A model generated the notes under the pieces. It was given only the letters and a program-made list of their open reading frames with translations. It searched no databases and was not told where the DNA came from. From NCBI GenBank assembly GCA_018449595.1, contig JAAVUU010000002.1, positions 558,001 to 622,000 on the forward strand: a stretch of 64,000 bases of DNA, written 5' to 3'. The translations under genes and the position numbers were made by a program. This DNA is from Rhizobiales bacterium dw_265 (GTDB taxonomy: Bacteria > Pseudomonadota > Alphaproteobacteria > Micropepsales > Micropepsaceae). This document shows, one piece after another, positions 1-64,000 of this stretch (position 1 is the first letter of the stretch; every line of letters starts with the position of its first letter).

Positions 1-3000
1 CGTCAGGCCCGACGGCGTGTCGCCATAGACGCTGCTCGCCGCGAACGCCGTATAGGTCAGCGTGATCGGGCGGGCCGTTATGGTCAGGGCGCTGGCATTG
101 CCCGCCGCCTGGGCGCTGGTCAGGCTGTAGTTGCCGCTGGCGGTCAGGCCGGAGCCGGTGATGCCGTAAGTGCCGACAGCGCTGGTCCCGTCCGCCAAGG
201 TGGCGAAGCCCGCCGCCCCGCCCAGGCTGTCGCCATTCACCAGGCTGCCGCTGGTGATCGCGCTGCGGCCCGTCAGGCTGCCGATAATGTCGCCATAGAC
301 GCTGCTCGCCGCGTCCGCCGTGTAGGTCACCGTGATCGGACGCGCCGTCACGGCCAGATCGGCTCCGGTATAGGACGTGATCGTGTAGTTGCCGGAGGCC
401 AGCGACCCTTGCGTGATGCCGTAGCCGCCGACATTCGACGTCGCGGTGGCCGAGGTTGCAAGCGCGCCGCTCAGGCTGTCGCCATTGACCAGGCCGCCGA
501 CCGTGTAGGTCAGCGCCGGAACCGTGTCGCCATAGACCATGCTCTGGCCGCTATCCGCCGTCACCGTGATCGGCCGCGCCGTCACGGCCAGATTGGCTCC
601 GGTGTAGGACGTGATCGTGTAGTTGGTGGAGGCCGCCAGCGAGCCTTGCGTGATGCCGTAGCTGCCAACATTCGAGGTCGAGGTTGCCGAGGTCACGAGC
701 GCGCCGCTCAGGCTGTCGCCATTGACCAGGCCCGAGCCGCCGACCGTGTAGGTCAGCACGGGAACCGTGTCGCCATAGACGATGCTCTGGCCGCTGTCGG
801 CCGTGACCGTGAGCGGCCGGGCGGTGATGCTCAGGGCGGAGGCGTTGCCGGCAGCCTGGTCGAGGGTGACGGCATAGTTGGTGTTGAAGGCGGTCAGGCC
901 CGCGCCGTTGACGGCATAGTGGCCGACATTGCTGGTCCCGTCCGCCGCCGTGGCGAAGCCGGCTGTGCCGGAGACCACATCCGCCAGGCTTTGGCTGCCC
1001 GCGAAGCTGCCGCCGGTGAGGGCATAGCTGCCCGTCAGGCCGGACGGCGTGTCGCCATAGACGCTCTGCGCCGCATCCGCCGTGTAGGTCACCGTGATCG
1101 GACGGGCGGTGATGCTCAGGGCGGTGGCGTTGCCGGCGGCCTGGTCGAGGGTGACGGCATAGTCGGTGTTGAAGGCGGTCAGACCCGAGCCGGTGATGGC
1201 GTAGCGGCCGACATTGCTGGTCCCGTCCGCCGTCGTGGTGAAGCCGGCCGTGCCGGAAACCACGTCCGCCAGGCTTTGGCTGCCCGCGTAGCTGCCGCTG
1301 GTGACGGCGACGGTCCCGCTCGGTCCCGTTGGCATATTGCCATAAACGCTTTGCGCCGCATCCGCCGTGTAGGTCAGCGTGATCGGGCGGGCGGTGATGT
1401 TCAGGGCGGTGGCGTTGCCGGCAGCCTGGTCGAGGGTGACGGCATAGTTGGTGTTGAAGACGGCCAGGCCCGCGCCGTTGATGGCATAGTGGCCGACATT
1501 GCTGGCCCCGTCCGCCGCCGTGGCGAAGCCGGCCGTGCCGGAGACCACGTCCGCCAGGCTCTGGCTGCCGGCATAGCTGCCGCTGGTGACGGCGACGGTC
1601 CCGCCCAGCCCCGACGGCATGTCGCCATAGACGGTCTGCGCCGCATCCGCCGTGTAGGTCAGCGTGATCGGGCGGGCGTTGATGGTCAGGTCCGCGCCGG
1701 CATAGGTGATGGCGTAGTTCGGGTTGTTGGCGTTGGTGACGCTGCCCGCCGTGATGGCATAGCTGCCGATGCCGGTGGTATCGTCCGCCCCGGTGCCGAG
1801 CGAACCCAGAACCGCCGCGCCCGCGCCCAGGCTGGATGTGGTGAACGTCAGCGCCGGATTGGCATCGCCATAGGTCTTCGTCTGCGCATTCGCCGTCACC
1901 GTGATCGGGCGGGCATTGACGGTCAGGCCGCCATCGGCATAGGTGATCGCATAGTTGGACGCCAATCCGTGCGTGAAGGCCGCGTTGTCGATCGAATAGC
2001 CATAGCTGCCGACGTTGCTCGCCGCCGTGGCGGTGCTGCCCACCAGAGCGACCGACGCGATCGTGTCGCCGTTGACCAGATTATCGCCCGCCGCCGTCCA
2101 GGTCGCCGGGTTCGCGTCGCCGTATAGCCGCGCCAGGGGATCGCCGGTGATCGTCAGCGCGCGCTGGCCGACGGTCAGCGTTCCCGGACTGCCAAGCACC
2201 AGCGCATAGCCGCCGGTGACCGCGCCGCCGCTGAGATTGATGTCGTAGGCGTTGACATTCGCCGTTGCTGCCGCGCCCAGGGACGACAGTGTCGGCAGCG
2301 ATGCGAAGACCGACGCCGCCGTGTCGCCCAGATAGGCGCCCGCGACGCCGGCCTCCAGGCCGCTGAGGCTCAGGTCCGCGCTGGTGAAGGTATAAGTGTC
2401 GCCATAGGTCTTGGAGACGGGCCCGGCGGAAACCGTCACCGTCGGCTGCTCCGCGAAGACATAGCGGTTGCCGGCCTGCGTCACGGCGGCGCCGCTGTTG
2501 TCCCAGACCGCGGTGTTGGCGCTGTCCAGGCCGCCGAAACTGTCGCCGCCCGGCGCGCTGGAATAGACCAGCCAGCGGCCGGTGCCGGTCAGGCCGATGG
2601 CGGCCGCGCCTTTGTCGTTGATGAAGTCCGTGCCCGCATCCAGCACCACGGCATCGCCCGAACCGCTGGCGGTGACGGTGCTGTCCAGCGTGATCGCCCC
2701 GCCGCTGACGATCTTCACCGAGGCGGCGGAAACCGGCGCGGTCACCGTGACCGGCGCCGCGCCGGTGGTGTTGACGGTGAAGCCGCCGCTCATCGTCACC
2801 GGCGCATCCAGCGCGAAGCTGGCGCCGGTCGCGGTGATGATCGTGTCCGCCAGGCCGGCGACATAGGCCGGCGTGCCGGCCCAGCCCTGCGCCGTCGCGC
2901 GGTTGGCGTCATAGGACGACGCGGCATAGCTGGTGCTGGGGGTGACGAAGGTCAGCGCGTCCGGCGCGATGTCCAGCCCCGCCGTCTGCCCGCTCAGCGT

Positions 3001-6000
3001 GGTCAGAAGCGCCCCGCTGGTGTCGGTCAAGAGCGACAGGCTGCCCGGGCCAGACAGCGTGCCGGCGGGCAGCGCGAAATAGTAATAGCCGTTGGCGCCG
3101 GTGCTGGCCTGGCCTTGCGACGCGCCGCCGATGGACAGGCCCACCGAACTGCCCGACGCCATGCCCGAAATCGCCTGCACGCCATTGGGGAAGAGGGCGG
3201 TCAGGTAGGGAAAGGCCCCGCTCTGCGCCGTCCAGCAAGTGACATCGCAACCCACCTGCGCAATACCCAGCAGGCCAGGCAGCGTACCGTTCTGCAGATC
3301 GGCGGTATGAAGGGGGGTGACGGTGTTAGCGTCGTTATAGCCGGCGATCAAGGTCGCGCCAATTCCATTGGCCGTGCCGGCGGTATCGGAGTCGAAAACA
3401 GCCTGAACGCCATAAACGTCAGAAGGATTGGTCTCATTCACGGCGCCGATCGCGCCGCCCACGGAACCGCCGCCGCGCACCGCGCCGATGGAAAGCGACT
3501 TAAGCACGTAAAAGGTGTCATATATGCTGGGTATCAGGTCGGAGTAATAGCCGATGAGGCCGCCGGCGGCGGTGGCCCCCGTCACCGATCCCGCCGCGAA
3601 TCCTCCTTCGAGATTGAAGGTGCCGCCGCCGATCAGAGAACCGATCAGGCCGCCCGCGTAATCGGCGTTCGAAACCGAACCCAGCGCATAGGACAGCGCG
3701 ATAAAACTATAGGGGTCTCCTCCGTGTTCCTCCCCGACCAGGGCGCCGACCAGGCCGCCGGCGCTGCTGCCGCTGGCGCCGTTGCCCGTGACATTGCCCG
3801 TCGCATAGGAGTTGGTGACGGTTTTAGCTTGACCCCCATACAGGTAGCCTGCCCCATAAGTAGAGCCGACAAGCCCGCCGGCATTGAACCCGCCGCTGAC
3901 ATTGCCCGTCGCATGGGAACCGCTGATGGAGCTATCATACATAAAGCCGAACAGGCCGCCGGTATTGTATCCGCCACCGACATTGCCCGTCGCATAGGAG
4001 TTGGTGATCCCGTAGCCGGGGACGTAGCTGCTTACGCCGGCGAGACCGCCCACATTGCTGGAGGCGTAGCGCGCGTCGCCGGCGCTCCCGGCATAGGTGA
4101 CGTTGCCGGTGGCATAATCGTTGGCGAGCGTCGCCCCGCCCAAGTCAGAGCCGTCACTGGTGGCATAGCTGATTGGATCGTGAAAGCCGGTGCCATTGGC
4201 GCCGACAAGTCCGCCCACATCGCCATAGCCCGTGACGGCCCCCAGGGCGTGGGAGTTCACGATATTCACATCATTCAACTCCGCGTATCCCCCCACCGCC
4301 CCGACGAGACCGCCCGCGGCCAAGGCCGAGTACCCGACGGCGTCGTTCGCGCTCATGGAGGCGCGGGTGATCGGGACATCGGTCCATGCGTTGTAGATAT
4401 TCGCCTGGTACTCGATCAAACCGACCAGGCCGCCGACAATGACGTCGTTGCTGGTGATGGTTCCGGTGACATGCACATTCGCGATCAGGCCGCCCTCCAT
4501 GAAGCCGGCCAGGATGCCGGCTGACCCGTAATTTGGGTACCCAAGCCCTATTATGTTGGGGTCGCCATTGAACGTGGCGTTGGTGATGGCGAAATCGCGG
4601 ATGGTGCCGGAGGTTGAATTGAACAATCCATCATTGTACAAAAATCCGGTGGTATTGCCCGAATAGTTGCTGGATGGGCCGTAATCGCCGTAATCGAGGG
4701 TGACGTGGTCCATGACATGGCCCAGCCCTTCAAATATGCCGCCGGACGCCAGGCCGAAATTGGAATTGTAGTAAGTCCCGCCATCAATGTCGGTGGCCAT
4801 GGCGAAGGCGCCGCTGGCGCCGAAAATGGATAGGACGTAACTACCCGAAAAGTTCGCATACATGTCGTCAAACGAATAGAGCAACGTATACGGCCTGTTG
4901 CTGATAGTGAGCGTGGCGCCGTAGTTGGTGCTGCCAAAGTCGAGCGACGCGCCGTCGGCGAAGTTCAGGTTCAGGATCGACGGGCCGTAATATCCCGCCG
5001 TCAGGTTGACGGCCCCCGCGCCCGTGACCGTGATCGTCTTGTTCACGTCGATGGCGCTGGCGGCGGTCAGGTTCAACGCGCCGCCCGTCAGCGAAATGCC
5101 CGCATTCACCTCGATACTGCTTGCCGCCGTCAGGTTGATGGCGCTGCCCGTGACCGTGATGGGCGCGTTGATGTCCAGCGCCTGGGCGGCGTCGAGCATC
5201 AGGTTGTTGCCGGTGAGCGTGAGCGGATCGGAGACCGTGATGCTGCCTGCGCTTTTCACATAAAGGCCGTTCGACAGGCCGGGCGATCCGTTCACCGCGA
5301 AATCGCCGCCGGCGACGAAGCCGCGAGAGGCAAGGCTGTTGATGGCGCCGGTGAGTTGGCTGTTGTTGCCGTCGGCGGCGTTGAGCAGGGCGGAATGATC
5401 CTCGCCCACCGCCGCCGAATAGGTCGTCAGACTGGTCGGCGCGATCAGCGTGTTGCCCCAGATGTCGAAGCCGGTGACATTGGCGCCGCTGGTCAGCGCA
5501 TCCACCCGCGCGCCGTTCGCGGTGCTGACCAGAAGGGCGGAGCCGGACGCGAACGCGCCCGGCTGCGCGGCGAAATAGTAATAGCCGTTCGCGCCGGTCG
5601 AGACCTGGCCAAGGCTTTTGCCATCGGCCAGCGCCGAAACCGTGCCGGCGGCAAGCGGCGTGGCCCCGCCATCGCCATAGGCCATGCCCGAAATCGCCTG
5701 CACGCCATTGGGGAAGAAGGTGGTCAGGTAGGGATAGGCCCCGCTCTGCGCCGCCCAATCCGCCGCGCCGCAAGGGATACTAAGACAATCGTAGCTAAGC
5801 GGCGTAGCCAGGATGTCCGGCAGCGTACCGTTCTGCAGAACGGCGGTATGCAGGCCGGTGACGGTGTTAGCGACGATATAGCCGGCAATCGAGACCGCGC
5901 CAATTCCATTGGCCGTGCCGGCGGTATCGGAGTCGAAAACAGCCTGAACCCAATAACTGCCAAGCTCGGAGGTAATATTCACGGCGCCGATCGCGCCGCC

Positions 6001-9000
6001 CACGGAACCGCTGCCGCGCACCGCGCCGATGGAAAGCGACTGAGCCACGATGAGGCCGGGGAAAGAGGCTCCATACAGTAGGTTGGGCTGGGCGGCGTAA
6101 TAGCCAATGAGGCCGCCGGCGGCGGTGGCCCCCGTCACCGACCCCGCCGCGTATCCTTCGATGACAGCGAGGAAGCCGTTGCCGGTATCTACGCTGCCGG
6201 TCGTCATATAACCGACCAGGCCGCCCGCGTAATCGGCGTTCGAAACCGAACCCAGCGCATAGGACTGCTCGATAAGACTTTGGCCGCTGGAATCGCCGTA
6301 GCCGTAGTCGCCCAGGACGGGGAGCGCGCGGCCGACCAGGCCGCCGGCGCCGCTGCCGCTGGCGCCGTTGCCCGTGACATTGCCCGTGGCGTAGGACGCC
6401 GCGATGATTGCCTCAGGACTACCGGCAAAAGAGCCGACAAGCCCACCGGAATTGAACCCGCCACTGACATTGCCCGTCGCATGGGAATTGGTGATGCCGC
6501 CTTCAAACAAATAGCCGACCAGGCCGCCGGCATTGTATCCGCCACCGACATTGCCCGTCGCATAGGAATTGGTGATGGGGAGAAAGGTGCTGCTTACGCC
6601 GGCGAGACCGCCCACATTGCTGGAGGCGTAGCGTGTATCGCCGGCGCTCCCGGTCCCGGCATAGGTGACATTGCCGGCGGCATAATCGTTGATGAGCGCC
6701 GCCCCGACGTTTGGCTCGCCTGGCGAATAGTTTAGCGGGGCGTATCCAAGCGAGTTGGCAGCAAGATTGATTGGATCGCCAGGGACGCCGCCATTGGCGC
6801 CGACAAGTCCGCCCACATCGCCATAGCCCGTGACGGCCCCCAGGGCGTGGGAGTTCACAATAAACACCGCGCCATAGGGGCCTGGATATGTGTACACCTC
6901 CCCGACCAGACCGCCCGCGGCCGCCACGCCGTAAGGGCTCGGAGCCATGGAGGAGCGGGTCATCGGCACATCGGTCCATGCGTTGTAGATCTCCCCTTCT
7001 AGCTCAATATCACCGACAAGGCCGCCGACAACGGGGTCGTTGCTGGTGATGATTCCGGTGACATGCACGTTCGCGATCAGGCCGCCGAACAATGTTCCGA
7101 GCAGGATACCGCCGCCCCCGCCGGATGCGGCGCCATTGACCGTGGCGTTGGTGATGGCGAAATCGCGGATGGTACCTTGGTTGGTATTGAACAATCCGTC
7201 ATTGAAGCCGAAATAGTGGTCGGACGTGCCGTAATTGAGGGTGGCGCTATCCATGACATGGCCCAGCCCTTCGAAAATGCCGCCGGGCGCCAGGCTGAAA
7301 TTGGAATCCTCGTAAGTCCCGCCGTGAATGTCGGTGGCCAGGGCGAAGGCGCCGGTGGCGCCGATAGCGGATATGTAGTTAGCCGAAAGGTTCGAAAACA
7401 TGTCGTCATACGAATAGAGCAGCCTATACGGCGTATTGTTGATGGAGAGCGTGGCGCCGTTGTTGACGGCGCCGAAGTCGATCGACGCGCCATCGGCGAA
7501 GTTCAGGTTCAGGATATTCGGCAGGAAGGACGACGAGTTATCCCCATACGAGTCGGTACCCCCATACGCCACGAAGCTGTTCGCCGACAGGTTGACGGCC
7601 CCGGCGCCCGTGACATGGATCGTGCTGTTCACGTCAATGGCGTAGGCGGCGTTCAGGTTCAGCGCGCCGCCCGTCAGCGAAATGCCCGCGTTGACAAAGA
7701 TATTGCCGGCCGCGTTCAGGTTCAGCGTGCCGTTCGCCAGGGAAATGCCGGCATTGACCTCGATGTTGCGCGCCGCGTTCAGGGTGAGGTGGGAGGCCGA
7801 TGACCAGCTCACCGCGTCGTTGACGAAGATGTCGCCATTGCCGTTGGCGTTGACGGTGCCGTCGCTGCTGGCGAGCGTGATGTCGGTGGTGGCCAGTTCG
7901 TTCGACAGCGTCGCGCCCGAAATGTCGCCGCCCGAGGCCGCGATGGTGAAATCCGGCGGGTCGATCAGCCAGGTGCCGGTGACGCCGCCCGGCGCGAGCG
8001 TGGAAACCTGCGCGCTGGCCGCGACATGGACATGCGCGCCAGAGGTTTCGACCGAGCCGCCATGCCCGCCGCGCCCGCCTTCGGCCTTGATGGTGCCGCT
8101 GAGTTGCGTGGTGTTGGTGGCGATGACGCTGACAGTGCCGCCCGACTGGCCGGGCGCGGTGGCCGAGGCCGCGACCTGGCCCGACACAGTGATATTGGCG
8201 CCGCGCACGGTGACCGCGCCGCCCGATCCGTCCGCGTTGGTGGCGGCGACCGCGCCCTTGACGCTGACATCGCCATTGGCGATCAGCCAGACATGGCCGT
8301 TGATGGTCTGACTGCCCGTGGCGCGGACCACGCCGCTGTTCCCGGCCAGGGCATAGACATTGCCGCCCGCCGCCTTCAGTTCCGCCGCCGCGGCGCTGAC
8401 ATCGCCGGAATTGGTGACGCTGCCGCTGCCCGCCGAAACCGCGATGCGCTGGTCGCCGTTCACGGGTTGCAGCACCACCTCGTCGCCCGCCGCCAGGCCC
8501 GCCGTGCCGTTGGCGGCCTTGATGGTGCCGGTGTTGGTCACCGACTTGCCGACCAGCACCACATCGCCATTGGCCGAGGTGATGGTGCCGGCGTTGGTGA
8601 CATTGCCGTTCGACGAGCCCTTGAAGGTGAGCGCGCCGCCGGAGGTGAAGGCATCGTTCGACACGTCGCGCGTCGAGCCGACGAAGCTTCCGCCGGTGAT
8701 GACCTTGCCGCCCGCGCCGACCACGATGCCCTGCGGATTGATGAGATAGACCGAGCCGGTGCCTTTCAAGAGGCCGTCGATCTGCGAAAGGTTGCCGCCG
8801 GTGACGCGGTTCAGCGTCGCGCCGGTGCCGTTGTTGAACTGGACGGTGTTGCCCTTGCCGATGGAGAAGTTCTGCCAGTTGACGATGCCGTGCGAACTGG
8901 ACTGGTTGACGATGACGCCGTTGGCCGCCGGATTGATCGCGCCCTGTCCCGCCACGAACTGCCCGCCTGACGGCAACGCGACGCCGGCGAGCGCCGGGGC

Positions 9001-9102
9001 GCCCTTGAAGCCGCTCCAGAACAGGAAAGCGGTGATCGCCAGCCGCGATGCGCCGCACAGAAACGCCTTGCCCCGCTTGCCCAAACCCAACCCCAGCCGC
9101 AT
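1..9102 (-). CDS. Giant filamentous-haemagglutinin-type adhesin (TpsA), 3' end outside the window
   Basis: Reading the minus strand from an ATG at 9102, one frame stays open to position 1, giving at least 3034 residues. An in-frame TGA (9120-9118) sits just upstream, so the start is firm. Residues 1-36 look like a signal peptide ending PALA. The TPS haemagglutination-activity domain follows (ALPSGGQFVAG, NWQNFSIG, LINPQGIVVG), which in this family is recognised by an outer-membrane TpsB partner. Next come beta-helix repeats, then two GLUG modules (about residues 550-1180 and 1395-2015, with NSYATGNV and GGLVG motifs), then MBG/YDG-type repeats (YGDT, LTYT) from about residue 2220 to the edge. 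Frame was checked at 60, 2401, 3661, 4920, 5701 and 7456. Predicted surface or secreted adhesin. No TpsB is in the window and the C-terminus is unseen. Confidence 0.9.
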   Translation of the reverse strand, partial: MRLGLGLGKRGKAFLCGASRLAITAFLFWSGFKGAPALAGVALPSGGQFVAGQGAINPAANGVIVNQSSSHGIVNWQNFSIGKGNTVQFNNGTGATLNRVTGGNLSQIDGLLKGTGSVYLINPQGIVVGAGGKVITGGSFVGSTRDVSNDAFTSGGALTFKGSSNGNVTNAGTITSANGDVVLVGKSVTNTGTIKAANGTAGLAAGDEVVLQPVNGDQRIAVSAGSGSVTNSGDVSAAAAELKAAGGNVYALAGNSGVVRATGSQTINGHVWLIANGDVSVKGAVAATNADGSGGAVTVRGANITVSGQVAASATAPGQSGGTVSVIATNTTQLSGTIKAEGGRGGHGGSVETSGAHVHVAASAQVSTLAPGGVTGTWLIDPPDFTIAASGGDISGATLSNELATTDITLASSDGTVNANGNGDIFVNDAVSWSSASHLTLNAARNIEVNAGISLANGTLNLNAAGNIFVNAGISLTGGALNLNAAYAIDVNSTIHVTGAGAVNLSANSFVAYGGTDSYGDNSSSFLPNILNLNFADGASIDFGAVNNGATLSINNTPYRLLYSYDDMFSNLSANYISAIGATGAFALATDIHGGTYEDSNFSLAPGGIFEGLGHVMDSATLNYGTSDHYFGFNDGLFNTNQGTIRDFAITNATVNGAASGGGGGILLGTLFGGLIANVHVTGIITSNDPVVGGLVGDIELEGEIYNAWTDVPMTRSSMAPSPYGVAAAGGLVGEVYTYPGPYGAVFIVNSHALGAVTGYGDVGGLVGANGGVPGDPINLAANSLGYAPLNYSPGEPNVGAALINDYAAGNVTYAGTGSAGDTRYASSNVGGLAGVSSTFLPITNSYATGNVGGGYNAGGLVGYLFEGGITNSHATGNVSGGFNSGGLVGSFAGSPEAIIAASYATGNVTGNGASGSGAGGLVGRALPVLGDYGYGDSSGQSLIEQSYALGSVSNADYAGGLVGYMTTGSVDTGNGFLAVIEGYAAGSVTGATAAGGLIGYYAAQPNLLYGASFPGLIVAQSLSIGAVRGSGSVGGAIGAVNITSELGSYWVQAVFDSDTAGTANGIGAVSIAGYIVANTVTGLHTAVLQNGTLPDILATPLSYDCLSIPCGAADWAAQSGAYPYLTTFFPNGVQAISGMAYGDGGATPLAAGTVSALADGKSLGQVSTGANGYYYFAAQPGAFASGSALLVSTANGARVDALTSGANVTGFDIWGNTLIAPTSLTTYSAAVGEDHSALLNAADGNNSQLTGAINSLASRGFVAGGDFAVNGSPGLSNGLYVKSAGSITVSDPLTLTGNNLMLDAAQALDINAPITVTGSAINLTAASSIEVNAGISLTGGALNLTAASAIDVNKTITVTGAGAVNLTAGYYGPSILNLNFADGASLDFGSTNYGATLTISNRPYTLLYSFDDMYANFSGSYVLSIFGASGAFAMATDIDGGTYYNSNFGLASGGIFEGLGHVMDHVTLDYGDYGPSSNYSGNTTGFLYNDGLFNSTSGTIRDFAITNATFNGDPNIIGLGYPNYGSAGILAGFMEGGLIANVHVTGTITSNDVIVGGLVGLIEYQANIYNAWTDVPITRASMSANDAVGYSALAAGGLVGAVGGYAELNDVNIVNSHALGAVTGYGDVGGLVGANGTGFHDPISYATSDGSDLGGATLANDYATGNVTYAGSAGDARYASSNVGGLAGVSSYVPGYGITNSYATGNVGGGYNTGGLFGFMYDSSISGSHATGNVSGGFNAGGLVGSTYGAGYLYGGQAKTVTNSYATGNVTGNGASGSSAGGLVGALVGEEHGGDPYSFIALSYALGSVSNADYAGGLIGSLIGGGTFNLEGGFAAGSVTGATAAGGLIGYYSDLIPSIYDTFYVLKSLSIGAVRGGGSVGGAIGAVNETNPSDVYGVQAVFDSDTAGTANGIGATLIAGYNDANTVTPLHTADLQNGTLPGLLGIAQVGCDVTCWTAQSGAFPYLTALFPNGVQAISGMASGSSVGLSIGGASQGQASTGANGYYYFALPAGTLSGPGSLSLLTDTSGALLTTLSGQTAGLDIAPDALTFVTPSTSYAASSYDANRATAQGWAGTPAYVAGLADTIITATGASFALDAPVTMSGGFTVNTTGAAPVTVTAPVSAASVKIVSGGAITLDSTVTASGSGDAVVLDAGTDFINDKGAAAIGLTGTGRWLVYSSAPGGDSFGGLDSANTAVWDNSGAAVTQAGNRYVFAEQPTVTVSAGPVSKTYGDTYTFTSADLSLSGLEAGVAGAYLGDTAASVFASLPTLSSLGAAATANVNAYDINLSGGAVTGGYALVLGSPGTLTVGQRALTITGDPLARLYGDANPATWTAAGDNLVNGDTIASVALVGSTATAASNVGSYGYSIDNAAFTHGLASNYAITYADGGLTVNARPITVTANAQTKTYGDANPALTFTTSSLGAGAAVLGSLGTGADDTTGIGSYAITAGSVTNANNPNYAITYAGADLTINARPITLTYTADAAQTVYGDMPSGLGGTVAVTSGSYAGSQSLADVVSGTAGFATAADGASNVGHYAINGAGLAVFNTNYAVTLDQAAGNATALNITARPITLTYTADAAQSVYGNMPTGPSGTVAVTSGSYAGSQSLADVVSGTAGFTTTADGTSNVGRYAITGSGLTAFNTDYAVTLDQAAGNATALSITARPITVTYTADAAQSVYGDTPSGLTGSYALTGGSFAGSQSLADVVSGTAGFATAADGTSNVGHYAVNGAGLTAFNTNYAVTLDQAAGNASALSITARPLTVTADSGQSIVYGDTVPVLTYTVGGSGLVNGDSLSGALVTSATSTSNVGSYGITQGSLAASTNYTITSYTGANLAVTARPITVTADSGQSMVYGDTVPALTYTVGGLVNGDSLSGALATSATATSNVGGYGITQGSLASGNYTITSYTGADLAVTARPITVTYTADAASSVYGDIIGSLTGRSAITSGSLVNGDSLGGAAGFATLADGTSAVGTYGITGSGLTASGNYSLTSAQAAGNASALTITARPITLTYTAFAASSVYGDTPSGLT
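819..1673 (-). repeat. Three direct repeats of exactly 285 bp inside the adhesin (MBG-type units)
   Basis: The phrase GGGCGGTGATGCTCAGGG recurs with minor changes at 819, 1104 and 1389, and a related GGGCGTTGATGGTCAGG at 1674, so three units have a period of exactly 285 bp (95 codons). Each encodes a unit with ITARPIT, YGD, QSLADVVSGTAGF, SNVGHYA and NYAVTLDQAAGNA. Shorter units of about 240 bp (80 codons) occur at about 344 and 584. The close DNA identity suggests recent duplication or gene conversion. Confidence 0.85.
3060..7690 (-). repeat. Tandem duplication of a ~2.5-kb GLUG module within the adhesin
   Basis: Copy A (about 7690-5570) and copy B (about 5110-3060) encode the same order of motifs: GISLTGGALNL, NLNFADGAS, a GATL..I/PY.LLYS.DDM segment, ATDI.GGTY, GLGHVMD, DFAITNA, NVHVTG, many NSYATGNV/GGLVG GLUG repeats, PNGVQAISGM and TGANGYYYFA. 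Matching points lie 2522-2586 bp apart (for example 7458 against 4920), so a few indels separate the copies. A stretch of plain haemagglutinin repeats separates them. Confidence 0.8.
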
Positions 9103-9292
9103 AAGCCCGCCGGCACGTCAAAGTATGCCCCTTGAGCAGCGCGGTGGAAAAGTCGTAATCAAGCCATCGGCTCATGGCAAAACGAGCAAATATTCCGGTC
9201 AAGTATCTGTATTTCATAAAAAATCATTCGATTTTCGGCCGGCTGCCCTGGGGCCGGATGCGCTTTTTGTCCTTATAAACAGGGAGTGGGGC
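9103..9292. promoter_or_regulatory. Divergent intergenic region between the adhesin and a TetR gene
   Basis: This 190-bp AT-richer spacer must hold the adhesin promoter (leftward) and probably the TetR promoter (rightward). TATAAAC at 9274-9280 is a possible -10 element for the TetR gene. AAATA and TATTT half-sites occur around 9188-9212, and a CCGG-flanked stretch lies at 9238-9257. None is a convincing operator by eye. Confidence 0.4.
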
Positions 9293-9973
9293 ATGATTGC
9301 CGTCACTGCTGCGCGAAGCGGGCGGCCTGGCAGCGGCACGCCGCCATATGATACGGGACGCCGCATGAACGGCCAGGCTTCCGACGGCGCAAAGCTGCGC
9401 ATCCTCCACCAGATCCGCAAGATGTTGCTGGCGGAGGGCTATTACGCCCTGACCATGACCGGGATCGCGAAGAATTGCGGCCTGACGCGCCGCGCGCTGT
9501 ACCACCATTTCCACAGCAAGGAAGAAATGCTGCGCGCCATGCTGGTACTGAACAGCATCGAGGCACGCGACGCCGCCGACTGGGCGGCGCAGAAAGCCAT
9601 CGCGCGCGGCGGCAGCGCACTGGATATCCTCACCGACTGGCTGGACAGCCGGTACGGCACGACCCGCCGTCTTCTCGCAGGTTCGCCCGGCGGCGAAGAC
9701 CTGAACCGCGCCGCCTTCAGCATCGCCAACGACATGCTGATCGAAGTGTCGCGCGAGACCCATGCCCGGCTCACCGAACTGCTGGAAGACCTGAGCCGCC
9801 GCGGCAAGCTGGCCTTGAAGCCGGGACGCACCGCGGCCGAGCTGGCCGAGATCATCGCCGACGGCGCCCGCGGGGTGAACCAGCAGCGCCCGCCCGTGCC
9901 GCCGGCCCAGATCATGCGCCGCTATCGCCGGATCACGGAGGCGATCCTGCACGGCTACCTGCAACAAGGCTGA
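9293..9973 (+). CDS. TetR/AcrR family transcriptional regulator
   Basis: The protein is 226 aa from the ATG at 9293, which has AGGGAG six bases upstream. A second ATG at 9365 would give 202 aa, closer to the usual family length, with the helix-turn-helix starting directly after it. The HTH reads MTGIAKNCGLTRRALYHHF, a typical TetR recognition helix with YHHF. The C-terminal half is an unrecognised ligand domain. It is divergent from the giant adhesin, so it may regulate the adhesin and itself; that is inference from position only. The gene ends before the island segment, and whether it belongs to the island is unclear. Confidence 0.85.
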   Translation: MIAVTAARSGRPGSGTPPYDTGRRMNGQASDGAKLRILHQIRKMLLAEGYYALTMTGIAKNCGLTRRALYHHFHSKEEMLRAMLVLNSIEARDAADWAAQKAIARGGSALDILTDWLDSRYGTTRRLLAGSPGGEDLNRAAFSIANDMLIEVSRETHARLTELLEDLSRRGKLALKPGRTAAELAEIIADGARGVNQQRPPVPPAQIMRRYRRITEAILHGYLQQG

Positions 9974-10031
9974 GACCGCTTACCATTGGGCTTGCATGTG
10001 ACTGCGCGGCCGTGACGTGTTTTTTGGGCGA

Positions 10032-10403
10032 TCAATAGAGCGTCATCATCAGGCGAAACAACGGCGTGATAGCGAAGACTCCGAAAAGCATCCCCGCAAC
10101 TGCGCCACCGGCGGCGGACCATATTAGTGAGCGCCGCTGCCGCTCTGCAGTACGAGCAGATTGCATGGTGCGGGTGAGATCGCTGATAGCCTGGCGGAGC
10201 GCATCCCGGCCGATGAGGATAGTCTCGCGGTCCTGGCGCCGGGCGTCGGTGGCTGCTTCCGTGATCCTGCGTGCCAGGTCGTCCGGCGTCAGGCCGAAGG
10301 CGGGCGTCTCTACTCGGCGCCTTCCTGGAAATTGCGGACAGACTCCAAGACGAGAACCGCGATGCCCAAACCATCTTATGGCGGCGGCGCGGAAGCCGGG
10401 CGT
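10032..10403 (-). pseudogene. Remnant of a DUF6118-type membrane protein gene (C-terminal part)
   Basis: On the minus strand the frame ending at TGA 10034-10032 reads LTPDDLARRITEAATDARR, then DLTRTMQSARTAERQR, then a membrane helix with GGAVAGMLFGVFAITPLF. This is the layout of the C-terminus of DUF6118 proteins, common on alphaproteobacterial plasmids and islands. The frame is open only back to an in-frame TGA at 10406-10404 and has no ATG, GTG or TTG start, and nothing recognisable precedes LTPDDL. It is read as a 5'-truncated fossil. The family call is from memory of the motif. Confidence 0.6.
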
Positions 10404-10470
10404 TCAAGAACCAGGATAGCGGGTAACTCTATTGGTGGGCATGTCTTGAAACAGAAATGGTATCGGACGC

Positions 10471-10821
10471 CTAGCCATCGTCTGTGACGGTTTCATTGAT
10501 CGCCATGACGGCCGCCTTCAACGGCTGCAAATGGTCCTGCACGACATTCCAGATGAGCGCGTCCGAAACCCGATGATATTCGTGCCGCAGCACATTGCCG
10601 ATACCCGCGATCTGCGGCCAGGGAATTTGCGGCTGCGTCGCCTGAAGATCGGCGGGGAGGCGGCGAACCGCTTCCGAAATAATCTCGATAGCGCGCTCGA
10701 TGGCGTGCCGCATCAGCCAGTCAGTCCGATAGTCGTCCAAACCCTTGCCATGGGTGGCGCTCTCGACGCCGTCAATCGCATCAAGAATGGCCCGCAGGGC
10801 GGGACGGACCAACCGGCTCAT
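10471..10821 (-). CDS. hepT: HepT-like toxin (DUF86, HEPN fold)
   Basis: The protein is 116 aa. It starts at an ATG that overlaps the antitoxin stop (TGATG) and continues SRLVRPALRAILDAIDGVE. In MntA-HepT systems this HEPN protein is an RNase toxin, neutralised when MntA AMPylates a tyrosine in the R-X4-6-H-X-Y motif. The matching stretch here is GIGNVLRHEYHRV: H-E-Y is present, but the only nearby arginine is directly before the histidine. That is a compact form seen in one DUF86 subfamily, not the canonical spacing. It is co-transcribed with mntA immediately upstream. The pair probably stabilises the surrounding mobile segment. Confidence 0.85.
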   Translation of the reverse strand: MSRLVRPALRAILDAIDGVESATHGKGLDDYRTDWLMRHAIERAIEIISEAVRRLPADLQATQPQIPWPQIAGIGNVLRHEYHRVSDALIWNVVQDHLQPLKAAVMAINETVTDDG

Positions 10822-11117
10822 CAAAAAACCCGTTCGGCGGACGCTTCGATACGGTCGCGCAGCAATGGGTCCAGGCTATCGCGGGTGGTCACATCCACGC
10901 TCACGCCCAGGCGCTGTTCCAGCAATTGTTTGATCCCGACAAGCTGGATCAGGGAAAAACGGCTGGTCCGGTCATAGTCCAGAAAAAGGTCCAGATCGCT
11001 TTCCGGCGTGGCCTGATCCCGCGCAGTCGAACCGAATAGATACAAGGCCGTCGCACCCAGCGCCTTGACGGCATCGGACTGTTCCTTCAGGGCGATTATG
11101 GCGGCGTTCCGGTTCAT
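10821..11117 (-). CDS. mntA: MntA-type nucleotidyltransferase antitoxin
   Basis: The protein is 98 aa from the ATG at 11117, with a purine-rich GGAGGGG just upstream as ribosome binding site. It carries the minimal nucleotidyltransferase signature GSTARDQATPESDLDLFLDY (GS-X10-DXD, about residues 29-48), the active site that uses ATP to AMPylate HepT. It is first in a two-gene operon and shares TGATG with hepT. The gene is typical in length for the family. The strong promoter region should lie in 11118-11200. Confidence 0.88.
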   Translation of the reverse strand: MNRNAAIIALKEQSDAVKALGATALYLFGSTARDQATPESDLDLFLDYDRTSRFSLIQLVGIKQLLEQRLGVSVDVTTRDSLDPLLRDRIEASAERVF

Positions 11118-11367
11118 GGCCCCTCCTTACCATTTCAAACCTTACCATGCCATCCTGCCATGGCGTTAACCGCGCCCCGCTGTGGGTAACGGCCGTCGGA
11201 CTGTTATCTTCAGTAAATTCTTCGATCCCTTACTCGGTTCTTTACTCGGCACCGAATGCCCCCTTGCGCCGGAATGCCCCGTGGGCATTTCGTGAGATTG
11301 GGAAGCCAAGAGGTGTCTATGCCGTCTTCGTATGTCGAAGCCTACCCAGCGAAAGCCAATTTGCTAT

Positions 11368-11423
11368 GGGCAACGGCCCGGCGAAGCGGCACGCAAGCAG
11401 CCAGCGCAGGCGGGCCGTTGCCC
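11368..11423. repeat. Perfect 13-bp inverted repeat with 30-nt loop
   Basis: GGGCAACGGCCCG (11368-11380) is the exact reverse complement of CGGGCCGTTGCCC (11411-11423). The loop holds direct GC-rich motifs (GCGAAGCGGC, GCAAGCAGCC). No T-run follows on either side, so it does not look like an intrinsic terminator. Confidence 0.9.
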
Positions 11424-11479
11424 ACAGTCCCGCCAGCCAGTTCGGTTTTTGCCGATCACGCTTGCCGCTCCCTCAGCCT

Positions 11480-11551
11480 GCCGGAGCCACGCTCTTGCCC
11501 TATCAAGGCGGCGCGAAGAGCTGGCCGCCTTGACAGGGCGGCGGCTCCGGC
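11480..11551. repeat. Long nested inverted repeat (23 paired positions)
   Basis: GCCGGAGCC (11480-11488) pairs with GGCTCCGGC (11543-11551). GCCCT-A-TCAAGGCGG (11497-11511) pairs with CCGCCTTGA-C-AGGGC (11525-11539), with one A/C mismatch. The loop is 13 nt. Two asymmetric internal bulges separate the inner and outer stems. It lies 57 bp right of the other inverted repeat. Confidence 0.88.
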
Positions 11552-11794
11552 AAGAAGCTGGGAGCAGCAACGGCGGTTTGTGTCTCGCGGGCGAGACCAT
11601 TCGTCAATGGCACCGCTCTACGATATTCAACCCATATCGCGCCACCAGCCGCCATTCGCGCTTGTAACTGCGCCTATCCGCGCTTTTGAAAGTATTTGCC
11701 GCCCTATCTGCGCCAAAACCCTCTGTCGGCTGAACTGCTCTTGTGCGGTCATAACGCGCTGACCATGTTGACCCGCGATCCCTCAAGGCGTGAC

Positions 11795-12055
11795 ATGGCA
11801 AGCCCTGGCAAAGACAAAATCCTCCGCCTCAAGACGGTGCTGGAGCGTTGCGGTCTCAGCCGCTCCACCATCTATCGCAAGATGCAGGAAGGAACCTTTC
11901 CCAGACAGGAACGGATCAGCGAGCATTGCGCGGGCTGGAGAGAATCCGAGATTGACCGCTGGATTGCCAGCCCCGCCGGATACCGCCAGCCGCAAGGGGA
12001 TGGCGCGGGGCCGGGCGAGGCGAGCCATTCCTGCGCGCCGTCGCGCCCCAACTAG
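11795..12055 (+). CDS. AlpA-type (MerR-like HTH) phage/island regulator
   Basis: The protein is 86 aa from the ATG at 11795. The core RLKTVLERCGLSRSTIYRKM, GTFPRQERISE, GWRESEIDRWI is the standard AlpA/phage-transcriptional-activator winged-helix domain (about residues 8-60). The family member in prophage CP4-57 controls the integrase and excision. Here it lies upstream of a small ORF and a serine recombinase on the same strand, so a role in switching excision on is the natural inference. The tail after residue 62 is proline/serine-rich and unconserved. Confidence 0.85.
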   Translation: MASPGKDKILRLKTVLERCGLSRSTIYRKMQEGTFPRQERISEHCAGWRESEIDRWIASPAGYRQPQGDGAGPGEASHSCAPSRPN

Positions 12056-12070
12056 GCTGAGGCGGGAGAC

Positions 12071-12316
12071 ATGGCCCGGCCACCCCGTTCCAAACCGGAT
12101 GCCGGCGCCGTAACGTCTTGCACGGACTCGCCTTTCGCGGTGCGCAAACGGGACAAAGATGAGAACGCTCGGCCAAATGATCAGGCGCCGCGCGTCATTA
12201 TGGACTTTCCCAAAAACTTTCCGATCACGCAGATTGAGATTGAGGTCATTGCCGCGCTGCTGGACGATTGCGAATCGTTGTTTTCCGATCAAGCCGAGAC
12301 GCAAGAACAACCATGA
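12071..12316 (+). CDS. Small hypothetical protein coupled to the recombinase
   Basis: The protein is 81 aa from the ATG at 12071; a shorter 38-aa version from the ATG at 12200 (MDFPKNFPITQIEIEVIAAL) is possible. The stop overlaps the recombinase start as ATGA, so translation is probably coupled. The C-terminal part is acidic (LLDDCESLFSDQAETQE), while the N-terminal part is basic and low in complexity. I do not recognise a family. The position just before a large serine recombinase would suit a recombination-directionality or accessory factor, but nothing in the sequence proves it. Confidence 0.55.
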   Translation: MARPPRSKPDAGAVTSCTDSPFAVRKRDKDENARPNDQAPRVIMDFPKNFPITQIEIEVIAALLDDCESLFSDQAETQEQP

Positions 12317-13953
12317 CCAAGCGCGTTGCCATCTACGCCCGTGTCTCCACCGTCCGCCAGGCCGAGAACGACATTTCCATCCCCGACCAGTTGGCCCAGG
12401 CCCGGCGCTATTGCGATGGCAAGGGTTGGGTGGCGGTGCGCGAGTTTATCGATCCCGGCGCCAGCGCCAGAGATGACAAACGCCCAGAACTGCAACGTCT
12501 CATGGAAACCGCCTGCACCGATCCATCGCCTTTCGATGTGGTGCTGGTTCACAGTCAGTCGCGCTTCTTCCGCGATACCGCCGGTTATGTGTTCTACAAG
12601 CGCCGTCTTGAGAAGCATGGCGTCTCTCTGGTCTCCATGACCCAGGACTTCGGCAACGGCCCTGCTGCGGACTTTGCCGAAACCATCATCGCCGCCGCCG
12701 ATACCCTGCACAGCGCCGAGAACGCCAAGCATGTCTCCCGCACCATGCTGGCGAATGCCCGGCAGGGTTTCTGGAACGGTTCGCGCCCACCCTTCGGATA
12801 CAAGACCGTCGAGGTCGAGAAGCGCGGCCAGAAGGTCAAGAAGCGCCTGGAGATTGACGAGCGCGAAGCCGCCACCGTCCGCCAGATGTTCAAACTGTTT
12901 CTGGAAGGCGATGGCGAACGCGGCCCCTTGGGCATCAAGGAGATTGCCTCCTGGCTCAACCGCCACGGCTTTCGCAACAAGCGGGGCAATCCCTTCTTCA
13001 CCAGTTGCGTCCATCGCATCCTGACGCGGGAAACCTATACCGGCCTCTCGCACTGGAATCGCTGTGACAGCCGTACCTTCAAGACCAAGTCCAAGGACGA
13101 ATGGGTTGCCATCCAGGTGCCCTCCATTATCGAGCCCGCGATATTCCACAAAGTCCAAAGCCTCATGCACAACCGCAGAGCCACCATCACCGGGTCCAGG
13201 CTCATCACCAGCGATGTTCTGTTGACGGGCGTGGCCCGCTGCCAATGTTGCGGCGCAGCCCTGATGATCGGCACCGGCAAGAGCGGACGCTATCGCTCCT
13301 ATGTCTGCTCCAACCGCAGGCTCAAGGGAGCCTCCGCCTGCCGGATGCCTACGTCCATCCCCGAAGCGGAACTGGACAAGTTGGTTCTTGGCGCCCTGGC
13401 GGACGAGATCATCACCCCAGAACGGCTGGTGGTCACGATCCGCGAGGCCCTGCGCCATCGCCGGGAGCGGGCCTCACAGACCGCCGCCAAGCGCCAGACC
13501 CTCAAGCTCGCCCTCAAGAATGTGGAAGCGCAGATCGAAAGGCTGGTCTCGGCGGTTGCCGCCGGCACCATCCCCGACATGGCCCTGGTGCGCGGCAAAT
13601 TGGAGCAGTTCGGGGCCGAACGGGACGAGTGCCACCGCCATCTGGTGCTTCTGGACCAGAACCTTCCCGAACTGCGTCAGGGATTCTCCAACCAACAGGC
13701 CAGGTTCATCGCCGCCACCCTGAAACGCCGCCTCTTGGACGCCCCAAGGCCCATCCAGCGCCATTTTGTGCGCGGGCTAGTGTCCAGCATCGTGGTCAAC
13801 AGGGAGGCTATTGTGATCTCCGGGTCCAAGGTGGCCCTGGCCGCCTGTGCGTCCAACCCGGACAGCTTGGCATCCGTGCCCAGCTATGTACCCAAATGGT
13901 GCGCCCTGGGGGAGTCGAACCCCCCTTGCAGGAATGAAAATCCTGTGTCCTAA
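12313..13953 (+). CDS. Large serine recombinase (site-specific integrase/invertase family)
   Basis: The protein is 546 aa from the ATG at 12313, which overlaps the previous stop. The N-terminal resolvase domain (residues 4-150) contains YARVSTVRQAEND with the nucleophile Ser, then the region VLVHSQSRFFRD with the catalytic Arg. The recombinase domain (about 160-290) has PPFGYK and the zinc-ribbon domain (about 305-345) has CQCCG...YVCSNRR...C. A coiled-coil stretch follows (about 390-450). The last ~20 residues (CALGESNPP...) are translated from the opposite strand of the tRNA-Glu gene, so the frame reads across the element/tRNA junction. Likely the integrase of the small island to its left. 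Confidence 0.9.
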   Translation: MTKRVAIYARVSTVRQAENDISIPDQLAQARRYCDGKGWVAVREFIDPGASARDDKRPELQRLMETACTDPSPFDVVLVHSQSRFFRDTAGYVFYKRRLEKHGVSLVSMTQDFGNGPAADFAETIIAAADTLHSAENAKHVSRTMLANARQGFWNGSRPPFGYKTVEVEKRGQKVKKRLEIDEREAATVRQMFKLFLEGDGERGPLGIKEIASWLNRHGFRNKRGNPFFTSCVHRILTRETYTGLSHWNRCDSRTFKTKSKDEWVAIQVPSIIEPAIFHKVQSLMHNRRATITGSRLITSDVLLTGVARCQCCGAALMIGTGKSGRYRSYVCSNRRLKGASACRMPTSIPEAELDKLVLGALADEIITPERLVVTIREALRHRRERASQTAAKRQTLKLALKNVEAQIERLVSAVAAGTIPDMALVRGKLEQFGAERDECHRHLVLLDQNLPELRQGFSNQQARFIAATLKRRLLDAPRPIQRHFVRGLVSSIVVNREAIVISGSKVALAACASNPDSLASVPSYVPKWCALGESNPPCRNENPVS

Positions 13954-13971
13954 CCGATAGACGAAGGGCGC
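13897..13971 (-). tRNA. tRNA-Glu (anticodon TTC)
   Basis: On the minus strand a 75-nt cloverleaf starts at 13971. The acceptor GCGCCCT pairs with AGGGCGC, and CCA is encoded at 13899-13897. The anticodon stem is CAGGA/TCCTG with loop TTTTCAT, giving TTC, and the T-arm contains GGTTCGACTCC. The gene is intact. Its 3' end faces the recombinase, which reads through it on the other strand. Confidence 0.95.
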
Positions 13972-14020
13972 CACCGGAGGCGGGCGTGATACCGGCCAAA
14001 TCCGGCTTTTGCAACCCAAA

Positions 14021-15805
14021 TCAAGCGCCTGCGGCCGCAGCGTCCTCTATTTCCAGTTGCACCCGGATGCGGCCGTTCCAGTCGTCCTGGCGCAGCCGTC
14101 CGGCGACATGGACCTGCGCCCCGCGCGATCCCAGCAGGCCGTCCCCCAGCGCCGTGCCGACGGCCCGGAAGGCGATGGCGTCCAGCACGCTGCCGTCGCC
14201 GCCCGCCAGCCGCAGCTTCACATGGGCTTTCCCCACCACGTCGGCAAAGGCGACGCGGACATTGGGCAGCCCCAGCAGCGGTTCGGGATTGCCCGCGCCA
14301 TAGGGCCCGGCCTGGGCGATCTCCTGCACCAGGGCGATATTGGCCCCGGCCGGCGACGACACCGCGTCGAGATACAAATCGTTGGCCGCCGCCAGTGCGG
14401 GGCCGGCGCCGCTGAACCGCGCCTCGATGAATTTGCGAAAGCCCTCCAGTTGCGCCGCGGTCAGCGAGAAGCCCGCCGCCATGGCATGACCGCCGCCATA
14501 TTCGATCGCCTGCGCCTCGGCCGCGGCGCGAATGATGCCGCCCACGTCAATGCCGGGGATCGAGCGCGCCGAGCCCCTGCCCATGCCGCCTTCGAACCCC
14601 GCCACGAAAGCGGGCTTGCCGAAGCGTTCCTTCAGTCGTCCCGCCACGATGCCGACCACGCCGGGATGCCAGCCCTCGCCCGCGACCAGGATGAAAGGCG
14701 CATTGGCCTGGGTCGCCGCCATGGCGATGGCCTCTTCCAGGATCAGTTTTTCGATGGCCTGGCGTTCCCTGTTGTGCAGGTCCATCTGCAGCGCCAGTTC
14801 GCCCGCCTTCTGCGGATCGCGCGCCGTCAGCAGGTCCACCCCCAGCGAGGAGCGTCCGACCCGGCCCCCCGCATTGATGCGCGGCCCGAAGACAAAGCCG
14901 AGGGTGTAGGGCGTGAAGGGGCCCTTGGCGCCCGCCACGCCGGCCAGCGCCGCCAGGCCGGGCCGCGACAGGGCGCCGATCTGGCCCAGCCCGAAGCGCA
15001 CAAAGGCGCGGTTGACGCCCAGCAACGGCACCACATCGCAGACAGTGGCCAGCCCCACCAGGTCGAGGAATAGCCGCAGGTCGGGCTCCACCAGGCCGCG
15101 TTCCGCATAGAAGCCGCTGTCGCGCAGATGGCGGTTCAGCGCCACCAGAAACAGGAAACTCACCCCCGCCGCGCACAGATGCCCCAGCCCGGAGGTATCG
15201 CCCGGCTGGTTGGGATTGACATGCGCCAACGCGGGTGGCGCGACCTCGACCCGATGATGATCCAGCACCACCACGTCCAGACCAAGCGTCCGTGCTTCTT
15301 CCAGCGCCACGATGGCGGCGGCGCCGCAATCCACCGTGATGACCAGCCTCGCGCCTTCGGCGGCCAACACCCGCATGGCGGCGGGCGACGGGCCATAGCC
15401 CTCGGTCATGCGGTCGGGAATATAGATGCGCGGGGCTGCGCCCAGCGCCGACAGGAAGTCCGACAGCAGGGCGGCGGAGGTCGAACCGTCCACATCGTAA
15501 TCGCCGAACACCGCGATCCGTTCGCCGTCCGCCAGCGCCCGCGCGACGCACGCGACAGCCGTCTCCATGTCTTTCAGCACATCGGGATCGGGCAGCAGGG
15601 TCTTCAGCCTGGGCGTCAGGTAATCCGCCGCCTGCGCCAGGGTGACGCCGCGCAAGGCCAGCAGCCGCGACAGCACCGGCGAAATCTCGCGCAGCAATTC
15701 GCGCTCGACCGCCGCGTCTGCGGATTTCAGCAGCCAGCGGCGGCCCGTGAAGGAGCGGGCGACGCCGAACGCCGCCGCGCCTGCCTCGATGGCGGCCTCA
15801 AGCAC
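14021..15805 (-). CDS. recJ: Single-stranded-DNA-specific exonuclease RecJ
   Basis: The protein is 594 aa from a GTG start at 15805 that lies inside the end of glpX (8-bp overlap). It degrades single-stranded DNA 5'-3' in recombination and mismatch repair. The DHH phosphoesterase core shows DYDVDGS at residues 102-108, ITVDCG at 156-161 and VLDHH at 180-184. The DHHA1 nucleic-acid-binding domain contains GRGSARS and EYGGGHAMAAG. A C-terminal OB-like domain completes the usual length. It is the last gene of the alaC-hom-glpX-recJ run, a common order in alphaproteobacteria. Confidence 0.96.
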   Translation of the reverse strand: MLEAAIEAGAAAFGVARSFTGRRWLLKSADAAVERELLREISPVLSRLLALRGVTLAQAADYLTPRLKTLLPDPDVLKDMETAVACVARALADGERIAVFGDYDVDGSTSAALLSDFLSALGAAPRIYIPDRMTEGYGPSPAAMRVLAAEGARLVITVDCGAAAIVALEEARTLGLDVVVLDHHRVEVAPPALAHVNPNQPGDTSGLGHLCAAGVSFLFLVALNRHLRDSGFYAERGLVEPDLRLFLDLVGLATVCDVVPLLGVNRAFVRFGLGQIGALSRPGLAALAGVAGAKGPFTPYTLGFVFGPRINAGGRVGRSSLGVDLLTARDPQKAGELALQMDLHNRERQAIEKLILEEAIAMAATQANAPFILVAGEGWHPGVVGIVAGRLKERFGKPAFVAGFEGGMGRGSARSIPGIDVGGIIRAAAEAQAIEYGGGHAMAAGFSLTAAQLEGFRKFIEARFSGAGPALAAANDLYLDAVSSPAGANIALVQEIAQAGPYGAGNPEPLLGLPNVRVAFADVVGKAHVKLRLAGGDGSVLDAIAFRAVGTALGDGLLGSRGAQVHVAGRLRQDDWNGRIRVQLEIEDAAAAGA

Positions 15806-16778
15806 TCTTGATGCGGTGGCGTGCCTTGATCCAGCGCACCGTGCCGGTGGCCGAGCGCATCACCACGCTTTCGGTGGTGTAATAGCCGCCTTCGCGATGC
15901 ACGCCCTTCAGCATCGAGCCGTCGGTGACGCCGGTGGCCGAGAACACCACATCGCCCGACACCAGTTCCATCAGGCCGTATTTGCGGTTCAGGTCCGTGA
16001 CGCCCCACTTGGCGGCGCGGGCGCGTTCGTCGTCGTTGCGGAACACCAGGCGGCCCTGCATCTGGCCGCCGATGCAGCGCAGCGCCGCCGCCGCCAGCAC
16101 GCCTTCGGGGGCGCCGCCCTGGCCGATATAGATGTCCACGCCGGTGGCGGGATCGGTGGTTTCTATGACGCCTGCGACATCGCCGTCGGTGATCAGCTTG
16201 ACCGAAGCGCCGGCCTTGCGCAGCTTGGCGACCAGCGCCTCATGGCGCGGACGGTCCATCACACAGGCCTTGATGTCGGCGGGGCTGACGCCCTTGGCCT
16301 TGGCCAGGGCATTGATGTTGTCGCCGGGCTCGGCATCGATATCGATCAGGCCCTCGGCATAGCCCGGGCCGATGGCGATCTTGTCCATATAGGTGTCGGG
16401 CGCATTGAGCATGGTGCCGGGTTCGGCCATCGCCATCACCGCCAGCGCATTGGCCATCGCCTTGGCGGTCAGGGTGGTGCCTTCCAGCGGGTCCAGGGCG
16501 ATATCCACCGCCAGTCCGCCCTGCCCCACCTTTTCGCCGATGAACAGCATCGGGGCCTCGTCGCGCTCGCCCTCGCCGATCACCACGGTGCCGGCGATGG
16601 GCAGCATGTTGAAGGCGGCCCGCATCGCTTCCACCGCCGCCTGGTCGGCATCATGCTCATTGCCGCGCCCGATCTGGGCAAAGGCGGCGATGGCGGCGGC
16701 CTCGGTGACGCGCACCGCCTCCAGCGCGAAAGAACGGTCCAGCGGCTTTTCCTGGGAGGGCGGGCGTATCTCGGTCAT
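15798..16778 (-). CDS. glpX: Class II fructose-1,6-bisphosphatase
   Basis: The protein is 326 aa starting MTEIRPPSQ at 16778, with GAGG seven bases upstream. It hydrolyses fructose-1,6-bisphosphate to fructose-6-phosphate in gluconeogenesis. GlpX motifs are visible: GRGNEHDADQAAVEAM, GEGERDEAPMLFIGE (metal and substrate binding), DPLEGTT and YIGQGGAPEGVLAAAA. The length is normal. It sits between hom (81-bp gap) and recJ (overlap), probably in one transcript. Confidence 0.96.
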   Translation of the reverse strand: MTEIRPPSQEKPLDRSFALEAVRVTEAAAIAAFAQIGRGNEHDADQAAVEAMRAAFNMLPIAGTVVIGEGERDEAPMLFIGEKVGQGGLAVDIALDPLEGTTLTAKAMANALAVMAMAEPGTMLNAPDTYMDKIAIGPGYAEGLIDIDAEPGDNINALAKAKGVSPADIKACVMDRPRHEALVAKLRKAGASVKLITDGDVAGVIETTDPATGVDIYIGQGGAPEGVLAAAALRCIGGQMQGRLVFRNDDERARAAKWGVTDLNRKYGLMELVSGDVVFSATGVTDGSMLKGVHREGGYYTTESVVMRSATGTVRWIKARHRIKSA

Positions 16779-16859
16779 GGGCCTCAATCTTTTTCTTGCA
16801 CAACTGTTAGTCCAGATCGGGTTCAACGACGCGGAGGGAACCGCAGCGGAGTTGAACCT

Positions 16860-18143
16860 TCAAGATTCCATAGGAATCATACAGGGACGCGCCCGCACCT
16901 TGTCGGAAGCGCCGATGGCCTTCAAGGCGCGCTCGACCCGGGCCTGTGGGGTTTCATGGGTAATCATGACAATGGCGACGGGCTCGCCGGGAGCCCTGCC
17001 ACGCTGGATCATGCTTTCGATGGAAACTCCTGAATCGGCAAGGTTTCCGGCGATGGCGGCCAGCACGCCGGGAACATCCAGCACCTCGAAGCGCAGGTAC
17101 CAGGGCGAGGCCGCCGCCTTGCCGTCGGCGCGCTTCAGCGGCTCCAGCCCCGCTGCGGGCCGCCCGAACACCGGGCTGGCGCCGCCGCCGGCCGCGGCCT
17201 CGACAATATCGGCGATCACGGCGCTGGCGGTGGGGGCCTCGCCCGCGCCCCGGCCGGAGAAGAAGAACGACCCCGCCTCGCCCGCATCCACCAAAACGCC
17301 GTTGGCGGCGCCGCTGACGCTGGCCAGAAGCGACGACCGGCGCACCATGGTGGGATGGACCTTCTGGTCAATCGCGTCGCCTACTTTGCGCGCCACCCCC
17401 AGCAGCTTGATGCGATAGCCGAACTCGCTGGCGAAGGCGATGTCGTCGGCGGTGATATGGCTGATGCCTTCCACCGCCACGGCGTCCAGGTCGGGCGCGG
17501 TGCCGAAGGCCAGCGACGCCAGCAGCGCCAGCTTGTGGGCGGTGTCGCCGCCGCCCACATCCAGGGTGGGATCGGCCTCGGCATAGCCCTTGGCCTGGGC
17601 CTCCTTGAGCACGTCGTCGAACGAACGGCCCGAGGCTTCCATCTCGGTCAGGATATAGTTGCAGGTGCCGTTGAGGATGCCCTTCACCGCATCCACGCCA
17701 TGGGCGATCAGGTCTTCGCGCAATACTTTGACAATGGGGATGCCGCCGGCGGCGGCGGCCTCGAATTTCAGGGTGACACCGCGCTTCTCGGCCAGGTCGG
17801 CCAGCACCTTGCCATGTTTGGCCATCAGCGCCTTGTTGGCGGTCACCACATGCTTGCCGTTGTCGAGGGCGGTCTCGACCAGTTGGCGCGCGATGCCCTC
17901 GTCGCCGCCGATCAGTTCCACCACCACATCGGCATCGCCCTTGGCCAGCGACAGCGGATCATCGGTCCAGCCGGTGACGGCAAAGCCGCGCGCCTTTTTG
18001 GCGTCGCGCGCCGACACGCCCACGATCCTGAGGGTGCGGCCGGCACGGCGCGACAGGTCTTCGCCGCGCGCGGTCAGGGCCTTCACCACGCCGCTGCCCA
18101 CTGTGCCGAGCCCGGCGATGGCGATCTTGAACTCCGTGGACAT
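16860..18143 (-). CDS. hom: Homoserine dehydrogenase
   Basis: The protein is 427 aa starting MSTEFKIAIAGLGTVGSGVV, an NAD(P)-binding Rossmann fold (GLGTVG). It reduces aspartate semialdehyde to homoserine for threonine and methionine synthesis. The catalytic domain contains FEAAAAGGIPI, NGTCNYILTEM and YAEADPTLDVGG. A C-terminal ACT domain (about residues 345-425, FEVLDVPGVLAAIAG) implies feedback control, usually by threonine. The start overlaps the alaC stop by one base (TAATG), so the two are translationally coupled. Confidence 0.96.
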   Translation of the reverse strand: MSTEFKIAIAGLGTVGSGVVKALTARGEDLSRRAGRTLRIVGVSARDAKKARGFAVTGWTDDPLSLAKGDADVVVELIGGDEGIARQLVETALDNGKHVVTANKALMAKHGKVLADLAEKRGVTLKFEAAAAGGIPIVKVLREDLIAHGVDAVKGILNGTCNYILTEMEASGRSFDDVLKEAQAKGYAEADPTLDVGGGDTAHKLALLASLAFGTAPDLDAVAVEGISHITADDIAFASEFGYRIKLLGVARKVGDAIDQKVHPTMVRRSSLLASVSGAANGVLVDAGEAGSFFFSGRGAGEAPTASAVIADIVEAAAGGGASPVFGRPAAGLEPLKRADGKAAASPWYLRFEVLDVPGVLAAIAGNLADSGVSIESMIQRGRAPGEPVAIVMITHETPQARVERALKAIGASDKVRARPCMIPMES

Positions 18144-19366
18144 TATTTCGCCGATGCGAGGTCTTTTGGCGCCATGTTGGTGCCCAGGGCGAGGAACTTC
18201 TTCACATTGCGCGCCGCCTGGCGGATGCGGTGCTCGTTCTCGACCAGGGCCACGCGCACATAGCCCTCGCCATATTCGCCGAAGCCGATCCCCGGCGACA
18301 CCGCCACATGGGCATGCTTGAGCAAATCCTTTGCGAATTCCATCGAGCCCAGCTCGCGGTATTTCTCCGGCACCGGGGCCCAGGCGAACATCGAGGCGCT
18401 GGGAGCCGGGATGTCCCAGCCCGCCGCCGCCATGCTTTTGACCAGCACGTCGCGGCGCGATTTGTAGACGGCGCGGATCTCGTCCACGATTTCGGTGGGG
18501 CCGTTCAGCGCGGCGGCGGCGGCGACCTGAATGGGCGTGAAGGCGCCGTAATCCAGGTACGACTTGATGCGCGCCAGCGCCCCGATCAGCTTTTCATTGC
18601 CGGCGGCGAAACCCATGCGCCAGCCCGGCATGGAAAAGGTCTTGGACAGCGACTGGAATTCGATGGCGATATCCTTGGCGCCCTCCACCTGCAGGATCGA
18701 GGGCGGCGGATTGTCATCGTCGAAATAGATATCGGCATAGGCGAGATCGCTCAGCACCCAGATTTCGTGCTTCTTGGCGAACCTGATGATCTCCTTGTAG
18801 AAATCCAGTCCCACCACCTGCGCCGTCGGGTTGCTGGGATAGTTCACCACCATCGCCAGCGGCGACGGCACCGAATGGCGCGTCGCCGCGCCGATCCTGG
18901 AGAGATATTCCTCCGGGCTGGTCGCCGGCACATGGCGGATGGCGGCGCCCGCGATCATGAAACCGAAGGCGTGAATCGGATAGGCGGGGTTCGGCACCAG
19001 CACCACATCGCCCGGCGCGGTGATCGCCATCGCCAGGTTGGCGAAACCTTCCTTGGAGCCCAGCGCCGCGATCACCTCGCGGTCGGGGTCCAGCGTCACG
19101 CCGAAGCGGCGCTCGTAATAGGCGCAGTGGGCCTTGCGCAGCCCCTTGATGCCGCGCGAGGCCGAATAGCGATGGGCGCGGGGGTCGCGCGCCGTCTCGC
19201 ACAATTTGTCCACGATGTAATCGGGCGTCGCCATGTCGGGATTGCCCATGCCGAAATCGATGATGTCCTCGCCGCGCGCGCGCGCCTGGGCCTTGAGGCG
19301 GTTCACTTCCTCGAAGATGTAGGGCGGCAGCCGCTTGATGCGGTAGAAATCGGTATTCATGGCCAT
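18143..19366 (-). CDS. alaC: Class I aminotransferase, AlaC-type (alanine/LL-diaminopimelate aminotransferase-like)
   Basis: The protein is 407 aa from the ATG at 19366; an ATG two codons later (MNTDFYRIKRLPPY) is also possible. It is a fold-type I PLP enzyme with SLSKTFSMPGWRMGF carrying the PLP lysine and NYPSNPTAQV and LSDLAYADI as cofactor-binding motifs. Proteins of this type upstream of hom transaminate pyruvate with glutamate, and some databases label them LL-diaminopimelate aminotransferase. Exact substrate cannot be told from sequence. It is first gene of the alaC-hom-glpX-recJ run. Confidence 0.88.
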   Translation of the reverse strand: MAMNTDFYRIKRLPPYIFEEVNRLKAQARARGEDIIDFGMGNPDMATPDYIVDKLCETARDPRAHRYSASRGIKGLRKAHCAYYERRFGVTLDPDREVIAALGSKEGFANLAMAITAPGDVVLVPNPAYPIHAFGFMIAGAAIRHVPATSPEEYLSRIGAATRHSVPSPLAMVVNYPSNPTAQVVGLDFYKEIIRFAKKHEIWVLSDLAYADIYFDDDNPPPSILQVEGAKDIAIEFQSLSKTFSMPGWRMGFAAGNEKLIGALARIKSYLDYGAFTPIQVAAAAALNGPTEIVDEIRAVYKSRRDVLVKSMAAAGWDIPAPSASMFAWAPVPEKYRELGSMEFAKDLLKHAHVAVSPGIGFGEYGEGYVRVALVENEHRIRQAARNVKKFLALGTNMAPKDLASAK

Positions 19367-19635
19367 GACGTGAGTCCTGAAAGCGCCTGAGAATCCGGCT
19401 TTTACGCCCGGGGCGCAATCATTTTTGGGTTAAAATGCGGCTGTTTTGTGCAGGGGGCTTATTCCAGCGGCGCAGGGTGACGGCGCGGGGTTGAGAAAGC
19501 TCCCCGGCGGCTCGCTTTGGCTCGCCGCGTTGATGAACTGTCCCCCGCTTCCGCCCGGCCGCTCGCCCAAGCTCGCGGCGTTCGACGCTCAAATCGGTCC
19601 ACTGGACCGATTTGACCCGCTACGCGGGTCGCGTC
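19367..19635. other. Intergenic region between alaC and the OmpA-type gene
   Basis: This 269-bp gap contains the alaC promoter side (AT-rich near 19400-19445) and, at its right end, two strong adjacent hairpins just after the OmpA-type stop. The GC-rich middle shows no convincing gene. Confidence 0.5.
19589..19630 (-). terminator. Paired hairpins after the OmpA-type lipoprotein gene
   Basis: TCAAATCGGTCC (19589-19600) and GGACCGATTTGA (19604-19615) form a perfect 12-bp stem with a 3-nt loop. GACCCGC (19614-19620) and GCGGGTC (19624-19630) form a second 7-bp stem with loop TAC. They lie 6 bp past the stop of the minus-strand gene. There is no T-run, so termination may be Rho-assisted. Confidence 0.6.
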
Positions 19636-20967
19636 TTACCCCTGCACAAAAATCTCCGCTCGGCGGTTGCCGTCTTCGCCCTTGGGCATGGATTCGTAAT
19701 AGATCGGCTGGCTGTCGCCCACCGCCTCGATCTGCACCCGGTCGGCGGGAACCCCGGCCTTGATCAGGGCCTGGGCCACGGCATCGGCGCGCGCCTGGGA
19801 TTTCTGGAAGATGACTTCCAGGTGACGCTCCACCGGCATGTTGGGCGTGCGGCTGGAGGCATGGCCCACAACCTTGATGCTGCCCGCGCCGCCGCCGGCC
19901 TGGAAGGCCGCCACGGCGTCATGCACCTGGGTTCTGGCGGCGGCCGAAAGGCCAATGCCGTCACCGGCGAAATAGATGATGGCCGTGGGCGGCATGCCGC
20001 CATTGGCGGCGGCGGCCATGCCCGCCGGCGTGCCCGGAACCGCATCCAGGTTGGCAACCACATCGCCGGACATGACGGGCCCGCCAATGCCGCGCGCGCC
20101 CTTGCGGGCGGGAACGGCTGCGACGGCGGGAACCGCGGCGGTCGCGGTGCCGGCCGCCCCGGCCAGGGCGGCGGTCTGGCGGTAATGCGCCAGGATCGGG
20201 GGGGCCACCCATTGGGCGACAGAGGGGTTCAGCGGCGGGGCCGAGGACGGCTTGAAGCCCAGTTGGGCGTCGGTGGGATTCATCATCGCCGCGCGCGCGC
20301 CAGCCGTCATGGGAACCGCCGGCACGGCAGGTTCGGCGCCAGGGGGCGGAGCAACGGCGGCGGCACGGACAGGCTCAGGCACCGGAGCGGCGGCACCGGG
20401 CGGCGGCGCCAGGGACGCGGTCTGGACCGGCGGAGCGGCCGGGGCAGCGCCCTTCGGCGGCGCGGCAGACGGGGGAGCCGCAGAGGGGGCGGCCTCGCCA
20501 TTGGCCAGCGAGGACCCGGCGGTGGGCGGCGCCACGTCATTGGTGGTCGGCGGCGCATCGCTGGCGGTGGGCGGGGCGGCGCTGGCCAGGGCCTGCTTGG
20601 CGGCATTGGGGTCCACGGCGATCGGCGGCGGGGCCGCGGCCTCGGTGCCGGCGCGCAGGGCGTCAGCGCTGTACTGGGCCTGGGCCCCGGCGGCGGCGAC
20701 CTGCTGGGTGGTGCTGGCCTGGGCGGCGGCATCGGGCGCGGGCGGGCGCGCCGGAATGGAGGCCAGGTCCGGCGTGGTGGTGCTGGCGTCGGCCTGGGCC
20801 TGCTGGCTGGAATCGGTGGGGAACTGGGTATCGGGCACGGGCGTATCGTCGCCGCTGATCAGGCCGGTCGGGTCCAGGCTCTCCATGGTGGAACAGCCGC
20901 TGGCGCCCACCGCAAGCGTCAGCGCCAGCGTCGCCAGCACAAAAGGACGCGCATAATGTTTGGTCAT
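19636..20967 (-). CDS. OmpA-family lipoprotein with long Ala/Pro-rich linker
   Basis: The protein is 443 aa starting MTKHYARPFVLATLALTLAV at 20967. The lipobox ASGC (Cys at about residue 25) predicts a lipoprotein. Residues about 60-280 are Ala/Pro-rich low-complexity sequence. The C-terminal OmpA peptidoglycan-binding domain (about 335-443) shows IYFAGDGIGLS, VVGHASSRT, QARADAVAQALIKAGVPADR and NRRAEIFV, with the family's conserved Asp replaced by Ser in the usual GHTD region. It probably tethers the envelope to peptidoglycan. It is divergent from phaC across 228 bp. Confidence 0.85.
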   Translation of the reverse strand: MTKHYARPFVLATLALTLAVGASGCSTMESLDPTGLISGDDTPVPDTQFPTDSSQQAQADASTTTPDLASIPARPPAPDAAAQASTTQQVAAAGAQAQYSADALRAGTEAAAPPPIAVDPNAAKQALASAAPPTASDAPPTTNDVAPPTAGSSLANGEAAPSAAPPSAAPPKGAAPAAPPVQTASLAPPPGAAAPVPEPVRAAAVAPPPGAEPAVPAVPMTAGARAAMMNPTDAQLGFKPSSAPPLNPSVAQWVAPPILAHYRQTAALAGAAGTATAAVPAVAAVPARKGARGIGGPVMSGDVVANLDAVPGTPAGMAAAANGGMPPTAIIYFAGDGIGLSAAARTQVHDAVAAFQAGGGAGSIKVVGHASSRTPNMPVERHLEVIFQKSQARADAVAQALIKAGVPADRVQIEAVGDSQPIYYESMPKGEDGNRRAEIFVQG

Positions 20968-21195
20968 ACCGTTATTCCCGATTCCCCAACACCTTGGCGC
21001 AGGCTTTCGCCCGCAGCCCAACCCAGCAAGTGGATATACCGCGACGCAGGCCCACACGCCAGCAGTCTGGTCGTCGAATCCCGTGCACGATTGCGATATT
21101 TCGGCGCGATGACGGGACTTAGCACGATCACAACCCTGTCTTGCGGGTGTCACCGTGGCCGGGCTATCACAGTTTTCAAAAGGTGGTTCGCATTC

Positions 21196-23031
21196 ATGCC
21201 CCCCAAAACGTCTCCTGCCCAGGACAAGGCTTCGCCCGAATCCGAATCAACCCTGTCGCCGGAGAGCCTCGATACCGGGGCCTTCGCCCGCAACATGCTG
21301 ACCGTGGGCGTGAAAAGCCGCCAGTTGCTGATGGATTTCGTCTCCCGCACGGCGCACCGCGAACAGGCGGCGCCGCTGGACCCGCTCAACATTTCCGGCG
21401 CCATGCTGGCCCTGGTCAAGGCGATGAGCGGCGACCATGAGCATGTCGCCGAAGCCCAGACCCAGTGGTGGAACAATTTCATGACCCTGTGGGAAACCAC
21501 CGCCATGCGCATGTTGGGCGGCGAAGCGGCACCCGCCGTGGTTGAGCCCGCCCCCGGCGACCGCCGCTTCCGCAGCGAGGAATGGCGGCAGAACGAGATT
21601 TTCGACTTCATCAAGCAGAGCTATCTGCTGACCGCCAATGCCATGCAGGAAATGGTCGGCAAGCTGAACGGCCTGGACGCGCGCGAGCGCAGCCGGGTCA
21701 GTTTCTATACCCGCCAGTTCGCCGACGCCTTCGCCCCCACCAATTTTCCCTTCACCAATCCCGATGTGCTCAAGGCCACCATCGCTTCCAATGGCGAGAA
21801 CCTGGTCAAGGGTCTGGACAACCTGCTGGCCGATATCGAGCGCGGCCAGGGCGAGCTTTCCATCCGCCAGTCCGCCGACGGCTTTGTCATCGGCGAGAAT
21901 GTCGCCACCGCGCCGGGCAAGGTGGTGTTCCGCAACGACATCATGGAGTTGCTGCAATATTCCGCAACCACGGATGAAGTTTATGCGCGGCCGCTGCTGA
22001 TCTTCCCGCCCTGGATCAACAAGTTCTACATCCTCGATCTGCGGCCCGAGAACAGCTTCGTGCGCTGGCTGACGGCGCGCGGCTATACCGTGTTCCTGGT
22101 GTCCTGGGTCAATCCCGGCGCCGAGATGGCCGAGGCCGGGTTCGAGGAATACATGAAAGGCGGCATCTTCGCCGCCCTGGACGCGGTGGAGAAAGCCACT
22201 GGGGTACGCGATCCCAACTGCGTCGGCTATTGCATCGGCGGCACCCTGCTGGCCGCGACCCTGGCCTATATGGCGGCCAAGAAAGACGACCGGGTGCACA
22301 GCGCCACCTTCTGGGCGGCGCAGACCGATTTCAGCGAGGCGGGCGAACTGTCGGTGTTCGTGGACGAGGCACAACTCGATGCCCTGAAGGCCAAGATGGA
22401 CAGCCAGGGCGGCGTGCTGCCGGGCTCCAAGATGGCGGGCGCCTTCAACATGCTGCGGGCCAATGACCTGATCTGGTCCTTCGTCATCAACAACTACCTC
22501 TTGGGCAAGCAGCCCATGCCGTTCGACCTGCTCTACTGGAACAGCGACACCACCCGGATGCCGGAAAAGCTGCATCTGTCCTATCTGCGCCAGTGCTACA
22601 AGGAGAATGCCCTGGCCCTGGGCAGGATGACGCTGGCGGGCGAGCGGCTGGACCTGTCGAAGATCACGGTGCCGGCCTATTTCCAGTCGGCGCGCGAGGA
22701 TCACATCGCCCCGGCCAAATCGGTGTTCAAGGGCGCCAAATTGTTCGGCGGCCCGATGCGCTTCATCGTTGCGGGCTCCGGCCATATCGCCGGCGTCATC
22801 AATCCCCCGGCGGCGAAAAAGTACCAGTACTGGACCAATGACAAGAAGGCCGCCGACCTCGACGCCTGGCGCGAAGGCGCCAAGGAACATGCCGGCTCCT
22901 GGTGGCCGGACTGGGACAAGTGGCTGGCCAAACAGTCGGGCGGCAAGGTCGCGGCGCGGGTGCCGGGCGACGGCAAGCTCAAACCGCTGGGCGATGCGCC
23001 GGGGACTTATGTCAAAGTCAAGGCGCAGTAA
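21196..23031 (+). CDS. phaC: Class I poly(3-hydroxyalkanoate) synthase
   Basis: The protein is 611 aa starting MPPKTSPAQDK at 21196. It polymerises (R)-3-hydroxyacyl-CoA into PHA storage granules. The N-terminal PhaC domain is followed by the alpha/beta-hydrolase core with the lipase-like box GYCIGG (nucleophile Cys about residue 346), QSAREDHIAP (catalytic Asp) and GSGHIAG (catalytic His). FPPWINKFYILDL and NPGAEMAEAGFEEYM are typical of class I enzymes, which act without PhaE. It is monocistronic here and followed by a palindromic intergenic repeat. No phaA, phaB or phasin gene is visible. Confidence 0.96.
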   Translation: MPPKTSPAQDKASPESESTLSPESLDTGAFARNMLTVGVKSRQLLMDFVSRTAHREQAAPLDPLNISGAMLALVKAMSGDHEHVAEAQTQWWNNFMTLWETTAMRMLGGEAAPAVVEPAPGDRRFRSEEWRQNEIFDFIKQSYLLTANAMQEMVGKLNGLDARERSRVSFYTRQFADAFAPTNFPFTNPDVLKATIASNGENLVKGLDNLLADIERGQGELSIRQSADGFVIGENVATAPGKVVFRNDIMELLQYSATTDEVYARPLLIFPPWINKFYILDLRPENSFVRWLTARGYTVFLVSWVNPGAEMAEAGFEEYMKGGIFAALDAVEKATGVRDPNCVGYCIGGTLLAATLAYMAAKKDDRVHSATFWAAQTDFSEAGELSVFVDEAQLDALKAKMDSQGGVLPGSKMAGAFNMLRANDLIWSFVINNYLLGKQPMPFDLLYWNSDTTRMPEKLHLSYLRQCYKENALALGRMTLAGERLDLSKITVPAYFQSAREDHIAPAKSVFKGAKLFGGPMRFIVAGSGHIAGVINPPAAKKYQYWTNDKKAADLDAWREGAKEHAGSWWPDWDKWLAKQSGGKVAARVPGDGKLKPLGDAPGTYVKVKAQ

Positions 23032-23043
23032 CATCTCCGCATC

Positions 23044-23118
23044 GTCATGGCCCGGCTTGTCCGGGCCATCCAGTTTGTTTCCATGAAACTGGATGGCCCG
23101 CATGAAGCGGGCCATGAC
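23044..23118. repeat. Palindromic intergenic repeat, family I copy 1
   Basis: The outer arms GTCATGGCCCG (23044-23054) and CGGGCCATGAC (23108-23118) are perfect complements. The inner arms GGGCCATCCAGTTT (23063-23076) and AAACTGGATGGCCC (23086-23099) give a 14-bp perfect stem with a 9-nt loop. It lies between convergent phaC and the PDZ gene, so it may terminate both. A second copy with the same ends lies at 32239-32347. Confidence 0.85.
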
Positions 23119-23133
23119 ATTTTGGTTTAGCCG

Positions 23134-24333
23134 CTAGTTGATCCTGCCCGGATACAGCCGCTCATTCTCGCCGCCGATCTGGTGATAGAAGCCGGGGCCT
23201 TCGGCGCCGTTCTGCCAATAATCCCGGCGCGGATGCACCAGGAACATCTCGTTCTTGCCGTTGTGGACATAGCCCAGGCGCAGCGTCGTCAGGTAAGCCC
23301 CGGCGAAATCGCCTTCCGAACACGCCCCTTGGATGCAGCGGGTGGAGATGCGCGTCGCCAGCAGGTCGTCCGGCCGCGGCTCGGCCTTGGGCGCGCCCGG
23401 CGAAGCGCAGCGCATGGACAGCGCCACCGCCCCCACCTGCGGCTTTGCCCAGGCGACATCGCCGCCCGGTACCGCCGCGATCCATAGAGCAATGCGCTTG
23501 CCGGTGACGCGATACAGCACAAAGCCCGCGCCGCCTTTCTGGTTGCCGAAATCGCGCTGCACAAAGCCGAACGGCTGGACTTGCGGCGGCGTCAGCACCG
23601 TGGCCGCGCCGAAGGTCTGTTCCAGATAGGTCTTCACGAACGCACCCGCATCGCCATCCAGCATCGCGCTTTGGTAGATGGCATGAGCAAAGCCCTCCTG
23701 CGCCATCACATGGAACAGCGAATTGTCCGGGGCATGCGCCGCCACCCGCCATTCCTCCGGCACAAAACCGTTGCACTGGCCCGCGCCCAGCCCCGTCAAT
23801 GCCAGCGGACGTATTGTTGCGCCCAGACGAATCCGCCTGGACCATGACGCATTGGCGGCGGGGAACGGCGGATAGAAGAACTCCCGCGCCAGGGTGCGCG
23901 GCGGCCGCACCGAATAGCTTTTGCTCACCGGCGGCGCGGCATCGAAGGTCAGCGCCACCTGCTGGGGATGAACCTCGCCTTTGTTCACATCGTAGATCGT
24001 CAAGACGATGCGGTCGCCCGCCGCCTTGGTCCGCACCAGGTCGGAGGCCTGGCGCGCCAAGGCGATGGGCTTGTCGTCAATGGCGGCGACCACCTCGCCC
24101 GGCTTGATCCCGGCTTTCGCCGCCGGGCTGTCGGCCGCGACATCGAAGATCACCGCCCCGCCCCGCACCAGCAGCGGCGTGCGCGCCGAAGCGGCGGGCG
24201 TCAGGTCGGAAAACTCAAGCCCGGACCAGCCGCGCGGACGGGGGCGGTCGCGCACCGCGAAATGCACCACCATGGAGAACAGCGCCAAGGCGCCCACCAC
24301 AGAAAATCCGATGCCCAGCCAGGTCCGAGACAT
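23134..24333 (-). CDS. Membrane-anchored PDZ-domain protein of unknown function
   Basis: The protein is 399 aa starting MSRTWLGIGFSVVGALALFS at 24333, a signal anchor (residues about 5-27). A PDZ-like segment (about 55-125) contains FDVAADSPAAKAGIKPGEVVAAIDDKPI. The remaining ~270 residues look extracytoplasmic, with several cysteines (QCNGF, RCASPG, RCIQGACSEG) that could form disulfides, and I do not recognise a family. No protease triad is visible. It is downstream of argC (20-bp gap, same strand), probably in one transcript, but a link to arginine synthesis is not evident. Confidence 0.75.
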   Translation of the reverse strand: MSRTWLGIGFSVVGALALFSMVVHFAVRDRPRPRGWSGLEFSDLTPAASARTPLLVRGGAVIFDVAADSPAAKAGIKPGEVVAAIDDKPIALARQASDLVRTKAAGDRIVLTIYDVNKGEVHPQQVALTFDAAPPVSKSYSVRPPRTLAREFFYPPFPAANASWSRRIRLGATIRPLALTGLGAGQCNGFVPEEWRVAAHAPDNSLFHVMAQEGFAHAIYQSAMLDGDAGAFVKTYLEQTFGAATVLTPPQVQPFGFVQRDFGNQKGGAGFVLYRVTGKRIALWIAAVPGGDVAWAKPQVGAVALSMRCASPGAPKAEPRPDDLLATRISTRCIQGACSEGDFAGAYLTTLRLGYVHNGKNEMFLVHPRRDYWQNGAEGPGFYHQIGGENERLYPGRIN

Positions 24334-24353
24334 GGCTGCTTCTAGCACAGATT

Positions 24354-25307
24354 CTACAGACCGGCGGTTTCGGGCAGACCCAGCATGATGTTCATGTTCT
24401 GGACAGCCGCGCCACTGGCGCCCTTGCCCAGATTGTCCAGGGCCGCGACCACCCGCGCCTGCCCCGCCTTTTCGTTGGCGAAGACATAGAGCGTCAGCCC
24501 GTTGCTGCCCGCCAGGATTTCCGCATCCAGGGTCCGGGCCGCGGCGGCGTCTTCCAGCGACGCCACCTTGACCAAGGGCCGGTCGGGATAGGCCCTCATC
24601 AGCGCGGCATGGATGTCGCGCGGCGCGGGCTTGCCCGGCAGCGCCCACAGCTGCAGCGGAACTTCCACCAGCATGCCGCGATAGAAACGTCCGACACTGG
24701 GCTCGAACAGCGGCGGATGCGCCAGCCCCGAATGAAGCTGCATCTCCGGGATATGCTTGTGCGTCAGGCCCAGGCCATAGAGGTGCGAAATGCTGAGGGT
24801 GTAATCGGGCGCGTCCGCATTCTGGAACTGCGCGATCATGCTCTTGCCGCCACCGGAATAGCCGGAGACGCCATTGGCGGTCAGCGGGAAATCGGCGGGA
24901 ATGATTCCGGCGCGCACCAGCGGCCGCACGATGGACAGAAAGCCCGTCGCCCAGCAGCCCGGATTGCTCACCCGCGCCGCCGCCGCGATGGTCTGGTAGC
25001 CATCGGGTTCCAGTTCGGCAAAGCCGTAAGTCCAGCCCGGCGCGACGCGGTGCGCCGTGGAGGCGTCGATCACCCGGGTTGCGGGATTGTCGATCAGGGC
25101 GACGGCCTCGCGCGCCGCCTCGTCCGGCAGGCACAGGATCACCAGGTCGGCATCGTTGAGCGCCGCCTTGCGCGCCGCCGCATTCTTGCGGTCGGCCTCG
25201 GACAGGGCGACCACCGCCAGTTCGCCGCGCCCGGCCAGGCGCTCGCGGATTTCCAGGCCGGTGGTGCCGGCGGCGCCGTCTATGAAGATCCTGGCTGGCT
25301 TGCTCAT
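24354..25307 (-). CDS. argC: N-acetyl-gamma-glutamyl-phosphate reductase, type 2
   Basis: The protein is 317 aa starting MSKPARIFIDGAAGTTGLEI, with the Rossmann motif GAAGTTG. It reduces N-acetylglutamyl-phosphate to the semialdehyde in arginine synthesis. The catalytic cysteine lies in SNPGCWATGF (about residue 118). NGVSGYSGGGKSM and the histidine-containing HLYGLGLTHKHIPEM are also typical. The short form (~310 aa, against ~345) marks the ArgC2 branch usual in alphaproteobacteria, where the gene normally sits next to rpsI-rplM. That arrangement is loosely kept here. Confidence 0.95.
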   Translation of the reverse strand: MSKPARIFIDGAAGTTGLEIRERLAGRGELAVVALSEADRKNAAARKAALNDADLVILCLPDEAAREAVALIDNPATRVIDASTAHRVAPGWTYGFAELEPDGYQTIAAAARVSNPGCWATGFLSIVRPLVRAGIIPADFPLTANGVSGYSGGGKSMIAQFQNADAPDYTLSISHLYGLGLTHKHIPEMQLHSGLAHPPLFEPSVGRFYRGMLVEVPLQLWALPGKPAPRDIHAALMRAYPDRPLVKVASLEDAAAARTLDAEILAGSNGLTLYVFANEKAGQARVVAALDNLGKGASGAAVQNMNIMLGLPETAGL

Positions 25308-25428
25308 CTGTGGTCTGCCGACATTGACTTGGGCGGAATGTGGTTCTTAGCTGATTTCGCCCGGTGGGGGGCGAATTGCGGCCTTGCGCCGGGCGCGGGA
25401 CAGCGCGCCGATAAATGGGGGGAACATC

Positions 25429-25926
25429 ATGGAACCGCAAGCGGTTTTTGCCAATTTCCGCGACGCCGTGGCCAATCACTATTTCGACATGAACGGCCGG
25501 GTGGGACGGGCCCAGTTCTGGTATTTCGTGCTGGCCTATTTCGTTTTCGCCATCATCGCCGCGATCCTGCAGGCGATCGTCTATCTGCCGCTGGCCGCGA
25601 TCTTCCATTTGGCGATGCTGCTGCCGGCGGCGGGCATGGGCGCGCGGCGGCTGCAGGATATCGGGCGCGACGGCCGCCTGGTCTGGCTGTTCATCCTGTT
25701 CGATTTCGCCTCCCAGATCGTCTCCGCGCTGGCGGCGCTGAGTTTCCTTGCCCTGGGCTTTTTCTCCTTCTTCCTGTTCGGGCCCAGCGTAATGCTCATC
25801 AACCTGGCCCTGTTCGTGGCCGGGATTGTGCTGCTCTATTTCTGGTGCCAGCCGGGAGACCCGGGCGCCAATGCCTATGGCCCGCCGCCGCCGGTGTTCG
25901 AGCCGAACGTGCGTCCTGCCGTCTGA
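25429..25926 (+). CDS. DUF805 family membrane protein
   Basis: The protein is 165 aa starting MEPQAVFANFRDAVANHYF at 25429, with GGGGGGAA upstream as ribosome binding site. The DUF805 signature is clear: NGRVGRAQFWYFVL at residues 20-33 and GARRLQDIGRDGRLVW after the second membrane segment. Four hydrophobic helices follow (about 28-50, 52-72, 90-115, 118-140), and the tail is proline-rich. The function of the family is unknown. It is divergent from argC (121-bp spacer) and ends 1 bp from a minus-strand microprotein gene. Confidence 0.9.
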   Translation: MEPQAVFANFRDAVANHYFDMNGRVGRAQFWYFVLAYFVFAIIAAILQAIVYLPLAAIFHLAMLLPAAGMGARRLQDIGRDGRLVWLFILFDFASQIVSALAALSFLALGFFSFFLFGPSVMLINLALFVAGIVLLYFWCQPGDPGANAYGPPPPVFEPNVRPAV

Positions 25927-25927
25927 G

Positions 25928-26077
25928 TTAACGCCGCATCAGCGGCAGGTGTGCCGATTCCCGGCGGGCAAAGCGCACCGCGCCCAGCCGATCCGCGAAC
26001 CAGCCCTCGACCAGGCCATCGCGGCGGCGCGCATGCCAGCAGCCGGTGGGATCGCGAAAGATGTCAAAAGCGGACAT
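25928..26077 (-). CDS. 49-aa microprotein, last gene of the methyltransferase operon
   Basis: From the ATG at 26077 the minus strand encodes MSAFDIFRDPTGCWHARRRD, then GLVEGWFADRLGAVRFARRE and SAHLPLMRR, with stop at 25930-25928. The gene overlaps the 50-aa membrane-protein gene by 14 bp and has AAGGACG upstream as a modest ribosome binding site. It is rich in Arg, Trp and Phe with no membrane segment. I recognise no family. Its aromatic/basic composition and overlap with a real-looking upstream gene favour a genuine gene. Confidence 0.6.
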   Translation of the reverse strand: MSAFDIFRDPTGCWHARRRDGLVEGWFADRLGAVRFARRESAHLPLMRR

Positions 26078-26216
26078 GGCGTTCGTCCTTCTTGCGCGGC
26101 GGGTTCTTGCGCTCGCCGGGCCGCGGCCAGAAGATCGCCAGGACCAGAAGCACCCAGGCCAGAAGGACCGTGAAACAGACGAGTACCGTGAAAGGTGATT
26201 GGAGAATCTCGCTCAT
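26064..26216 (-). CDS. 50-aa single-pass membrane microprotein
   Basis: The ATG at 26216-26214 overlaps the methyltransferase stop (ATGA). It encodes MSEILQSPFTVLVCFTVLLA, then a continued hydrophobic helix WVLLVLAIFW (residues about 9-30), then a strongly basic tail GERKNPPRKKDERHVRF. One membrane helix with a positive C-terminus predicts N-out/C-in. No family is recognised. Translational coupling to both neighbours supports it being real. Confidence 0.65.
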   Translation of the reverse strand: MSEILQSPFTVLVCFTVLLAWVLLVLAIFWPRPGERKNPPRKKDERHVRF

Positions 26217-27139
26217 TTGCTCACCATCCTGGGATTGCGCGCCACCATCAGCAGATGGGTGGCGTGATCGACAAAGCCGGGATCGCGGCAGTATCGCGCT
26301 TCAAGCCGATCCAGTTCCTGGGTCAGGCGCGCCAGCGGCACCGGCGGGTTCCAGCGCGGATCGCCGGCAAAGCGGCCATGAAAAAGATCGAGGCCGCTGA
26401 TGTCGTCCACCGCGAAGGTGGGCGCCGCCAGCCGCGCCAGTTCGGCCCGCGACAGCAGATGCGACTGGAAACTGGTGCGGCGGCCGTTGGCAAATTCCAC
26501 ATCCAGGCGGTGGCTGCGATTGTCCTGATAGAAGCGCAGCGCCGCGCTGACGTCATCGACATAGACGGTGGGCGTCGAGCCGATGGCGCGCACCGTGCTG
26601 ATGAACCAGCTTCCGGTGACGGCGGCGATGCGCGACAGCACCTCGGGCAATTCCGGCGCCGGAATATGGTTCAGCACGCCATATAGGCACAGGCACAGAT
26701 CGGCCTGCGGCGCGATGATCTTGCCGCGCAAATCGCCATGGGCAAAGGTCAGGGACACACCGTCCAGTTCCGCCAGGCCGCGTGATAAGGCGCGGGCGCG
26801 CTGCAACTGCAGATCGGCGATGTCGGTGCCATGCGCCACGATTTCCGCAAAGCCGATCTGGCGGGCACGCACCACCACGCGCCGCAGCCAGGTGCCCGGG
26901 CCGCAGCCCAAGTCGAGCACACTGAGGCGCGTCAGGCCGCGCGCCCGCAGCGCCAGCAGGCGGCCTTCAATGGCCTCCCAGGTCTTGCGGTCGCCCCAGG
27001 CGTGGCGGCCTTCAAAGGTGAACAGGCTGCGCCCGCCGCCATCGGCATATTTGCCATAGCGATAGCCGGCCTCGTTATAGGCCGAGGCGATCTGGGCCTC
27101 GGCGCGGGCGGCGGCGACGGACTGGGCGATGGTGGGCAT
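26213..27139 (-). CDS. SAM-dependent methyltransferase (class I)
   Basis: The protein is 308 aa starting MPTIAQSVAAARAEAQI at 27139, with GGAGAG upstream. Motif I of class I methyltransferases is VLDLGCGPGTWLRR (about residues 91-104), followed by an acidic second strand (AHGTDIADLQL) and a post-motif LCLCLYGVLNHIP. The substrate is not evident. The N-terminal SAYNEAGYRYGKYADGG resembles proteins that act on small molecules rather than on rRNA. It heads a tightly overlapping operon with two microproteins; this context is unusual and gives no known pathway. Confidence 0.8.
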   Translation of the reverse strand: MPTIAQSVAAARAEAQIASAYNEAGYRYGKYADGGGRSLFTFEGRHAWGDRKTWEAIEGRLLALRARGLTRLSVLDLGCGPGTWLRRVVVRARQIGFAEIVAHGTDIADLQLQRARALSRGLAELDGVSLTFAHGDLRGKIIAPQADLCLCLYGVLNHIPAPELPEVLSRIAAVTGSWFISTVRAIGSTPTVYVDDVSAALRFYQDNRSHRLDVEFANGRRTSFQSHLLSRAELARLAAPTFAVDDISGLDLFHGRFAGDPRWNPPVPLARLTQELDRLEARYCRDPGFVDHATHLLMVARNPRMVSK

Positions 27140-27236
27140 GGAGACTCTCCGGTTGTGACCCGCCGAAAAATCATCCTCGCCGCATAGCAATTCCATTATG
27201 GACGGGGCGACGGAAAATAGTGGCCGCCACAAACGA

Positions 27237-27263
27237 AAACGGCGGCCTTGCGGGCCGCCGTTT
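27237..27263 (-). terminator. Rho-independent terminator after rpsI
   Basis: AAACGGCGGCC (27237-27247) and GGCCGCCGTTT (27253-27263) form a perfect 11-bp stem with a 5-nt loop. On the minus strand the stem ends in a TTTTCGTTTG run, as expected for an intrinsic terminator 23 bp after the rpsI stop. Confidence 0.85.
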
Positions 27264-27285
27264 CCGGAAATCGCTGTCGCGATGT

Positions 27286-27774
27286 TTAGCGCTTGCTGAA
27301 CTGGAACGAACGGCGCGCCTTCGGGCGGCCATACTTCTTGCGTTCCACGGCGCGCGGATCGCGGGTGAGGAAGCCGCCCGGCTTCAGCACCGGCCGCAGG
27401 GTGGGCTCGTAATTGACCAGGGCGCGCGAAATGCCGTGACGCACCGCGCCGGCCTGGCCCGAAAGACCGCCGCCATTGACGGTGACCACCACGTCGAACT
27501 GACCGTCGCGCGCAGCGGCAATAAGCGGCTGGCGCAGGATCATGCGCAGCACCGGACGGGCGAAATAGACGGTTTCGTCGCGGCCGTTGACGGTGATCTT
27601 GCCGGTGCCGGGCTTGATCCAGACGCGGGCGACCGATTCCTTGCGGCGGCCGGTGGCATAGGCGCGGCCCTGGGCGTCGCGCTTGTTGTCGACCTGGGAG
27701 GCGTCGGCGGCATCCGCCGTCTTGGCCTTGATCAGGGTAGATTTGAGCTCGGTGAACTTGTTGTCTTCGGCCAT
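27286..27774 (-). CDS. rpsI: 30S ribosomal protein S9
   Basis: The protein is 162 aa; the S9 core starts at about residue 35 after an extended N-terminus. Signatures are [42 protein letters not shown] and the basic C-terminus [12 protein letters not shown], whose last residues reach the ribosomal P-site tRNA. It lies one base downstream of rplM, in the universal rplM-rpsI order, and is followed by a strong terminator. Confidence 0.98.
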
Positions 27775-27775
27775 C

Positions 27776-28252
27776 TTAAGCTGCCTTCGTCTTGTACTGG
27801 GTGTTCTTGGGGTTCATGGCGGCGACGTCGAGCTTCTCGGCCTGCTGCGCCTCATGCGGATGATCGGCGCCGGGATAGACGCGCAGGTTGGACATCTGGC
27901 GGCGGCCGAGCGGTCCGCGCGGCACCATGCGCTCCACGGCCTTTTCCAGAATCCGCTCCGGGAACTTGCCGGCCATGATGGCGGCGGCGCTGCGTTCCTT
28001 GATGCCGCCGATATAGCCGGTGTGGTGGTAGTAGATCTTGTTCTTGAGCTTATTGCCGGTCAGCACGACCTTGGCGGCATTGATGACAATGATATTGTCG
28101 CCGCAATCCATGTGGGGGGTGTAGGTCGGCTTGTGCTTGCCGCGCAGGCGCATGGCGATGATCGAGGCCAGGCGGCCCACGACCAGGCCCTCGGCGTCGA
28201 TCACGACCCACTTCTTTTCGATCTCACTGGCCTTGGCCGAGTAGGTTTTCAT
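27776..28252 (-). CDS. rplM: 50S ribosomal protein L13
   Basis: The protein is 158 aa starting [21 protein letters not shown]13 hallmarks are [54 protein letters not shown] and [23 protein letters not shown]. The 200-bp leader region upstream should contain the promoter of the rplM-rpsI operon and includes an 18-bp perfect palindrome. Confidence 0.98.
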
Positions 28253-28340
28253 CTGTAATGCCCGTAATTTGCCGCGGCTGTGTAGGGAATTGCACCGCTG
28301 CCGTCAATAGAAATGTCGTAATATCAGGTATTTCCGGCAT

Positions 28341-28358
28341 ACGGTATTATAATACCGT
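28341..28358. promoter_or_regulatory. 18-bp perfect palindrome in the rplM / CoA-binding gene divergent region
   Basis: ACGGTATTATAATACCGT equals its own reverse complement. It contains TATTAT/TATAAT on both strands, so it could be a -10 element, an operator, or both. It lies 89 bp upstream of rplM and 94 bp upstream of the CoA-binding gene. Confidence 0.55.
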
Positions 28359-28452
28359 CGTCCGACGTGTAAATGCCGCCCGCCCGCACTACATTTCCCC
28401 ACGCTGACGCTAAAGAGGACCTTGGCGCGTTTCTGGAGAAGAGAGAACCAAA

Positions 28453-28983
28453 TTGGCCGAAGCCGTGCTCCCCGAATATCCCGACCTCCAGATCAAGCAG
28501 ATTCTGCGCAGCGTGAAGACCATTGCCATGGTCGGCGCCAGCGGCAACGAGATCCGGCCGTCCTATTTTGCCATGATGTATCTGCTGAACAAGGGATACC
28601 GGATCATCCCGGTCAATCCCTCCATGGCCGGCAAGGAAATCCTGGGCCAGAAGGTTTATGCCAGCCTCAAGGACGTTCCCGCCCCGGTGGAAATGGTGGA
28701 CATCTTCCGCGAGGCCCAGCACGCCCCCGCCATCGCGCGCGAAACCGTCGCCGAAAAAGACCGGCTTGGCGTCAAGGTGCTGTGGATGCAGCTGGGTGTC
28801 ATCAGCCCCGAGGCCGAGCAGATCGCACGCGACGCTGGCCTGGACGTCATCATGAACCGCTGTCCCAAGATCGAGCATGGCCGCTTCAGCGGCGAGCTGG
28901 GCTGGATGGGCGTGAACCGCAAGATCATCGACAATCGCAAGCCGCTGTTGTTCGGGCGCGGCGGTTCCTTGAAGCACGGCTGA
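28453..28983 (+). CDS. CoA-binding domain protein (YccU-like)
   Basis: The protein is 176 aa from a TTG start at 28453 (TTG GCC GAA), with a purine-rich GAGAAGAGAGAA upstream; no in-frame ATG precedes the conserved domain. It has a Rossmann-like CoA-binding fold with IAMVGASGNEIRPSYFAM at residues about 24-41, NKGYRIIPVNPSMAGKEILG, then VDIFREAQHAPAIA and WMQLGVISPEA. Small proteins of this family bind CoA, but no precise reaction is established. The next gene starts 6 bp after its stop, so they are probably co-transcribed. Confidence 0.88.
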   Translation: MAEAVLPEYPDLQIKQILRSVKTIAMVGASGNEIRPSYFAMMYLLNKGYRIIPVNPSMAGKEILGQKVYASLKDVPAPVEMVDIFREAQHAPAIARETVAEKDRLGVKVLWMQLGVISPEAEQIARDAGLDVIMNRCPKIEHGRFSGELGWMGVNRKIIDNRKPLLFGRGGSLKHG

Positions 28984-28989
28984 TCCCGC

Positions 28990-30297
28990 ATGCGTCTGGC
29001 GGCCGTGTTGCTTGTCGCCCTCGCATGTTCCGCCGCCGGCCGCGTCCCCTACAGCGCCGGCAACGACACCTGCGACGGCTGGCCCCGCGCCCCCATCGGC
29101 ATGGCGCCGGGCCTGTGCGCCGGCATCGTGGTGGCCCCGCCCGGCAATTTCGGCAGCCGCGTGTTGAAGTTCCCGCGCCTGCTGTTGCCCCTGTCCGGCG
29201 GTACCGACTGGCTGGTGACCGACCTGGTGGGCTGGGGCACGCGCAGCGGCAAGGTCGTGCGCCTCACCGCCATCGCGGGCCAGCCCGTGCAGTTGAAGCC
29301 GCTGCTCACCGGCCTCAACATGCCGCACGGATTGGCGCGCGGCCCCGATGGCAAAATCTATGTCGGCGAGATGAGCCGCATCTTCCGCTTCGACCCCGAT
29401 GCCGCCGATCCGCAATCCACCATCGCGCCGGTGGTCACCAATCTGCCCGACAACCGGCTGCATGACGACCGCCATCCCCTGACCTTCTTCATCTTCGACG
29501 GCAATGGCGATCTGCTGGTGGATGTGGGCGCGCCCTCCGACCGGTGCGACAAGGACGGCAAGCCAAACGGCACCAAATTCTGCCTGGAGTCCGAAGCCGG
29601 GGACAAGCGCGCCGTGGTGCGCCGCTATGCTTACCTGGGCGACGGCAAATGGGCCAACGGCTTCACCGTCTTCGCGCGCGGCCTGCGCAACTCGCTGGCG
29701 CTGGTGCGTCATCCGTCAGGCACCTTGCTGCAGGCCGAGAACGGCATGGACTTCGCCGATCCCGGCAGCCCGTTCGAGAAACTGAATGTGTTGCGCGACG
29801 GGGCGCATTACGGCTGGCCCTATTGCTATGACATGGACCAGCCCGCCCCGGCCTGGGCCGCGAGCGGCGCGATGGACTGCGCCTCGTCCGATTACACAAA
29901 GCCGGCGCGGCTATTGCCGCCGCATGCCGCGCCGCTGAGCATGCTGTATTACGACGGCGCGATGTTTCCGCGCCTGCGCGGCCGGCTGCTGATGACATGG
30001 CACGGCTATCAGCCGGCGGGCGCGCGAATCGCCGCCTTCGCGGTGGACCGCCGCGGCATTCCCCTGCTCCAGCCGCATGCGCGCTATGCGGCCTATGCGG
30101 CGGACGGCGAGCCTGTCACAAAAACTTATCCCGGTCCCGCATCCGAGCCGCTGCTGCTGACGCCGGACTGGAACGAGAAAACCGGCTTGCGTCCCAAGGG
30201 TGCGCCGGTCGGCCTGGCGGTGGCCGAGGATGGCGCGATCTGGGTGGCGGAAGACAAGAACGCCACGATCTTGCGCATCGCGCGCGACCGGCCTTAG
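28990..30297 (+). CDS. Secreted PQQ-type sugar dehydrogenase-like beta-propeller protein
   Basis: The protein is 435 aa with a short signal peptide (MRLAAVLLVALACSAAG). The glucose/sorbosone dehydrogenase beta-propeller shows LTGLNMPHGLARGPDGKIYV, DGNGDLLVDVGAPSDRC, ARGLRNSLALVRHPSGTLL, ENGMD and GAPVGLAVAEDGAIWVAEDK. The family oxidises sugars with PQQ in the periplasm, although many members lack known activity. No PQQ synthesis gene is in the window. It sits between the CoA-binding gene (6 bp) and a GST gene (8 bp), likely one transcript. Confidence 0.82.
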   Translation: MRLAAVLLVALACSAAGRVPYSAGNDTCDGWPRAPIGMAPGLCAGIVVAPPGNFGSRVLKFPRLLLPLSGGTDWLVTDLVGWGTRSGKVVRLTAIAGQPVQLKPLLTGLNMPHGLARGPDGKIYVGEMSRIFRFDPDAADPQSTIAPVVTNLPDNRLHDDRHPLTFFIFDGNGDLLVDVGAPSDRCDKDGKPNGTKFCLESEAGDKRAVVRRYAYLGDGKWANGFTVFARGLRNSLALVRHPSGTLLQAENGMDFADPGSPFEKLNVLRDGAHYGWPYCYDMDQPAPAWAASGAMDCASSDYTKPARLLPPHAAPLSMLYYDGAMFPRLRGRLLMTWHGYQPAGARIAAFAVDRRGIPLLQPHARYAAYAADGEPVTKTYPGPASEPLLLTPDWNEKTGLRPKGAPVGLAVAEDGAIWVAEDKNATILRIARDRP

Positions 30298-30305
30298 ATG
30301 CGCGC

Positions 30306-30917
30306 ATGTCCCTCGACAATGCGGCAATGACGATCTACGGCGACTCCATCTCGGGCAATTGCCTGAAGGTGAAGTTCGTCGCCGACCGCCGCGGCATTCC
30401 CTACAACTGGATCGAAACCAGCGTGTTGAAGGCCGAGACCCGCACCCCGGAATTCCTGGCGCTGAATCCGGCCGGCCAGGTGCCGCTGGCGACCTTCGCC
30501 GATGGCGGCGTGCTGGCCCAGTCCAACGCCATCATGCTGCATCTGGCGCATGGCACCGACCTGATCCCGCACGATGCCTATGAACGCGCGCTGATGTTCC
30601 AGTGGCTGTTCTGGGAACAGTATAGCCACGAGCCCGCCCTCGCGGTGCTGCGCTTCCAGAAACTCTACCTGGGCAAATCCGACAGCGAGATCGATCCCAA
30701 TCTGCGGCCGCGCTGCCTGCGGGTGCTGACCCTGATGGACGAGCATCTGGCGGGCAAAAGCCATTTTGTCGCCGGCCGCCTGACCCTGGCCGATATCGCG
30801 CTGGTCGCCTATACCCGCTTCGCGCATGACGCCGGGCTCGACCTGGCGGACTATCCCAATGTGCAAGCCTGGGTGCGCCGCGTCGAAGACGAACTGAAGA
30901 TAGAACACGCCAACTAG
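30306..30917 (+). CDS. Glutathione S-transferase family protein
   Basis: The protein is 203 aa from the ATG at 30306; another ATG at 30327 (MTIYGDSISGNCLKVKF) begins directly at the thioredoxin-fold domain and may be the true start. The N-terminal domain contains SGNCLKVKFVADRRGIPY and the cis-Pro segment NPAGQVPLATF. QSNAIMLHLA follows, and the helical C-terminal domain has the N-capping region GRLTLADIALVAYTRFAH. It probably conjugates glutathione to electrophiles or isomerises small compounds; the substrate is unknown. Confidence 0.9.
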   Translation: MSLDNAAMTIYGDSISGNCLKVKFVADRRGIPYNWIETSVLKAETRTPEFLALNPAGQVPLATFADGGVLAQSNAIMLHLAHGTDLIPHDAYERALMFQWLFWEQYSHEPALAVLRFQKLYLGKSDSEIDPNLRPRCLRVLTLMDEHLAGKSHFVAGRLTLADIALVAYTRFAHDAGLDLADYPNVQAWVRRVEDELKIEHAN

Positions 30918-30962
30918 GAGCGTCGGCGAGAGCCGGAGCGACCACAAATAAGGGAGCCGCCA

Positions 30963-32231
30963 ATGGCTGATTATGGATTCAACACGCTGGCCGTGCATGC
31001 CGGGGCCCAGCCCGATCCCGCCACCGGGGCGCGGGCGACGCCGATCTACCAGACCACGGCCTTCGTGTTCGAGGATGCCGACCATGCCGCGGCTTTGTTC
31101 AACCTGCAGATCTTCGGCAACATCTATTCGCGCATCATGAATCCCACCAATGCGGTGCTGGAGGAGCGGGTGGCGGCGCTGGAAAACGGCCGCGCCGGTC
31201 TGTCCTGCGCGTCGGGCCATGCGGCGCAACTGCTGGTGATGCACACCCTGATGGCGCCGGGCGCCAATATCGTGGCGGCGCGCCAGTTGTATGGCGGTTC
31301 GGTCAACCAGTTCAGCCAGGGCTTCGCCAAATTCGACTGGCATGTGAAATGGGCCGACACCACCGACCCCGACAGCTTCAAGGGCCTGATCGATGAGAAC
31401 ACCAAGTGCCTCTATGCCGAAAGCATCGCCAATCCCGGCGGACTGATCACCGACATCGAGGCGCTGGCCAAGATCGCCCATGACGCCGGCGTGCCGCTGG
31501 TCATAGACAACACTCTCGCCACGCCCTACCTCATCAAGCCGATCGATTACGGTGCCGATATCGTGATCCATTCCGCCACCAAGTTCCTGGGCGGGCACGG
31601 CAACTCGATGGCGGGCGTGATCGTGGACGGCGGCAAGTTCGATTGGGGCAGCGGCAAGTTCCCCTCGATCAGCGAGCCCAATCCCTCCTATCATGGCATG
31701 AAGATGTGGGAGACCTTCGGCGACATGGCCTTTGCCATCACCACCCGCGTACTTGGCTTGCGCGACCTGGGGCCGTCGCTGTCGCCGATGAATGCCTTCC
31801 TGGTGCTGACCGGGATCGAGACCCTGCCCCTGCGGGTGCAACGCCACAGCGACAATGCCCTGGCGGTGGCGAAATGGCTGAAGGCCAACGACAAGGTCGA
31901 CTGGGTCAATTATGCCGGCCTGCCGGAAAATCCGTCTTACGCCCTGCACCGGAAATACTGCCCCAAGGGCGCGGGCAGTGTGTTTACCTTCGGGCTGAAG
32001 GGCGGCTATGAGGCGGGCATCAAGCTGGTCAACAGCGTCAAGCTGTTCAGCCATCTGGCCAATATCGGCGACACCCGCAGCCTAATCATCCATCCCGCTT
32101 CCACCACCCATCGCCAACTGTCGGACGAAGACCGGGCGAAAGCGGGCGCGGGCAATGACGTGGTGCGATTGAGCATCGGTATCGAGGATACCGCCGACAT
32201 CATCGCCGACCTGGAACAGGCTTTGGCTTAA
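30963..32231 (+). CDS. metY: O-acetylhomoserine aminocarboxypropyltransferase (sulfhydrylase)
   Basis: The protein is 422 aa starting MADYGFNTLAVHAGAQPDPA, with GGGAG eight bases upstream. It is a Cys/Met-metabolism PLP enzyme that makes homocysteine from O-acetylhomoserine and sulfide. Motifs: IYQTTAFVF, NIYSRIMNPT, the PLP lysine in HSATKFLGGHGNSM, and LIIHPASTTHRQLS. Length (~420 aa) and the NIYSRI form favour MetY over MetB/MetC. The 45-bp leader shows no SAM riboswitch. The gene is followed by a palindromic repeat. Confidence 0.9.
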   Translation: MADYGFNTLAVHAGAQPDPATGARATPIYQTTAFVFEDADHAAALFNLQIFGNIYSRIMNPTNAVLEERVAALENGRAGLSCASGHAAQLLVMHTLMAPGANIVAARQLYGGSVNQFSQGFAKFDWHVKWADTTDPDSFKGLIDENTKCLYAESIANPGGLITDIEALAKIAHDAGVPLVIDNTLATPYLIKPIDYGADIVIHSATKFLGGHGNSMAGVIVDGGKFDWGSGKFPSISEPNPSYHGMKMWETFGDMAFAITTRVLGLRDLGPSLSPMNAFLVLTGIETLPLRVQRHSDNALAVAKWLKANDKVDWVNYAGLPENPSYALHRKYCPKGAGSVFTFGLKGGYEAGIKLVNSVKLFSHLANIGDTRSLIIHPASTTHRQLSDEDRAKAGAGNDVVRLSIGIEDTADIIADLEQALA

Positions 32232-32238
32232 TCATTCT

Positions 32239-32347
32239 GTCATGGCCCGTCGCTACGCGCTGGACGCGCTAGCGACTGCCCGGGCCATCCAGGGCAACCA
32301 GCACCGAGTTTGCAACCCTGGATGGCCCACGTGAAGTGGGCCATGAC
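32239..32347. repeat. Palindromic intergenic repeat, family I copy 2
   Basis: The outer arms GTCATGGCCC (32239-32248) and GGGCCATGAC (32338-32347) match those of the copy at 23044-23118. The inner arms GGGCCATCCAGGG (32282-32294) and CCCTGGATGGCCC (32316-32328) are perfect complements. It carries an extra insert (GTCGCTACGCG...AGCGACTG) compared with copy 1. It lies between convergent metY and ctaA. Confidence 0.85.
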
Positions 32348-32349
32348 AC

Positions 32350-33381
32350 TCAGGCGTTTAACCGCCGCAACTCAAACGCATGCCAGACCGCGGCGCAGAG
32401 CAGCAGCGCCGCCGTGACCTGGTGCGCAGCGGCGAGCAATTCCGGCGCCTGCAGCAGCAGCGTGCTGATGCCCAGGAAAATCTGGAACACGGTGATCGCC
32501 GTCACCGCCTTGGCGCTTTTCTTGGCAAGGCCCGTTAGCCTGATGCCGCGCGCATAGATGAAGGCCGCGAAACCGGCGACGATATAGGCCCCGATGCGAT
32601 GATCGAATTGTGCCAGTCCGTCATTCTCGAAAAAGTTGATCCACCAGGGCGCTGCGAAGAACGGCGCTTCGGGAAAGACATGCCCGTTCATGTCGGGCCA
32701 GGTGTTGTAGACCAGCCCGGCATGCAGCCCCGCCACCAGCGCCCCCAGCAGCATCTGCAGATAGACCAGCGCCGCAAAGGCAAAGCCGCGCCTCGCATCC
32801 CCTTTGCCCTGACCATCCCTTAGATATTCCAGCGCGATCCACAATATCGCCACCAGCAGCAGCAGCGCCGCGCCCAGATGGATCGCCAGCCGGTACTGGC
32901 TGACGCTGGTGCGTTCCTCAAAGCCGCTGCTGACCATCCACCAGCCGATGAACCCTTGCAGCCCGCCCAGCAGGAACAGCAACAGCATGCGCGGCCATTC
33001 CGTGCGCCTGACCGCCCCCACCCAGGCGAACCATAGGAACGGCACGAAAAACACCACGCCCAGCAATCGCCCCACCAGCCGATGCGACCATTCCCACCAG
33101 AAGATGCCCTTGAAGGCCTCCAGGCTCATGCCCTGGTGCTCGACCTTGTACTGGGCGATCTGCTGGTACTTGCGGAAGACGTCCTGCCACTGCGCGCCGT
33201 TCAGGGGCGGCAGCGCCCCCATGATCGGGTTCCATTCCATGATGGAGAGGCCCGAGCCGGTCAGCCGCGTCAGCCCGCCGATGGTGACCATGCCCAGGAT
33301 CACCAGCGCCACGGCCAGCAGCCAGACACCCACCGCCTTGCGGCTTTTCCAGAAGTTTTCGGCGACAGTGTTTTTTGGCAT
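32350..33381 (-). CDS. ctaA: Haem A synthase (COX15/CtaA)
   Basis: The protein is 343 aa with eight predicted membrane helices. It oxidises haem O to haem A for cytochrome aa3 oxidase. Typical motifs are TIGGLTRLTGSGLSIMEWNP, the histidine helix FWWEWSHRLVGRLLG, YRLAIHLGAALLL, QMLLGALVAGLHAGLVYNTWPDMNG, FDHRIGAYIVAG and the final histidine in LAAAHQVTAALLL. Length fits the alphaproteobacterial COX15 type. It is divergent from a DUF2842 gene and convergent with metY. Confidence 0.96.
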   Translation of the reverse strand: MPKNTVAENFWKSRKAVGVWLLAVALVILGMVTIGGLTRLTGSGLSIMEWNPIMGALPPLNGAQWQDVFRKYQQIAQYKVEHQGMSLEAFKGIFWWEWSHRLVGRLLGVVFFVPFLWFAWVGAVRRTEWPRMLLLFLLGGLQGFIGWWMVSSGFEERTSVSQYRLAIHLGAALLLLVAILWIALEYLRDGQGKGDARRGFAFAALVYLQMLLGALVAGLHAGLVYNTWPDMNGHVFPEAPFFAAPWWINFFENDGLAQFDHRIGAYIVAGFAAFIYARGIRLTGLAKKSAKAVTAITVFQIFLGISTLLLQAPELLAAAHQVTAALLLCAAVWHAFELRRLNA

Positions 33382-33427
33382 CCCGGCTTCTGATACCGTT
33401 CCGCCCTGCAGCCGTCAAAGAAGCAAG

Positions 33428-33643
33428 ATGTCCCGCCGCACCAAGACCCTGATCGCCGCCATTGTGATCGTTTTCTTCTGGCTGCCTTTCTATGCCCTGT
33501 TCATCATGGGCCTGGCGCGGCATGTGCTGCCGGGCGCGCCCTGGTATGTCGCCCTGCTCTATTACGCCCTGGCCGGCACCCTGTGGATCGTGCCCATCGG
33601 TCTTTCCCTGCCCTGGATGCACCGCGAACCCGCGCCGAAATGA
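33428..33643 (+). CDS. DUF2842 family small membrane protein
   Basis: The protein is 71 aa starting MSRRTKTLIAAIVIVFFWLP at 33428. Two hydrophobic helices (about residues 8-27 and 40-60) flank GLARHVLPGAPWYVALLYYA, and the end GTLWIVPIGLSLPWMHRE is the family's conserved C-terminus. The function is unknown. The stop overlaps the following acetyltransferase start (ATGA). It is divergent from ctaA, a common alphaproteobacterial neighbour. Confidence 0.85.
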   Translation: MSRRTKTLIAAIVIVFFWLPFYALFIMGLARHVLPGAPWYVALLYYALAGTLWIVPIGLSLPWMHREPAPK

Positions 33644-33903
33644 GAGACAACACAGAGGCAAGCCGTTTCGAACTGGAAGAGAACGGCCGCCTGGCCTGGG
33701 CCGAATATCGCATCCGCGACGGCCGATACATCATCTCCCATGTCGAGGCCGACCTGCCCCTGCGCGGCACCGGCGCCGCCGGGCGGCTGATGCAGCAGAT
33801 CGTGGATCATGCCCGCACCAACCAACTGGTGATCGTGCCGCGCTGTTCCTATGCGCGGGCCTGGTTCGAGCGCCACCCCGAAACCGAAGACGTGCTGGAT
33901 TGA
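33640..33903 (+). CDS. Small GNAT-like N-acetyltransferase (YjdJ type)
   Basis: The protein is 87 aa starting MRDNTEASRFELEENGRLAW. It is a minimal one-domain acetyltransferase (Acetyltransf_CG-like): YISHVEADLPLRGTGAAGRLMQ corresponds to the acetyl-CoA-binding turn (normally V-P-x-x-R-G-x-G), and VIVPRCSYARAWFERHPE is the conserved end with the cysteine. The substrate is unknown. It is coupled to the DUF2842 gene. Confidence 0.85.
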   Translation: MRDNTEASRFELEENGRLAWAEYRIRDGRYIISHVEADLPLRGTGAAGRLMQQIVDHARTNQLVIVPRCSYARAWFERHPETEDVLD

Positions 33904-33979
33904 AGCTACGTCATGTCGCATGTGCGACAGGTCCGTGAACGGATCGAATGCCCATGCACAAAACGCAGGGGTGATTTGC

Positions 33980-35503
33980 ATGTGGCGGGTGAAGTCTCTT
34001 GATGCCGTCCTGGCGACGGCGGAGAAGAAATCGCTTCATCGCTCGCTCGGCCCCATCCAGCTGACCCTGTTGGGCATCGGCGGCGTCATCGGCACCGGCA
34101 TCTTCGTGCTGACGGCGGAGGCGGCGCAGAAGGCCGGCCCCGGCATGATGATGTCCTTTGTCATCGCCGGCGCGGTCAGCGCCGTGGCGGCGCTGTGCTA
34201 TGCCGAACTGGCCTCGATGGTGCCGGTGTCGGGCTCGGCCTACACCTATTCCTACGCCGTGCTGGGCGAGCTGGTGGCCTGGCTGGTCGGCTGGGCCCTG
34301 ATCCTGGAATATGCCGTGGCCGCCAGCGCCGTGGCGGTAGGCTGGTCGGGCTACATCGTCGGCCTGCTGGCGCACCTGCCCCACCCCATCGTCGTTCCGG
34401 CGGCGCTGGCGGCGGGGCCCTATGCGGGGGGTGTGTTCAACCTGCTGGCGGTGTTCATCTCCATGGTGATTACGGTGCTGCTGGTGATCGGCACCAAGGA
34501 AAGCGCCAACGTCAATGCCGTGCTGGTGGCGATCAAGCTGGTGGCGCTGGCCGCCTTCGTCGCGCTGGCGGTCCCGGCGATTCATATGCAGAACTTCCAT
34601 CCCTTCACGCCCAATGGCTGGGGCACGGTGGGGGTGGTCGGCGCGGCCTCGTCCATCTTCTTCGCCTATGTCGGTTTCGACGCGGTTTCGACGGCGGCGG
34701 AGGAAACCCGCAATCCCCAGCGCAACCTGCCCATCGGGCTGATCGGCAGCCTGGCCATCTGCACCGTGATCTATCTGCTGGTGGCGGCGGGGGCGATCGG
34801 GTCCTATGGCGCCCAGCCGGTGTTCGGCCCGCATGGCGAGCAGCTGGAGCCCGGCTCCATGGCGCTGGCGGCGCAATGCTCCAGCCTGGCGGTCGAGCCG
34901 CTGGTCTGCAGCAAGGAGGCGCTGGCCCATGTGCTGCGCTCCATCAACCATCCGCTGGTCGGCAACCTCCTGGGCCTGGCGGCCGGGATCGCGCTGCCCA
35001 CCGTCATCCTGATGATGATGTTCGGCCAGACCCGCATCTTCTTCGTGATGTCGCGCGACGGGCTGTTGCCCGAAGTGCTGAGCCGGGTGCATCCGCGCTT
35101 CAGGACACCGCATGTGGTGACCTGGATCACCGGCGTGGCGGTGGCCTTCGCCGCCGCCTTCCTGCCGGTGGGGCAACTGGCAGATATTTCCAACTCCGGA
35201 ACGCTGTTTGCCTTTGCGGTGGTCTCCATCGCGGTGCTGGTGCTGCGCCATACCGCGCCCGATCGCGCCCGGCCCTTCCGCACCCCGTGGATCTGGTTCT
35301 TCGCGCCGCTGTCGGCGCTGGGCTGCCTGGTGCTGTTCTTCTTCCTGCCCACCCCGGCCATGATCCTGTTCCCGGTCTGGTCGGCGATCGGACTGCTGTT
35401 CTACTTCGCCTATGGCTATCGCAAGAGCCATGTCGGGCGCGGCCTGATGGAAGTGCCGGAACTGCAGCCGGATGCGCCGCGCGGCCCCATTACCGGCGAT
35501 TAG
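33980..35503 (+). CDS. APC-family amino-acid permease
   Basis: The protein is 507 aa starting MWRVKSLDAVLATAEKKSLH at 33980, with AGGGGTGA upstream. Twelve to fourteen hydrophobic segments are present. The first helix contains GIGGVIGTGIFVLTAEAA, the substrate-binding unwound segment of the family, and the sixth contains FFAYVGFDAVSTAAEET. The order and EETRNPQRNLP loop match the cationic-amino-acid (CAT) branch. The cargo cannot be fixed. A small GTCGCA/TGCGAC hairpin lies in the 76-bp upstream gap. Confidence 0.92.
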   Translation: MWRVKSLDAVLATAEKKSLHRSLGPIQLTLLGIGGVIGTGIFVLTAEAAQKAGPGMMMSFVIAGAVSAVAALCYAELASMVPVSGSAYTYSYAVLGELVAWLVGWALILEYAVAASAVAVGWSGYIVGLLAHLPHPIVVPAALAAGPYAGGVFNLLAVFISMVITVLLVIGTKESANVNAVLVAIKLVALAAFVALAVPAIHMQNFHPFTPNGWGTVGVVGAASSIFFAYVGFDAVSTAAEETRNPQRNLPIGLIGSLAICTVIYLLVAAGAIGSYGAQPVFGPHGEQLEPGSMALAAQCSSLAVEPLVCSKEALAHVLRSINHPLVGNLLGLAAGIALPTVILMMMFGQTRIFFVMSRDGLLPEVLSRVHPRFRTPHVVTWITGVAVAFAAAFLPVGQLADISNSGTLFAFAVVSIAVLVLRHTAPDRARPFRTPWIWFFAPLSALGCLVLFFFLPTPAMILFPVWSAIGLLFYFAYGYRKSHVGRGLMEVPELQPDAPRGPITGD

Positions 35504-35540
35504 CGTTTCGGCGGGATCGCCGCAAACAGAATACGCACGA

Positions 35541-36623
35541 TCAATCCCGCAACAACGGCAGCAATTTTTCGCCCTGCCTTTCGATCTCCGCCAGGTAGGG
35601 CGTGTCGGACAGGATGAAATGCGTCACGCCCAGGGCGCGATATTTGCGCAGGGAACGCGCGACCTCTTCGGCGGAGCCGACCAGCCAGGTCGTGCCGGCG
35701 CCGCCGCCGCCGAACCGGCCGGGCGCGGTATAAAGATTGTCATCCAGAACCTCTCCGCGCGCCTGAAGGTCGAGCAGGCGTTGCTGGCCGACCGCGACCT
35801 TGGGACCATGGTCATGCCAGCCGGCGCCGCCGCTCCTGGCCATCGCCGCAACCTTGGCCTCGGCCACGGCCCAGGCCTCGGCGCTGGTGTCGCGCACCAC
35901 GGTGGTGATGCGCAGCCCGAATTCCAGCGGCGGCAGGTTGCGATCCAGCGCCTTGCCCAGATCCCTGAGCCGCGCGATCCGCTCGCGGATGCCATCCAGG
36001 GGCTCGCCCCAGAACAGCTGGACATCCGCTTCGGACGCCGCCACGCGCTCCGCGGCCCCGGATGCGCCGCCGAAATAAAGCCTGGGATGGCGGCGGTCGC
36101 CAACGACCGCACAGCGCGGCAGCACGGTCGAACCGGCGACCTGAAAATATGTCCCGGCATAGGTCACGTCTTCCTCGGTCCACAGCCGGCGAACCAGTTG
36201 CATGAACTCGCGGGTGCGGTCGTAACGATGCGACGGATCGCCCTCGCCGTCGCCATAGGCGGCCAGATTGTCCTGGCCCGAAACGATATTGATGCGCACC
36301 CGGCCGCCGGTCAGGTGATCCAGGGTCGCGGCCGAGGATGCGAAATGCGCCGGCCGCCAGTAACCCGGACGAATGGCGATCAGCGGCTCGAAGCTGGTCG
36401 TGCGCGCGGCCAGTGCGGCGCCGACCGTGAAGCAATCGGGCCTGCCCCATCCGGCGCCCAGCAAGGCGCCCTTCCAGCCATGAGCCTCCAGCGCCCTGGC
36501 ATGGGCGGTGAGAGTCTCAAGGCTGTTGTGATTGTCGCCGCCGTCGTCGCCCCTGTGGCCGGACACGGTCTGGTTGGGAATGTACCAGAGAAATTCGGTT
36601 TTCACGGCCACTCCATCGCGCAA
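35541..36623 (-). CDS. LLM-class flavin-dependent oxidoreductase (SsuD-like)
   Basis: The protein is 360 aa from the ATG at 36623. A GTG at 36605 has the better ribosome binding site (GGAG eight bases upstream) and starts at the conserved KTEFLWYIPN, so a 354-aa form is likely. It is a TIM-barrel bacterial luciferase-like protein with NSLETLTAHARALEAHGWKG, FEPLIAIRPGYWRP, TGGRVRINIVSGQD, HRYDRTREFMQLVRRLW and the C-terminal LVGSAEEVARSLRKYRALG. The closest well-known relatives are FMNH2-dependent alkanesulfonate monooxygenases. No ssu transporter or flavin reductase is next to it. Confidence 0.87.
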   Translation of the reverse strand: MRDGVAVKTEFLWYIPNQTVSGHRGDDGGDNHNSLETLTAHARALEAHGWKGALLGAGWGRPDCFTVGAALAARTTSFEPLIAIRPGYWRPAHFASSAATLDHLTGGRVRINIVSGQDNLAAYGDGEGDPSHRYDRTREFMQLVRRLWTEEDVTYAGTYFQVAGSTVLPRCAVVGDRRHPRLYFGGASGAAERVAASEADVQLFWGEPLDGIRERIARLRDLGKALDRNLPPLEFGLRITTVVRDTSAEAWAVAEAKVAAMARSGGAGWHDHGPKVAVGQQRLLDLQARGEVLDDNLYTAPGRFGGGGAGTTWLVGSAEEVARSLRKYRALGVTHFILSDTPYLAEIERQGEKLLPLLRD

Positions 36624-36706
36624 CGAAGGAAGAATAGGCCATGAACGCCATCAACGCGACGGCTCGAATGACACTAGCGGGGAGCCTGCCGCGCCCGGCC
36701 TTGGCA

Positions 36707-36736
36707 TTTCTTTTTCGCGTCTTCGCGAAAAAGAAA
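36707..36736. repeat. 30-bp palindrome next to the tRNA-Pro repeats
   Basis: TTTCTTTTTCGCG (36707-36719) and CGCGAAAAAGAAA (36724-36736) are perfect 13-bp arms with loop TCTT. It directly abuts the last 100-bp repeat unit, at the end of the presumed tRNA-Pro transcript, and could stop transcription or protect the 3' end. The A/T arms do not give a classical trailing T-run on either strand. Confidence 0.7.
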
Positions 36737-36936
36737 TGGTCGCAATGGCGGGGTAAGCCATGCGCCCAGCATGGCGAACGCGCGGCGCGCAAGCGACGCG
36801 CCGGGAATCCCGCCTAAAGATGGTGAAAGGAGAGAATGGTCGGAATGGCGGGGTGAGCCATGCGCCCAGCACGGCGAACGCGCGGCGCGCAAGCGACGCG
36901 CCGGGAATCCCGCCTAAAGATGGTGAAGGGAGAGAA
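36737..36936 (-). repeat. Two 100-bp tandem repeats downstream of tRNA-Pro, each ending in a copy of the tRNA 3' end
   Basis: Units 36737-36836 and 36837-36936 have a period of exactly 100 bp and differ at only a few bases. In tRNA orientation each unit ends CCCCGCCATTCCGACCA (the outer copy has one change, TTGCGACCA), which repeats the last ~16 nt of the tRNA-Pro gene including the CCA. The spacer is TTCTCTCC..CACCATCTTTAGGCGGG..GCGC-rich. The arrangement resembles the tyrT locus of E. coli, whose repeats also begin with tRNA 3' ends. Confidence 0.9.
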
Positions 36937-37013
36937 TGGTCGGAATGGCGGGATTTGAACCCACGACCCCTTGTCCCCCAGACAAGTGCGCTACCAGGCT
37001 GCGCTACATTCCG
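36937..37013 (-). tRNA. tRNA-Pro (anticodon GGG)
   Basis: A 77-nt cloverleaf starts at 37013. The acceptor CGGAATG pairs with CATTCCG, CCA is encoded at 36939-36937, the D-arm contains AGCGCAGCCTGGTAGCGCA, the anticodon stem CTTGT/ACAAG encloses CTGGGGG (anticodon GGG), and the T-arm contains GGTTCAAATCC. It is intact and followed by the 100-bp repeats. Confidence 0.95.
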
Positions 37014-37125
37014 ACTTAGATAATTGGGACAACGGTCCCAAGGGGGTTCGCGAAGGCCGCGGACCATAGCGGCGACGCCCCCTGGCAGCAAGCCATATCT
37101 GGGCAGGCTTTTTTGCGCGGATTTC

Positions 37126-37722
37126 CTAGAGCTGGCGCGCGCGCGACGCCTGCAAACGGGCCTTCAGGCCGGTCAGTTCGTCCAGCAATTCTTCCAGCCG
37201 TTTGCGGTCTTCCGCCGCCAAACCGCCGGCTGCCTCGGCAACCGGCGCGATCCCGGCGTCAGGCTCGGGTGGTTCGAGCGCCGCTTGCGGTTCATCGAAA
37301 AAGGGCAGCGACAGGGTGGCGGGCACGGCGCGCAAATGGGCGGGGCGCGGCTTCTTCACCGGCGCGGGCGCGGGTTTTTCGACATAGACGATCTTCTCGA
37401 CCACCACAGGCTGGGCCTCCGGCGCGCCGCCACGGCCGACCCCGGCGACATGGCGCAGGCCGCGTTCCTTCAGCACCTTCTGCACGCCCTTGATGGTGAA
37501 ACCGTCGGTATAAAGCAGCGCGCGAATGCCCTTGAGCAGGTCCACATCCTCGGGACGATAATAGCGGCGTCCGCCGGCGCGCTTCACCGGCCGGATCTGG
37601 GCGAAACGGCTTTCCCAGAAGCGCAGCACATGCTGGGGCACGTCCAGTTCGATCGCGACTTCGCTGATGGTGCGGAAGGCTTCCGCCGATTTGTGCGAAT
37701 AGGCAATCGCCGCCGATGACAC
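37126..37722 (-). CDS. MerR-family transcriptional regulator (downstream of ihfA)
   Basis: The protein is 198 aa from a GTG start at 37722 that overlaps the ihfA stop (TAGTG). The winged HTH at residues about 16-85 shows [22 protein letters not shown], then [20 protein letters not shown] and [15 protein letters not shown]. The middle is Pro/Ala-rich and the C-terminus is a short coiled coil ([19 protein letters not shown]). No metal-binding cysteines are present. The ihfA-merR pair is a fixed neighbourhood in alphaproteobacteria; the target genes are unknown. Confidence 0.92.
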
Positions 37723-38039
37723 TAGTCTTCATCCTCGGGCAACGGCGTCTGGCCGTTGATCACCGCCTTCAGCACATGGCTGGGACGGAACACCAGCACA
37801 CGGCGCGGCGCGATCGGCACTTCATCGCCGGTCTTGGGATTGCGGCCCATGCGCTGCGATTTCTGGCGCACGGCGAAGGTGCCGAATGAAGACAGCTTCA
37901 CCGTTTCGCCCTTGGCGAGAGCACCGCAAACTTCCTCCAGCATGTCTTCGACCATCTGGGCCGAGTCGGTGCGTGAAAGCCCGACGGCCTGGAATACGGC
38001 TTCCGTCAGGTCGGCCCTAGTCAAAGTTCCCGTGGTCAT
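37722..38039 (-). CDS. ihfA: Integration host factor subunit alpha
   Basis: The protein is 105 aa starting [20 protein letters not shown] at 38039, with GGAGAG upstream. It is a DNA-bending HU/IHF fold, with [23 protein letters not shown] (the DNA-clamp arm with the RNPKTG turn) and [19 protein letters not shown]. It pairs with IhfB to bend DNA at promoters and recombination sites. It is downstream of fabH with a 121-bp gap and coupled to merR. Confidence 0.96.
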
Positions 38040-38160
38040 TGGCGACTCTCCGTTATCTCCAACACGGTAAACCCGCCCTGGAATATCCGTCAACATCAAT
38101 GAGATAGACGGGGACTTTTAAGTTACGTTCCGGGTAATGACGGTTCCCGCCGGCCGGCGG

Positions 38161-39132
38161 TCACCACCGGACGAGCGCGGCGCCCCAGGTAAAGCCGCCG
38201 CCCATGGCTTCCAGCAGCACCAGGTCGCCCCGCTTGATGCGGCCGTCCCGAACCGCCGTCACCAGCGCCAGCGGCACCGAGGCCGCCGAGGTGTTGCCAT
38301 GCAGGGCCACGGTCGAGACCACCTTGGCCGGGTCGATCCCCAGCCTGCGGGCGGTGCCGTCCAGGATGCGCTGGTTGGCCTGGTGGGGCACGAACCAGTC
38401 GATCTGGTCCAGCGCGACATGCGCCGCTTCGGCGGAGGCCGTGATGGCGGCGGCGATGTTGGTCACGGCATGCTTGAAGACTTCCTTGCCCTGCATCTTC
38501 AGGACACCCGCGGTCTGGGTCGAGGAGACTCCGCCCGTGGTATAAAGCATGTCGTGCAGCCGCCCGTCCGAGAACAGCCGCGTGTTCAGGACGCCCTGGT
38601 CGGCATTGTCGCCCCTGCCCTCATGGGCCTGCAGCACCACCGCGCCGGCGCCGTCGCCGAACAGGACGCAGGTGGTGCGGTCGTTCCAGTCCAGCAGGCG
38701 CGACATGGTCTCCGCCCCGATCAAGAGGATGGTGCGCGCCGCGCCGGTGCGGATCAGGCTGTCGGCCACCGACAGGCCATAGATGAAGCCGGAGCAGACC
38801 GCCTGCACGTCGAACGCCGCGCCATGCGCCATGCCCAGGCGCGACTGGACGATGGTGGCGGTGGCGGGGAAGGTTTCATCCGGCGTGGTGGTGGCGCAGA
38901 TGATCATGTCCAGTTCGCCGGCGTCGATGCCCGCGTCGATCAGCGCCTCGCGCGCCGCGCCCACCGCCAGGTCGGAGGTCTTTTCGCCGGGCAGCGCGAT
39001 GTAGCGCTGGTGGATGCCGGTGCGCTCGCGAATCCATGCGTCGGAGGTGTCCACCTTCTTCGCCAGTTCGTCATTGGTGACGATGTTGGCCGGCAGGCAG
39101 ATGCCGCTGCCGATGATGCGGGCACGGATCAA
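38161..39132 (-). CDS. fabH: 3-oxoacyl-ACP synthase III
   Basis: The protein is 323 aa from a TTG start at 39132 that overlaps the plsX stop (TTGA); no ATG occurs before the conserved core. It condenses acetyl-CoA with malonyl-ACP to start fatty acid synthesis. The catalytic triad is visible: Cys in [15 protein letters not shown] (about residue 111), His in [11 protein letters not shown] and Asn in [14 protein letters not shown]. The C-terminus [13 protein letters not shown] is typical. It is last in the rpmF-plsX-fabH cluster. Confidence 0.96.
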
Positions 39133-40181
39133 AGCTCACCCACCTTGTCTATCATCTGGATGCTCTCGGCGGTGATGCGGCCGCGCGCCTCGGTGATGCG
39201 CGGCTTGAGGTCGGCCCTTGCCATGTCGATCGCCAGGTCCAGGGCGCTGGCGAAACCCACGGCGTCGGCGCCGCCATGGCTCTTCACCACCACGCCGTTC
39301 AGCCCCAGGAAAACCCCGCCATTGACGGCGCGCGGGTCCAGCTTGCGGCGCAGGGTGTCCAGCGCGCCCGCGGCGATCACCGCCCCCAGCCGCGACAGCA
39401 GCGAACGGCGCAAGGCCTGGCGCAGGTAGGAACCGACCAGCCGGGCGGTGCCTTCGGCGGTCTTGAGCGCGATATTGCCGGTGAAGCCGTCGGTCACCAC
39501 CACATCCACCGTGCCCTTGGCGATGTCGTCGCCTTCGACAAAGCCGTGAAAGGCCATGGGCAGGTTGGCGGCGCGCAGGATCTGGGCGGCGCCTTTCACG
39601 GCGTCATTGCCCTTCTGGTCTTCGGCCCCGACATTGAGAATGCCGACCAGGGGCCGCTCCAGCCCCAGGATGACGCGGGCAAAGGCCTCGCCCATCACGG
39701 CGAAGTCCACCAGCTGTTCCTCGCTGGCGCTGACATTGGCGCCCACGTCCAGCACGATGGTCTGGCCTTTGAGGGTGGGCCAGATGGTGGCGATGGCGGG
39801 GCGCGAAATGCCTTCGATGATGCCCAGCCCGAACATGGAGACCGCCATCAGCGCGCCGGTATTGCCGGCACTGACCACGACATCGGCCTCGCCTGCCTTG
39901 ACGCAGTGAACCGCATGCCACATCGAGGTGTCCTTGCCCCGGCGCAGCACATGGCTGGGCTTGTCCTCCATGCTGACCCGTCCGGGGGCATGGCGGACGC
40001 TGACACAATCCTTCAGCCGCGCCTGGCGCGACACCAGCGCGTTGAGTTCGGCTTCGTCGCCATGCAGCACGAAGCGGGCTTCGGGATGGCGCAGGCTGGT
40101 CTTGAGAAGCGCGCTCACGACAGCGCCGGGGCCGGCATCGCCGCCCATGGCATCGATCGAGACTGTCAGGGCGCGAGACAC
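39129..40181 (-). CDS. plsX: Phosphate acyltransferase PlsX
   Basis: The protein is 350 aa from a GTG start at 40181 ([20 protein letters not shown]). It makes acyl-phosphate from acyl-ACP for phospholipid synthesis. Motifs: [80 protein letters not shown]. Length is normal. It lies between rpmF (25 bp) and fabH (overlap), the conserved bacterial order. Confidence 0.97.
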
Positions 40182-40205
40182 GGCTACCTTTCTGGAGCGA
40201 AAGGT

Positions 40206-40385
40206 TTAGCTCTTCGCCTTCACGACTTCGCGGTCAGCATAGTGGCCGCAGGCGCCGCAGACATGATGCGGGCGCTTGGGCTCGCCGCAGTTGGGGCAGT
40301 CGCCATGGGCGGCCGCCACCAGGGCGTGGTGCGAGCGGCGCATGTTGCGGCGCGACGGCGAGGTTTTTCGTTTCGGGACCGCCAT
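40206..40385 (-). CDS. rpmF: 50S ribosomal protein L32
   Basis: The minus strand from the ATG at 40385 encodes 59 aa: [20 protein letters not shown], then [20 protein letters not shown] and [19 protein letters not shown]. The four cysteines (CPNCG, CGACG) form the zinc ribbon, so this is the zinc-binding form. It lies between the yceD-type gene and plsX, as in most proteobacteria. Confidence 0.97.
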
Positions 40386-40511
40386 GGCGGAAGACTCCTA
40401 ATGCGCCGTCCGGAAAGGGGCGGCCAAAACAGGCGCGGTGGGTAGCAGGAAAGCCGCGCCCATTTCAAGCCAAAAGCCGGTCCTTCGGTAAGGACGGCAA
40501 GGGGTTATAGG

Positions 40512-41045
40512 CTATTTCAGGCCTTTGAGCACGGCAAAAGGGCTTTCCGGCGGGTCCTGACCCTCGGTTGGGGCGGAAAATGCCTCCCCCGCATGGCGGG
40601 GATAGGGTTCCAGGGACAGGATAAATTCCTCCAGAACCGGGCCGGCCAGGTCGTAATGCAGGCTTTCGATCTCCTCGGGCCCCTCTTCCTCCTCGGTATC
40701 CAGCACCAGTTCGGGTCCCGATTCGTCGCTGACGACCTTGCGGCGGCCGGTGCCGGTGAAATGCAATTCCCGGGTGAAATGACGCTCCAGATGGGCAGGC
40801 ACCGGCTCCAGGGTCAGGACACTGGCCTGGGTGAGATCGGCGGTCAGGGTGAAATCCAGCCCGAAACGGGTGGGCGCCAGCTTCCTGAGCGCGATCCGGG
40901 CGTCCAGGCTTTGCAGCGACAGGATGCCGGACCAGCGCGCGATCTGGTCGCGCTGGGCTGCATCGGCGGCGAAAGCAACCAGGTCGCCGGCATTGCCCAG
41001 GCGGGCCAGGTTGTAGGAATGGGTCAGCGGCAGGCCGTCGGTCAT
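40512..41045 (-). CDS. YceD/DUF177 family protein
   Basis: The protein is 177 aa. The DUF177 core includes FGLDFTLTADLTQASVLTLEPV and an acidic stretch DTEEEEGPEEIESLHYDLAG (about residues 117-136), with LEEFILSLEPYPRH and the C-terminal SPFAVLKGLK. Relatives upstream of rpmF are linked to 23S rRNA (L1/L32 assembly) in plants and bacteria. It overlaps no gene, but its start is 6 bp from the chaperone stop, so it is co-transcribed. Confidence 0.9.
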   Translation of the reverse strand: MTDGLPLTHSYNLARLGNAGDLVAFAADAAQRDQIARWSGILSLQSLDARIALRKLAPTRFGLDFTLTADLTQASVLTLEPVPAHLERHFTRELHFTGTGRRKVVSDESGPELVLDTEEEEGPEEIESLHYDLAGPVLEEFILSLEPYPRHAGEAFSAPTEGQDPPESPFAVLKGLK

Positions 41046-41051
41046 GGCGTT

Positions 41052-41555
41052 CTATATAGTCGGCAGCGGCCCGAAATCGAGCGTTTCCGGCAGGGTGCGG
41101 GCAAGACTTTCGCGCGTCCCGCGGGCATAACCCGCCAGGCTGCGGGCCCGGTCATCAACCGCGCCGCCGCGATAAAGATTCTTGGCCAGCGCCGCCGCCA
41201 GTTCCGCCTCGCCTGCGTCATAGGCGGCCTGATAGGCCGTCATGCGGCCATAAAAGGCGTCCGCCATCTTCTTGAGCTTGTGGCCGATGCCCATGTCGCC
41301 GGCCCCCTGCTCGCGCATGGCGCTGTCGAAGCCGGTAAAGATCGCGTCGGTCAGGCCCTGGGCCGCATCGCCGCCCCTGAGTTCCGCCAGCACCAGCCAG
41401 GCATGAAACACCAGCATGTCGAAGCGGCCGTCTATCGTGTCGGCCACCCCGAAAACGGCGAAAAACACGGGCTCGCGGGCCCGGATTACCAACCCGTCAT
41501 ACAAACGGCGGCCATCCTGCTTGCGGACGGCGGATTTCCTGAGCAAATTCAACAT
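41052..41555 (-). CDS. Ubiquinol-cytochrome c chaperone family protein (CBP3-like)
   Basis: The protein is 167 aa starting MLNLLRKSAVRKQDGRRLYD at 41555; the preceding TTG is a less likely start. The CBP3 domain shows FFAVFGVADTIDGRFDMLVFHAWLVL, LTDAIFTGFDSAMREQGAGDMGIGHKLKKMADAFYGRM and YDAGEAELAAALAKNLYRG. In mitochondria this family helps assemble complex III (cytochrome b), and the alphaproteobacterial copies precede yceD-rpmF-plsX-fabH, as seen here. Confidence 0.9.
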   Translation of the reverse strand: MLNLLRKSAVRKQDGRRLYDGLVIRAREPVFFAVFGVADTIDGRFDMLVFHAWLVLAELRGGDAAQGLTDAIFTGFDSAMREQGAGDMGIGHKLKKMADAFYGRMTAYQAAYDAGEAELAAALAKNLYRGGAVDDRARSLAGYARGTRESLARTLPETLDFGPLPTI

Positions 41556-41642
41556 CAAGGTTGACCTTAAGACTTTAGGACTTTGGCCTTTGCGATGCCG
41601 GGTCTTGCAACGCCCGGCCCGGAAAGGCTAGCACATTCGGCG

Positions 41643-41667
41643 GGCCCCTCTGAAAGGTTGAGGGGCC
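41643..41667 (+). promoter_or_regulatory. Hairpin in the bamE leader
   Basis: GGCCCCTC (41643-41650) and GAGGGGCC (41660-41667) form a perfect 8-bp stem with a 9-nt loop, 17 bp before the bamE start. It could end transcripts that enter from upstream or affect bamE translation. Confidence 0.5.
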
Positions 41668-41684
41668 GCCAGGATCAAAGACCG

Positions 41685-42167
41685 ATGAAATTTGCCGCCG
41701 TTTCCACCTCCCTCGCGCTCGCCGCGGCAGGCTTGCTGATCGCCTGCGCCCCGGTGATCAGCCAGCGCGGTTACCTGCCCGATCCGGAGATCGAATCCGC
41801 CATCAAGACCGGCGCCGATACCAAGACCAGCATCCAGTCGCGGCTGGGCTATGCCTCCACCACCGCCACCTTCGGCAATGACAGCTGGTATTACATCTCC
41901 GCCACCGAGAAGCAGGTCGCCTTCTTCACCCCCACGGTGCTGCGCCGTTCGATCCTGGCGGTGTATTTCGACAAGAACAACAAGGTCACCGGCGTGCGCC
42001 ATTACGGCCTGCAGGACGGCCATGTGATCGCCTTCGAGACGAAAGAGACCCCGGCACGCGGCCGCGAGATGACCTTCCTGCAGCAACTGCTGAACGCCAC
42101 CCCCGGCACCCAGGCGACCAGCATCCAGGAAACCAATCCCGGCAACGGCGGCGGACCAGTGCCGTAA
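41685..42167 (+). CDS. bamE: Outer-membrane assembly lipoprotein BamE
   Basis: The protein is 160 aa starting MKFAAVSTSLALAAAGLLIA at 41685, with lipobox LIAC (Cys about residue 21). The SmpA/OmlA domain contains RGYLPDPEIESAIKTGADTK, IQSRLGYASTTATFGNDSWYY, KQVAFFTPTVLRRSILAVYFD and KVTGVRHYGLQDG. It is an accessory subunit of the BAM complex that inserts beta-barrels. The C-terminal ~40 residues are Pro/Thr/Gly-rich. It is convergent with hppA. Confidence 0.93.
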   Translation: MKFAAVSTSLALAAAGLLIACAPVISQRGYLPDPEIESAIKTGADTKTSIQSRLGYASTTATFGNDSWYYISATEKQVAFFTPTVLRRSILAVYFDKNNKVTGVRHYGLQDGHVIAFETKETPARGREMTFLQQLLNATPGTQATSIQETNPGNGGGPVP

Positions 42168-42181
42168 CCACCTAGGCTCGA

Positions 42182-42308
42182 GCGCCGCATTCCGCGGCGC
42201 GACCCTCAGCATCCGCCAGCTTCCTTCCCCCGCGAGCGAAGCGACAAGCGGGGGAAGGTGTCGCAACGAGGTGTCGGCGTGAGCCGACCCGAGTTGCGAC
42301 GGATGGGG
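42182..42308. repeat. Palindromic intergenic repeats between bamE and hppA (family II copy 1)
   Basis: GCGCCGC (42182-42188)/GCGGCGC (42194-42200) is a short terminator-like stem. CCTTCCCCCGC (42223-42233)/GCGGGGGAAGG (42248-42258) follows, and then GTCGCAAC/GTTGCGAC arms enclose a further GTCGG/CCGAC stem and end GGATGGGGGTC. The end motifs resemble those of the element at 49493-49584. The structure lies between two convergent genes. Confidence 0.7.
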
Positions 42309-42309
42309 G

Positions 42310-44433
42310 TCAGCCTAAATGCGCCAGCGTGGCCAGCAACAGCAGCGCCACGATATTGGTAATTTTTATCATGGGATTTACCGCAGGCCCCGCCGTGTCC
42401 TTGTAGGGATCGCCCACCGTGTCGCCGGTCACCGCGGCCTTGTGGGCGTCGCTGCCCTTGCCGCCATAATGGCCGTCCTCGATATACTTCTTGGCATTGT
42501 CCCAGGCGCCGCCGCCCGAGGTCATCGAAACCGCTACAAAGAGTCCGGTGACGATCACCCCCATCAGCATCGCGCCCAGTGCATTGAAGGCCTGGGTCTT
42601 GCCCGCGATCCCGTCGACCAGGAAGAACAGCACGATGGGCGAGAACACCGGCAGCACCGACGGCACCACCATCTCCTTGATGGCGGACCTGGTCAGCAGG
42701 TCCACGGCGCGGGCATAGTCGGGCTTCTGGGTGCCCAGCATGATGCCGGGCATTTCGCGGAACTGCCGGCGCACTTCCTCGACCACCGAACCGGCGGCAC
42801 GGCCCACCGCCGTCATCGCCATGCCGCCGAACAGATAGGGCAGCAGGCCGCCGAACAGCAGGCCGACCACCACCCAGGGTTCGGACAGGCTGAAGCTCGG
42901 CAGCTCAAGCCCGGCGAAGAAGCCGGTATTTTCCGCCGCGAAATACTTCAGGTCCTGGGTATAGGCCGCGAACAGCACCAGGGCCCCCAGCCCCGCCGAG
43001 CCGATGGCATAGCCCTTGGTGACCGCCTTGGTGGTGTTGCCCACCGCGTCCAGGGCGTCGGTGGTCTTGCGGACATCGCCCTCAAGACCCGCCATTTCGG
43101 CAATGCCGCCGGCATTGTCGGTGACCGGCCCGAAGGCATCCAGCGCCACGATCATGCCGCACAGCGACAGCATGGTGGAGACGGCGATGGCGATGCCGAA
43201 CAGTCCCGCCAGGGTATAGGTGACGATGATGCCGGCGCAGATCACCAGCGCCACCGGCGCGGTGGATTCCATCGAGATCGCCAGGCCCTGGATCACATTG
43301 GTGCCATGGCCGGTGACCGAGGATTTTGCGATGGACTGGACCGGGCGGAAGTTGGTGCCGGTATAGTATTCCGTGATCCAGATCAGCAGGCCGGTCACCG
43401 CCAGCCCCACCAGCCCGCACCAGAACAGGGTCATGCCGGTATAGCTGGCGCTGCCGCTGGAGAGCACCGTGTCCATGCCGATCAGCCGGTCGGTCAGGGG
43501 ATAAAGCCCGATCAGGGACAGGATCACGGTGGCGATCACGCCCTTGTAGAGCGCCCCCATGATGTTTTTCGACGCCCCCAGCCGCACGAAGAAGGTGCCG
43601 ATGATCGAGGTGATGATGCTCATGCCTGCGATGGCGAGGGGATAGATCATCAGCTGCGCTTTCAGGGTGCCGGTGAAATAGATCGAGGCCAGCACCATGG
43701 TGGCGACCGTGGTGACCGCGAAGGTCTCGAACAGGTCGGCCGCCATGCCGGCGCAGTCGCCGACATTGTCGCCGACATTGTCGGCGATGGTGGCGGGGTT
43801 GCGCGGATCGTCTTCGGGAATGCCCGCTTCGACCTTGCCCACCATGTCGCCGCCGACATCGGCGCCCTTGGTGAAGATGCCGCCGCCCAGCCGGGCGAAG
43901 ATCGAGATCAGCGAGGCGCCGAAGCCCAGGCCCACCAGCGAGTCCACGATGATCCTGCTTTGCGCCGGATCGTCCAGCGACAGGCCGAAGCCCTGGGTCA
44001 GCAGCGCGTAATAGCCCGCCACCGCCAGGAGCCCCAGCCCCACCACCAGCATGCCGGTGACGGCGCCGGAGCGGAACGCCACCGACAGGCCCGCCGCCAG
44101 GCCGGAGCGCGAAGCCTCGGCGGTGCGGACATTGGCGCGCACGCTGACATACATGCCGACATACCCCGCCGCGCCCGACAGGCCCGCGCCGATCAAAAAG
44201 CCCAGAGCCACCTGCCAGCCCAGGAAGAAGAAGGCCAGCACGAAGATCACCACCCCGACCATGGCGATGGTGGTGTATTGCCGGTTGAGATAGGCCCGCG
44301 CGCCTTCCTGGATGGCGGCGGCGATTTCCTGCATGCGCGCATTGCCGGCCGACAGGCCCAGCACCGCGCGGATGGTCCAAAGGCCATAGAGCAGCGCCAG
44401 TACGGCGCATGCCAGTACAAGTTCCAATTCCAT
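42310..44433 (-). CDS. hppA: Membrane-bound H+-translocating pyrophosphatase (K+-independent type)
   Basis: The protein is 707 aa starting [20 protein letters not shown] at 44433, with about 16 membrane helices. It couples pyrophosphate hydrolysis to proton export. The substrate-binding region reads [19 protein letters not shown], then [20 protein letters not shown], with further Asp clusters near [16 protein letters not shown] and the C-terminal [26 protein letters not shown] carries a lysine in the position that is alanine in K+-dependent enzymes, so the K+-insensitive subtype is expected. It is convergent with bamE. Confidence 0.96.
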
Positions 44434-44619
44434 GATGGTTTCCTCTTGAGATTCGAATGCGGGTCGGCGCGAGCCTTCCCCATTCGAATGCAGGGATAGG
44501 CAAACGCCGATCCCCATGGCCGGTGTCACATCCTGGAGTCCGGTGTGACGCGCCGCTTCAAGGGCACGCCAAGCTTGCCAAAAGCCCCTTGCCGAGGCAA
44601 CCGGGCAGTCGCGCAAAAG

Positions 44620-45108
44620 CTAGCTGTCGCAGCGCGATTTTTCGGGATTCTTTGGCGCCGGTTGGCCCGGCAGGGGCGGCGGCGTGACCTTGGCCGGGGT
44701 CTGGACCGGATGCAGCGGCGCGATCTGCACGGTGCAGACGGTGATCAGCTTCACCCTGCCCGCACCCATCACCCTGGCGGCGTCGGCCAGCAGGCGCTGT
44801 TCCACCGACGCGATGTCCACCTTGCCGGGATCGGTGCTGGTGACGCCGGCGGCGTTGATGTCGCGCACCATCATGTCCTGGATGAAGGCCAGCTTGTCGC
44901 GCACCGCCAGCGCATTGGCGTCGGTGGTCGCGGTCAGGCGGGTGGCCATATAGGCATAGCCGGTCAGCTTGCCGTCGGCATTGGTCAGGGGCGCCATCAG
45001 GAACGGCATGTCGACATTGGTGCCGGGCTTGCCGCCCTTCTTGCCGTCTTCCGCCGCCAGCGCGGGAAGAACCAAGGCCAGCAGGGCCAGAATCGCCACT
45101 CTTTTCAT
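44620..45108 (-). CDS. Conserved hypothetical secreted protein (upstream of hppA)
   Basis: The protein is 162 aa starting MKRVAILALLALVLPALAAE at 45108 with a clear signal peptide. The body (PFLMAPLTNADGKLTGYAYMA, RDKLAFIQDMMVRDINAAG, EQRLLADAARVMGAGRVKLI) is a small alpha/beta domain reminiscent of FliL-like proteins, but no family is certain. The C-terminus is proline-rich. It sits between thiL (34-bp gap) and hppA (186-bp gap) on the same strand, a position I recall for such proteins in related genomes. Confidence 0.7.
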   Translation of the reverse strand: MKRVAILALLALVLPALAAEDGKKGGKPGTNVDMPFLMAPLTNADGKLTGYAYMATRLTATTDANALAVRDKLAFIQDMMVRDINAAGVTSTDPGKVDIASVEQRLLADAARVMGAGRVKLITVCTVQIAPLHPVQTPAKVTPPPLPGQPAPKNPEKSRCDS

Positions 45109-45142
45109 GCAGGAAAGCTGACAAAACAGGGTTAGCAAGTCG

Positions 45143-46066
45143 TTAAAAATGCCGATAGCCCGGCTTCGGCAGCACGACTTCGCCGCCCTTGAGAAGGAAG
45201 CTGACGCCCGCGCCCGCTTCGACATGGCCGATGCGGGTGAACGGCCCTTCCAGTCCCGCGGGCCCGGTAAAGGCGACCTGATAGTCATCGCCCGCCGTCA
45301 CGGCGCGGCGCACCGCATTGTCGCCCCACAGCTTCTTCAGGGCGGCGGAGACCGGCACAAGTTCGCCCTCCACCACAATGCGAACACCCGATGACAGGGC
45401 GACATGCCCCAGGTCGGCGATCAGGCCGTCCGACACGTCCACGCTGGCATGGGCGATGGCGCGCAGCCGCGGCGCGAACCCGACAGGCGGCTGCGGCACA
45501 CGATAGCTTGCGATCAAACTGTCGCGATCCGCATCGGTCAGGCTGTGAATCTCGCGGCGGAAGATGGCGAGGCCGCCGCCGGAATCCCCGATGCAGCCGG
45601 TGACATAGACATGGTCGCCGGCCTGCGCCCCGCCGCGCGTCACCATCGCGCCCTGGGGCACAAAACCGAAAGCGGTGATGGCGATGGAGAAAGGCCCGTC
45701 GGTGGCGCTGGTGTCGCCGCCCAGAAGCGTGATGGCAAAGGTTTTCTGGTCCTGCGCCAGGCCGTCGGCAAAGTCCGCCAGCCAGTCCGGCGTCACCGTC
45801 CCCGGCAGCGACAGGTTCAGCAGGTAATGCGCCGGCACGGCGCCCTTGGCGGCAAGGTCCGACAGGTTCACCCGCAGCGCCTTCTGCGCGATGGTGGCGG
45901 GCGGATCGAAGCCGAAAAAGTCCACGCCTTCGGTGATGGCGTCGGTGGTCACCACCAGGTCGCAGCCGGGATGCTGCGGCACCACCGCCGCATCGTCCTT
46001 CAGGCCGAAGGCGCCCTCGCCCGCCAGCGGCGCGAAGTATTTGGCGATTATTCCAAATTCATCCAT
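45143..46066 (-). CDS. thiL: Thiamine-monophosphate kinase
   Basis: The protein is 307 aa starting MDEFGIIAKYFAPLAGE at 46066, with AGGG upstream. It phosphorylates thiamine monophosphate to the active diphosphate. Family motifs are GLKDDAAVV, TTDAITEGVDFF, ALRVNLSDLAAKGA, LLGGDTSATDGPFSI, GDHVYVTGCIGDSGGGLAI, ASVDVSDGLIADLGH and TAGDDYQVAF. In alphaproteobacteria thiL normally follows nusB directly; here two other genes lie between them. Confidence 0.95.
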   Translation of the reverse strand: MDEFGIIAKYFAPLAGEGAFGLKDDAAVVPQHPGCDLVVTTDAITEGVDFFGFDPPATIAQKALRVNLSDLAAKGAVPAHYLLNLSLPGTVTPDWLADFADGLAQDQKTFAITLLGGDTSATDGPFSIAITAFGFVPQGAMVTRGGAQAGDHVYVTGCIGDSGGGLAIFRREIHSLTDADRDSLIASYRVPQPPVGFAPRLRAIAHASVDVSDGLIADLGHVALSSGVRIVVEGELVPVSAALKKLWGDNAVRRAVTAGDDYQVAFTGPAGLEGPFTRIGHVEAGAGVSFLLKGGEVVLPKPGYRHF

Positions 46067-46085
46067 GCCCAACCCTAAAACAAAG

Positions 46086-46113
46086 AAGGCGGCGGTTCAA
46101 AAACCGCCGCCTT
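46086..46113 (-). terminator. Rho-independent terminator after the cupin gene
   Basis: AAGGCGGCGGTT (46086-46097) and AACCGCCGCCTT (46102-46113) form a perfect 12-bp stem with loop CAAA. On the minus strand it is followed by TTCTTTGTTTT. It lies 25 bp after the cupin stop and separates that gene from thiL. Confidence 0.88.
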
Positions 46114-46137
46114 CCCTGTAACGCAATCGGCGCCCGC

Positions 46138-47094
46138 TTAGTCGCCCGTCACTTCAAAGTTGTGCAGGATGGGCGGACGCGGGTTGAACGGAACGCGCGT
46201 GGACCAAGCGGCGCTGGGATCGTCGCCGGCGCGGTGCCAGCGGCCCTGGGCGGCGGTGATGATGTCGCCCGCTTCGGTCTTGAGGTAGGGCTCGCCCTCG
46301 ATCTTGATGCCGATGCTGCCTTCCATCACGAACCAGAACTCGGTCCAGCCGACATGGAAGTGACCCTTGTTGGTGTCCGGCGGCACGGGCGCGCCCTTGC
46401 CGCGCAGGATGTTCGAGGTGAAGTGGTCGTCCCACACGAACTTGCCGCCATAGGACTTATCGGTGCCGTTGAACTCCTTCATGTAATCCACATAGATCGG
46501 ATTGGAGTCCTTCTCCTTCGACGGGCCGGGCTGCTCGGTCACCTTCATATAGGTAAAGCCCTTGAGCGGATCGGGCGTCTCGCTGGCCGGATAGATCGGC
46601 TCGGAGCCGTTCTGGCGCACTTCGAAGCGCAGTGCGGGCGTCGAGCCCACATTCTCCAGGGTGAACAGGTGGCGGAAGGGCACATTGACCATGAAGCCCT
46701 TGGTGGCGACGAAGGGATCATAGCCGTCGATCGACACCTTGATCGAGCCGCCCCACACGATGAACACCACCCGGTCATCGGGATAGAAATGCGGCTTGCT
46801 CTTGAAGCCGGGCGCGACGGAAATATAGTCGGCCACCTGGTCCTTGTTGCGCACGATGGGCTGCACCCAGTCGGCCTGGCCCTTGTGTGCCGCCAGGATC
46901 TCCGACAGGCGCCACACCGGCTTGTTGGGCGCGGCATAGGGTGTCAGTTCGGTGGGCTTGGGCGCCCAGAACTGGCCGGTCATCTTCGGCTGCGTCACAG
47001 GCATGTCTTCCTTGCCGAGGAATTGCGCCGAGGCCGGCAGCGCCAACGCCGCCATCACGGCGGCGCCGAGCAGAAACTTGAACTTGGTCTTCAT
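46138..47094 (-). CDS. Secreted two-domain cupin protein
   Basis: The protein is 318 aa with a signal peptide (MKTKFKFLLGAAVMAALALP, cleavage after ASA). Two cupin-like beta-barrels follow. The first shows KSKPHFYPDDRVVFIVWGG and VNVPFRHLFTLENVG; the second shows NKGHFHVGWTEFWFVMEGS, GDIITAAQGRWHRAG, with HxH...E and H as probable metal ligands. The substrate is unknown. It lies downstream of a secreted HpcH-type aldolase (195-bp gap); both are periplasmic. A strong terminator follows. Confidence 0.82.
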   Translation of the reverse strand: MKTKFKFLLGAAVMAALALPASAQFLGKEDMPVTQPKMTGQFWAPKPTELTPYAAPNKPVWRLSEILAAHKGQADWVQPIVRNKDQVADYISVAPGFKSKPHFYPDDRVVFIVWGGSIKVSIDGYDPFVATKGFMVNVPFRHLFTLENVGSTPALRFEVRQNGSEPIYPASETPDPLKGFTYMKVTEQPGPSKEKDSNPIYVDYMKEFNGTDKSYGGKFVWDDHFTSNILRGKGAPVPPDTNKGHFHVGWTEFWFVMEGSIGIKIEGEPYLKTEAGDIITAAQGRWHRAGDDPSAAWSTRVPFNPRPPILHNFEVTGD

Positions 47095-47245
47095 ACGTTA
47101 CTCCAGTGGTTGATCGTTGTGCCGGTGGTACGGCGAATTTCGAGATGGCGCTTTATCGCGCGGTTTCCGTTCCCTGTTCTTTATATACAGACTGTGCCGT
47201 GCATTTGGCGGGCCCGCAAGCAAACTCGCCATTCGCAGATGCGAA

Positions 47246-47271
47246 GGCGGCGACGCATTTGTGTCGCCGCC
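47246..47271 (-). terminator. Hairpin after the HpcH-type aldolase gene
   Basis: GGCGGCGAC (47246-47254) and GTCGCCGCC (47263-47271) form a perfect 9-bp stem with an 8-nt loop, 18 bp past the aldolase stop on the minus strand. The downstream T content is low, so termination may be partial and let transcription continue into the cupin gene. Confidence 0.6.
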
Positions 47272-47289
47272 CGATTTCATCGGAGCCTC

Positions 47290-48402
47290 TTAAACGGGCA
47301 TTTTCCGCTTGGTGAATTCGCGGCCCTCGATGGCGGCGTCCTCGCCGCATTCCAGCACCATGGCGCCATCCTTGATCTGCTTGATGATGTAGTCCGACGA
47401 ATTCTTGTCGGTGTTGGCGGCGTTGAGGAACATCACCTTGTTCTGCTTGCACAGGTCCAGCACCTTCTGGCGCACCTTCACCATCTCCGGCATGTCCATG
47501 ATATTGGGCGGGCGGGTGCCGTCTTCGGGCATCACGTCCAGCCCATAGAGCCAGTAGCTGTGATCGCCCGGCCCCCATTCCGCCATCGAAAGACCCGGCA
47601 GCGCCAGGGTGCCGTCCACCTGCTGGTCGGCATAGGTGTCTTCGATCTTGACGCCGAAGATCAGCTCGCCCTTGGGATTGAGCGGCCACAGGTCGGCCAG
47701 GTGATTGTACTTGAAGGTGTCCACGCCCCAGATCTGCGCCGCATAGCCGGCGGAAGAGCCGCGCAGGCCGCGCATCGGCAGGTCCTTGATGCCGGGCCGC
47801 TTGAAAGGATAGCGGCAGCCCATCTGCATGGTGGTCTGCACCGCCTTGGTATCGCGGGCATGGCACTGGTGGATGCCGTGAACGCCGCAATCCAGCAGCT
47901 GACTCAGCACCCAGGTGTTGGCGCGGGCATAGGGCTCATCCAGTCCGATGATGCCGGTCTCCACGAACACCGCCGGGGTGCGATGGCCGGAACGGGTCGG
48001 GCCGCCGTCCACCAGGCCGCGCATGAATTCGCGCAGCTGGGAGAAATCCACCGCGCCATGTTCCATCTCGACATTGATGGCGTCGTACCAGGTGCGCGCC
48101 ATCTTCACGCCCTGGGCATAGGGGTCCACGCCCGGACCCAGGCCCGAGCCGTTGTAATAGATCGGCTGGCCGTCTTCCCACAGCTCGATCGCCTTGTTGA
48201 TGCGGCGCGGCTTGTAGCCATAGTCCACCGTCGAGGGCTGGACATTCTTGCTGACGAAATCGCGCTGGTTGACATTGACCGGGCCGCCGGGACGCCGCGC
48301 CTGGGCCTGCGCCTTGCCCGTCGCCAGCCCCGCAGCCGCGCCGACGCCCGCGGCCCCGATCCCGGCGGCAAGACCCAGAAAATCGCGCTTCTTCATGTCC
48401 AT
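47290..48402 (-). CDS. Secreted HpcH/HpaI aldolase/citrate lyase-like protein
   Basis: The protein is 370 aa starting MDMKKRDFLGLAAGIGAAG at 48402, with AGGGAG upstream. The N-terminus is a Tat-like signal (KKRDFLG; lysine-arginine instead of two arginines). The TIM-barrel HpcH/HpaI domain contains NVEMEHGAVDFSQLREFMRG, FVETGIIGLDEPYARANTWV, VHGIHQCHARDTKAVQTTMQ, GVKIEDTYADQ and GLSMAEWGPGDHS. Family enzymes cleave 2-keto-3-deoxy acids with a divalent metal, but the secreted versions have no assigned substrate. It and the cupin gene separate nusB from thiL. Confidence 0.82.
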   Translation of the reverse strand: MDMKKRDFLGLAAGIGAAGVGAAAGLATGKAQAQARRPGGPVNVNQRDFVSKNVQPSTVDYGYKPRRINKAIELWEDGQPIYYNGSGLGPGVDPYAQGVKMARTWYDAINVEMEHGAVDFSQLREFMRGLVDGGPTRSGHRTPAVFVETGIIGLDEPYARANTWVLSQLLDCGVHGIHQCHARDTKAVQTTMQMGCRYPFKRPGIKDLPMRGLRGSSAGYAAQIWGVDTFKYNHLADLWPLNPKGELIFGVKIEDTYADQQVDGTLALPGLSMAEWGPGDHSYWLYGLDVMPEDGTRPPNIMDMPEMVKVRQKVLDLCKQNKVMFLNAANTDKNSSDYIIKQIKDGAMVLECGEDAAIEGREFTKRKMPV

Positions 48403-48583
48403 GGAATCTCCCTGAAAATCGCTTTGGCGGTTTTTGTTTATGCGAAACACTAACCCGCGCCCGCGCCGGGCGCAGCGGAAAAACATTTTGCAGGTGCGAG
48501 AAGTGCTTGTTTAAGGGGCAGAAGCAGACTGCTGCGCGATTTCGCCACGCGCTTTTGGCGACAAAAAGACAGACTTTTTGCGT

Positions 48584-49066
48584 CTAAAAATTCAATTCGT
48601 CATCCGGCACGGGAAGACCGAACTCGGCGGCCCGCTTGCGGCGCGCGATGGTGTCGAGCGCGGCATTGACGAAGCCCGGCTCGTCGCCGCCGAAGAAGGC
48701 GCCGGCCACGGCGACATATTCATCGATCACCACCTTGGCCGGCACGTCGCGGCGCGCCACCAGTTCATAGACGCCGCAGCGCAGGATGGCGCGCAGGATG
48801 GAATCCACCCGCTCCAGCTTCCACTTTTCGGACAGCGTGGCGGCGATGGCGCGGTCGATCTCGACCTGGTGCGGCGGCACGCCCTGGACGATGGAGATGA
48901 AGAAGCCTTCGTCCGGCACCGCCGGCAGTTCGGCGAAGCGGAACTCGACGAATTCCCGGACCACATCCTCGGCGCCGCCGCCCGCCATTTCCATCTGGTA
49001 GAGCGCCTGCACCGCGCCCAGCCGGGCGGCATGGCGCGTATCGGCGCGGCTTTCGGTGTCGCTCAT
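48584..49066 (-). CDS. nusB: Transcription antitermination factor NusB
   Basis: The protein is 160 aa. The helical NusB domain shows RHAARLGAVQALYQMEM (residues about 12-28), WKLERVDSILRAILRCGVYEL and AKVVIDEYVAVAGAFFGGDEPGFVNAALDTIAR. It pairs with NusE (S10) on boxA RNA for rRNA antitermination. The ATG overlaps the ribH stop (ATGA). Downstream (48541-48583) lies AT-rich sequence with CAAAAAG/CTTTTTG arms that could terminate transcription. Confidence 0.96.
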   Translation of the reverse strand: MSDTESRADTRHAARLGAVQALYQMEMAGGGAEDVVREFVEFRFAELPAVPDEGFFISIVQGVPPHQVEIDRAIAATLSEKWKLERVDSILRAILRCGVYELVARRDVPAKVVIDEYVAVAGAFFGGDEPGFVNAALDTIARRKRAAEFGLPVPDDELNF

Positions 49067-49476
49067 CGCGCGCCGCGCTCGCCCAGGGTGACCAGCGCCA
49101 GCGCGGCGCGTCCGGCGCCGCCGCCGATGTCGTGGCTGATGGCCAGGTCGTGGGCCGCACCCTCGTCCGCCGCCAGCACGACGCCGCTGCCCAGGGCGAT
49201 GCCGCTCGCGCCCAGCGCCATCAGGCCGCGCAAGGTCTCGGCATAGAGCATGTCGGCGAGATGGGCCGGGCCGGTGACGCTGCCCAGCGCGACATAGCCG
49301 TCATACGGACGCGCACTGCGCACCGCGATGGCGATGGCGGCGGGAATTTCCAGCACCCCGGGCACCGCGACGCGCGTGAAATGCGCGCCGCCCTTTTCCA
49401 GCGCCGCCGTCGCGCCATCGACCAGCGCATCGGCGACTTCGGGGTGATAGCGCGCTTCGACGATAAGAATGTTCAT
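49063..49476 (-). CDS. ribH: Divergent 6,7-dimethyl-8-ribityllumazine synthase (RibH)
   Basis: The protein is 137 aa starting MNILIVEARYHPEVADALVD at 49476. The family fold is clear from FTRVAVPGVLEIPAAIAIAV and YDGYVALGSV. The next motif, normally V-I-R-G-E-T-x-H-F, reads VTGPAHLADML: a histidine remains, but R, G-E-T and F are gone. The late G-D-K-G-G-G-A-A segment reads HDIGGGAGRAA and lacks the usual lysine. It may be inactive or altered in substrate. The place between nrdR and nusB is normal for ribH, but ribD, ribE and ribBA are missing here. Confidence 0.8.
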   Translation of the reverse strand: MNILIVEARYHPEVADALVDGATAALEKGGAHFTRVAVPGVLEIPAAIAIAVRSARPYDGYVALGSVTGPAHLADMLYAETLRGLMALGASGIALGSGVVLAADEGAAHDLAISHDIGGGAGRAALALVTLGERGAR

Positions 49477-49492
49477 ATCAAGCTCAAGTCCG

Positions 49493-49584
49493 CCTCCCCC
49501 TTCATGCGAAGCATGGCAAGGGGGAGGTGGCGGCAAGGAGGCGTTTGCGGAACGCAAACCCGACTTGCTGCCGGAGGGGGTTCA
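49493..49584. repeat. Palindromic intergenic repeat, family II copy 2
   Basis: CCTCCCCCTT (49493-49502) and AAGGGGGAGG (49518-49527) form a perfect 10-bp stem. A GCGTTTGCGGAACGCAAAC stem and a closing GACTTGCTGCCGGAGGGGGTTC follow. The element fills the gap between nrdR and ribH and resembles the copy at 42223-42308. Confidence 0.7.
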
Positions 49585-49589
49585 AAAAA

Positions 49590-50051
49590 TCAGTCCTTGT
49601 CATTCCCGTCGAGTTCGCCGATCAGCGCCTCGAAATCGCGGGTTTCGCGGAAATTCTTGTAGACCGAGGCGAAGCGCACATAGGCCACTTTGTCCAGGCT
49701 GGCCAGCGCCTGCATCACCAGTTCGCCGATCACATTGGCCGGTATCTCGTTCTCGCCCATGGATTCCAGGCGGCGCACGATGCCGGTGACGGTGCGCTCC
49801 ACCCGCTCGCGCTCCACCGGGCGCTTGCGCAGGGCATGGTTGATGGAGCGTTCCAGCTTGTCGCGGTCGAAGGCTTCGCGGCGGCCATTCTTCTTGAGGA
49901 CGATCAGTTCGCGCAGTTGCACCCGCTCGAAGGTGGTGAAGCGGCCGCCGCATTCCGGGCAATGGCGGCGGCGGCGAATGGCGGAATTGTCCTCGGAAGG
50001 CCGCGAGTCCTTCACTTGGGAATCTTCATGTCCGCAGAAAGGGCAGCGCAT
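49590..50051 (-). CDS. nrdR: Transcriptional repressor NrdR
   Basis: The protein is 153 aa starting [20 protein letters not shown]. The N-terminal zinc ribbon (CPFCG...CPECGGRF) and the ATP-cone domain ([20 protein letters not shown] onward) are complete. It senses dATP/ATP and represses ribonucleotide reductase genes at NrdR boxes. It is 12 bp downstream of glyA, the usual alphaproteobacterial pair. Confidence 0.97.
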
Positions 50052-50063
50052 TTCGGCCTCTTG

Positions 50064-51356
50064 TTATCGGTAGATGGGGAAGCGGGCGCACAGCTCGCTC
50101 ACCCGGCGGGCGACGCTCTGCTCCACCTGCGCATCACCCTCTTCGTTTTTGGCCACCGCGTCCACCACTTCCACGATCAGCTTGCCGATCTCGCGGAATT
50201 CCGCGACGCCGAAGCCGCGTGTGGTGCCGGCCGGCGAACCCAGCCGGATGCCCGAGGTGATGACGGCCTTTTCGGTGTCGAAGGGCACGGCGTTCTTGTT
50301 GCAGGTGATGCCGGCGCGATCCAGCGCATGTTCGGTGGGGCGGCCCTTGGCGCCCTTGGGGCGCAGGTCCACCAGCATCAGATGGGTGTCGGTGCCGCCG
50401 GTGACGATGTCGAGGCCCGAAACTTTCAGCACCTCGGCCAGGGCCTTTGCGTTCTCCACCACATTGCGCGCATAGGTCTTGAATTCCGGCTTCAGCGCCT
50501 CGCCGAAGGCCACCGCCTTGGCGGCGATGACATGCATCAGCGGGCCGCCCTGCAAGCCGGGAAACACCGCGGAATTGAATTTCTTGCCCAGGTCGGCGTC
50601 GTTGGACAGGATCATGCCGCCGCGCGGGCCGCGCAGGGTCTTGTGGGTGGTGGTGGTCACCACATGGGCATGCGGCACCGGACTGGGATGCGCCCCGCCC
50701 GCCACCAGGCCGGCGAAATGCGCCATGTCCACCATGAAGTAAGCGCCGATTTCGTCGGCGATGGCACGGAAGGCGGCGAAGTCGATCTGGCGGGCATAGG
50801 CCGAGCCGCCGGCCAGGATCAGCTTGGGCCTGTGCTCCCGCGCCAGGGCCGCGACCTGGTCCATGTCGATGCGCTGGTCGTCCTTCTTCACCGTGTAGGG
50901 GATCGGCTTGAACCACTTGCCGGAATAGTTGGCGGGATGGCCGTGGGTGAGGTGCCCGCCCGCCGCCAGGTCCAGGCCCATGAAGCTGTCGCCCGGCTGC
51001 AGCAGGGCATAGAAGACCTCCTGGTTGGCGTTGGCGCCGGAATGGGGCTGGACATTGGCATAGCTGGCGCCGAACAGCTGGCGGGCGCGGTCGATGGCCA
51101 GTTGCTCGGTCACGTCCACATATTCGCAGCCGCCGTAATAGCGCTTGCCGGGATAGCCCTCGGCATACTTGTTGGTCAGCACCGAGCCCTGGGCTTCCAG
51201 CACTGCCTTGGAGACGATGTTTTCCGATGCGATCAGTTCGATCTTGTGGCGCTGGCGGTTCAGTTCATCCTGGATCGAGGAAAAGACCTCGGGATCGGCG
51301 GCTTCCAGCCCCTGGGTGAAAAACAGGGACTCCACGGGATTCGCGACAGCCGACAT
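50064..51356 (-). CDS. glyA: Serine hydroxymethyltransferase
   Basis: The protein is 430 aa. It converts serine and tetrahydrofolate to glycine and methylene-tetrahydrofolate. Signatures: [57 protein letters not shown], the PLP lysine in [17 protein letters not shown], and [16 protein letters not shown]. Length is standard. The 214-bp divergent region toward mucR should hold both promoters; CAGTG/CACTG arms lie at 51546-51559 on the mucR side. Confidence 0.98.
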
Positions 51357-51570
51357 GAATGCCTCATTTGCAACGGGACGAAAACCGGGGGCCGATGTTG
51401 CGCCCCAGCGCAGGAATGGCGGATTTACCCCCTTCCCGGCACCAAATCTAGCGTTTCATGCGGGAATTGAAGCACATCAACCAAGCGCCCGGAAAAGCTT
51501 GGATTTCTTCCCGCGCTGTCTGTCATAAGACCGCAGGGCGGATTACAGTGTAGGCACTGAAAACACGACA

Positions 51571-52005
51571 ATGGCCAAAGACAGCGAAGACGACATCCTG
51601 AAGATGGTGACCGAGATCGTCGCCGCCTTTGTCAGCAAGAACTCCGTGGCGGCCAGCGAGCTGCCGGGCATCATCAAGAATGTCCATGCCACCCTGGGCG
51701 GCTTCGCCAATGGGACAAGCCCGGTGGAAGGGGGCACCGCCCCGCGCCCGCCGGCGGTGGCGGTCAGGAAGTCGGTGCAGCCCGACTACATCGTCTGCCT
51801 GGAAGACGGCAAGAAGCTGAAGATGCTCAAGCGCTACCTGCGCTCGCGCTACAAGATGACGCCGGACGAATATCGCGCCCGCTGGAACCTGCCGCCCGAC
51901 TATCCGATGGTGGCGCCCAACTATGCCCAGAAGCGCAGCGACTTCGCCAAGAAGATCGGCCTGGGCAAGGGCGGCGACCGCAAGGGCAAGCGGCGCAAAA
52001 GCTAG
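51571..52005 (+). CDS. MucR/Ros-family transcriptional regulator lacking zinc ligands
   Basis: The protein is 144 aa. The N-terminal helices (LKMVTEIVAAFVSKNSVAAS, ELPGIIKNVHATLGG) are the MucR oligomerisation region and RKSVQPDYIVCLEDGKKLKM plus LKRYLRSRYKMTPDEYRARW is the Ros/MucR DNA-binding domain. In classical members the metal is held by C-x2-C or C-x2-D plus two histidines (LKRHL...H). Here only the first Cys and an Asp remain; the histidine positions are Tyr, Arg and Tyr. Zinc-free members of the family are known. It is expected to be a global H-NS-like silencer of surface genes. Confidence 0.88.
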   Translation: MAKDSEDDILKMVTEIVAAFVSKNSVAASELPGIIKNVHATLGGFANGTSPVEGGTAPRPPAVAVRKSVQPDYIVCLEDGKKLKMLKRYLRSRYKMTPDEYRARWNLPPDYPMVAPNYAQKRSDFAKKIGLGKGGDRKGKRRKS

Positions 52006-52184
52006 GGCTGCTTCTTCAGGACATATTCCAGCTTGCGGCGCGCGGCCTGCACCATGGCGGCCTGGGGCGCGTTGGCGGGGCCGATCACGCTGGCCTCGAC
52101 GCCTGTCACCGGATCAATGGCCGTGGCCTTGACCACGTTCCCCCGGATGACGAACTCGACGTAGATACCGCCAGGCTGCGCCAC
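52002..52184 (-). CDS. DUF6898-type small protein coupled to hemA
   Basis: The protein is 60 aa from a GTG start at 52184 that shares one base with the hemA stop (TAGTG). It encodes MAQPGGIYVEFVIRGNVVKA, then TAIDPVTGVEASVIGPANAP and QAAMVQAARRKLEYVLKKQP. The IYVEF, VKxTAIDxxTGxE and KLEYVLK pattern is that of DUF6898 proteins, small alphaproteobacterial proteins of unknown role. Its stop overlaps the convergent mucR stop by four bases. Real gene on the strength of the pattern and coupling. Confidence 0.78.
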   Translation of the reverse strand: MAQPGGIYVEFVIRGNVVKATAIDPVTGVEASVIGPANAPQAAMVQAARRKLEYVLKKQP

Positions 52185-53419
52185 TAGGCGGCGCGGGCGA
52201 TCTTGTGGGCGTCCCACACTTCCACCAGCGCCTCGACCAGCGCGTCCATCATGGCGTTGCTGTGCGCCGGGCTGGGCGTGAAGCGCAGCCGCTCGGTGCC
52301 GCGCGGCACGGTGGGATAGTTGATCGGCTGCACATAGATGCCGTGATCCTTCAACAGCGAATCCGACACCGATTTGCACAGCGCCGCGTCCCCCACCATC
52401 AGCGGCACGATATGGCTGGGACTGTCCATCACCGGCAGCCCGGCATCGGCGAACCTGGCCTTCAGGGAGGCGGCGCGTTCCGCCAGCTTTTCGCGTTCCA
52501 CATCGCTGGATTTGAGATGCCGGATCGAGGCCAGGGTGCCCGCGGCGATCACCGGCGCCAGCGAGGTGGTGAAGATGAAGCCTGGGGCAAAGCTGCGGAT
52601 GCAGTCCACCATCTCGGCCGAAGCGGCGATATAGCCGCCCATCACGCCAAAGGCCTTGGCCAGGGTGCCTTCCACGATATCGATGCGGTGCATGGTGCCG
52701 TCGCGGCCCGCCACGCCCGCGCCGCGCGGCCCGTACAGGCCCACGCCATGGACTTCGTCGATATAGGTCAGGGCGCCGTATTTCTCGGCCAGGTCGCAGA
52801 TGGCGGCGGTGGGCGAGAACTCCCCCTCCATCGAATAGACGCTTTCAAAGGCGATCAGCTTGGGCGCCGCCGGATTGGCCGCCGCCAGCAACTCTTCCAG
52901 ATGGGCCATGTCGTTGTGGCGGAAGACATACTTGACGGCGCCGCCATGGCGGATGCCCTCGATCATCGAGGCATGGTTGAGTTCGTCGGAAAAGATGATC
53001 AGGCCGGGCAGCACCTTGGACAGGGTGGCGAGCGTTGCGTCATTGGAGACAAAGCCGCTGGTGAACAGCAGCGCGGCGTCCTTGCCGTGCAGGTCGGCCA
53101 GCTCACGCTCCAGTTCGACATGATAGTGGGTGGTGCCGGAGATGTTGCGGGTGCCGCCGGACCCGGCGCCCACCGCGTCCACCGCCTCGTGCATCGCCGC
53201 CAGCACCTTGGGATGCTGGCCCATGTTCAGATAATCGTTCGAACACCAGACGGTGATCGGCTGGCCCTTGTTGTCGATATAAGCAGCGTCGCCGGCGTGC
53301 AGTCCCGCCTTGGGAAAGGCGCCGCATTCGCGCAGTATGTCGGCGAACACACGATAGCGGCCTTCGCGCTTTAGGGCGGACAATGCGTCCTGGAAGCTGG
53401 ACTTGTAGGAAAAACCCAT
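52184..53419 (-). CDS. hemA: 5-aminolevulinate synthase
   Basis: The protein is 411 aa starting [20 protein letters not shown] at 53419. It joins glycine and succinyl-CoA to make 5-aminolevulinate, the first step of the C4 haem pathway that marks alphaproteobacteria. It is a PLP alpha-oxoamine synthase: [60 protein letters not shown], the PLP lysine in [18 protein letters not shown], and [19 protein letters not shown]. The next haem enzyme, hemB, lies in the same window. Confidence 0.98.
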
Positions 53420-53500
53420 GGAATTGACCTGTGTACCGGTCTTCACCTTCATCAGGCAGGATAGCCCGAAAGAAGTCTTTGATTCCACGCAATTTGTCAC

Positions 53501-54298
53501 ATGACTGTGCCCCATCTCAGCCCGCCCATGTGGGGCCTGGCCTTCGCGCTGGGCGCCAGCTTCCTGCTGTGGCTGGTGTCGCTGCGGCTGCGAGACGTCA
53601 GCATCATAGACATTTTCTGGGGGCCGGGAATCGCCGGTGTGGTGGATATCGCCGCCGTGCTGGGCCATGCGGGTGGTCCGCGGGCCTCTGCCGCCCTTTT
53701 CCTGGTGAATATCTGGGCGATTCGCCTGGCTGCCCATATCTTGTCCCGCCGCTCTTCTGTCGAAGGTGGGGGCGAGGATCACCGCTACGGCGCCATGCGC
53801 CAGGCCTATGGCGCCCGCTGGTGGTGGCAGAGCCTGTTCCAGGTGTTCTTTCTGCAAGCGATTCTCATCTGGTTCGTGCCCGCGCCCCTGGTCGCCGCCA
53901 CCCTCTCCAGCCGGGCGCCGCTGGGGCCGCTGGATTACGTCGGAATCGCCATCGCGGGCGCGGCGCTGGTGTTCGAAGCCATCGCCGATTTCCAGCTTGC
54001 GTCCTTCCGCGCCAATCCGGCCAACAAGGGCCAGGTGATGGACCGCGGGCTGTGGGGCTGGTCGCGCCATCCCAACTATTTCGGCGAGGCGATGATGTGG
54101 TGGGGCTATTTCATCATCGGATGGGCCGCCAGCCATCAATGGTGGATCATCCTGTCGCCGGCGCTGATCACGCTGCTGCTGCTGAAGGTTTCGGGCGTGT
54201 CGCTGATGGAAACCGATATCGCCGAGCGCCGGCCGGCCTATGCCGAATACAAGCGGCGGGTCAGCGCCTTCGTCCCCGCGCTGCCGAAAAGGAAATAG
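53501..54298 (+). CDS. DUF1295 membrane protein (steroid 5-alpha-reductase-like)
   Basis: The protein is 265 aa with six to seven membrane helices. The family signature is present: [19 protein letters not shown] at residues about 25-43, [25 protein letters not shown] and the C-terminal methyltransferase-like [24 protein letters not shown]. Related enzymes reduce double bonds or methylate isoprenoids and steroids; the substrate here is unknown. It is divergent from hemA (81-bp gap) and abuts the convergent DUF1345 gene without a gap. Confidence 0.9.
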
Positions 54299-54946
54299 TC
54301 ACGATGCCAACGTGACGCCCGCGTTGACGGCCATCGCGATGAATACCGTGTTGAAAAAGAAGGACGCCACGCCATGTAGCAACACGGCGCGCCGCATCAC
54401 GGGGGTGGTGACCTGAACATCGGAAACCTGCGCCGTCATGCCGACCACAAAGGAGAAGTAGAGGAAGTCCCATGGCCCCGGATTCCCGCCGCCAGGGAAT
54501 TGCAGGTCGCCCTCGTCGTCCGAACAATCGGGATCGTCGAAATAGTGGATGTCGGCATAATGGAACGCCATCACCGTGTGCAGCACGAACCAGCCCAGCA
54601 GCGCCCCGCCCGCCGCCATCGCCAGCGCGGGAATGTCGAGCGGATGCTTCCTGCCCAGCGCCATGAACACCGCGACCGTGAAGTAAGCCATGGTCGCCAG
54701 GGTGATCAGCACCACGATGCCGATGCCCTCGTCTTCCGTCTTGGCGCGACGTTTCAGATCGGCAGGCGTCTGGCCGGAGACCATCACCGCGCACAGCGCC
54801 AGGAAGACGGCATAGAAGACGTCGCCGGCGGCCAGGAATGCCTTGTCCGCGCTCCACAGCAGGGCAACGCCATAAGCGGCGCCCCCGCACAGAAGCGCGC
54901 TATAGAAACGGATATGTCGCGAAAGCGCCGTGGTCAGTCCCTGCAT
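54299..54946 (-). CDS. DUF1345 family membrane protein
   Basis: The protein is 215 aa with five to six hydrophobic helices. Family motifs are LITLATMAYFTVAVFMALG, LHTVMAFHYADIHYFDDPD, FPGGGNPGPWDFLYFSFVVGMTAQVSDVQVT and the closing helix LHGVASFFFNTVFIAMAVN. Function unknown. Conserved aromatic and acidic residues in the YADIHYFDD loop are typical. Confidence 0.92.
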   Translation of the reverse strand: MQGLTTALSRHIRFYSALLCGGAAYGVALLWSADKAFLAAGDVFYAVFLALCAVMVSGQTPADLKRRAKTEDEGIGIVVLITLATMAYFTVAVFMALGRKHPLDIPALAMAAGGALLGWFVLHTVMAFHYADIHYFDDPDCSDDEGDLQFPGGGNPGPWDFLYFSFVVGMTAQVSDVQVTTPVMRRAVLLHGVASFFFNTVFIAMAVNAGVTLAS

Positions 54947-54968
54947 GGGACCAGACTAGCCGAGTCTG

Positions 54969-55478
54969 CTACAACCGGAAACGCACCTGATCTATCCAGA
55001 AGCGCTCAAGCCGCTTGAGGGTCGTGTTCAGGTCGTCCAGATGGTCGGCGCCGACATTGCCCACCGCTTCCAGCGAACCCAGGTGGCGGTCGAACAGTTC
55101 GCGCAGCATGTCGCGCACCGCTTCGCCCTTGCGGGTCAGGCGCACCAGCACCGAACGGCGGTCGGCTTCCGAACGCTCGTGATGGATATAGCCGCCCTCG
55201 ACCAGCTTCTTGAGATTGTAGGAAACATTCGAGCCCAGGTAATGGCCGCGGGTGCGCAGTTCGCCGGCGGTGAGTTCCTGGTCGCCGACATTGAACAGAA
55301 GCAGCGCCTGGACCGAATTGATCTCGCGTTCGTCGCGGCGGTCCAGTTCATCCTTGATCACATCGAGAAGCTGACGATGCAGCCGCTCCACGAGATTGAG
55401 GGTCTCGAGATAATGCTTGCGAACCGAAGGAGCGCCATTCAGCGCCGCCGCGGCTTGCGGTTTGGCCATTGCCGTCAT
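54969..55478 (-). CDS. ldtR: MarR-family regulator LdtR-type
   Basis: The protein is 169 aa from the ATG at 55478 (MTAMAKPQAAAALN), with GGGGAAAAG upstream; ten more codons could be added by a start at 55508. The winged HTH reads NSVQALLLFNVGDQELTAGEL, RTRGHYLGSNVSYNLKKLVEGGYIHHE and RSEADRRSVLVRLT. The sequence matches the LdtR group, which in Rhizobiales and Liberibacter controls an L,D-transpeptidase and stress genes. No ldt gene is adjacent here, so the symbol rests on family similarity. Confidence 0.85.
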   Translation of the reverse strand: MTAMAKPQAAAALNGAPSVRKHYLETLNLVERLHRQLLDVIKDELDRRDEREINSVQALLLFNVGDQELTAGELRTRGHYLGSNVSYNLKKLVEGGYIHHERSEADRRSVLVRLTRKGEAVRDMLRELFDRHLGSLEAVGNVGADHLDDLNTTLKRLERFWIDQVRFRL

Positions 55479-55640
55479 TTGCTTTTCCCCGCTTTTTGCG
55501 GAGCCCACCAGTTGTTATGGCCAGATTAGGGGGGATGTCTTAAAGACGCGTAAAATGCACACGCAATGCGGGTACGGTTTCGCGGTCTGCATCATCTTCA
55601 GCCGTCATGGCAAATAAATCGTAAACGTCTTTATTCAATT

Positions 55641-59023
<3,383 letters not shown>

Positions 59024-59027
<4 letters not shown>

Positions 59028-59656
59028 TCGTCGCCGCGGGTCGCAAACAGGCTGCGCAGGATGATCTCCGAGCGCGCCGGCAGGACGTGAAGCCCCGAGC
59101 GGCGCTGGCCCAGGTCGATCACATTTTCCAGCACCAGCATGGCAAGCCCATGCACGCTGGCCCACACCGCCAGGCCCAGGGCGCTGTCGTGCAGCGCCGC
59201 GCCGATTTCCTGGCCGATGGCGTCGGCCTTCAGGCCCAGCGCCGGGAACTGGTCGCGGTTGGGCAGTTGGCCGCCGAACATCAGCCGCGCCAGGGCCGGA
59301 CGCGCCGCGACAAATCGCATATAGGCGGCGCCGATGGTGGCGATCTTGTCGGATTCGGTGCCGCTGGCCTTGGCGGCCTCGGCCAGTTGCTCGCGCAACT
59401 CGTCGAAGCCCTCGATGGAAAGCTCGACCAGCAGGGCCTCGTGGTTGGGAAAATGCCGGTAGGGCGCGGCGTGGCTGACGCCGGCCTTGCGCGCCACCGC
59501 CCGCAAGGTCAGCGCCGCCAGCGACTCTTCCTCAAGGATGGCGCGCGCCGCTTCCAGCAGACCGTTGCGCAAATCGCCATGATGGTAGCCGCGCCCGCTC
59601 TTTGCCGGCGGCATGTCCGCCGGAGAGGTGGCGCGGGAATCCCGCTCTTCATTCAT
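59024..59656 (-). CDS. TetR/AcrR-family regulator (WHG-domain type)
   Basis: The protein is 210 aa. The N-terminal HTH is GLLEAARAILEEESLAALTL, RAVARKAGVSHAAPYRHFPN. The C-terminal domain (about residues 85-200) contains GAAYMRFVAARPALARLMFGG and LAVWASVHGLAMLVLENVI, the WHG pattern. It ends at 59024 sharing a four-base palindrome with the ClC stop, so the genes are convergent. It is 12 bp upstream of the dehydrogenase gene start on the opposite arrangement and may regulate nearby membrane genes; no target is proven. Confidence 0.9.
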
Positions 59657-59668
59657 GCAAGCAAACCC

Positions 59669-60553
59669 CTATGACTTGTTGCCCTTGCGCGCGGTCTCCT
59701 GCCGCACGAAAAGGCTGGACGTGTCCCAGCGTTTGCCCCCCAGGTTTTCCACTTCGGCGTAGAACTGATCGACCAGCGCCGTCATCGGCAGGCTGACCGC
59801 CTGCGTGCGCGCCTCGTCCAGCGCGATGTTCAGATCCTTGCGCATCCACTCCACCGCGAAGCCGTGATCGTATTCGCCCGCATTCATGGTCTTGTAGCGG
59901 TTCTCCATCTGCCAGCTTTGCGCCGCGCCCTTGGAGATCACCTCCACCACCGCCTCGATGTCGAGGCCCGCGGCGCGCGCCAGGCTGAAGGCTTCCGCCA
60001 TGCCCTGCATGATGCCGGCGATGCAGATCTGGTTGGCCATCTTGGTCAACTGGCCCGATCCCGCAGGGCCCAGCCGCTTGGCCAGCTTGGTGTAAGGCGC
60101 CATCACCGGCTCGGCCTTGGCATAGGCGGCTTCGCTGCCGCCGCACATGATGCCCAGCTTGCCGTTCACCGCCCCCGCCTGGCCGCCCGACACCGGCGCA
60201 TCGACGAAATCGAAGCCGCGCTTTTGCGCTTCGCCCGCCAGTTCGCGCGCGATGATCGCCGACGCCGTGGTGTGGTCCACGAACAGCGCGCCCTTGGCCA
60301 TGGCGTCGAAGGCGCCATTAGGACCCAGCGTCACTTCGCGCAGGTCGCTGTCGCGGCCGACGCAGCAGAACACGATCTCCTGCCCCTTGGCGGCCTGGGC
60401 CGGGGTGGGCGCGGTGTCGCCGCCATATTCTTCCTTCCAGTTCGCCGCCTTGGCCGGATTGCGGTTGTAGACCGTCACGTCATGGCCGGCCATCTGCAGG
60501 TGGCCTGCCATCGGATAGCCCATCACGCCAAGGCCCAGGAATGCGACTTTCAT
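59669..60553 (-). CDS. NAD(P)-dependent beta-hydroxyacid dehydrogenase (GarR/MmsB-like)
   Basis: The protein is 294 aa starting MKVAFLGLGVMGYPMAGHLQ at 60553, with the dinucleotide motif GLGVMG. It keeps the family's substrate motif DAPVSGGQAGAVNGKLGIM, and the catalytic lysine lies in GSGQLTKMANQI (about residue 171). Similar enzymes act on 3-hydroxyisobutyrate or tartronate semialdehyde; the substrate cannot be told. It is the last gene of the marR-emrA-emrB run and shares one base with emrB (TAATG), which is an unusual partner. Confidence 0.92.
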   Translation of the reverse strand: MKVAFLGLGVMGYPMAGHLQMAGHDVTVYNRNPAKAANWKEEYGGDTAPTPAQAAKGQEIVFCCVGRDSDLREVTLGPNGAFDAMAKGALFVDHTTASAIIARELAGEAQKRGFDFVDAPVSGGQAGAVNGKLGIMCGGSEAAYAKAEPVMAPYTKLAKRLGPAGSGQLTKMANQICIAGIMQGMAEAFSLARAAGLDIEAVVEVISKGAAQSWQMENRYKTMNAGEYDHGFAVEWMRKDLNIALDEARTQAVSLPMTALVDQFYAEVENLGGKRWDTSSLFVRQETARKGNKS

Positions 60554-62100
60554 TATTCCACCACTTCTATCTTTGGGGCTGCACCGGCCGCGAAGGACGG
60601 CCGCTTCATCAGCCAGATGATCGCAAACACAGGCAGCGAAACCAGGAACATGAAAAGGAAGTCGTTGGAATAGGCCTGCACTTGCGAACGGTATTCTATG
60701 AGAGAATTCAGATTTGCCAACCCAAAAGGAATCTGGGGGTTCATCATCATCGAAGGCCCATTGACGCCCAACGCCCGGTTGAACAGGGAAGCATGGTGCG
60801 ACAGTTGGGCATGAATGGTCTGCGTGCTGTCGGCCAGGATGGTGGTGGTGACGGAAACCCCGATCGCCGAGCCGATATTCCGCATCAGGTTGGTGAGGCC
60901 CGCGCCATCTGTGCGCAGTTGTGGCGAAAGTGTCGCAAAAGCCACCATGTTCATGGGCACGAACACCAGTCCCATGCCCAGGCCCTGGACGAAGGTCACC
61001 GTGAACAGGGTCGCCACGCTGACATCGGGCGTCCAGTACATCATCTCCCACATCGACCAGGCCAGGCACGCCGCGCCCACCGTCATCAACAGGCGCGGGT
61101 CCATCTTCATGGTCAGCCGGCCGGCGAACATCATGGCGAACATGGTGCCCAGCCCGCGCGGCACCATCAGGAAGCCGGTCTCGGTGACGGTGCGCCCCGA
61201 CAGGTTCTGCAGATAGGGCGAGATCAGCGCCGAGGAGGCCAGCAGCACCAGCCCCATCACGAACATCAGGACAAGCCCGCCGACGAAATTGCGGTCCCTG
61301 AAGATCACCGTCGGGATGAAGGGCTTCCTGGCCGTCAGCATATGCACCAGGAACAGGTAAAGGCCGATGCCGCAGATGATGGCCTCGACCACGATCTCGC
61401 CGGAATCGAACCAGCCCTTGGTGGTGCCGCGGTCCAGCAGCAGCTGCAGCGCCGCCAGTCCCACCGACAGGGCGCCGAAACCGAACCAGTCGAACTTCAG
61501 GCTCTGGTCCTTGGCGCTGTCCTTGAAGAATATCCACAGCGCCACGCAGGCCGCCGCGCCGAACGGCACATTGATGTAGAACACCCAGCGCCAGTTGTAG
61601 GCGTCGGTCAGCACCCCGCCCAGCGTCGGCCCCAGGATCGGCCCCAGCATCACGCCCATGCCCCAGATCGCCATCACGCTGCCGCGCCTGGCCGGGGGAT
61701 ACATGTCCAGCATCACCGCCTGGCTGAGCGGCCCCAGCGCCGCGCCGAAGACGCCCTGGATCAGGCGGAACACCACCATCTGCTCCAGGCTTTGCGAGGC
61801 GCCGCACAGCATGGAGGCGATGGTGAAGCCGGCGATGGAAGTGATCAGAAAGTTGCGCTTGCCGAAGCGCGCCGCGATCCAGCCCACCGGCGCGGTCATG
61901 ATGGCGGCGGCGATGATATAGCTGGTCAGAACCCAGGTGATCTGGTCGCGCGACGCCGACAGGCTGCCTTCCATATAGGGCAGCGCGACATTGGCGATGG
62001 TGGTGTCCAGCGCCTGCATCAACACGCCCGCCATGCTGCCGATCAGGACCGCCCATTCGGCCACCTTGCTGTCATACCGGTGGGCGGCGTGCTCGCTCAT
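60553..62100 (-). CDS. emrB: DHA2-family multidrug efflux MFS transporter (EmrB-like)
   Basis: The protein is 515 aa with 14 predicted helices. The MFS signature appears as ALDTTIANVALPYMEGSLSA (helix 1), SYIIAAAIMTAPVGWIAARFGKRN and RGSVMAIWGMGVMLGPILGPTLGGVLT (the DHA2 G-x-x-x-G-P-x-x-G motif C). It works with the periplasmic adaptor encoded 6 bp upstream and an outer-membrane TolC not seen in the window. It is likely repressed by the MarR protein at the head of the operon. Confidence 0.93.
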   Translation of the reverse strand: MSEHAAHRYDSKVAEWAVLIGSMAGVLMQALDTTIANVALPYMEGSLSASRDQITWVLTSYIIAAAIMTAPVGWIAARFGKRNFLITSIAGFTIASMLCGASQSLEQMVVFRLIQGVFGAALGPLSQAVMLDMYPPARRGSVMAIWGMGVMLGPILGPTLGGVLTDAYNWRWVFYINVPFGAAACVALWIFFKDSAKDQSLKFDWFGFGALSVGLAALQLLLDRGTTKGWFDSGEIVVEAIICGIGLYLFLVHMLTARKPFIPTVIFRDRNFVGGLVLMFVMGLVLLASSALISPYLQNLSGRTVTETGFLMVPRGLGTMFAMMFAGRLTMKMDPRLLMTVGAACLAWSMWEMMYWTPDVSVATLFTVTFVQGLGMGLVFVPMNMVAFATLSPQLRTDGAGLTNLMRNIGSAIGVSVTTTILADSTQTIHAQLSHHASLFNRALGVNGPSMMMNPQIPFGLANLNSLIEYRSQVQAYSNDFLFMFLVSLPVFAIIWLMKRPSFAAGAAPKIEVVE

Positions 62101-62106
62101 CGGCGA

Positions 62107-63219
62107 TCAGATGCCGTCCAGAAAACGCGCAAGGCGGCGCTTGCCGGTATCGATGGAGATTACCGTGCTCATGCCGGCGCGCAGCGGACGGTCGCATTCG
62201 CTTTTGTCTATCGCGATGCGCACGGGAATGCGCTGCACCACCTTGACCCAGTTGCCGCTGGCATTTTCCGCCGGCAGGGCCGAGAAGCTGGAGTCGCTGC
62301 CCGCCGAGACGCTGTCGACATGGCCCTTCCAGTCGCAGCCGGGATAGGTGTCCACCGTGATGGCGACCGGCTGGCCGGGACGCACATGGGTCAGGTCGGT
62401 TTCCTTGAAATCCGACGACACCCAGATGTCCTTGCCGATCAGGCCGACGGCGCTGGTGGTGGTGAAGGCCGCCAGGGCCGAAATGACGAGCGTGCCCGGC
62501 TGCAGGCTGTCCACCTCGCCCACCGTACCGGCAAACGGCGCGCGCACCGTGGCATGGTCGAGCTGGCGCTGGGCCTCGTCCACCGCCGCCTTGGCCTTCT
62601 GCCAGTCGGGGGTCTGTTCGGCGGGAATATTGGGATTGCCCGCCAGCTTGGCCAGCGTCGTCGCCGCGGTCTGCTTGAGCGATGCCAGCGTCGCCTGGCT
62701 GGACAGCACCGCGGCGCGCTGGGCGTCGATCTGCATGGCGGCAATGGCGTTCTGCTTCTCCAGCGCCAGGTAGCGATTGTAGGTCTGCTGGTTGACATTC
62801 ACCTGGGCCTGCTGGGCCGTGACCTGGGCGACAGCCGCCTGATACTGGGCGCGGGTGGATTCCACGTCCAGCGCCGTGGAGGCGAGCGCCGCCCTGGCGT
62901 TCTCCAGCGCGATCGCGAAGGGCTTGGGATCGAGGGTAAAGAGGATGTCGCCCGCCGCAACCTGCTGGCCTTCATGGACATTGACGGTCGCGACCAGCCC
63001 GGACACGTCGGTGGAAACCATCAGCTTGTTGGCATGGACATAGGAATCGTCGGAACCGACATAGCGGCCGCCCGACAGATAGACCGCCGCCGCGACCAGC
63101 AGAAAGGCGCCCACGCCCCAATACATCAGGATGCGGCGCAGGCGCGCCTTGTCGGCCCACAGCCCTGTCCGGCCCTTGGGCGCGGCCTGATAGGCCACCG
63201 CGTTGGGAACAGCCGACAT
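62107..63219 (-). CDS. emrA: HlyD/EmrA-family periplasmic adaptor
   Basis: The protein is 370 aa. The N-terminal membrane anchor (about residues 29-48, ILMYWGVGAFLLVAAAVYLS) is followed by a lipoyl/beta-barrel part (YVGSDDSYVHANKLMVSTDV, GLVATVNVHEGQQVAAGDIL) and a long coiled-coil hairpin rich in Ala, Gln and Val (about 90-190). The C-terminal membrane-fusion domain includes VRAPFAGTVGEVDSLQPGTL and GQPVAITVDTYPG. It links the EmrB pump to the outer membrane. Confidence 0.93.
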   Translation of the reverse strand: MSAVPNAVAYQAAPKGRTGLWADKARLRRILMYWGVGAFLLVAAAVYLSGGRYVGSDDSYVHANKLMVSTDVSGLVATVNVHEGQQVAAGDILFTLDPKPFAIALENARAALASTALDVESTRAQYQAAVAQVTAQQAQVNVNQQTYNRYLALEKQNAIAAMQIDAQRAAVLSSQATLASLKQTAATTLAKLAGNPNIPAEQTPDWQKAKAAVDEAQRQLDHATVRAPFAGTVGEVDSLQPGTLVISALAAFTTTSAVGLIGKDIWVSSDFKETDLTHVRPGQPVAITVDTYPGCDWKGHVDSVSAGSDSSFSALPAENASGNWVKVVQRIPVRIAIDKSECDRPLRAGMSTVISIDTGKRRLARFLDGI

Positions 63220-63669
63220 CTATTCTCCCGCCGCCGCCATCTTGGCGTGCGTGTCTGTGGTCAGTTGGGTCTTCATCCTGAGAAGGGCGTTGGTGACGAG
63301 TTCCACCGTGGGCTCGTCCAGTCCTACGGTTATGTCGCGAAACAGTTCATCCTTGTAGCGCTGGATATCCGCCAGGATAGGCTCGGACGCCGGCAGCAGG
63401 TGCAGGCGGCGGATGCGGCGGTCGGCGGGGTCCAGCCGCCGCTCCAGCAGGCCGCGGGCCTCCAGCCGGTCCACAAGCCGTCCCACGGTGATCGGCTCGA
63501 CCTCGCAAAGGCCCGCCATTTCGTTCTGGGTCATGCCGGGCTGGCGCGCCAGGCGGGCCAGGATCACGCCCTGGGCGCGGGTCATGCCATATGTGCGGGC
63601 CCAGCGGTCAAAGCGCGTCCGCATCAGGCGGGCGACGTCGTACAATTCGGCAAGCATTTCGTGTTTCAT
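63220..63669 (-). CDS. MarR-family transcriptional regulator of the emr operon
   Basis: The protein is 149 aa with MKHEMLAELYDVARLMRTRF at its start. Winged-helix region: RLARQPGMTQNEMAGLCEVE, PITVGRLVDRLEARGLLERR and LDPADRRIRRLHLLP. It sits directly upstream of emrA on the same strand (no gap), as in autorepressed MarR/EmrR-type operons, so it probably senses a compound and controls efflux. TTATG and CATAA half-sites at 63690-63713, just upstream of the start, could be part of its operator. Confidence 0.92.
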   Translation of the reverse strand: MKHEMLAELYDVARLMRTRFDRWARTYGMTRAQGVILARLARQPGMTQNEMAGLCEVEPITVGRLVDRLEARGLLERRLDPADRRIRRLHLLPASEPILADIQRYKDELFRDITVGLDEPTVELVTNALLRMKTQLTTDTHAKMAAAGE

Positions 63670-63751
63670 TAGGAAACAATAAGCCGCGTTATGTTAACGG
63701 GCAATATCATAAGCTGGCTTTTTTCTGCAACCCTCCCATGCACAAAGAAAA

Positions 63752-63775
63752 AAGGGCGGCCCGAAGACCGCCCTT
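63752..63775 (-). terminator. Rho-independent terminator after pstS
   Basis: AAGGGCGG (63752-63759) and CCGCCCTT (63768-63775) form an 8-bp stem with loop CCCGAAGA. On the minus strand it is followed by TTTTTTCTTTG, a strong intrinsic terminator 28 bp after the pstS stop. Confidence 0.88.
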
Positions 63776-63802
63776 GTTCCATTCGGTTCCGAAAACCCGG
63801 AA

Positions 63803-64000
63803 TTACATGCCCGAGCCCTGGATATTGTGCCAGGAGGCTTCGATGGCCTTCACGGCATTTTCCGGCAGCGGCACATAGTCGAGGCTGATCGCCAGCGCGT
63901 CACCCTTTTCGAAGCCCCACTTGAAGAACTTCAGGGCCGAAGCGGTGGCGGCGGCGTCCGGGGGATTCTTGTAGACCAGCACGAAGGTGGTGGCCGAAAT
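63803..64000 (-). CDS. pstS: Phosphate ABC transporter substrate-binding protein PstS, C-terminal end
   Basis: The frame from the right edge to TAA at 63805-63803 encodes 65 residues: ISATTFVLVYKNPPDAAATA, then SALKFFKWGFEKGDALAISL and DYVPLPENAVKAIEASWHNI plus QGSGM. The FFKWGFEKG and LDYVPLPENAV pattern is the C-terminus of periplasmic PstS, which binds phosphate for the PstABC importer. The 5' part of the gene lies beyond the window. Confidence 0.88.
   Translation of the reverse strand: MSATTFVLVYKNPPDAAATASALKFFKWGFEKGDALAISLDYVPLPENAVKAIEASWHNIQGSGM

Follow-up and report, generated by a model that had tools for sequence, protein, structure and literature searches.

Tandem 100-bp units behind a tRNA-Pro(GGG) gene: candidate very small insertions at gene ends with the layout of tRNA-gene islands

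The tyrT repeats of E. coli are a long-standing oddity, and a role as a processed small RNA or as a tRNA-processing decoy has been proposed for rtT. At E. coli tyrV, three exact 19-nt copies of the tRNA tail end 178, 356 and 534 bp downstream, and the two units that were read each carry GGTTCGAC or GGTTCGGC and, beyond a structured insert, AATCCTTCCCCCACCACCA, which makes a split T-arm. Prophages e14 and 21 in icd replace the 3' end of that gene with a largely silent variant, the original end being displaced, and REP/BIME are short, dispersed, intergenic palindromic repeats. Islands in tRNA genes are located by a signature made up of an intact tDNA, an insert and a displaced tDNA fragment, as set out in the Islander paper (PMC4383910).

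In the window analysed here, meaning the whole 64,000-nt stretch of DNA, a tRNA-Pro(GGG) gene is followed by tandem units that, like those of E. coli tyrT/tyrV (rttR RNA, tpr), each end in the tRNA 3' tail with its CCA. E. coli also shares with the class B bodies described below a T-arm copy (GGTTCGAC...AATCC) that a structured insert interrupts. Unlike the E. coli repeats, the units are spaced at 100 rather than 178 bp and number two rather than three, and an RNA or protein product forms no part of the likeness. Homology between the E. coli insert and class B was rejected as not significant, given that, in comparisons with six class B-type inserts, no fewer than 29 of 500 shuffles scored as well. 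Because the inserts lack a sequence match, the tyrT comparison is one of layout and not of membership. The close parallel drawn in the original prediction therefore holds for the tail copies and the split T-arm, but not for the inserts, whose sequences have no detectable relation. In openly accessible listings no literature on these repeats or on rtT was recognised, which does not imply absence from print.

The tRNA-Pro(GGG) locus in the window and in relatives

The tRNA-Pro(GGG) gene, with encoded CCA, lies on the minus strand at 36937..37013 (ARAGORN and Rfam) and is followed on the same strand by unit 1 (36837..36936) and unit 2 (36737..36836). The prediction of 100-bp tandem units at this position was confirmed by TRF, which reported a 100-bp period with 2.2 copies, 96% matches and a score of 408 at 36735-36952. 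The two units are in exact register, with four differences over 100 positions, of which one falls in the outermost tail. Read along the minus strand, each comprises a 22-nt T/C-rich trailer, the hexamer GGCGGG (36909..36914 in unit 1, 36809..36814 in unit 2), a body of two hairpins (36853..36908 and 36753..36808) and a copy of the final 16 nt of the tRNA, CCCGCCATTCCGACCA. The body, ATTCCCGGC...GGCTCAC in unit 1, ends in GGCTTAC in unit 2. As had also been proposed, both units close with the tRNA-Pro 3' end including CCA, matching it at 16/16 positions in unit 1 (36837..36852) and at 15/16 in unit 2 (36737..36752), and 84 nt separate CCA from displaced tail. In the window's own genome (G000) the exact 14-mer CGCCATTCCGACCA is confined to the tRNA and unit 1. 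The minus-strand position, the hexamer that partners the tail's CCCGCC and this 14-mer distribution go beyond the original prediction. The repeats do end at a palindrome, which measures 34 nt rather than the 30 bp first given; it has 15-bp arms, lies at 36705..36738 (strand not assigned), overlaps the CA of the final CCA and has an RNA fold z of -7.7.

In the predicted RNA folds of both window units GGCGGG pairs with CCCGCC of the tail copy, forming a helix around the two hairpins, so that a unit resembles a T-arm joined to the acceptor 3' strand, with hairpins in place of the loop. A near match to this predicted helix was found in G092.

Orthologous tRNA-Pro loci were retrieved via the adjacent gene directly upstream (37126..37722, minus strand), which we take from its sequence to encode a MerR-type regulator. 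The relatives' genomes are mostly drafts, and membership of the genus is as assigned by the search tool. In contrast to the two units of the window, one unit is present at tRNA-Pro(GGG) in each of G090 (L070; 131 bp), G092 (L074; 133 bp) and G071 (129 bp), with 113-117 nt between CCA and displaced tail. The original prediction would have been undermined by absence of the repeat from all relatives; its presence in three of them is the opposite result. In each relative the unit tail matches the tRNA of its own host (GGCCACTCCGACCA in G090, TGTCGCTCCGACCA in G092, CGCCGCTCCGACCA in G071), and across the four species the partner of the tail varies with the host tail, reading GGCGGG in the window, GGCCGG in G090, and AACAGG and AGCGGG in the others. 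In an alignment of five rows, 93% of the 30 cells of this partner/tail helix are paired, with both-side changes in 3/30 cells and in 2/6 pairs.

A further genome, G066, carries a tRNA-Pro identical to that of G090 (77/77). Past CCA, the first 23 nt in G066 equal those found beyond the displaced tail in G090, and the trailer adjoining the G090 tRNA differs from this native one. G066 thus looks like the empty site, the match being one-sided and short, since alignment is lost past those 23 nt. The MerR tree, which has 38 rows and several long branches, requires 4 changes for 'filled' as a label, 3 of which are forced by well-supported branches. Counted here were 4 filled rows against 8 rows with a CCA-abutting hairpin; the other 26 rows belong to neither group. 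Both repeated gain and one old gain followed by several losses fit this patchy presence.

At eight loci (L007, L008, L011, L023, L028, L072, L076 and L077) a palindrome directly follows the tRNA-Pro CCA, and one does so in several relatives that lack a unit. CCA-abutting palindromes occur at several other tRNA genes of G000 as well, often followed by a TGCCAAG-like sequence and a second GC-rich hairpin, and their stems vary between species yet remain paired.

Tail copies at other tRNA genes and the inserted bodies

The tRNA genes of G000, G090, G070 and G087 (164 genes, one with too little downstream sequence) were surveyed for copies of their own tails. Within 400 bp downstream, the last 16 nt are copied exactly at 12/164 genes and with up to three mismatches at 18/164. 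These copies are not due to chance, because in the same four genomes the 16-nt tails of other tRNAs match exactly in a fraction of only 0.00044 of 25,040 pairings. Among 93 of the 127 tRNAs of three control genomes from three other families (G044, G047 and G057) there were no tail copies, after one exact and one three-mismatch match inside neighbouring tRNA genes had been set aside (Fisher P = 0.005 for exact copies and 0.0005 for up to three mismatches, with orthologues counted separately). Gapped scoring gave a tail copy at P ≤ 0.01 for 21/158 tRNAs, against 1.6 expected. The 18 cases comprise Ala-CGC in three genomes, Pro-CGG and Pro-GGG in two each, and Arg-ACG, Arg-TCT, Asp-GTC, Gln-TTG, His-GTG, Leu-CAA, Leu-CAG, Ser-CGA, Ser-GCT, Ser-GGA and Val-GAC, the leucine cases being weak.

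Across these tRNA cases, the inserts between CCA and displaced tail measure about 70-190 nt. Fragments of the tRNA 5' end, with up to two mismatches in 15, lie upstream of 4/164 genes (0.39 expected); the controls have 2/93, both within a tandem tRNA cluster of G057. At tRNA-Ser(TGA), the 5' fragment is split in the anticodon loop by a class B body in G090 and, as read by eye, in the D-loop by a class A-like body in G000; most other fragment edges lie in the T-loop or T-stem. Exact-pattern searches of 69 genomes found no Gln-TTG tail pairs 101-161 bp apart (0/69), the G087 pair, at 182 bp, lying outside this range. Pairs of TCCGACCA 68-128 bp apart were found in 17/69 genomes, and the match was placed at a tRNA tail in G000, G070, G071, G008 and G087; G090 and G092 lie outside the spacing range. 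The reversed control pattern matched 14 times, and the pairs beyond the five placed genomes may be mostly chance.

In G070, behind tRNA-Ser(CGA) (L341) and tRNA-Ser(GGA) (L340), a stretch that roughly matches the 3' half of the tRNA in inverted orientation lies between a hairpin abutting CCA and the direct tail copy (P = 0.014 at L341; read by eye at L340).

Two kinds of inserted body, termed class A and class B in this analysis, were recognised. Class A, found because the body of the G090 unit matched elsewhere in the genus, is a dispersed hairpin repeat of about 85 nt (CCCGGCC...GGCTCAC), and the body of the window units is a shortened copy of it. It occurs at E ≤ 1e-10 in at least 28 of 69 genomes of the genus, with no more than 13 candidates per genome scored, and, at E ≤ 0.01, in at least 8 other places in G000 (40 of 49 candidates scored). 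A second full match to the shortened unit of the window is absent from G000, where the best remaining hit covers 31 bp at 87% (E = 0.0016). Among 76 distinct cores the two hairpins are kept, with both-side changes in 8 of 10 pairs. The right end reads CTCAC in 62/77 copies, and CC directly follows it in 40/77, against a background of 9%. No class A match was found in plasmids, nor an exact 30-mer of it in viral contigs. As a short hairpin repeat dispersed between genes, class A is like REP; duplication of gene ends with synonymous differences is, to our knowledge, not part of REP.

Class B is common to Pro-CGG, Ser-CGA and Ser-GCT, with the left edge GTTCGAC in most and the right edge CGC-AATCC, and its comparisons across tRNAs each score above all 200 shuffles. 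At Ser-GGA the left edge is like that of class B and the insert has no clear relation. The target preference of IS91-type elements is GTTC/CTTG, which would fit the class B left edges.

The arrangement agrees in several respects with tRNA-gene islands, as these are described in the Islander source (PMC4383910). An intact gene is accompanied by a displaced fragment in direct orientation, 3' fragments are common and 5' fragments rarer, and tandem arrays occur. Edges fall at the T-loop or T-stem for most 3' fragments and at the anticodon loop for G090 tRNA-Ser(TGA), and the D-loop edge of G000, read by eye, lies outside the three positions given there (anticodon loop, T-loop and T/acceptor junction). 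Unlike islands, the units are of about 100 bp rather than kilobases, the 84 nt of the window and the 113-117 nt of its relatives leave no room for an integrase, and one dispersed body is shared at many unrelated genes, including protein genes.

Duplicated gene ends beside class A copies

Gathered loci provided 77 distinct class A copies, which are not a random sample. In 13 of these (0.8 expected) the sequence preceding class A recurs after it at P ≤ 0.01, and 12 were accepted, L487 being a doubtful thirteenth; the remaining 64 have no gene-end duplicate at this threshold. The accepted cases at tRNA genes, all confirmed by ARAGORN, are Pro-GGG (G090 and G071), Ala-CGC (L237 and L514) and tRNA-Met (L214), where the scored match is the trailer hairpin and the tail copy itself matches at 14/16. 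The others are glutathione peroxidase, SufA-like, glutathione reductase, HpnA twice (at its 5' end), YifB and a palindrome (L242). Further duplicates outside the 12 are at Arg-ACG, Gln-TTG and, weakly, 3-hydroxybutyrate dehydrogenase. Duplicates beside class A span 16-82 nt, and in the protein cases the gene body is to the left of class A and the displaced copy of the gene end to the right. The protein-gene families have Pfam domains above cut-off. Of the NCBIfam models, those for glutathione peroxidase, SufA and glutathione reductase (a truncated sequence) scored below cut-off, and cut-offs were reached by TIGR00049 (iron-sulphur accessory family), TIGR01963 (3-hydroxybutyrate dehydrogenase), TIGR00368 (YifB) and HpnA.

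Each gene end was compared by codon with its displaced copy, up to the first stop, and set against 20,000 draws of random substitutions. Synonymous and nonsynonymous differences number 13/3 for SufA-like, 9/2 for glutathione reductase and 6/1 for glutathione peroxidase, and in none of these three cases was any of the 20,000 draws as conservative. YifB gave a weak 4/2 (230 of 20,000 draws), and over 14 codons HpnA gave 6/2 in G024 (P = 0.0005). No synonymous excess was seen for HpnA in G081 (2/3, P = 0.51) or over the four codons of 3-hydroxybutyrate dehydrogenase (2/1, P = 0.35). The extreme ends differ more freely: in SufA-like and glutathione reductase the two copies diverge in protein sequence, and in length, over the final two or three codons, and in glutathione peroxidase 81 of 82 nt are identical, after which the last codons and the stop differ. 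GC3 is lower in the gene-adjacent than in the displaced copy for SufA-like (0.53 and 0.82), glutathione reductase (0.61 and 0.94) and HpnA of G081 (0.50 and 0.64), and equal in the other four.

The displaced copy belongs to no gene, and therefore mainly silent change there is not slow drift. Either the displaced copy would be fresh, the end of the gene having arrived already different, or it would have been renewed by recombination with native alleles. Replacement of a gene end by a largely silent variant, with the original displaced, would be like that by e14 and 21 in icd; unlike class A, those prophages are large, carry their own integrase and use one gene each.

A protein-level search for displaced ends gave the smallest attainable P (1/44) in 3 of 38 same-strand tests, of which only glutathione peroxidase was far above the null and one was not a gene frame, and in 0 of 34 tests on the opposite strand. 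The suggestion that TCA of CTCAC serves as the stop of a convergent gene was rejected, the relevant frame being open in 24/77 copies and the other frames in 23/77 and 11/77, which is no enrichment. Two class A bodies stand in tandem at L480 (G070) and L208 (G087), and at L480 they lie behind yifB, with a copy of the yifB end between the bodies.

Origin of the units

Since the layout is the signature by which tRNA-gene islands are found, the units can be read as insertions that follow island logic at very small size. On balance, we favour the view that a very small insertion, structured and non-coding, entered the tRNA 3' end and is present there in tandem copies. The inserted DNA would bring a new tRNA 3' end, leaving the gene intact, and with it a body of hairpins that ends in CTCAC, preceded by a short trailer; the original gene end would be left displaced beyond the insert. 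Joining would be site-specific, after CTCAC, and would be performed by a recombinase acting in trans. The second unit of the window would stem either from another insertion event or from duplication in tandem, and the four differences between the units are compatible with both. Like insertions, with a class A-related or class B body, would account for the copies that the genus has at the ends of numerous tRNA genes and of some protein genes. Repeated integration is thus favoured among the origins first proposed, with the enzyme and the direction of transfer being what we infer; direction is unreadable where tRNA tails are exact copies. Counted against insertion are a size far below that of islands, the 64 of 77 class A copies that have no duplicate at the threshold used, the one-sided empty-site match, the weak or absent synonymous excess in YifB, HpnA of G081 and 3-hydroxybutyrate dehydrogenase, the divergent last codons of SufA-like and glutathione reductase, the patchy presence at tRNA-Pro, which one old gain with losses would explain, and the negative recombinase search with Y1_Tnp.

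Slippage or template switching at strong hairpins, which would duplicate the tRNA tail and trailer in tandem with no mobile element involved, is unlikely as the origin. It would suit the 96% identity and exact register of units 1 and 2, and Pro-CGG in G008 also has two units. Stems of at least 10 abut CCA at 33/162 tRNAs of the genus, against 5/93 in the controls and none in shuffles, and inverted tail copies at P ≤ 0.01 occur at 9/158 tRNAs (1.6 expected). However, one body recurs at different genes and in different species, the trailer adjoining the tRNA is non-native in the comparison of G066 with G090, and gene ends differ from displaced copies mainly at silent sites. Slippage, as originally put forward, can thus explain the step from one unit to two and leaves the shared dispersed body and the synonymous gene ends unexplained; the tRNA-Pro repeat is not a one-off slip.

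Less probable again is a MITE-like dispersed repeat whose transposition near gene ends creates target duplications of variable and considerable length, after which the copy in the gene drifts silently. Such an element would leave what is seen for class A, namely dispersed copies beside duplicates 16-82 nt long and hairpins that covary over 76 distinct cores, but the displaced copy, which would be free to change, largely retains the protein sequence, and at Pro-GGG the tail is duplicated and the trailer is not. Retention of the units as a functional RNA, whether a processed small RNA or a tRNA-processing decoy as for rtT, is very doubtful: the tyrT-like layout and the predicted T-stem-like helix, with its paired cells and both-side changes, speak for it, whereas the distribution is scattered, the same bodies occur at protein genes, the predicted fold in G090 pairs GGCCGG within the body instead of with the tail, the folding z of the units is -1.5 and -1.9, then -3.5 (G090) and -0.3 (G092), and Rfam gave nothing beyond tRNA at gathering score and chance-level matches below it.

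The insertion reading can be extended, tentatively, to non-coding cassettes of about 100-200 bp that a putative recombinase moves in trans into the ends of tRNA and protein genes, each with a matching, silently altered end, which would make the insertion phenotypically silent; E. coli tyrT would then be an independent or a distant case. The frequent occurrence of a tyrT-like layout within one genus, at numerous tRNAs and some protein genes, makes insertion and duplication testable against each other as origins, and unit insertions may help to explain the E. coli repeats. If gene ends are indeed supplied by the insert, elements that insert by such logic would here be very small, and the question raised is how a 100-bp element carries a matching, silently altered end for many genes.

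A search for a recombinase with one Pfam family, Y1_Tnp, found none for the units. An origin from RAYT/REP was rejected: in the parts of the locus that were read, the one Y1_Tnp gene of G000 is flanked by other repeats, and class A does not flank a RAYT gene in its own genome as REP does. At L411 (G000:C15:126300-130300), a Y1 transposase gene, presumably of the RAYT type, lies 1.6 kb from tRNA-Val(CAC), with short repeats around GGGACACTATACTTAA flanking it. Elsewhere in the window, ARAGORN called tRNA-Cys at 32646-32744 (aca) and 61391-61483 (gca), both probably false calls and neither with Rfam support at gathering score, and TRF reported tandem repeats of 237 and 285 bp with 88-89% matches at 326-1690.
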